From the IMG/VR virus record IMGVR_UViG_3300032164_000059, positions 1 through 26,933 of that record: a stretch of DNA of 26,933 bases; one strand, 5' to 3'. Position 1 is the first letter of the stretch. Each line of letters starts with the position of its first letter. The notes beneath the pieces are model-generated. The model did not search any database. It saw only the letters and a program-made list of their open reading frames with translations, and had not been told where the DNA came from. A program made the translations under genes and the position numbers. This DNA comes from a virus. Positions 1 to 26,933 of this stretch are shown one piece after another.

Positions 1-417
1 TATCGCAGCATCCCCAAGTCGAAGCGTGACGTGGTCTACGATGAGCCGCTCAAGACTTCTTGGGGTCCTCCGGTACGTCTCAAGGGCTATGTCGAGTGGC
101 CTGATTCCGCCCCGACCTTGACGGATGAAGGACTTCACTCCGAGTTCAACGCCACGGCTTGGGTCGCTCGCAAGGAGCTGGAGGACGCCCACGCCGGCTT
201 GCCGGCAGAAGGGGACGTGCTACGGATTTGGCGTACCCCCTTCTTCGATGAGTGGGCCGTCGACGCCCAGGCTGAGCCAGACAAAGGCTACTACTTCAAC
301 ATCATTGACGTCGACGAGGATGGCCACCTGTTTGACACGGCTAGCTTCGTCGGTGTTAGAATGACACTCCGTCGGAACAACATGTTCTCCCCCGAGAGGA
401 GGATCAAAAGTACATGA
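1..417 (+). CDS. Probable head-completion/head-tail connector protein, 5' end cut by window
   Basis: The reading frame is open from base 1 to the TGA at 415-417, so the gene almost certainly begins upstream; the GTG at 31 is only the first possible start inside the window and has no clear ribosome binding site. About 138 residues are visible. They are acidic and beta-rich in character, with a GDVLRIWRTPFFDEW stretch near the middle. A 'GD-V-hydrophobic-Y/F-E-hydrophobic' pattern is common in small phage neck or head-completion proteins. Position supports this: it lies a few genes before the probable tail terminator and the sheath. The stop overlaps the next start (ATGA), implying translational coupling. 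I recognise no specific family with certainty, so the role is inferred from pattern and position. Confidence 0.5.
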   Translation, partial: YRSIPKSKRDVVYDEPLKTSWGPPVRLKGYVEWPDSAPTLTDEGLHSEFNATAWVARKELEDAHAGLPAEGDVLRIWRTPFFDEWAVDAQAEPDKGYYFNIIDVDEDGHLFDTASFVGVRMTLRRNNMFSPERRIKST

Positions 418-710
418 GCGTCACCAACCAGATGAAGAAGTTGCTCGGTGAGGGCACCGATCCGCGCGTGGCCGAAGAAGAAGGCGCGCCATCCGAGAGC
501 GGGGTTGAAGATGCCCTGATGAAGAACCTTGCCCTCGTCGCGGCCACCATCGGTATCAACTTGGACGACGACAAGCAGGCGGACGATTTCATCACGCTGG
601 TCAAGACCGTCGTGACGAAGGACAAGGCCAAACTCAAGAGCCTACTCAGGCGATTCACCGCCTCCAAGGCGAAGACGGCGGCCAAGGGAGCGATGAAGGC
701 GGTCCAGTAG
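414..710 (+). CDS. Small charged protein of unknown function
   Basis: A 98-residue protein that starts with ATG overlapping the upstream stop codon; GGAGGA about 10 bases upstream is a strong ribosome binding site and fixes the start. The N-terminal 35 residues are acidic and glycine/serine-rich and probably disordered. The rest looks helical and ends in a lysine/alanine-rich tail (residues about 70-98, KAKLKSLLRRF followed by ASKAKTAAKGAMKA). I see no cysteines, signal peptide or membrane segment. It lies in the connector/neck cluster, so a small virion or assembly role is possible, but I recognise no family and assign no function. Confidence 0.6.
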   Translation: MSVTNQMKKLLGEGTDPRVAEEEGAPSESGVEDALMKNLALVAATIGINLDDDKQADDFITLVKTVVTKDKAKLKSLLRRFTASKAKTAAKGAMKAVQ

Positions 711-713
711 CTC

Positions 714-1145
714 GTGCCGCTCGATCCCGCCAAGGTGGCTCTAGCAGTCCAAGGTGGCTTAGCTGCCGTCTGCGCAACGTGCCGCCGCTACTGGGAGGGT
801 CGTGATCGAGGCCTTCCCGAACCCCGCTGCACGTCCGAAAGTGGCTGCGGTTCGCCCGTCGTCGGTGAGGACTTCCACGACTACGATGGTCCGATGACTG
901 ACTTTTCGCAGTGGTGTTTCATCTGCGGTGATGCAGCCAAGGCACTTGTGGTGGCGCGCGGCAAGAATCGTCAGATCGGAGTCTGCGCCTGGCACGCTGG
1001 ACGCCTCGAAGATCTCCAGCCGACCGCTCCAAGACCGGCTGGCTCCTTCGTCATCATCGGTGCTCTACCCAAGCCCACACCGCCGAAGTCCTTGGCGCGC
1101 GCCATCGCGGAGGTCGAGGACTACTACGCGAAGAAGGGCTCGTAG
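714..1145 (+). CDS. Small zinc-binding protein with two Cys/His clusters, function unknown
   Basis: A 143-residue protein starting at GTG 714, three bases after the preceding TAG; the only purine-rich stretch upstream (AAGGCGG) is somewhat distant, so coupling to the upstream gene is likely. Two metal sites can be read: C20xxC23 with C39 and C45, and C68xxC71 with C91xxH94. The spacing of the second resembles a zinc ribbon or degenerate HNH/treble-clef finger. The C-terminal 45 residues are proline-rich then helical. It could bind nucleic acid or be a small structural neck component; position favours the latter and the fingers favour the former. I cannot name a family. Confidence 0.6.
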   Translation: MPLDPAKVALAVQGGLAAVCATCRRYWEGRDRGLPEPRCTSESGCGSPVVGEDFHDYDGPMTDFSQWCFICGDAAKALVVARGKNRQIGVCAWHAGRLEDLQPTAPRPAGSFVIIGALPKPTPPKSLARAIAEVEDYYAKKGS

Positions 1146-1955
1146 GTGTTCGTCGCTACGCCGAACAAGGACACCAAGGCCTTCTTGCGCGTGCGTGAGC
1201 GCGAGTGGCGACAGCGAGCAGAGAAGTTCCGGCAACAGCTCTGCTACGCTGTGGCGGAGTCGTCGCTACGTGATCTGATCCAGCGCATCCCTCAGCGCGA
1301 CGACTTGAATACCTATCGCTCCTCCTTGGAGTTGGTGCGAGTGACGGGGCTGCCCCCGAAGGTGGCCATGTTCTCCATCTACGCTCGCACCAAGGCACAC
1401 AAGGTCCGTCAGGTAGACGCGCCCCGCAGCGTTCTCTATATCCACGCCCGTCGCCGGCTTCTGCCGCCCGCTCCAGAGGTGGTGATTCTGGAGAGGTATA
1501 GCCCGTGGACCGTGGACACGCTCCCCTTTGTCCCCAAGCGCGGTACCGCCATCACCATCTCTCGCAAGGTGTCACGGAACTCCGTTCAGAAGGTGGCCAA
1601 ACGTCGGGAGGATGACCGGACGAAATGGACCCGTGAGTTGCGTGAGGCGGGAGTGAAGGTGAAGCGGGGAAAGGTCATGGCCCGTCAAGCTGCCCTCCCT
1701 GACGTGACCTTCGACGCCACCCGTCTCGAATTCGGGCTCGACCGGCAACGGCCCCATCCCCACTGGCGGCCCACCATTGCACGGTGGAAGCGTGCGGGGA
1801 TTCAGGGAATCCTACGAGAGCAAAGTGACTTGATCTCGGCTCTGGTAGGTGTAGGATTCCAAGGGTGGAAGTCCTGGCCGCCGCCACTACCTGAGATCGG
1901 CATCAGGACAGCTCAAGGCTTTGAGTCGTTCCAAGGAAAACTAGGCATCCGGTAG
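1146..1955 (+). CDS. Basic protein in the neck/connector cluster, function unknown
   Basis: A 269-residue protein whose GTG start directly abuts the preceding TAG. No separate ribosome binding site is obvious, as expected for tightly coupled translation. Residues about 1-60 are helical and highly charged; residues about 140-178 are a lysine/arginine-rich stretch (KVAKRREDDRTKWTRELREA is typical); the C-terminal third carries many Trp and Pro residues (PHPHWRPTIARWKRAGIQG, then WKSWPPPLP). No cysteine clusters, membrane segments or enzymatic motifs are visible. The position between a probable head-completion protein and a probable tail terminator fits an HK97 gp10-like or other neck protein, but that is inference from order only. 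Confidence 0.55.
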   Translation: MFVATPNKDTKAFLRVREREWRQRAEKFRQQLCYAVAESSLRDLIQRIPQRDDLNTYRSSLELVRVTGLPPKVAMFSIYARTKAHKVRQVDAPRSVLYIHARRRLLPPAPEVVILERYSPWTVDTLPFVPKRGTAITISRKVSRNSVQKVAKRREDDRTKWTRELREAGVKVKRGKVMARQAALPDVTFDATRLEFGLDRQRPHPHWRPTIARWKRAGIQGILREQSDLISALVGVGFQGWKSWPPPLPEIGIRTAQGFESFQGKLGIR

Positions 1956-1967
1956 CTGGAGGAATAC

Positions 1968-2351
1968 ATGAACGCCCAGGTCAACGAAGTCCTTGGTCAG
2001 ATCCGCGCCCATCTCGACGAGCGTTGGGGTCCGGAGGATGACCCCACGTCGGCTGCTGCTGCCGGTGCCGCTCCTGGAGACCTCGGGGCGACCAACCCTT
2101 CCGATGTCATGGACGCCTTCGATCTCTACATCGGCGGCATCGTGGAACGCCTGATGGCGAACTACGAGATGACCGATGAGGAGGCTCTCGACTTCGTGTT
2201 CGAGGTCGCCGACGAGAAGGCCGCCGATGGCACGCTGCCCCCGATTCCGGATGAGGAAGACGCCGAAGGGACGGCTCTTTGGGTCGGGAAGGCCAAGACC
2301 ATCGCGTTCGGCGGCGAGGTTCTCAAGGCCGCTCACGCGCAGGCCGAGTAG
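1968..2351 (+). CDS. Small acidic protein of unknown function
   Basis: A 127-residue strongly acidic protein. The ATG at 1968 is preceded by TGGAGGA at good spacing, so the start is secure. Residues 1-20 are helical; residues 20-50 form an Ala/Gly-rich linker; residues about 50-95 contain a helical, Asp/Glu-rich segment (DAFDLYIGGIVERLMANYEM and onward). The tail is Ala/Glu-rich. I see no signal peptide, membrane span or metal site. It lies between neck-region genes and a probable tail terminator and may be a small assembly protein, but I recognise no family. Confidence 0.6.
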   Translation: MNAQVNEVLGQIRAHLDERWGPEDDPTSAAAAGAAPGDLGATNPSDVMDAFDLYIGGIVERLMANYEMTDEEALDFVFEVADEKAADGTLPPIPDEEDAEGTALWVGKAKTIAFGGEVLKAAHAQAE

Positions 2352-2372
2352 CACCTCTCCGAAGGCGGGGCT

Positions 2373-3074
2373 GTGACCGACACCCCCGAAGGACAGGCGC
2401 GTCGAGATCGCTGGGAGGGCCGCGCCCCTAACGGGACCGTTGGCCTTCGTTCCTTCGACGAGGGGGTCTATATCACCCTCCGCTGCATCGAAGTGGACGA
2501 CAACTACTACCTCGACTCGAACAAGGTTGGCCTTGCTTCTCCTCCAGGCAAGCCTGGAATCCCTGTCACTTTCTACATTCCCGAGGACGCGCACGAGATG
2601 GCGCGTTATCCTCTTGTCTTGATCACGCGAGATGCGATCGATGTGGCGATGAACCGGTGGCACCCGGGTTCGCTCCAGTACCGAGCACCGGCCGCGACCG
2701 CTGTGAAGGTGGCCGTGGAGGGGCAGACCGGTTTCGATCGAATGGAGCACCGTCAGCAAGCCGCTCCTTTCGACATTTCCTACTCGCTGATGCTCTACGG
2801 TCGCTCTCGGAACGATTGCAATCTCCTGCTCGACTATGTTCTTCGTCTGATCCCTCCCTACTGTAATCTCCGTGTCCGTGACAGCCTGGGAGATTACCGG
2901 CTCTACAGTGCGTTCACGGAGTCTGTGGGGATGCTTGACTCGGAGAACGAAGTAGGTGATCGTGTGATAGCGTTTGCGGTCTCACTACGAGTTGAGGCAG
3001 AATTGGATCTCGGCGACCCCGAAGTGCAGAAGGTAGTCACCAAGCCGCCGGTTCTCTCCACCAAGGTCAAGTGA
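2373..3074 (+). CDS. Putative tail terminator / sheath-stabilising neck protein
   Basis: A 233-residue protein starting at GTG 2373, with CGAAGGCGGGG upstream as ribosome binding site. The N-terminal half is mixed beta (VYITLRCIEVDDNYYLDS). Residues about 125-165 read FDISYSLMLYGRSRNDCNLL followed by a helical stretch ending in an LRLIPPY segment. This combination of a strand, a helix of 'multi-residue N..LLDYVLRLIPP' type and a following 'V-D-x-x-G' region resembles tail-terminator/tail-completion proteins of contractile phages. Its place two genes before the sheath agrees. The stop overlaps the next gene's start. The specific role is inferred; I am confident only that it is coding and in the tail-completion neighbourhood. 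Confidence 0.55.
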   Translation: MTDTPEGQARRDRWEGRAPNGTVGLRSFDEGVYITLRCIEVDDNYYLDSNKVGLASPPGKPGIPVTFYIPEDAHEMARYPLVLITRDAIDVAMNRWHPGSLQYRAPAATAVKVAVEGQTGFDRMEHRQQAAPFDISYSLMLYGRSRNDCNLLLDYVLRLIPPYCNLRVRDSLGDYRLYSAFTESVGMLDSENEVGDRVIAFAVSLRVEAELDLGDPEVQKVVTKPPVLSTKVK

Positions 3075-3514
3075 TGGCGAGCTACTACAACAGGACGCGC
3101 GGAACCATTGCTCTCTCTCTCACGGGGAACAACTCGGTTTCGCTCGCCCCGAAGCGCTCGATCATTTTGGAGGGGGCAGACGAGATGTGCGAGAGCGTGC
3201 TCCGCGCCGTCTCGAAGGGGGATCTGGTCCAGAGGGGTGTGAAGGCTGCCCCTGCGTCCTTTCCAGTTGCCATCAGCACCCCAAGTCTCCCAGTCTCCGC
3301 GCCCCCGGCACCTCCCGCATTTCCAGTCGTCCGGCCCGTTCCATCTGTCCTTGATGCCGGTCCTGTCGCTGTCACTGCGAAGTCGGTGAAGATGCCGGAG
3401 GCGGAGAAGACTGAGGGCGAGTACGAAGTTCAGATCGAACCGCAGCCGAAGGCGGCGGTAGAGATTCCCGAACCGACGGGCGAGGAGCCTCGTCGTCGTA
3501 GCAAGAGGAGCTAG
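3071..3514 (+). CDS. Small beta-domain protein with Pro/Ala-rich linker, unknown role
   Basis: A 146-147 residue protein. Two starts are possible: GTG 3071 (overlapping the upstream TGA) or ATG 3074, giving MASYYNRTRG; the ATG sharing the terminal A of the TGA seems as likely as the GTG. Residues about 1-58 are a compact beta-rich segment with the pattern of the small N-terminal domains of the proteins at 6057 and 6680, though this match is weak. Residues about 60-100 are a Pro/Val/Ala-rich linker (SAPPAPPAFPVVRPVPS), and the tail is charged, ending RRRSKRS. The sheath follows after two bases. It is likely a minor virion component, but the function is unknown. Confidence 0.6.
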   Translation: MMASYYNRTRGTIALSLTGNNSVSLAPKRSIILEGADEMCESVLRAVSKGDLVQRGVKAAPASFPVAISTPSLPVSAPPAPPAFPVVRPVPSVLDAGPVAVTAKSVKMPEAEKTEGEYEVQIEPQPKAAVEIPEPTGEEPRRRSKRS

Positions 3515-3516
3515 TC

Positions 3517-6006
3517 ATGGCCGAGCTGCTATCGCCAGGCGTATACATCGAGGAGACTCCCGCGCAGGTTCAGGTGGTCCAGACAGTTTCGACCTCCAAC
3601 CTAGGGATCGTGGGTTTCACCCAGCGCGGTCCGACGGACCAGGCGCTGCTCGTGTCGTCTTACGAGCAGTTTGCCAAGATGTTCGGCGGTTTCGTGCGCG
3701 AGTCCTTCATGCCCCTCTCGGCTGCGGCCTACTTCGCCAACGGTGGTCGACGCGCCTACGTGGTGCGTGTGGTTCCGGCTGACGCGGTCGCGGCTGACGC
3801 GAAGGTGCAGTCGAACGTCTGCAATCAGCAGATCGAGACGGGCAACGGCATCCTGGTCGGCTTCTCGAAGACGGCTCTCACCACCGCGCTGAAGGTGAAC
3901 GGCGGCGCTTCGCCGATCAAGCACTCCTCGGTGGCGATCCGCTGGCGCGAGATCGCGGTGGCTGCGTGGCCGGCGGCTTCCCCCACCATGAAGCGTGATG
4001 GTGTGACGCCTCTGGTCGGTGACGGCATCGCCCTGGTATTCGAGGGTCGTGTTGACCCGACCACGATTCCGGTGTTCGATGCCCTGCTTCCGGCGATCGG
4101 CACGGCGGTCGTTTTCAAGTGGAACGCGCTCGGGGCCAAGACCTGCACGGTCGCCTACCCGATCTCGGGCTGGATCGGCACTGGCACCTCGGCGGATGGC
4201 AACATCACCCTCGACTTCCGGACGGGCCGCTTCTCGCTTTCTGCCACGCTCGCCCCGACGGTGCATCCGATCACCGTAGACGGCTCGGCGGCGACCGTCA
4301 CCAAGGCGGCCGTGGACAACGGTGCGGGGCTGCTCACGGGCGACGTGGGTGCTGGTCCGAACACCATCGGCTACACCGATGGTGCCTACGCGATCACGAT
4401 GCTGACGGCCCCGAAGGGTCCGATCGTCGTCACCTACACGATCTATGCCTGGGCGCTCAACACCATCTCCAAGGGGACGTGGGGCAACAACCTGCGCCTG
4501 GCGATCGTCGGGAACGCCGACTACTACGATGCGACCACGGCGTCCTACTCCAAGTTCAACGTCTACGTCCAGTACTACAACAGCACTTCGGGTCTCTACG
4601 ATGTGGTCGAGACCTACGAGGAGGTCTCCTTCGACGATCCGCTCTCGGCGACTTTCTTCCCCGACGTCATCAACGAGCTGTCGGACTACATGACGGTCGT
4701 CGAGCCTGGTGGGGACGAGGCTCCGGAGCAGATGGCGGGTCTCCCGCTCTCGATGGTGCTGGCGGCTGGAGACGCTCTCGTCGCGAGCCAGACCATCACT
4801 GGCAACCTGTACGGGGCTCCGATCCAGGCGCGTTCCGTCTCCATCACCTGGGTGGATGCGCTCGGCGTGACCAAGACCGTCGTCGACAACGGCTCCGGTC
4901 GGCTTGTTGGCGATGTGGACCCGACCGGGGTCAACATGATCACCTACAGCAGCGGCGCGGTGAACTTCAAGACCTCCGGCCCTGTCAAGGTGCTCACCGT
5001 CGTCACCGCCACCTATCTCGGGGCGGTTGTCGAGACCTCCCACGTCGAGGACTTCGGCGACACGACAGCTGGCTACACCGCCGGCACGGATGGGACTTTC
5101 GACTCGACGAACTACAGCCGCAACCAGTTCTCCAACCCGACGCTCAAGGCGACCTACAAGGGCGTCTATGCGCTTTCCCGCATCGACGACATCATGCAGG
5201 TCGCGGTGCCGGACTTCGCGGGCGACCAGATCGTGACTGGTGACCTCCTCGACTACGCCGACGAGCGCGCCAGCCAGCCGGCCGGCGGGGACCGCTTCAT
5301 CGTCCTCACCGCCCCCAAGGGTGTGACTTCGCAGGAGGCTGTGGACTGGTTCCGCTACACCCTCAACCGGTACTGCCGGTTCGCCGCGATGTACTGGCCG
5401 TGGGTCCGCGTCGCCGATCCGCTCGCCAACAACCGTCCACTCACGATGCCGGCGCTCGGCCACGTCGCGGGCGTGTACGCGCGCACGGACGCCAACAAGA
5501 ACGTCGGCAAGGCTCCTGGCGGCACGGTCGACGGGGCGCTCAAGTTCCTGGTGGGGCTGGAGACGAACCCGAATCGCGCCGATCTCGACCTGGTCAGCCA
5601 GAACAAGATCAACGCCCTCGTGTCCTCGCCGCAGACCGGCCTGGCTGTGTGGGGTGTTCGCACGATCGCCACGGAGGCTGAGTGGCGCTACATCAACGTT
5701 CGCCGGCTTTTCATGTTCCTCGAGAAGTCGGTCTTCAACAGTACTCACTGGATCGTGTTCGAGAACAACGGTCCGGCTCTGTGGGCGCGCATCAAGGCCC
5801 AGCTGAACAGTTTCCTCAACGGGCTGTTCAACCAGGGCTACTTCGCGGGGGATTCGCCCGCCCACGCCTTCTTCGTCATCTGCGACGAGAAGAACAACGA
5901 CCAGAGCACCATCGACGCCGGTCAGGTCATCATCGATGTCGGTGCTGCCCCGAACAAGCCGGCGGAGTTCGTGCGGTTCCGCTTCCAGCAGGCGACGTTC
6001 GCCTAG
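3517..6006 (+). CDS. Contractile tail sheath protein
   Basis: An 829-residue tail sheath monomer, the protein that forms the outer contractile tube. ATG 3517 is preceded by GAGGAG. The N terminus MAELLSPGVYIEETPAQVQV is the classic sheath opening (LSPGVYxEE), followed by a G(F)TQRGPTD strand. The C-terminal third carries conserved sheath signatures: YRYTLNRY-type helix region, WPWVRVADPLANNRPLTMPA, GHVAGVYARTDANKNVGKAP, a WGVRTI motif, a YINVRRLFMFLEKSV helix and an F-x-F-Q-Q tail. It is considerably longer than the usual sheath (roughly 350-660 aa) because of inserted beta domains at about residues 130-310 and 430-505 that repeat one another. These would project outward and decorate the tail. 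It heads the sheath/tube cluster. Function is confident; the role of the extra domains is inference. Confidence 0.96.
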   Translation: MAELLSPGVYIEETPAQVQVVQTVSTSNLGIVGFTQRGPTDQALLVSSYEQFAKMFGGFVRESFMPLSAAAYFANGGRRAYVVRVVPADAVAADAKVQSNVCNQQIETGNGILVGFSKTALTTALKVNGGASPIKHSSVAIRWREIAVAAWPAASPTMKRDGVTPLVGDGIALVFEGRVDPTTIPVFDALLPAIGTAVVFKWNALGAKTCTVAYPISGWIGTGTSADGNITLDFRTGRFSLSATLAPTVHPITVDGSAATVTKAAVDNGAGLLTGDVGAGPNTIGYTDGAYAITMLTAPKGPIVVTYTIYAWALNTISKGTWGNNLRLAIVGNADYYDATTASYSKFNVYVQYYNSTSGLYDVVETYEEVSFDDPLSATFFPDVINELSDYMTVVEPGGDEAPEQMAGLPLSMVLAAGDALVASQTITGNLYGAPIQARSVSITWVDALGVTKTVVDNGSGRLVGDVDPTGVNMITYSSGAVNFKTSGPVKVLTVVTATYLGAVVETSHVEDFGDTTAGYTAGTDGTFDSTNYSRNQFSNPTLKATYKGVYALSRIDDIMQVAVPDFAGDQIVTGDLLDYADERASQPAGGDRFIVLTAPKGVTSQEAVDWFRYTLNRYCRFAAMYWPWVRVADPLANNRPLTMPALGHVAGVYARTDANKNVGKAPGGTVDGALKFLVGLETNPNRADLDLVSQNKINALVSSPQTGLAVWGVRTIATEAEWRYINVRRLFMFLEKSVFNSTHWIVFENNGPALWARIKAQLNSFLNGLFNQGYFAGDSPAHAFFVICDEKNNDQSTIDAGQVIIDVGAAPNKPAEFVRFRFQQATFA
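4261..5022 (+). repeat. Duplicated inserted beta domain within the tail sheath
   Basis: Two parts of the sheath protein repeat each other at protein level. Residues 266-277 read VDNGAGLLTGDV and residues 456-467 read VDNGSGRLVGDV. Each is followed 7-8 residues later by a matching hairpin (IGYTDGAYAI at 284-293, ITYSSGAVNF at 475-484) and then by a VVTYTIY/VVTATYL strand. A more diverged third copy may lie N-terminal to these (residues about 137-247), with an ITLDFRTGRFSL hairpin at 230-241. The DNA copies are diverged, so this is an old domain duplication rather than a recent tandem repeat. Confidence 0.75.
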
Positions 6007-6056
6007 CAGGGAAGACCGCCAGGTAGGAAGCTGACACCTACGAAGGAAGGAAGACG

Positions 6057-6671
6057 ATGGCCCAGATCACGATCACCAACCTCACGACCCTCGATGTTCC
6101 GATCACGGAGCTGTACGACAAGGTGCCGGCCGGTGTCGGCAAGACCCTGGTGGTGCAGCGCTTCCAGGCGGATTTCACCCGCATGCCGAACTTGATGGCC
6201 GCCATCAACGCCTCCAAGGTGTCGATCGCGATCGTCTACACGGCGGACGAGCTGGCCTCCGGTCTGCTCATCCCTTCGGCCGTCGGTCCTGGCGCGGTCG
6301 CTCCGGTGGCCCCGGCGGTCGTCGACGCCGCGCCGATCGTCATGCGCGCCCCGCTGCCGATCGGTGTGCCGGCTGTGCCCGATGACATCGCTCTCTTCGC
6401 GGCCGGCGCGTTGCCCTACAAGTTCCGTGTCCTCGACGCCCATGTCAAGGTCAGCGCGGCCGTCGCGCTCTCGACGCTCGTGTTGCGCGACGAGGCGCTG
6501 GGGGCCGGCAACGTGCTCGCCTCGATGAGTGGCGCGGCGACCGGGCGCAGCGACATGACCGACAACCTGACGGCCTTGGCGACCCCCGGGCCGCTGAAGG
6601 GTCTCTTCGTCAACCGCAGCGATGGCGGTGTTGTCGGCGAGGTCATCGTTCTGATCCGCAAGGAGACCTAG
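6057..6671 (+). CDS. Two-domain minor virion protein, unknown function
   Basis: A 204-residue protein with a strong ribosome binding site (GAAGGAAGGAAG before ATG 6057). Residues 1-66 form a small beta domain (ITITNLTTLDVPITELYD, then KTLVVQRFQADFTRMPNLMA) that matches the whole 77-residue protein encoded next. Residues 70-105 are an Ala/Val/Pro-rich linker. Residues about 108-204 form a second beta-rich domain that opens PYKFRVLDAHVKVSAAVALS and ends GVVGEVIVLIRKET. The pattern suggests a virion decoration or connector protein, but I recognise no named family. It follows the sheath after 50 bases. Confidence 0.65.
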   Translation: MAQITITNLTTLDVPITELYDKVPAGVGKTLVVQRFQADFTRMPNLMAAINASKVSIAIVYTADELASGLLIPSAVGPGAVAPVAPAVVDAAPIVMRAPLPIGVPAVPDDIALFAAGALPYKFRVLDAHVKVSAAVALSTLVLRDEALGAGNVLASMSGAATGRSDMTDNLTALATPGPLKGLFVNRSDGGVVGEVIVLIRKET

Positions 6672-6679
6672 CAGGCGCT

Positions 6680-6913
6680 ATGGCCCTCCTGCGCATCCAT
6701 AACGTCACGGATTCCCCGGTCCACCTCGGGGACTTCTACACGGCTGTACCGGCGCACGGTCAGATCACGGTCACGCGTCCGGTAGCTTTTCTCCATCGCC
6801 TGCCCTCGGTACGGCGAGCGATGGCGGCGGACCAGGTGGCCATCGGGGTGACTCTCTCGCCGGGAGAGGCCCTTCCCGAGAACGTCGTCAACCCCTTCGA
6901 GGCACGGAAGTAG
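6680..6913 (+). CDS. Small single-domain beta protein, paralog of upstream N-terminal domain
   Basis: A 77-residue protein starting at ATG 6680 with a weak ribosome binding site (AGGCG), eight bases after the preceding stop. It aligns along most of its length with residues 1-66 of the preceding protein: LRIHNVTDSPVHLGDFYTAV against ITNLTTLDVPITELYDKV, then VTRPVAFLHRLPSVRRAMA against VVQRFQADFTRMPNLMAAI. It looks like a stand-alone version of that domain, arising by duplication. Its location between sheath and tube genes suggests a small structural role; the function is unknown. Confidence 0.65.
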   Translation: MALLRIHNVTDSPVHLGDFYTAVPAHGQITVTRPVAFLHRLPSVRRAMAADQVAIGVTLSPGEALPENVVNPFEARK

Positions 6914-6931
6914 ACCCGGCGAGGAGAGAAT

Positions 6932-7486
6932 ATGCGCGCGGCTTCCACCGACTTCATCAACTCGGCCAAGTTCCAGGCTGACGTGACCGCGTTCGGCGGG
7001 GTCAAGCGACTCGTCGTTCCGGGCCGTCCGCAGGCTGGCTTCTCCAACTGCTCCACCCCCGAGCTGACTGTCGAGTCGGTGGAGTACAAGGAGGGGACTT
7101 TCATCTACACTCGGAAGTTCCCTGGCAATCCGTCGATGTCCGACATCACGCTTTCGCGTGGCGTCGCGCGTGGTGACGGCTCCTTCTGGGAGTGGCTTCG
7201 CATCGTCGTCGAAGGCTCGGGCGAGTACCGGGCCGACGTGATGATCAAGCACTTCCACCGCGAGAACTGCTTGACCCGCCCTCTCCCGCCGAACCAGGGC
7301 GACGAGAACCTCACCGAGATCCCGGTCAACGCTCTTCCTGCGCGCACCTATCACGTCAAGGAGGCGTTCCCGATCCGACACAAGGTGGCTGGTGACCTCG
7401 ATGCGACGGCCAGCGAGATCTCCATCATGGAGATCGACGTGTCCTACGAGTACTTCGAGGTGCAAGAGCACCCGATCATCGCGTAG
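6932..7486 (+). CDS. Tail tube protein, T4 gp19 family
   Basis: A 184-residue tail tube subunit, the protein that stacks as hexamers to form the inner tube within the sheath. ATG 6932 is preceded by GAGGAGAG. Diagnostic features are the GFSNCSTPELTVESVEYKEG opening of the core, the DITLSRGVARGDGSFWEWL segment (strand plus helix, the hallmark of gp19-like tubes), the LPARTYHVKEAFPIRHKV strand pair, and the final SEISIMEIDVSYEYFEV strand. Length is within the usual range. It is followed by a paralog, so it is probably the main tube protein, as judged by the better fit to the family pattern. Confidence 0.9.
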   Translation: MRAASTDFINSAKFQADVTAFGGVKRLVVPGRPQAGFSNCSTPELTVESVEYKEGTFIYTRKFPGNPSMSDITLSRGVARGDGSFWEWLRIVVEGSGEYRADVMIKHFHRENCLTRPLPPNQGDENLTEIPVNALPARTYHVKEAFPIRHKVAGDLDATASEISIMEIDVSYEYFEVQEHPIIA

Positions 7487-7516
7487 TCGGGCGCTCGCTC
7501 TGTAGTAGGCGAGACC

Positions 7517-8089
7517 GTGGCCCGCACCATCCTTGACGACTACCTGCAGGCTTTCCCGTTCTGGTTGATGGACGTCTCGTCCATCAACGAGCTTCCGGTT
7601 CTGAATCCGCTGCTCGGCTTTTCCTCGATCACCGCGCCCGAGATCACTGCCGAGATCCAGGATATCACCGAGGGTAATTGGATCTTCAAGAAGAAGGTGT
7701 TGAAGAACGCCGATGTTGGCAACATCACGCTGATGCGTGGGGCGACGTTCTACGACCTCGACTTCTACAACTGGATCTTGGCGGCTCTTGGAGTCAAGCA
7801 GGCTCTCTCGGTGGGGGCGACTTTCGGAGGGTTCTCCCCCCGACGTAACTTGCTTCTCATCCACTACTTCAGCTCACGGCCTCATGAATTCGGTGAGTCG
7901 CTCGTCCCTTCTAGTCCGGGGCCGTTCGAGGTGCTCGCGCGCGTGCCCGCGCGTGCGTTCTACTTGCAGGGCTGTATCCCTGTGAGGTACAAGAGCGGAA
8001 CGGACTATGACGCACGATCGAGCGACATCTCCGTGCTGGAGCTGGAGCTGGCTGTGGAGTCGATGGAGCAGGTCGTCCTGACGAAGTAG
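7517..8089 (+). CDS. Second tail tube-like protein, T4 gp19 family paralog
   Basis: A 190-residue protein starting at GTG 7517 with AGGCGAG upstream. It is clearly paralogous to the preceding tube protein: FSSITAPEITAEIQDITEGN matches the core opening, NITLMRGATFYDLDFYNWIL matches the strand-helix hallmark, and VPARAFYLQGCIPVRYKSGT plus SSDISVLELELAVESMEQV match the final strands. Sequence drift is substantial, so the two have distinct roles. Possibilities are a baseplate-proximal or terminal tube ring, or a heteromeric tube. The extra central segment (residues about 95-130) is richer in aromatic residues and Gly/Ser. Assignment to the family is confident; the specialised role is inference. 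Confidence 0.85.
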   Translation: MARTILDDYLQAFPFWLMDVSSINELPVLNPLLGFSSITAPEITAEIQDITEGNWIFKKKVLKNADVGNITLMRGATFYDLDFYNWILAALGVKQALSVGATFGGFSPRRNLLLIHYFSSRPHEFGESLVPSSPGPFEVLARVPARAFYLQGCIPVRYKSGTDYDARSSDISVLELELAVESMEQVVLTK

Positions 8090-8097
8090 TTCAACGA

Positions 8098-8130
8098 GCG
8101 ACCACCAGGTCGCCCCAACCTCTCAGGGGG
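8098..8130 (+). promoter_or_regulatory. Short hairpin(s) just upstream of the reductase gene
   Basis: The 49-base gap before the reductase holds a perfect six-base inverted repeat, GCGACC-ACCA-GGTCGC (8098-8113), with a four-base loop. Next to it, CCCC at 8113-8116 could pair with GGGG in 8126-8130, which overlaps the purine-rich ribosome binding region of the reductase start at 8139. These could form a small leader structure that limits read-through from the tube genes or masks the ribosome binding site. No U-tract follows the first stem, so it is not a standard intrinsic terminator. It may also be chance in GC-rich DNA. Confidence 0.3.
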
Positions 8131-8138
8131 TACGAGGC

Positions 8139-11100
8139 ATGGACGTAGTGTTGCCTGCCGGAGACGCAACGAATCCGGTCAAGGAGGAGCGGGTCATTTC
8201 CGACGCTGAGAGGTCGCTTTCTCCGCTAGGGAATCTGATCTTTCTAGATCGCTACGCATGCAAGGATCAGGACCGCACACATCTGCGCCCGGGAGACGTA
8301 GTGGTGGCTTGTCCTGACCTGGCATCCCGCCAACGTCTCATCGGCCAGGTCAAGGAGATCCGCGACAACGCTCGGACGGTGCTCGTGCAGCTCGGTAACG
8401 AAGATCCGATCGAGATCCCCTCCGACCAGGTCGATCTCCCCGTTGAGACGCTGACCCAAGCTCATCGTCGGGTAGCACGCGCGGTCGCAGGAGCCGAGGG
8501 GGACAAGGCCGCCTTCTGGACGAAGGAGTTCTACACCACTCTCCAGGACTTCTCGTTTGTTCCCGCCGGCCGTATCCTGGCTGGAGCGGGCGTCGAGGAG
8601 AAGTTAACTCCAGGAAATTGCTATGTTCTTCCAGCTCCCAAGGATTCGCGCTCCGGGATCATCTCGACGCTCGACCGGATGACCGAGATCATGTCGAGGG
8701 GTGGCGGCGTCGGCATCCCCATCATGTCGTTGCGTCCTCGGTTCGGCATCGTCCGGGGGGTCAACGGGCGCTCCTCTGGTTCGGTAGCGTGGGGCGAGAT
8801 CTACAGCTTTGGCACTGGACTCATCGAGCAGGGCGGCTGCTTCGCGCCCGAAACGCGACTCTCGACCACCTGCGGGTTGCTCACGGCGGCTGAACTCGTA
8901 AGTCGCATCGAAGCCGGTGAAGCGATCTACGTCCACACCCATGTGGGGCTGCGTAGGGTTACTGCGCGGTTCCGCAACGGGTCGAAGACGCTGTTGCGTG
9001 TGACGACGGAGCGCGGTTACGAAGTCACCGTGACGCCGGAGCACAAGATCGCGCTGCTTGACGGTGCCAATATCTGCACCAAGTCGCTGCACGACCTATG
9101 TGTCGGCAACGAAATCCTCGTGCTTCTCGGTACGGGGACGGGCGGCGATCAGGTGACGCTCAGGCCGGTCGAGTACGAGCGGTCGATCATGTCCACGACG
9201 CTCAACACCGATGTTCGCTTGCCGACGGTGCTGGACGCTCGCCTGGCGTATCTCCTCGGGTACTCCTACGGGGACGGCTACGTGCAAACCGGGCGCAAGG
9301 TGACGTGGCAGGCGAACAAGGGGCTCAAGCTATCTGTAGCCGACAGCGACGCGACAACAGCTAATCGGCTAGAGGTTACGGTCAAGGATCTTTTCGGCAT
9401 CACGCCGACGTGGGAGTCGGGGGACGGGGCATGTCGCAACCTAGCGATCTACTCGCGGTTGCTTGTCACCTGGCTCGAACAGAATGACCTCCTCAAGGAG
9501 AAGACCGGGGAGATCCGCGTGCCTGATGCGATTATGCGCTCGCCCTCCGGCGTGTCCCTCGCGTTCGTAGCCGGTTACTTCGACGCGGACGGCTGCAACC
9601 GTGGCAGCAAGGGTGGCTACGGGTTCGACAGCATCAGCAAGGCGATGCTCCTAGATGTCCAGCGTCTTCTCGCCACCAACGGCATCCTTTCTCGGCTCTC
9701 CTCGCAGGACCACACCGAGCAGGGATGGAGTACGCTCTACCGCCTGTCTGTGACAGGGCGGACGCAGCGCACCCGCTTTGCGGCGATTGTTCCTGCTGAG
9801 AAGGCCGGTGATGACAACGGAGCACGGGACGAAAACACGTTTCCGTTCTCCGTCTGGACGGGGCTTGATGTACGCACGAAGTACCGTCAGGGCATCCATG
9901 ATGGTGTTTCGGACAGGATCTCGCGCGCTCAACTCGAACGGATTGCTGAGCGCCTCGAAGCGCACAACGAGGATGACAAGGCGAAGCAGGTTCGGGCGTT
10001 GCTGCGAACGCAGCCTGATCGAATCGTGTCAATAGAGCCCGCCGGTGAGAGGGAGACGTTCGATTTCGAGGTTGAGGGGGTGCATCTCCTGAGCGGTGAC
10101 GGCATCTACACGTCGAACTCGCGCCAGGGCGCGCTGATGCTGATGCAGTACTGCTGGCATCCCGACATCGTCGAGTTCATCACCGCCAAGATGGATCAGA
10201 AGCGGCTCACCAAGGCCAACATCTCCGTCGCCATCACCGACTCCTTCATGGAGGCCGTCGACACCGATAGCGACTGGGACCTGGTCTTTCCCGACACCTC
10301 GCATCCGGACTACAACGCGGAGTGGAACGGCGACCTCCCCGCGTGGAAGGCGGCGGGCCGTCCCGTCATCGTCCACCGGACCATGAAGGCGCGGGACTTG
10401 TGGAAGCTCATCGTCGAGAGCACGCACGCCTCTGGTGAGCCGGGGCTGTTCTTCGTCGACCGCTACAACAGCCAGTCCAACACCAGCTACTACCCCGAGG
10501 GGCACATCTACTGCTGCAACCCCTGCTGCTCTGGTGATACACGGCTCGCGACGCAATACGGCCTTGTACCCTTCAAGGAACTTGCCGAACGCGAGCTACT
10601 CCTCAAGGTGACCACCGACTTGCGAGCCGGTGAGAACAAGGTGACCACCACCATGGGGGGTGTCACTGTGCGCGCTGCTGTTCCTGCGTTCCTGACGAGC
10701 CCCTCTGCGGCGATCTACCGCGTCGAAACGCAGCATGGCTACTGCGTCAATGTGACCGAGCACCACGAGTTTGTGACTCCGGAAGGTCGGGCGGAGTTGC
10801 GCGATCTCCGTGTCGGTGACACGGTCTTCCTCCAATCTGGCGAGGGTCAGTGGGGTTTGGAAGTCGACTCTCCGGCGCTTGGAGCGCTCTTGGGTTGGAT
10901 GACTGGGGATGGTTGGTGGAGCGGTAAGGGCGAGGCTGTTTTGCGCTTCTATGGCGAGAAGGCGGCCATCGCGGAAGAGGTTGTCGCGCAGGCGCGTTTG
11001 CTGCTTCCACCAGGCTACACCCTCAACACCTATTCTGTTGGGCAAGTGGATGCCAGGGAGGCTTCTAGCGAAGCCCTGGCCCGCGTGTTCGCGGAGTACG

Positions 11101-13172
11101 ACTTCACTGCCGATACGAAGGGTCGGGTGCCGGAGATCGTCTTTCGTTCGAGTCGTAGGACCGTGTGTGCCTTCCTCCGTTTCCTGTTTGCTGCTGACGG
11201 TCAAGTGAACGTGAGTGGAGCGAAGTCCAGCAACACCTGTTCGGCTCGACTGAGTCAGAGCAACCTGGATCTGCTTCGGGATGTGCAGCTTCTTCTTCAG
11301 AACTTCGGCATCGTGTCAGCGATTTACCCTCGGCGCAAGGCGGGCTATCGCCGACTTCCTGATGGCAGGGGAGGCTTCAAGGACTACTGGTGCCAAGCGC
11401 AGTTTGACCTCGCCGTTGCCAAGGCCAACCTCTCCAAGTTCGCGGACACGGTTGGCTTTGCACGTCCTGAGCACGCCGAGAAGTACTTGTTGTGGGCACA
11501 GAACCGCAAGCGGGAACCATATCAGGAGACTTTCGAGGACGAGATCGTTTCCATTGAGTTTGTTGGCAACGAACCCACCTACTGCACGACGCAGCTCAGT
11601 CACCACACCATTGTTGTGAACGGGATTGTGACTGGTCAATGTGGTGAGCAGGGCATCCCGCCGTGGTCGGTCTGCAACCTCGGCCACCTCAACCTCACTC
11701 GCTTTCTCACTGGGAACGGCGTTTATGAGCCGGCTGATGTGGATTGGGACAAGCTCGGGCGGACGATCAAGACGGCTATGCGGTTCATGGATGACGTGGT
11801 CGACATCGCCTACTACCCCTTCGCTGAGAACGAGCGCCAGCAGCGCGCGGAGCGCCGGATCGGCCTCGGCACGATGGGCTTGGCCGAGGTGCTGATTCGC
11901 TGCCATGTCCGCTACGGGAACAACCCCGACTGTCTCCAGTTCCTCGATCGTCTCTTCAGCTTCATCGCCTGGAATGCCTACGGAGCTTCTGCCGACTTGG
12001 CTGAGGAGAAGGGGCCATTCACTCGCTTCGATTCTGAGAAGCTCTCTGTTCGGCCCTTCATCCACAACCTCCCGCAGGGGCTCCAGGCGTCGATCCGCAA
12101 GAAGGGGCTCCGCAACGCCGGCTGTCTGACCCAAGCGCCCACCGGCACCGTCGGGACGATGGTCGGCACCAGTACCGGCATCGAGCCTTTCTTTCGGTTC
12201 GAGTGGCTGCGCAACAGTCGGCTCGGCGTCCATAGGGAGTACGCGAACGTCTACGAGGAGTACCTGGAGGCGCACCCCGACCTCGACGAGAAGCGGGGTG
12301 GCATGTCGGAGCACGAGCGCGGCTCTTCCTCTGCTTTCCTGCCCTCCTGGTTTGTCACGACGGCCGAGATGACTCCCGAGGATCACGCCTATACGCAGGC
12401 GGCAATCCAGAAGTGGGTCGACAGCTCGATCAGCAAGACCTCCAACGTCCCGCACGACTACACCCCGGATCAGGTAGGCTCCTACTACCGCCTGCTCTAC
12501 TTGCTCGGCTGCAAGGGCGGGACGGTCTATCGGGACGGTTCCCGCGAGGAGCAGGTGCTCAATTCGCTCGGCAAGGCCGATTCGAGCGACCATGTGGTCG
12601 CAATTCCGGAACTGCTCCCAGTCCCTACCGGCATCTACGACGCCAAGTGCTCCTCTCTGCTCACGCCAGTCGGGAAGCTCTCTTCGAAGCTCTGCCTGTA
12701 TCCGGAAACCGGTGAGCCTTTCGAGGTGTGGCTCGAGGTATCGAAAGCTGGGTCCGAGGTCAACGCCATCCGAGAAGCCTTCGCTCGCCTGATGTCCCTG
12801 TTCCTGCGCCTCAACAGCCCCGTCCAAGCTAACCGACGGGTCGAGATGCTGGTGGAGCAGCTGGAGGGTCTGTCGGGGGGTAATCCGGTCGGATACGGGC
12901 CGGACCGTGTCCTGTCCTTGCCGGACGGTATCTCCAAGGGGCTCAGGATGGCCCTGGACGCCCTCAAGACTTCCTCCCCCACCCAACCCACCATCGAGGT
13001 CTTGGACGGCCCCACAGAGGCGGAGAACGCGTCCCAAGCCCCTGCCGCACCCCGGAACGGGAAGAACGGTCACCGGTCGGACTGCGATGTCTGTCCTAGT
13101 TGCCACCAGGCCGGTTTCTACCGAGTCGAAGGGTGTCAGAAGTGTGACAATTGCGGCTACTCCAAATGTTGA
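8139..13172 (+). CDS. nrdJ: Adenosylcobalamin-dependent (class II) ribonucleotide reductase precursor with two inteins
   Basis: Ribonucleotide reductase makes deoxyribonucleotides from ribonucleotides; the class II enzyme generates its thiyl radical with adenosylcobalamin and needs no small subunit. The 1677-residue precursor contains 878 residues of reductase and two inteins (residues 234-660 and 796-1167). Catalytic residues: redox pair C161 (in GNCYVLPAPKDS) and C1179 (VCNLGHLNL), and radical cysteine C1168 with E1170 and N794, which after splicing read NPCGEQ. The APTGT phosphate-binding motif is at 1333-1337. The C terminus has a cysteine-rich ribbon (C1649, C1652, C1655, C1666, C1669, C1672, C1677) typical of NrdJ. 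An SH3-like beta segment lies at about residues 48-100. ATG 8139 follows AGGGGG and GAGG. It sits inside the tail gene block, which is unusual. No NrdB-like partner is present in the window, consistent with class II. Confidence 0.95.
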   Translation: MDVVLPAGDATNPVKEERVISDAERSLSPLGNLIFLDRYACKDQDRTHLRPGDVVVACPDLASRQRLIGQVKEIRDNARTVLVQLGNEDPIEIPSDQVDLPVETLTQAHRRVARAVAGAEGDKAAFWTKEFYTTLQDFSFVPAGRILAGAGVEEKLTPGNCYVLPAPKDSRSGIISTLDRMTEIMSRGGGVGIPIMSLRPRFGIVRGVNGRSSGSVAWGEIYSFGTGLIEQGGCFAPETRLSTTCGLLTAAELVSRIEAGEAIYVHTHVGLRRVTARFRNGSKTLLRVTTERGYEVTVTPEHKIALLDGANICTKSLHDLCVGNEILVLLGTGTGGDQVTLRPVEYERSIMSTTLNTDVRLPTVLDARLAYLLGYSYGDGYVQTGRKVTWQANKGLKLSVADSDATTANRLEVTVKDLFGITPTWESGDGACRNLAIYSRLLVTWLEQNDLLKEKTGEIRVPDAIMRSPSGVSLAFVAGYFDADGCNRGSKGGYGFDSISKAMLLDVQRLLATNGILSRLSSQDHTEQGWSTLYRLSVTGRTQRTRFAAIVPAEKAGDDNGARDENTFPFSVWTGLDVRTKYRQGIHDGVSDRISRAQLERIAERLEAHNEDDKAKQVRALLRTQPDRIVSIEPAGERETFDFEVEGVHLLSGDGIYTSNSRQGALMLMQYCWHPDIVEFITAKMDQKRLTKANISVAITDSFMEAVDTDSDWDLVFPDTSHPDYNAEWNGDLPAWKAAGRPVIVHRTMKARDLWKLIVESTHASGEPGLFFVDRYNSQSNTSYYPEGHIYCCNPCCSGDTRLATQYGLVPFKELAERELLLKVTTDLRAGENKVTTTMGGVTVRAAVPAFLTSPSAAIYRVETQHGYCVNVTEHHEFVTPEGRAELRDLRVGDTVFLQSGEGQWGLEVDSPALGALLGWMTGDGWWSGKGEAVLRFYGEKAAIAEEVVAQARLLLPPGYTLNTYSVGQVDAREASSEALARVFAEYDFTADTKGRVPEIVFRSSRRTVCAFLRFLFAADGQVNVSGAKSSNTCSARLSQSNLDLLRDVQLLLQNFGIVSAIYPRRKAGYRRLPDGRGGFKDYWCQAQFDLAVAKANLSKFADTVGFARPEHAEKYLLWAQNRKREPYQETFEDEIVSIEFVGNEPTYCTTQLSHHTIVVNGIVTGQCGEQGIPPWSVCNLGHLNLTRFLTGNGVYEPADVDWDKLGRTIKTAMRFMDDVVDIAYYPFAENERQQRAERRIGLGTMGLAEVLIRCHVRYGNNPDCLQFLDRLFSFIAWNAYGASADLAEEKGPFTRFDSEKLSVRPFIHNLPQGLQASIRKKGLRNAGCLTQAPTGTVGTMVGTSTGIEPFFRFEWLRNSRLGVHREYANVYEEYLEAHPDLDEKRGGMSEHERGSSSAFLPSWFVTTAEMTPEDHAYTQAAIQKWVDSSISKTSNVPHDYTPDQVGSYYRLLYLLGCKGGTVYRDGSREEQVLNSLGKADSSDHVVAIPELLPVPTGIYDAKCSSLLTPVGKLSSKLCLYPETGEPFEVWLEVSKAGSEVNAIREAFARLMSLFLRLNSPVQANRRVEMLVEQLEGLSGGNPVGYGPDRVLSLPDGISKGLRMALDALKTSSPTQPTIEVLDGPTEAENASQAPAAPRNGKNGHRSDCDVCPSCHQAGFYRVEGCQKCDNCGYSKC
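8838..10118 (+). other. Intein 1 in the reductase, with LAGLIDADG homing endonuclease
   Basis: A 427-residue intein (precursor residues 234-660). It starts with Cys (CFAPETRL, block A) after extein IEQGG and ends TSN before extein SRQGALM; joining the flanks restores the conserved reductase QGG-SRQGA segment. Block B is TPEH (T299, H302). Two LAGLIDADG helices are visible: LAYLLGYSYGDG (from 369) and VAGYFDADG (477-485), each with the acidic residue needed for cleavage, so the nuclease may be active. The end (HLLSGDGIYTSN) has terminal Asn but Ser in place of the usual penultimate His. The +1 nucleophile is Ser. A counted 60-base line inside it is 60% G+C, close to the surrounding gene, so the insertion is not recent or has ameliorated. 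Confidence 0.93.
10524..11639 (+). other. Intein 2 at the reductase active-site cysteine, LAGLIDADG type, C-terminal Gln
   Basis: A 372-residue intein (precursor residues 796-1167). Block A is CCSGDTRLAT and the protein around it reads YCCNP / CCSGDT. The only placement that restores the reductase NPCGEQ active site is intein start at the first Cys of CCSGDT and +1 Cys at C1168. It therefore ends in GQ, with Gln instead of Asn and Gly instead of the penultimate His. Block B is TEHH (T873, H876). Two LAGLIDADG helices are LGALLGWMTGDG (from 914) and FLRFLFAADG (about 1012-1022). Block F is near HHTIVVNGIV. The catalytic thiyl cysteine itself is the splicing +1 residue. Confidence 0.92.
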
Positions 13173-13205
13173 TCTCAAGGTCAATGTCCGTGGTAGCCTA
13201 ACGAC

Positions 13206-13520
13206 ATGTCATCGGATCTGCGCAAGCTCATCGAGGGGCTGCGTCTCCTCGTGGCCACCTCGGGTGCTGAGACCCTTGATGTGGCGGCTCTGCTGGACAA
13301 GCGTGAGCGGGACCGGAAGCTCGGTGAGGATGGAGCTGGTACCCCAGGCGTCACCACGACCGCCAACGTGGGCGCGTTCATGGTACCGCTCGGCGGGCGC
13401 ATCTCTCGCCCCGATCCTAACGGTCCAGCCGAGATCGTTCCTGGCTACCTACTCCGTGCCCCCGACATCACCGGCAAGAAGATCCGTCGCCGCAAGAAGG
13501 TCTCTTCCTCCTCCGAGTAG
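13206..13520 (+). CDS. Small hypothetical protein
   Basis: A 104-residue protein starting at ATG 13206, 33 bases after the reductase stop, with no strong ribosome binding site (GTGGTAG is the best candidate). Residues 1-40 are helical and charged (LRKLIEGLRLLVATSGAETL, then LDKRERDRK). The middle is glycine/proline-rich (GAFMVPLGGRISRPDPNG) and the tail is basic then serine-rich (GKKIRRRKKVSSSSE). No metal site or membrane segment is visible. It lies in the non-structural block between the reductase and the putative regulator. Whether it belongs with either is unknown. Confidence 0.5.
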   Translation: MSSDLRKLIEGLRLLVATSGAETLDVAALLDKRERDRKLGEDGAGTPGVTTTANVGAFMVPLGGRISRPDPNGPAEIVPGYLLRAPDITGKKIRRRKKVSSSSE

Positions 13521-13534
13521 CCTTTTCCTTCCAT

Positions 13535-13571
13535 CATACTTGACGTATGGTGTACAGGTCTGGTACATCAT
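13535..13571 (+). promoter_or_regulatory. Two overlapping palindromes and possible promoter before the regulator gene
   Basis: The longest intergenic gap in the window (13521-13600) is less GC-rich than its surroundings. It contains CATAC-TTGAC-GTATG (13535-13549) and, overlapping its end, a 25-base dyad ATGGTGTAC-N7-GTACATCAT (13547-13571) with eight of nine arm bases pairing. A TTGACG that resembles a -35 box lies at 13540-13545, with GTACAT or TACATC 17-18 bases downstream as a weak -10 candidate inside the second palindrome. A good ribosome binding site (GGACGGAG) precedes ATG 13601. The arrangement suits an operator overlapping a promoter, plausibly bound by the RHH-type protein encoded next. 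Binding is inference. Confidence 0.5.
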
Positions 13572-13600
13572 GTGTTAAGTAAGTTCAAAGGACGGAGATC

Positions 13601-14152
13601 ATGGCGGACGACATCGAGAAGGTTGTGTCGAAGGACCCTCGGGTAGCATGGACGCAGGCGGTGTGGGAGGCGTGCCGGTCACGGTGTTCCAACTGCGGCG
13701 GAACCGACAAGCTTCGGGTGAAGATGATTGTGCCCGAGGAGGCCGGCGGCAAGCTTGTCCCGTCAAATGGAGCCTTGCTTTGTCGGGCGTGCGAGATGGC
13801 TGCCGAGTCGACTCCGCATTCTGACACGACCTTGCGTCCGATCAACTTCTGGGTCAGCGAGCAGCTCTACAATTCGCTCCAGAGCAACGCTCGTGGGGGT
13901 TTCAACAGCATGGCGGCGTTGGTGCGCTACCTGATGGCGAAGTTCGTCACCGATGAGTCCCGTTTCGACGACCTCGACAAGTATCAGGACGCGGGCTCGG
14001 ACGTGAAGGTGAACGTCTGGGTTGAGACGGACCGCTACGCTAGCTTCAAGAAGATCGTGGACTCGCGCGGTCTCACCGTGACGGACGCCATCAAGGCGTT
14101 GATCCGCATGTACGAGGCGGAGGCCGCACCACTCGTTCGGAAGGAAGGATGA
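13601..14152 (+). CDS. Putative DNA-binding regulator: degenerate HNH/zinc module plus two RHH-like repeats
   Basis: A 183-residue protein with a clear ribosome binding site (GGACGGAG). Residues 25-68 resemble an HNH-type zinc fold: C29xxC32, a GGKLVPSNGALLC segment and C61xxC64, but the catalytic histidines of the HNH motif are absent (KMIVPEEAGG where a His-His-Ile-x-P is usual), so it is probably a binding, not cutting, module. Two ribbon-helix-helix-like units follow: strand INFWVSE at 81-87 and helices to 116, and strand VKVNVWVE at 135-142 and helices to 173; they align at offset 56 (NFWV, NVWV). A tandem pair could form the two-stranded sheet in one chain. It lies downstream of overlapping palindromes, so autoregulation is plausible. 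Its targets are unknown; it might also be a virion assembly protein. Confidence 0.6.
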   Translation: MADDIEKVVSKDPRVAWTQAVWEACRSRCSNCGGTDKLRVKMIVPEEAGGKLVPSNGALLCRACEMAAESTPHSDTTLRPINFWVSEQLYNSLQSNARGGFNSMAALVRYLMAKFVTDESRFDDLDKYQDAGSDVKVNVWVETDRYASFKKIVDSRGLTVTDAIKALIRMYEAEAAPLVRKEG

Positions 14153-14155
14153 TCG

Positions 14156-14959
14156 ATGGATAACGAGGACAAGGCACAGCTGCTCGTCGAGCAGAAGCTC
14201 CAGGACGCCAAGGAGTCACAAGGGGTGTTCGATCTTCCGTGCGGTTTCATCGACGGCACCGGAACGCTTCACACCGAGGTGGTGCTACGCGAGATCACCG
14301 GCAACGAGGAGGACATGCTGACCTCCAAGAAGATGTCGGGGGTCAAGAAGATGAACGAGCTATTCAGCCGGTGCATCGAGCGCCTCGGTTCCGTCACCGA
14401 GAAGGGCAAGATCGCCGCTGCTGTGCCCGATCTGCTCGTTGGCGATCGGGTATTCCTCATGTTCGCTCTGCGTCGGGTCACGCTGGGGGACGACTACCCG
14501 TTCAAGGATCGCTGCCCGCACTGCGACAAGGAGAGCCTCTTCACGGTGAACCTGGGCGAGATCGCTCCGCGCAAGATGCCCAACCCGAAACTGCGCATCT
14601 ATGACGGCAAGACCTCCACTGGCAAGACCTTCAAGTTCCACCCGCTCTCGGGCCGCGACGAGGCGCAGATCAGCGACCTAGGTGCGATGGGTGACGGCCT
14701 TTCGCTGTCCATCATGGTCCGTCTCGAGAGCCTGAACGACACCTTGCCGACTATCGAGACCATCAAGGCCCTGTCCAGTCGCGAGCGCAACGAGATGCGG
14801 TCGACTTTCGATGAGGCGGACGGGGGTATCGACACCGAGGTGGAGATGGAGTGTCCGAAGTGTGGGGACACCTTCCGGCGTGACATCGACGCGAGTCAAG
14901 CCAGTTTTTTCTTTCCCTCTGCGGTCCGGAGGAACTCGAAGGGCAGATCTTCTACCTGA
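14156..14959 (+). CDS. Tail assembly chaperone / T4 gp26-like baseplate family protein (0-frame product)
   Basis: A 267-residue protein; ATG 14156 follows AAGGAAGGA three bases after the upstream stop. Residues about 38-110 carry the pattern of the T4 gp26-like family found just before tape-measure genes: VVLREITGNEEDMLTSKKM, then LLVGDRVFLMFALRRVTLGDDYPF. Two CxxC pairs (C120/C123 in CPHC, C233/C236 in CPKC) probably hold one zinc ion, although they are separated by 109 residues. In position it is the tail assembly chaperone gene, lying directly before the tape measure as G and T do in lambda-type tails. The gene ends in a slippery site, described separately. The family assignment is from pattern recall; confidence in the location-based role is higher. 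Confidence 0.75.
   Translation: MDNEDKAQLLVEQKLQDAKESQGVFDLPCGFIDGTGTLHTEVVLREITGNEEDMLTSKKMSGVKKMNELFSRCIERLGSVTEKGKIAAAVPDLLVGDRVFLMFALRRVTLGDDYPFKDRCPHCDKESLFTVNLGEIAPRKMPNPKLRIYDGKTSTGKTFKFHPLSGRDEAQISDLGAMGDGLSLSIMVRLESLNDTLPTIETIKALSSRERNEMRSTFDEADGGIDTEVEMECPKCGDTFRRDIDASQASFFFPSAVRRNSKGRSST
14905..14932 (+). promoter_or_regulatory. Programmed -1 ribosomal frameshift site (T TTT TTC) with candidate hairpin
   Basis: The heptamer T-TTT-TTC at 14905-14911 is in exact register with the 0 frame of the chaperone gene (codons TTT 14906-14908 and TTC 14909-14911), the canonical X-XXY-YYZ arrangement. After a slip, decoding continues in the -1 frame from CTT 14911. Four bases further on, CCTCT (14916-14920) can pair with GGAGG (14928-14932, one G-U pair) round a seven-base loop, a plausible stimulatory structure. 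Frameshifting here is the hallmark of tail chaperone genes. Confidence 0.75.
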
Positions 14960-15111
14960 TGGAGATGTTCGAGGGCCTAGACTATGATTCCATCATGTCC
15001 ATGCCCTCAACCCGACGCATCCGCATGATCCAGAGGAAGTCGGAGCTGGAGCGTAAGCGGGCGGACCACGCGCGGGCGGAGGCCTCACGGGCACGAACAC
15101 GCAAGCGTTAG
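14911..15111 (+). CDS. -1 frame extension of the tail assembly chaperone (GT-like product)
   Basis: From 14911 the -1 frame is open for 66 codons to TAG 15109-15111. It covers the otherwise unexplained stretch between the 0-frame stop and the tape measure. It begins LSLCGPEELEGQIFYLMEMF and continues with a helical, basic C terminus rich in Arg/Lys/Glu (RKSELERKRADHARAE, ending ARTRKR). Fused to the first 252 residues it gives a 318-residue product. In lambda-like tails the extended form binds the tape measure, so the basic tail could contact it. Alternatively, an ATG at 14959 overlaps the 0-frame TGA (TGATG) and could start a separate 50-residue protein by coupled re-initiation; the slippery site favours frameshifting. 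Confidence 0.7.
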   Translation, partial: LSLCGPEELEGQIFYLMEMFEGLDYDSIMSMPSTRRIRMIQRKSELERKRADHARAEASRARTRKR

Positions 15112-15123
15112 GAGCGGAGGCCC

Positions 15124-18100
15124 GTGGCGCTGAACAACACCATCGGTCTTGGATTCAACTTCGGAGCACAAGACTCCGGCTTCCAGGACACCCTCAAGAA
15201 GGTCATGGGCGGCATCGCCGAACTCGGCGACATGGCCAAGTCGTTCAACCAGCAGGCGTCCAAGCTCGACCCCTCAAAGGAACTCGACAAGAGCGCCACC
15301 AAGTCCAAGAAGGCTGGCGGCAAGTTCAAGGACCTGATCAAGACCTTGGGCGAGGACCTGTCCGACGCCGTTGATGGTAGTGGTCGACGCTTTCAGATCT
15401 TCACCCGCAACCTGTCGAAGGACACTCGGACGGCTAGCCTTGGGTTCGGGCTCATCGAGCGTGCTGTTGGCACCCTCGAGAAGCTCCTCTCGCAGAGCCG
15501 CCTCCAGACATGGATTCAGGCGATCTCCCTCGGCCGCCTAGGGGACGTTGCCAAGGAACTAGGGGAGCTTTCCCATCAGGGGCTCAATCTCACCACGTCC
15601 CTCGAGGGGCAGATCACCGCCAACAACAAGTCGACGAAGGCGTTGGCCGCCAACATGGGCTACGCCGGGCAAGCCGCCCAGAAGTTCAGCGGGCAGGCCG
15701 GCAGTATGGCCATCTCGCTCAACATCAGCGCCGAGGCCGCTGGGAAGGCGCAGTACGCCTGGGATCAGGGCGCGGACGTACTCAAGGCGGTCGGTATCGA
15801 TAGCGCCGACACGGCTGCGAAGATGGGCGAGGTCTTCGGCATCGACATGTCGAAGTTCATCTTCCAGCTCAAGCAGACGAAGTCGGAGTTCGGGCTCACG
15901 GATGAGCAGCTGAACAATGTTGTTGGCTCCCTGACTGCGTTCGGGAAGCAGAGTGGGGATGTATCTGGTGCGCTCGGCATGTTGCCGGATCTCCTGACCC
16001 AGATGCGCGAGCAGGCGCACGCATTGGGGATCGAGATGTCCGGCCAGCAGTTGGCTGACTTCGCCACCGACACCGCCTCCTTGGCGACTGGCTTCTACTC
16101 GGTCACCAACAACATGGAGGATGCGAAGAGCATGGCGATGGGGCTCGGCAAGTCGATGCTCCAGAGCCGAGCCGACATGGGCAAGCTGTTCGCCGGAACT
16201 GCCGACGATATCCCTGCGATGGTGCAGGAGCTAGGGATTGCCACCAGCGACATCAACAACGCTTTTGCCCTGATGCAGAAGGGACCGGCCGGCATGACCG
16301 CCGGACTTGCTCAGATGGTCTTGGCGGCCAAGAAGAACGGCAAGGGTTCGGCCGAGGCGATGAACTTCTTCAAGCAGCGCCTCGAGGCGGCGGTCGGTCC
16401 AGAGCAGGCCTCCATGCTCATGAGCTTCTTCGAGAAGGCCGACGATTCAACGCTGGCCATGATGGCTGACACCAAGAGCGCCACAGCCAACCTAGGGAAG
16501 ATGGCCAAGGAGGGCTTCTCGACCGGTCATACCCTGGCCGAATCGTTCGAGCTAGCCGAGAACCAGTTCGTCATGCGTTTCCGCAACATCTCGCGGAAAG
16601 AGGCCGTGAAGTTCGTCGACGACACCACCAAGGAATTTGACCGCTTCGCCACCAAGCTGAAGGGCATCGCTGACGAGGGAGGCCCGCTCGGCTTCATCGT
16701 CAAGAAGTTCTCCGAGATGCACCAGCTTGGTGTGCAGGCCCTTCTGCCCCAGACACTTCGGCCGATGGCGGCTGTGTTTGGTACGATGATCAAGGAGGGC
16801 ACGCCTCTCATCGGTATGCTCGGTAGTCTTGGGCTCCGGTTTGGTCATCTGACCAACCCCATCACGCTCGCAGCTGCAGCCCTAGGTGGCTATCTGTTGA
16901 TCATGAAAGGTACCCAGAAGGCTGCTGTGGACGAGGCTGAAGCTCTCGCCGCTGACGGCGATGCTCTGTGGGAGCTGGATAGGGCTGCGAAGAAGGCTGC
17001 CGACACGTCGATGAACTTCTTCGGGTCGAAGGAAGACTGGCTCAAGCTGGAGACGAAGAGCTTCAAGCTCGCGCGCAAGGCGAAGTGGGCGCACGGTCTC
17101 AAGGACGAGCGAGCCGAGCTAACGAAGTTGCTCAAGTACAAGAACAAGGACTACATCCTCGACAAGAAGACGGGGAAGACAGTCAGGACGGAGATCGCGC
17201 AGCGAAATGCCAACATCGCGGCGATCCACGAGGAGATCAAGGCTGAGGCAAAGCTCGATGCCCAGACACGGTTCAAGGAGGGGGTGAAGGCGGCCGTCGA
17301 CAAGGCTATCGAGCTTGCCAAGGCGCTTCCCGAAATCCTCAAGACGGTTTGGGTGGAACTGCAAGGAGCCTGGAAGGACATCAGGGGTCCGCTTCTCGGG
17401 GCGCTCAAGATGGCCTGGGATTGGCTTCGGACGGAGGTGTACCCGATCGTCCGCGACTTCCTCAAGTCGATGTGGGAAGGGCTGGTCTCGGGGTCGAAGG
17501 CTGAATCGGGGAGCACGTCTCAGAAGGTCGGCTCGGCGATCGGGGTGGCGCTCCACCAGGCTTTCGTTGTCGCCATCGACTACATCAAAGCGTACCTGAC
17601 GAAGTGGTGGGCCAAGATGGGGACGATCTGGGGCGACAGCTCTACCTCGTTCACCGACAAGGTTAAGGACACAGTCAAGAACTCGGCCGGCCTCCTTGTT
17701 GCCGGTTTCGCCCTCGCCAAGTTCACTCCGGTCTTCGGCATTCTCGGTTCTCTTGCTGGCGTCATGGGTGGAGTCGTCCGCATTGCTACCGGATTCGGGG
17801 CCGTCTTGATCCGTATCATCGCCCTGCTACCTGGGATGGCGAGTGGAGTGTACTCAGTGTTAAGCACGCTCCAGGACGTGGGCGTGTTCATGTTGACGAA
17901 TCCGATTGGCTGGATCGCGACGCTTGTAGCAGTCGCGGTTGCCTTCGCGCTGTGGCCGGACAAGGCCAAAGCAGCGATGGAGAAGGTCGGCAACTTCATC
18001 CGAGACGCCCTGTCCAAGATCGTTCCGTGGGTGCTGGAAGCGGTGGCTTTCGTGGTGAAGGGGGTCCTTACTGTAGCGTGGACCATCGTCACGAAGCTTC

Positions 18101-21100
18101 CAGAGATCATCACGGCAGCAGCCAAAGCTGTTGTGGCGGTCGTGGTGATGGCGGTGAAGGCTGTCCTCGGTGTTCTCGACGGTATCGCCAACTGGCTCAA
18201 GGAGAAGATTCCGTGGGCTTCGTGGTTGATCGACGGCCTGTTCGGGGCTATCAAGCTCGGTGTCCAGGTTGCCGGCGCGGTCACGTTGGTCTGGTTGGCT
18301 GCGATGGCTCTCAAGTACGCTTGGATGGCTGCGTCCTTCGTAGCCTCGACGATCTGGTCAACAGGGGTCTACCTGCAACAGATGGCCCTCCGGATCTGGG
18401 CGAGCCGTCAATTCTACTGGGCCGTGCTTGGGCATCTGAAATTCCTCATCGTCCAGGAGTTGAAGTTCTTCTGGACGGTGGCTCAAGCGACGGCGATCTA
18501 CGTCAAGGACTGGATCGTTGCTAACGCGCAGGTGGTGGCGAGCGGTGTCTGGGCGACAGTTTCGCTGACACTGCGCTGGGTCGCGTTCTTCGTGATCGTG
18601 GCGGGTTGGGCGGCTAGCTGGGCTCTTCAGATGATCGGCCACTACATCAAGGTGGGGATACAGGGAGCCTGGGCGGCGATGGCAACCTACGCCGCGTGGC
18701 TGCCCTGGATTGCACTAGCCGCTCTCATTGGGCTAGCCGTCTATGGGATCATCCAGTTGTGGGACAAGCTTCCAGCCTTCTTCAAGGGGCTTTGGAACGG
18801 GATCGTCTCAGTGGTGACGGCAATCTGGAACGGTTTGGTTGCTGCCGCGAAGTGGGTTTGGGGCGTGATCAAGACGATCGCGATGGCTCCCGTCCGTCTT
18901 ATCCAGGCAGCCTGGAGCGCCCTGACCGGTTTCTTCGGGTCGATCTGGAGCGGGATCAAGAGCATCTTCTCGTCCGGTAGCGACGAGACCAAGAAGCACA
19001 CCGAGAACTCCTCCAATAGCATTGCCGCGATGGTGCAGAAGACTATCACGCAGTTCGATCAGGTGACGGCCAAGTCCAAGGAGGCCTCGACTGCTGCCGG
19101 TGCAGCCGCTACTACAAGCATGACCAAGTCACTCGAGGCCAACAAGACGGCAGTAAGGGAAACCGCCAAGGTTGTCAACACGACCACGCAGGCGTCTATC
19201 TCGGTGGTGAATGCTGTTTCTTCGGCGGTTGACGAAACCAAACGTCTGCTGATCGTAGCCGGCAAGCTAGCGATGCCCGGGCTCACTAAAGAAGAGATCG
19301 ACTTGGACAAGAAGCGCCAGGAGCTACAAGACGCATGGATGGCTGAGAGAGTGCGGTTGGTCGACGACGAGGGCACGCTACGGACGAAGGGGATGGACCT
19401 ACAAGAAGAGCTGGCTAAGGCTGATCAGAAGCACATCGCCGATCTGAAAGCTCTCGGAGAGACTACTTCCGAGACCTTCGGGGTGGAGAACAAGTACCTT
19501 GCCGCATCCGCAGATGACGCAAATGCCTACTTCAAGGACCTTACGGACCTAGGTGTGGGTTTGACGGAAGATCAACAGATGGAATGGAAAAAGCGCCGTG
19601 AAGGTGCCAGGACGGCGCTCCTGCAAGAGAGTGCTCTGATTAGGAGCGCGAATCAGTATAACGGAGACCTCAACAGGGACTGGTTCCAGGAGTACAAGAC
19701 CGAGTATCGGAAGACCGCTTTTGGGGTGGAAGAAGTGCGGGTAGCGTTGTCAGAGGATGAGAAGACGAGACTACAGACCGATAGGATAGCAGCAGGTAAA
19801 GTGCAAGCGGAAGAGTGGAAGATGGCGGGGAAATATGCTCGTCTTCACGAAGGCTTGCTGATCGAAGGACAGCTGCTACACGAGAAGGGTCTCTCGACTG
19901 TGCTGCGAGGCGGAGAGTTGACAGAGTCAGTGATGCAAGCTGCTCTGTCCGCCTACGTAGGTATACAGGCCGCTACTGACAGCAAGATGCGACAACTCAT
20001 AGCAAACATGGCCCCGGCTGTTAGGGGAGCTGTTGAGGAACGGCTGAAGGTTATCGAAGCAGGTCACCAACAGGAACTGAAGAGTTTCCTTGCTACTACC
20101 AAGCTACAGGGGGCGGAACTCGACGCTGCAGTAGCGGTCATCAACACGAAGTACAAGGGACTGACGGCGAACGTGGGAACGGAACTAGAGAAGCAACAGG
20201 TAGCCATCGCTTCGAATACGACAGCAAACGTGGATGCCGTAGCTGCTGGCATCGCTGCGCAGACTGAGGCTGTGAAAAAGGAGGTAGGAGGTACCATCGA
20301 CGTTGCAGCCTCCCTGGGCAGCGAGGTTCAGAAGAGCATCGGTGTCAGTGTCGAGGCCTCGGCTGGGATCATGAAGGAGCTGATCAACATCGAGCCGGAG
20401 TTGTTCCGTGCTCGGATCACCTTGGTGGGTGGCTACTACCAGCAATTCCTGGGTGAGTCGATCGGCAAGACGAAGGAAGTGGTGTCTGGCGCGCAGAGTG
20501 CTCTAGCCACGTTCAACGAGGAACTGGGGAAGGGTTGGAAAGCGGTTTCGGAGAATCCGGCTATCACGAGCTTCTGGAACGTGCAACGAGCTGAGATGCT
20601 GAAGCTCCTCTCGTTCTCGGGAAAGGATCAGGAGGGCGTCGTGAAGGCCATCGGATCTTTCTTGACCGAGGGTCTCGCGGCGATCGAGAAGGTTCTCAGC
20701 GACAGCTTGGCTGGGACGATCACCAATGCTTTCGGCAAGGCGTTCCAGAGGGTCGTCGCCACCATCCGAACGCAGTTCAATCGTGATGTCGTCAAGGAGT
20801 TCCGTAAGACCTTCGATCTCATCGCCCAGGAGTTCCAGAACATCTGGGATCGTCTGCTTCAGCTCTCCGCCGTCGCCTTCGACAAGTTGGCTGCCGACCT
20901 CGGTATCGCCATGTCACGCGCACGCGCGCTCACGCTCGCGCAGGAAGCGACAGCTTCGACCACCCAGAAGGCTCCGCCGCCCATCGAGGTCATGCAGGTG
21001 TCCCAGGAGGACATGGATCAGGCGCTCCTAGAGGCAGTCCACTGGCCGAACTGGTACAGCGCCGACTTCCGCCAATTGTTCTTGTCACTGCTGGCTTCCT

Positions 21101-21231
21101 CTCAGGAGACCGCCGCCAACAGCGGTCAGGCTGCTGCTGGAGGTCGTCCGGTCCAACGCACTCCGCGCGTGGGGCCTGGAACTGGGCCTAGGGGCACCAA
21201 CACCGATAACGAACCTACCGGGGGAGCGTAG
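15124..21231 (+). CDS. Tail tape measure protein
   Basis: A 2035-residue tape measure protein, the ruler that sets tail length and is ejected through the tube. The GTG start follows GGAGCGGAGG. Residues 1-600 are alanine/glycine/glutamine-rich and helical. About residues 853-1282 form a long hydrophobic region with many membrane-like segments (for example LLVAGFALAKF, WIATLVAVAVAFALW, WLPWIALAALIGLAVYGIIQ) and repeated Trp-containing amphipathic segments (FKGLWNGIVSVVTAIWNGLV, IQAAWSALTGFFGSIWSGIK). Residues about 1283-1900 are Ala/Lys/Glu-rich and coiled-coil-like. At about 0.15 nm per residue the tail would be roughly 300 nm, an inference that depends on the whole protein acting as a ruler. 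I see no lysozyme or peptidase motif. Bases 19290-20300 have lower GC than the rest. The C terminus is Gly/Thr/Pro-rich. Confidence 0.93.
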   Translation: MALNNTIGLGFNFGAQDSGFQDTLKKVMGGIAELGDMAKSFNQQASKLDPSKELDKSATKSKKAGGKFKDLIKTLGEDLSDAVDGSGRRFQIFTRNLSKDTRTASLGFGLIERAVGTLEKLLSQSRLQTWIQAISLGRLGDVAKELGELSHQGLNLTTSLEGQITANNKSTKALAANMGYAGQAAQKFSGQAGSMAISLNISAEAAGKAQYAWDQGADVLKAVGIDSADTAAKMGEVFGIDMSKFIFQLKQTKSEFGLTDEQLNNVVGSLTAFGKQSGDVSGALGMLPDLLTQMREQAHALGIEMSGQQLADFATDTASLATGFYSVTNNMEDAKSMAMGLGKSMLQSRADMGKLFAGTADDIPAMVQELGIATSDINNAFALMQKGPAGMTAGLAQMVLAAKKNGKGSAEAMNFFKQRLEAAVGPEQASMLMSFFEKADDSTLAMMADTKSATANLGKMAKEGFSTGHTLAESFELAENQFVMRFRNISRKEAVKFVDDTTKEFDRFATKLKGIADEGGPLGFIVKKFSEMHQLGVQALLPQTLRPMAAVFGTMIKEGTPLIGMLGSLGLRFGHLTNPITLAAAALGGYLLIMKGTQKAAVDEAEALAADGDALWELDRAAKKAADTSMNFFGSKEDWLKLETKSFKLARKAKWAHGLKDERAELTKLLKYKNKDYILDKKTGKTVRTEIAQRNANIAAIHEEIKAEAKLDAQTRFKEGVKAAVDKAIELAKALPEILKTVWVELQGAWKDIRGPLLGALKMAWDWLRTEVYPIVRDFLKSMWEGLVSGSKAESGSTSQKVGSAIGVALHQAFVVAIDYIKAYLTKWWAKMGTIWGDSSTSFTDKVKDTVKNSAGLLVAGFALAKFTPVFGILGSLAGVMGGVVRIATGFGAVLIRIIALLPGMASGVYSVLSTLQDVGVFMLTNPIGWIATLVAVAVAFALWPDKAKAAMEKVGNFIRDALSKIVPWVLEAVAFVVKGVLTVAWTIVTKLPEIITAAAKAVVAVVVMAVKAVLGVLDGIANWLKEKIPWASWLIDGLFGAIKLGVQVAGAVTLVWLAAMALKYAWMAASFVASTIWSTGVYLQQMALRIWASRQFYWAVLGHLKFLIVQELKFFWTVAQATAIYVKDWIVANAQVVASGVWATVSLTLRWVAFFVIVAGWAASWALQMIGHYIKVGIQGAWAAMATYAAWLPWIALAALIGLAVYGIIQLWDKLPAFFKGLWNGIVSVVTAIWNGLVAAAKWVWGVIKTIAMAPVRLIQAAWSALTGFFGSIWSGIKSIFSSGSDETKKHTENSSNSIAAMVQKTITQFDQVTAKSKEASTAAGAAATTSMTKSLEANKTAVRETAKVVNTTTQASISVVNAVSSAVDETKRLLIVAGKLAMPGLTKEEIDLDKKRQELQDAWMAERVRLVDDEGTLRTKGMDLQEELAKADQKHIADLKALGETTSETFGVENKYLAASADDANAYFKDLTDLGVGLTEDQQMEWKKRREGARTALLQESALIRSANQYNGDLNRDWFQEYKTEYRKTAFGVEEVRVALSEDEKTRLQTDRIAAGKVQAEEWKMAGKYARLHEGLLIEGQLLHEKGLSTVLRGGELTESVMQAALSAYVGIQAATDSKMRQLIANMAPAVRGAVEERLKVIEAGHQQELKSFLATTKLQGAELDAAVAVINTKYKGLTANVGTELEKQQVAIASNTTANVDAVAAGIAAQTEAVKKEVGGTIDVAASLGSEVQKSIGVSVEASAGIMKELINIEPELFRARITLVGGYYQQFLGESIGKTKEVVSGAQSALATFNEELGKGWKAVSENPAITSFWNVQRAEMLKLLSFSGKDQEGVVKAIGSFLTEGLAAIEKVLSDSLAGTITNAFGKAFQRVVATIRTQFNRDVVKEFRKTFDLIAQEFQNIWDRLLQLSAVAFDKLAADLGIAMSRARALTLAQEATASTTQKAPPPIEVMQVSQEDMDQALLEAVHWPNWYSADFRQLFLSLLASSQETAANSGQAAAGGRPVQRTPRVGPGTGPRGTNTDNEPTGGA

Positions 21232-21234
21232 TCT

Positions 21235-21540
21235 GTGGCCGTCACCGTTTCCAAGCATAGTCGTCTGAACTTTGCCGAGCTACTGGCTAAGGACGGCTTC
21301 GAGTTCTGGGACTTGCCGGAGCTTCCCGACATTCCGGCACAGCCTGACGATCTGGTCTACACGGTGCTAGGGACTGATCGCATCGATCGCCTGGCAGGGC
21401 GCTACTACGGAGATCCGGTCCTATGGTGGGTGATCGCCTTGGCGAACAACCTGGACGATGTCCCTACAGCCTTGTGCGAGGGGCAGCAGCTTCGCATCCC
21501 CGCGCCGCGCTACGTCCTCCAGGAACTGTTCAAGAGGTAG
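21235..21540 (+). CDS. LysM-domain baseplate/tail protein
   Basis: A 101-residue protein starting at GTG 21235, three bases after the tape measure stop. Residues about 41-90 form a LysM domain: VYTVLGTDRIDRLAGRYYGD, then LWWVIALANNLDD with an ending LCEGQQLRIP strand. The 'YGDP-x-LWWVIALAN' pattern is typical of baseplate LysM proteins related to T4 gp53, which connect wedges to the hub. The N-terminal 40 residues are extended and hydrophobic/acidic. It precedes the hub, as in many contractile tails. The 21-base overlap in another frame is not relevant; the ORF is closed by TAG at 21538-21540, just before the next ATG. Confidence 0.85.
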   Translation: MAVTVSKHSRLNFAELLAKDGFEFWDLPELPDIPAQPDDLVYTVLGTDRIDRLAGRYYGDPVLWWVIALANNLDDVPTALCEGQQLRIPAPRYVLQELFKR

Positions 21541-21541
21541 C

Positions 21542-23188
21542 ATGCCGACGGGGACCTTCGATACCTATAGTCCCTTTATGGCTGCCGCGATCATCATGGA
21601 CCCCGATGATCCGTCATCGCGTGTGCCCCTGTGGACCGATCTCGAGAGTTGGGCGGTTAAGAACGACGCCTCACCGAAGGTACACCAGCTGCTCCAGAAG
21701 GATATCCACGCCCTCAGCTATGTCACCGAAATGTCGGTGGAGCTGCAGCTGGCTTTCCTGCCGATCATTTCGGTTACGCTTACGCCGCCTTATAGAGACG
21801 CGATAGCGTTCCTCGATAGCCCCCTAATCGAATGGTGTCGCTCTGTCTTGGAAGTCCGCTTTGGCTACGCAGGAGGGGCTCCAGAGGGGGCTGTGCTGTC
21901 GCCCGTATTTTCGGGACACATCCTGAAGCCTGACGTGAGCCTCGGACCAGATTGCACCATCACGCTCAAGGCTCAAGGTATTGGGGCGTTCAGTGCGGTA
22001 CGGCAGCAGCAGCTCCAACAGTTCGACAACAAGACTCGCCGAGAGATCATCACCGAACTAGTGCGTGGTCCGGACCCTAACAATCCCCGAGCGCTGAAAG
22101 TTGATTTCAGCGCCATCGATAAAGGAGAGCGCTATCAGAAGGGGGCGCTTCAACTCGCGGAGAACCGCAAGGCGCTGGCTGAGGCCAAGCCCGCCATCAA
22201 CAAGAACTATGAGACTTCGGTGCAAGCCATTGAGGCTAGCAAGCTGTCACGAAAGGAGAAGAATCGTCAGATCACTCGTCTGGCCCAGCAGAGCAACGAT
22301 GCCTACTTCAAGAAGGTCGATGTGATCTACAGGACAACCTACCATCCTATCGACGAGCGCCTCCCCTCGCTCTCTCAGGCTGGCATGACAGATCAGATGA
22401 TCATCTGGAGATTGGTTCGTGAGGCGGGTTGCTGGATGCGCTATGTCGGCGATACCCTCTACGTGTTCGACAAGAGCCTGGCGACGACACAACCCCCCAA
22501 GTACATCCTCCGGCTCTACGATTTCGCTGACGGGTCCATTGGGCCGGCAGCCGGCGTTTTCCCTATCCTCTCGGTGTCCAGTCCGACGCCGGCAGTCTAT
22601 CTACCTTCCGAAGTGCGCGGGTTCGTTCTCAAAGGGATCGACCCTGAGACCCGCGAGGAGAAGAAGCGGATCGTCGATGACAAGACGGCTGCTCCGGCTC
22701 ATACCGGTAACGCTGCGGTTACACCTCCGGCATCGAAACAACTCCCTGGTGCGAACAAAGAAACAGGGGACGGTTATGCTCTCGCTTCTCAGGACTCACA
22801 ACCCAAGACTGGAGAGGAGCAGTTCAAGCAACTAATCGAAGCTGAGATGACGGCTTGTCAGGCTACGATGATGGGTGTGAAGCTCGACATCGAAACCCTG
22901 GGTATCCCCGATCTGCTCCCTGGAGATGTGGTGGCGGTACGGGGTATCGGTAAGCGACTGGCGAGTGAGTCGGGGAATTTCGGCGTCATGAAGGTCACTC
23001 ATTCTATCGGGGGTTCGTCCTACACAACCAGGTTGGAAGTGAACTCGAACACCGCCGAACTGGCGATGAAGATAGCTGCTGGATTACTGCCGGTCGGTCC
23101 CATCAACACCTCTCGTCCCGAAGACCCAAAGACCAGCGACGCCAACAAGTCGGCCGGCAGGACCGTCCAGCCGAAGCAGGAGCGCTGA
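21542..23188 (+). CDS. Baseplate hub protein, gpD / T4 gp27 type
   Basis: A 548-residue protein. I choose ATG 21542, just after the LysM gene's stop and behind AAGAGG, over the upstream in-frame ATG 21458, which would overlap the LysM gene by 83 bases. The core resembles late control gpD/gp27 proteins: a beta-rich N-terminal domain with VSLGPDCTITLKAQGIGAFS, then a second domain with WMRYVGDTLYVFD, and the C-terminal GIPDLLPGDVVAVRGIGKRL with FGVMKVTHSIGGSSYTTRL, the hub barrel hallmark. A charged helical segment (about residues 173-268, with ENRKALAEAKPAIN) and a Pro/Ala/Thr-rich linker (about residues 380-435) are insertions. The stop overlaps the spike start (TGATG). It forms the hub carrying the spike. 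Confidence 0.85.
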   Translation: MPTGTFDTYSPFMAAAIIMDPDDPSSRVPLWTDLESWAVKNDASPKVHQLLQKDIHALSYVTEMSVELQLAFLPIISVTLTPPYRDAIAFLDSPLIEWCRSVLEVRFGYAGGAPEGAVLSPVFSGHILKPDVSLGPDCTITLKAQGIGAFSAVRQQQLQQFDNKTRREIITELVRGPDPNNPRALKVDFSAIDKGERYQKGALQLAENRKALAEAKPAINKNYETSVQAIEASKLSRKEKNRQITRLAQQSNDAYFKKVDVIYRTTYHPIDERLPSLSQAGMTDQMIIWRLVREAGCWMRYVGDTLYVFDKSLATTQPPKYILRLYDFADGSIGPAAGVFPILSVSSPTPAVYLPSEVRGFVLKGIDPETREEKKRIVDDKTAAPAHTGNAAVTPPASKQLPGANKETGDGYALASQDSQPKTGEEQFKQLIEAEMTACQATMMGVKLDIETLGIPDLLPGDVVAVRGIGKRLASESGNFGVMKVTHSIGGSSYTTRLEVNSNTAELAMKIAAGLLPVGPINTSRPEDPKTSDANKSAGRTVQPKQER

Positions 23189-24075
23189 TGCAATCCCTAT
23201 CCGATTTCGTTGAGAAGCTCCTTTTCTTCGGGCTCGAGTACTACCGGAAGTTCTACGGGATCTATAGGGGCAACGTGACCCGCAACGACGATCCGGACTA
23301 CCGAGGTCGTATCCAGGTCGTGGTGCCGGCAGCTGGCCACAATCGGGCTCCAGATCTCTGGGTCGAACCGGCTTTCGAGGGAGCAGGGCGGAATCGGGGC
23401 TTCTTCTGGCCGCCTGAAGTGGGCGATTCGGTCAGAGTGGCCTTCGAGCGTGGTGACCCCAGCAAGCCTGTCGTGTACTGGGGAGGCTGGTTCGGGAACC
23501 CTGATGGGCAGACAGAGGCTCCTGGAGAGCTAGGACACACCATCCCAGAGGACTCCTCGGACCGGCGGACGGTCCCTACTTCGCGAGGGCTCGTCACCCG
23601 TGCTGGGCATGTCCTATCGTTCGAGGATGCGGACGGGGCGGAAACGGTGCGACTACGGTGGCACCAACCGGACCCCGCAGATGAAGCCCGCACCGACTTC
23701 ACTGCTACAGCCGACCGCTCGAAGGGTAGCTACGCCGAGCTGGTGATCGACAAGACTGGCAGCGTGCAGCTGACAGCCAAGAATGGTTCGTACCTGCTCA
23801 TGGACACGGAGGGAAAGAAGATCGCGGTCTACGACAAGGACCACCAGTACAGCATCGTCGTCGACAAGGACGGGGCTAAGGTCACCGCAGCCAAGATCGT
23901 TCTCGATGGCAGTCTGGTGGAGCTGGGTTCGAACGCCGACACGCCGGCTGTTCGAGGACAGGACTTCTACAACTGGGCGCTCACCCACAAGCATCCGACG
24001 GCCTGGGGGCCTTCCGGTCCGCCGCTTCCGCTTCCGTCGGCCTCCATGCTGTCCAAGATCGTGAAGCTCCACTAG
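23188..24075 (+). CDS. Baseplate spike with gp5/VgrG-type OB domain
   Basis: A 295-residue central spike protein; its ATG overlaps the hub stop (TGATG). Residues about 20-110 form the OB-fold domain with the diagnostic YRGRIQVVVPAAG, then FFWPPEVGDSVRVAFERGDP and KPVVYWGGWFG, as in T4 gp5, gpV and VgrG. Residues about 115-190 are a linker with GHVLSFEDADGAETVRL. Residues about 190-250 look like a short triple-stranded beta-helix repeat (SVQLTAKNGSYLLMDTEG, KDGAKVTAAKIVLDG, SLVELGSNA). The C terminus carries HKHPTAWGPSGPPLPLPSAS, a common phage-spike ending. No lysozyme domain and no PAAR motif are present. It trimerises on the hub in related systems. Confidence 0.9.
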   Translation: MQSLSDFVEKLLFFGLEYYRKFYGIYRGNVTRNDDPDYRGRIQVVVPAAGHNRAPDLWVEPAFEGAGRNRGFFWPPEVGDSVRVAFERGDPSKPVVYWGGWFGNPDGQTEAPGELGHTIPEDSSDRRTVPTSRGLVTRAGHVLSFEDADGAETVRLRWHQPDPADEARTDFTATADRSKGSYAELVIDKTGSVQLTAKNGSYLLMDTEGKKIAVYDKDHQYSIVVDKDGAKVTAAKIVLDGSLVELGSNADTPAVRGQDFYNWALTHKHPTAWGPSGPPLPLPSASMLSKIVKLH

Positions 24076-24528
24076 ATGCTGCTACCCGCCATCCTAGTCG
24101 AAGGGTTCCTTCGTTTGATGACCGGCAAAGCGGCGAACGCTGTGGAGACGGCGCAGGCTCTCTCTTCGACCTACAGCAGCTACGCCGCGACCGCGCAGGC
24201 CAACGGCCTGCCCCCGCTTCTCATTGGGCTAGAGAGGGTGAGGATGGCACAAGTGCTGGTGCAGGCCTTCATCCCTGGTTCGGGCTCTCAGCTCGCGCGT
24301 AGCGGCATCGCCATGTCCATCGCCGCCTTCTGGACCGGTGTGGTGTTCGGTGTGGGGGTTTTCACCTACTTTCCGAATTCCGTGCTCGAGGACAGCCTGG
24401 CGAATACGATGCGCTTGGGCTTGTCTTGCGAGGAGGCGGCTCAGCGTTTGGCGGACTGCGTCGATGTCGCGACGCACGCCTCCCTCGTCACCTTTCCTCC
24501 ACCGATCGGGCCGGTCCCGCTGGTATGA
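24076..24528 (+). CDS. Small baseplate-region protein, unknown function
   Basis: A 150-residue protein whose ATG directly abuts the spike stop. Residues 1-35 are helical, and residues about 76-99 (GIAMSIAAFWTGVVFGVGVF) are hydrophobic enough to be a membrane-like segment or buried helix. The C terminus is helical (EEAAQRLADCVDVATHASLV) and ends in a Pro-rich tail. A segment of 'A-F/Y-W-x-G-V-x-F' type followed by an 'AAxxLAxxxxxxTxxV' helix occurs in small proteins near baseplate genes of other myophages, but I cannot name the family. It lies where PAAR tip proteins often occur but has no PAAR features. Confidence 0.6.
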   Translation: MLLPAILVEGFLRLMTGKAANAVETAQALSSTYSSYAATAQANGLPPLLIGLERVRMAQVLVQAFIPGSGSQLARSGIAMSIAAFWTGVVFGVGVFTYFPNSVLEDSLANTMRLGLSCEEAAQRLADCVDVATHASLVTFPPPIGPVPLV

Positions 24529-24538
24529 TGGTGCTGCC

Positions 24539-24910
24539 GTGACGATGTACAGGGGCATCCAGTTTCCGTTTGAGTGTGGCGAGACCTCCTTTCCCAAGGA
24601 GTCGACGGACAGCGACCTCATCAAGGAGTCCCTCATCCAGATCATCCTCACGCAGCGGGGCGAGCGGGTGATGCGGTCGGACTTCGGGTGTGACACCCTC
24701 TCGATCGTGTTCGAGAACAACGATCTGGCGCTCGAGAATCGCATCCGTACTGACGTTCTGACAGCGATCGGCAAGTGGGAGCCGCGCGTGATCGTGCGCC
24801 AGGTAGCGGTAACGCGGAAAGAGGCGGAGGTGGTGATCGATATCGTCTACGTCGTCATCGCTACTCGGCAGGATCAACGGCTCCAGATCTCGATCCCGAT
24901 CGTCACCTAG
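24539..24910 (+). CDS. Baseplate wedge protein, gp25 / W type
   Basis: A 123-residue protein with GTG 24539 as preferred start; ATG 24545 (MYRGIQFPF) is equally possible, and neither has a strong ribosome binding site. Upstream in-frame sequence overlaps the preceding gene in another frame and is not used. The protein shows the gp25-like pattern: ESTDSDLIKESLIQIILTQR, then GERVMRSDFGCDTLSIVFEN with RVIVRQVAVTRKEAEVVIDI. The 'I-L-T-x-x-G-E-R-x-M-x-x-D-F-G' motif is the strongest evidence. Length is typical. gp25 is the core wedge component anchoring the sheath at the baseplate. Confidence 0.9.
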   Translation: MTMYRGIQFPFECGETSFPKESTDSDLIKESLIQIILTQRGERVMRSDFGCDTLSIVFENNDLALENRIRTDVLTAIGKWEPRVIVRQVAVTRKEAEVVIDIVYVVIATRQDQRLQISIPIVT

Positions 24911-24922
24911 CAGGACGGACCT

Positions 24923-26933
24923 ATGGACAATCTCAGCAGAGCCAAGTACGCCGGATTGGACTTCGACACGCACTTTGACGACCTGCTGGCGCAACTGCAG
25001 TCCAGTTTCGCGTCGACCTATAACGACTACACGGTGTCGTCGCTCGGGGTCATGCTCCTAGATCTCGTGTCCTACGCTCTGGACGCGATGAGCTTCTACT
25101 TGGATAGGCGAGCGTCAGACGACTACCTGATAACGGCTCGGACCAGGAAGGCCGTCTCCAAACTGTGCCGGCAGCTCGGTTACAAGATGCGGCCGGCGAT
25201 TGCTTCGTCGGTCGACCTGCAGGTGTCCTTGGACACAGCACTAGCTTTCCAGGTACTCCTGCCCAAGGGGTTCAAGTTCAGCGGCCCGAACGGGCTTGTG
25301 TTCGAAGCGGCTGAGGACACCAACTTTGATGTCGGCCTCGGCCCCAACGATCCCAAGTCGATCCCCTGTTACGAGGGCGAAACCTTCAACGAGTCCTTCG
25401 TCTCGGACGGCACTTCAAACCAGTTGTTCCAGCTTCGTCGTGTACCCGAGGACAAGTTCGTGGTCTTCGGCTCGGTGCAGATTCTGGTGGACAGCTCCTT
25501 GTGGGTCGAGAGCGAGTTCCTGACCTTCGACCAGATCAACCAGTATGAGGTTGGCTACAACGACGATCCCCCGTCCGTCCGGTTCGGTGACGGTGTGGCC
25601 GGCAACATCCCCACTACTGGAGCCACTATCCAGGTGCGGTATGTGGCCTCTCGAGGCAAGTCCGGACAGGTGGGGGCCTCGACTATCCAGGCCGAAGTAT
25701 CCCCGTTGGTCGCGAATTTCCAGACGATCAACCTCACCATCAACAACCCGCTCCCCTCGGTCGGTGGGGATGACGCTGAGACGATCGACCACGCCAAGGC
25801 GTTCGCCGGACGCTTCTTCAAGTCGCGCCAGGTGGCCATCACGCGGGAGGACTACGAGGCCCTGGCCGGTTCCTACGCCGACCCCCTGTTCGGCCGCGTG
25901 GCGGCAGCGCAGGCGGTCTCTAGCCGGTCGGCAGCCTCTGACCTCGACTTGCTCAACAACCTCCTCATCATCCGGAGCGTGGTCGAGGACCCGGTTCCCA
26001 CGGTCATGGCGGAGGCTGCTGCGGCTTCCGCATCCCTCGCCACCGTGGCGTCCAAGCTTGCTACGATTGCTACGCTGCTATCCCAGATTGCTGGCCAGAC
26101 CAGTGCGGCGGATACTCAGCTCAACACGGAGATGGGTAACACTCGCCTGATTCGTGGGGGCACGGTCGAGATCCAGTCGGAGACCCAGGCTATCCAAGGC
26201 ATCGCGTTGGGTGGAGTCGGAGCGGTCAATGCTGTCGCCGACCTAGGATCTGCCGACACCCTTTCAGCCGTGACCAAGGACGCGATCAACGCCTACTTCA
26301 ACCGTTTGATCACGCAAGCCATAGCGGCAGGTTCGGCTGCCAGTACGGTGCAGGGTCTGGCGGATGGTGTTCTGATCGGGCTCGACACGGCCAAGACTTC
26401 GTTGGCGACGATCGGGCTCGACACAGTGACGGACGACACCTACCTGGTCCAGGTCGAGCAGAACCGTGCTGATGCGGCGACAGCTTCTTCGTCCGTGCAG
26501 AGCAACATCAACGCGATGAAGGCTGTGGTGATCGACACATCGAACACGGTTGACGCGGCTCTGACCGACATATACACGCACGTCGATCGGATGCTGGCCG
26601 CCGATGCTCTTGTCAACCTAGTCTCGGTGCCGATCCTGACCAACGACGCCTCCGGATTCTATGCCGCACCTACGGCCAGCCTGATCCAATCTCTCCAGAC
26701 CTACCTGGACGCCCGCAAAGAAGTCACCCAGACTGTGCAAGTCGCGTCCGGAGAAGGTGCGCTGATCAAGGCGGTCTTGACGGTGCGGGTCGGCGTCCTG
26801 ACCGGCTACTCACAGGACGTGGTGCGGGTGGGCGTAGAGACAGCTCTCGATGGACTTTTGCGCGGGCGAAAGTTCGGGGATTCTCTGTTCGTCTCCGAGA
26901 TCACCGCTATCGTGATGAGTGTAGCCGGCACTG
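24923..26933 (+). CDS. Baseplate wedge protein, gp6 / J type, 3' end cut by window
   Basis: The frame from ATG 24923 (preceded by AGGACGGA) is open for 670 codons to the window end without a stop. N-terminal residues match the J/gp6 wedge pattern: MLLDLVSYALDAMSFYLDRR, then LCRQLGYKMRPAIAS and LPKGFKFSGPNGLVFEAAED. F221GDG in VRFGDGVAGNIPTTGA is the family signature, and ITREDYEALAGSYADPLFGR follows. Between about residues 335 and 575 an Ala/Ser/Thr-rich, helical coiled-coil-like segment interrupts the usual layout (AEAAAASASLATVASKLATI is typical). After it the C-terminal domain resumes: LQTYLDARKEVTQTVQVA, then VLTVRVGVLTGYSQDVVRV. It joins the gp25-type protein in the wedge. Confidence 0.88.
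   Translation, partial: MDNLSRAKYAGLDFDTHFDDLLAQLQSSFASTYNDYTVSSLGVMLLDLVSYALDAMSFYLDRRASDDYLITARTRKAVSKLCRQLGYKMRPAIASSVDLQVSLDTALAFQVLLPKGFKFSGPNGLVFEAAEDTNFDVGLGPNDPKSIPCYEGETFNESFVSDGTSNQLFQLRRVPEDKFVVFGSVQILVDSSLWVESEFLTFDQINQYEVGYNDDPPSVRFGDGVAGNIPTTGATIQVRYVASRGKSGQVGASTIQAEVSPLVANFQTINLTINNPLPSVGGDDAETIDHAKAFAGRFFKSRQVAITREDYEALAGSYADPLFGRVAAAQAVSSRSAASDLDLLNNLLIIRSVVEDPVPTVMAEAAAASASLATVASKLATIATLLSQIAGQTSAADTQLNTEMGNTRLIRGGTVEIQSETQAIQGIALGGVGAVNAVADLGSADTLSAVTKDAINAYFNRLITQAIAAGSAASTVQGLADGVLIGLDTAKTSLATIGLDTVTDDTYLVQVEQNRADAATASSSVQSNINAMKAVVIDTSNTVDAALTDIYTHVDRMLAADALVNLVSVPILTNDASGFYAAPTASLIQSLQTYLDARKEVTQTVQVASGEGALIKAVLTVRVGVLTGYSQDVVRVGVETALDGLLRGRKFGDSLFVSEITAIVMSVAGT

Follow-up and report, generated by a model that had tools for sequence, protein, structure and literature searches.

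An intein that ends in Gly-Gln and stands directly before what we take to be the radical cysteine of a class II ribonucleotide reductase (NrdJ) raises the question of whether, and how, such an element would be spliced out. The gene lies in an IMG/VR virus fragment of 26,933 nt, the whole of which is referred to here as the window; the fragment also has genes for a contractile tail (sheath, tube, tape measure, and baseplate). At positions 8139 to 13172, on the plus strand like every intein feature described below, an uninterrupted reading frame of 1677 aa encodes a NrdJ precursor with two in-frame inteins. The ORF matched the Pfam families Ribonuc_red_lgC (1.2e-95), Ribonuc_red_lgN, and TSCPD, and its best solved relative, with the joined extein segment as the query, was the T. 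maritima B12-dependent reductase (1xje, 1.5e-48). nrdJ sits in the tail module, with tail tube genes on one side and baseplate hub and tape measure genes on the other, an odd location for a nucleotide-metabolism gene. Directly downstream, a small gene at 13601 to 14152 gave weak HNH endonuclease and repressor-like matches and could be a free-standing homing gene beside the inteins. Intein 1 (CFAPET...YTSN, then SRQG; 8838 to 10118) was delimited by ORF reading and by an Intein_splicing stretch (267-649); it has a Ser-Asn end followed by a +1 Ser and likewise lacks the penultimate His.

Intein 2 comprises 372 aa (CCSGDT...VTGQ; residues 796-1167 of the NrdJ ORF) and occupies 10524 to 11639, as judged by ORF reading, alignment, AlphaFold2, and Foldseek. 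Its junctions read YCCNP, C796CSGDTRLATQYGL ... VVNGIVTGQ1167, C1168GEQGIPPWSVCNLG. The preliminary description had given the range 10524-11642, of which the start was right, as was the numbering of C1168, while the last position takes in the codon of Cys+1. It had also argued that the intein must run from the first Cys of CCSGDT to the Gln before C1168, since this restores NPCGEQ. That necessity fails, because a Cys stands at both intein ends and a cut one residue later (C796/C797 and C1168/G1169), with the radical cysteine supplied by the N-extein side, restores NPCGEQ too. The later cut would, however, leave Gly at +1, which cannot serve as a nucleophile, and Gln would no longer be terminal. 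In addition, wherever both ends of a same-site relative could be read (129 cases), NP is followed by a single Cys and position 2 is V, F, L, I, or W, and the block A motif of intein 2 aligned in register with the first Cys. Since a +1 Gly cannot act and the same-site relatives all show NP then Cys, we assigned the first Cys as Cys1 and give the later cut next to no credence. The proposed boundaries themselves, including the Gly-Gln end, were thus borne out by the ORF and by the comparison with inteins at the same NrdJ site that the preliminary description had called for.

With these junctions, the N-extein ends in Cys(-3)-Asn-Pro(-1) (10515 to 10523), a Cys at -3 being present in 5 of the 129 relatives. 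Cys1, the predicted first splicing nucleophile in block A, is encoded at 10524 to 10526 and is directly followed by an unusual Cys2 (10527-10529), which none of the 129 shares. Block G, Thr-Gly-Gln (11631 to 11639), forms the C terminus of the intein, and Cys+1, the predicted second nucleophile, is Cys1168 (11640 to 11642). This residue aligned with Cys322 of Thermotoga maritima NrdJ (NPCGEQ versus NPCGE, the number being counted on the printed alignment), which is well established in this enzyme family as the thiyl-radical cysteine. Thus, as had been claimed, Cys+1 of intein 2 is the radical cysteine, and the insertion between NP and CGE places the element among the inteins of the NrdJ radical-cysteine site. 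The accompanying idea, that the insertion is protected because the reductase cannot alter this position, agrees with the general published picture of inteins at conserved sites (PMC2814812) but is not specific to intein 2.

The remaining motifs pointed to a full-length class 1 intein with a homing endonuclease domain. Block B is Thr-Glu-His-His (TxxH; 10755 to 10766), with T and H invariant across 25 aligned sequences, and block F is CTTQLSHH (11583 to 11606), which contains the F:4 Cys and the block F His by alignment. With Cys at position 1 in block A, TEHH in block B, and a C-terminal Gln followed by Cys at +1, intein 2 has the features of class 1, in which a terminal Gln is a documented alternative to Asn (PMC4031507). 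The penultimate residue is Gly rather than the usual, though not obligatory, His; this does not exclude class 1 membership, because His is also missing from 83 of 166 same-site inteins. A class 3 assignment was ruled out, since intein 2 retains Cys1 and has Phe rather than Trp at B:12, even though F:4 Cys and G:5 Thr (followed by G:6 Gly) are there. LAGLIDADG motif 1 (ALGALLGWMTGDG; 10872 to 10913) has its Asp at 10908-10910, invariant in the alignment, and corresponds to helix 127-138 of the model; motif 2 (11154 to 11198, with FLFAAD at its end) falls in the Pfam LAGLIDADG_3 match (4.6e-17), likewise keeps its Asp, and corresponds to helix 221-235. An AlphaFold2 model based on 25 sequences reached a pLDDT of 90.3 and a pTM of 0.91; its extein flanks and last residues were of too low confidence for active-site distances. 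Foldseek returned TliVMA, PhoVMA, and PI-PfuI as the best solved matches, and the two helices, both Asp residues, and a fold like that of PI-PfuI and I-DmoI indicated a LAGLIDADG homing endonuclease. When intein 2 was compared by sequence with solved structures, only chance-level matches were obtained, and the Intein_splicing profile scored below the cut-off on it (E 8.4e-5), the stretch of the ORF above the cut-off being intein 1.

The preliminary description had regarded the terminal Gln and the missing penultimate His as rare, which a survey of inteins at the same cysteine contradicted. A degenerate pattern (Q, CGE-N24-CNLG) matched 16 viral-contig stretches and 83 genomic ones; as it requires a fixed spacing to CNLG, the counts are lower bounds. 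Nine matches with TNQ, CGEQ were excluded as intact reductases in which Gln replaces Pro, and five more (L012, L111, L150, L157, and L166) as chance matches. There remained at least 85 Gln-ended inteins at the NrdJ radical cysteine (15 viral and 70 genome loci), along with at least 81 Asn-ended ones, the Asn form being counted in virus contigs only. A penultimate His was present in 39/85 Gln-ended and 44/81 Asn-ended inteins and absent from 46/85 and 37/81, respectively. The Gly-Gln end itself was found at seven of the 85 loci: two from Chloroflexus, one from a Synergistaceae bin, phage L008, and three near-identical phage loci (L010, L011, and L017). Separately, the nine intein-free genome loci whose NrdJ has a TNQCGEQ-like motif in place of TNPCGEQ around the radical cysteine (L109, L115, L125, L132, L139, L146, L167, L168, and L175) include several from Dojkabacteria/WS6 and related candidate-phylum bins. 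A literature search found no discussion of Gln-ended inteins at the NrdJ site. Thus, Gln-ended inteins, usually called exceptions, are common and clade-forming at this cysteine in viruses, bacteria, and archaea, and we consider this the most useful by-product of the analysis.

A tree was built from 89 of the same-site inteins after their two C-terminal residues had been trimmed. On it, Gln and Asn ends were strongly clustered, yet five changes between them were needed (six on a quick 95-row tree); the Gln end is therefore passed down within clades, with several switches along the way, rather than being an isolated occurrence. Intein 2, the intein of Chloroflexus islandicus, and that of phage L008 formed one clade (99/94), all with Gly-Gln, at identities to intein 2 of 45% (C. 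islandicus) and 40% (L008). The branch leading to intein 2 is long (0.85 changes per column), and no close relatives of it or of the downstream NrdJ extein were found in the virus contigs searched. A sample of 60 genomes from the order surrounding C. islandicus contained further inteins at this site; those that we read to their ends terminate in His-Asn. In both L101, the C. islandicus intein, and L008, the block F His is shifted by one residue toward the N terminus relative to other inteins, and intein 2 has a His at both positions.

Does intein 2 splice? The preliminary description had suggested that the terminal Gln and the lack of a penultimate His may make the reaction slow or conditional. 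Were its Gly-Gln end a sign of decay, splicing would be poor or absent and the phage reductase dead or weak, and the Pyrococcus PolII inteins, which splice slowly with their native Gln and faster with Asn (PMC4031507, PMC8175363), lend this reading some substance. Against it, the 1677-aa ORF is unbroken, the other catalytic and endonuclease residues are kept, and a Gly-Gln relative occupies the only reductase gene detected in C. islandicus. The draft assembly of that bacterium has one PF02867 gene, which bears the Gly-Gln intein at the same cysteine, and gave no match to the class III reductase (PF13597, NRDD). As its sole detected reductase gene is so interrupted, the C. islandicus intein evidently undergoes splicing in the cell, provided that the draft does not lack a second reductase. 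The organism offers a naturally occurring instance of DNA synthesis that apparently depends on the splicing of a Gly-Gln intein. Activity in a relative is no proof for intein 2, whose own branch is long and whose Cys2, Cys-3, and F:4 Cys correspond to Val, Thr, and Asp, respectively, in Chloroflexus. On balance, decay seems very improbable.

Rather, intein 2 is very probably an ordinary class 1 homing intein of full length that belongs to a lineage with Gln ends at the NrdJ radical cysteine and uses Gln cyclization; its splicing, chemistry, and nuclease activity are what we infer. Cys1 would form a thioester with the N-extein at Pro-1, with assistance from the block B Thr and His, and transesterification would pass the N-extein on to Cys1168. 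Cyclization of the terminal Gln to a glutarimide would then free intein 2, and an S-to-N shift would restore NPCGEQ and make the cysteine available for radical chemistry, the reductase being inactive until excision. By means of its LAGLIDADG domain, the gene would home into NrdJ alleles that lack the intein. Gln-ended inteins are described as following the same steps with Gln cyclization, and in the Chilo iridescent virus intein splicing is efficient with Gln and better than with Asn (PMC4031507).

The cysteines around the junctions (Cys-4, Cys-3, Cys1, Cys2, F:4, and Cys+1) raise the possibility of a redox gate, in which Cys1 or Cys2 would form a disulfide with Cys-3 or Cys+1 and the reductase would stay inactive until the cell is reducing. 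Besides the gathering of all six in one intein, precedents exist in the Gln-ended Pab PolII intein, whose Cys1-Cys+1 disulfide must be reduced before splicing (PMC8175363), and in an engineered disulfide including Cys1 that served as a redox sensor (PMC7765530). Conservation, however, does not indicate selection for a switch: Cys2 and Cys-3 occur in 0/129 and 5/129 same-site relatives, and the nearest ones, L101 and L008, lack Cys2, Cys-3, and the F:4 Cys alike. Because of these relatives, we do not favor the gate and regard it as unlikely. Across same-site inteins, Cys instead of Asp at F:4 was found in 0/37 with a penultimate His and in 15/23 without, in several lineages; the raw counts make a strong link, but independent pairs that differ in both traits number only about 2-4, too few for significance, and we note as a lead that the F:4 Cys may be tied to the missing His. 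There is perhaps a slim chance that His-less same-site inteins use the F:4 Cys for step coupling and Gln/Asn cyclization and that the junction cysteines of the phage make excision redox-sensitive. If true, such sensitivity would tie reductase activation to the thiol state that the reductase needs.

Among known systems, the ordinary class 1 intein proposed here most resembles the C. islandicus isl-2 NrdJ intein (L101, identified in the present survey), which shares the site and clade, has 370 aa, starts with CVTGDTRLHTQYGL, ends in LVTGQ before CGEQ, and carries LAGLIDADG motifs; it differs in being 45% identical, in its Val2, Thr-3, and Asp at F:4, and in a block F His shifted by one. The Mth RIR1 mini-intein interrupts an archaeal reductase at a like site (NP, C...HN, CGEQ) but is only ~134 aa long and ends in His-Asn. 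In class I enzymes the equivalent of the radical cysteine is, from what is known of the family, Cys382 in B. subtilis NrdE, and with it aligned the +1 Cys of the bnrdE (RIR1) intein of Bacillus phage SPbeta. That intein (SNL, CVTGET...IVTGN, CSEV; annotated in NC_001884) thus has the homologous radical cysteine of a class Ib enzyme at +1, a penultimate Gly, and VTGN then C, and differs in its Asn end, its NrdE host protein, and a similarity of ~25% over the aligned gene. The Chilo iridescent virus RIR1 intein, likened to intein 2 by description alone, also lies in a reductase, ends in Gln, and was shown to splice (PMC4031507), in that case in a class I enzyme of an insect virus. Insertion at the radical cysteine, a penultimate Gly, and a Gln end are therefore already on record, and intein 2 is a further example.
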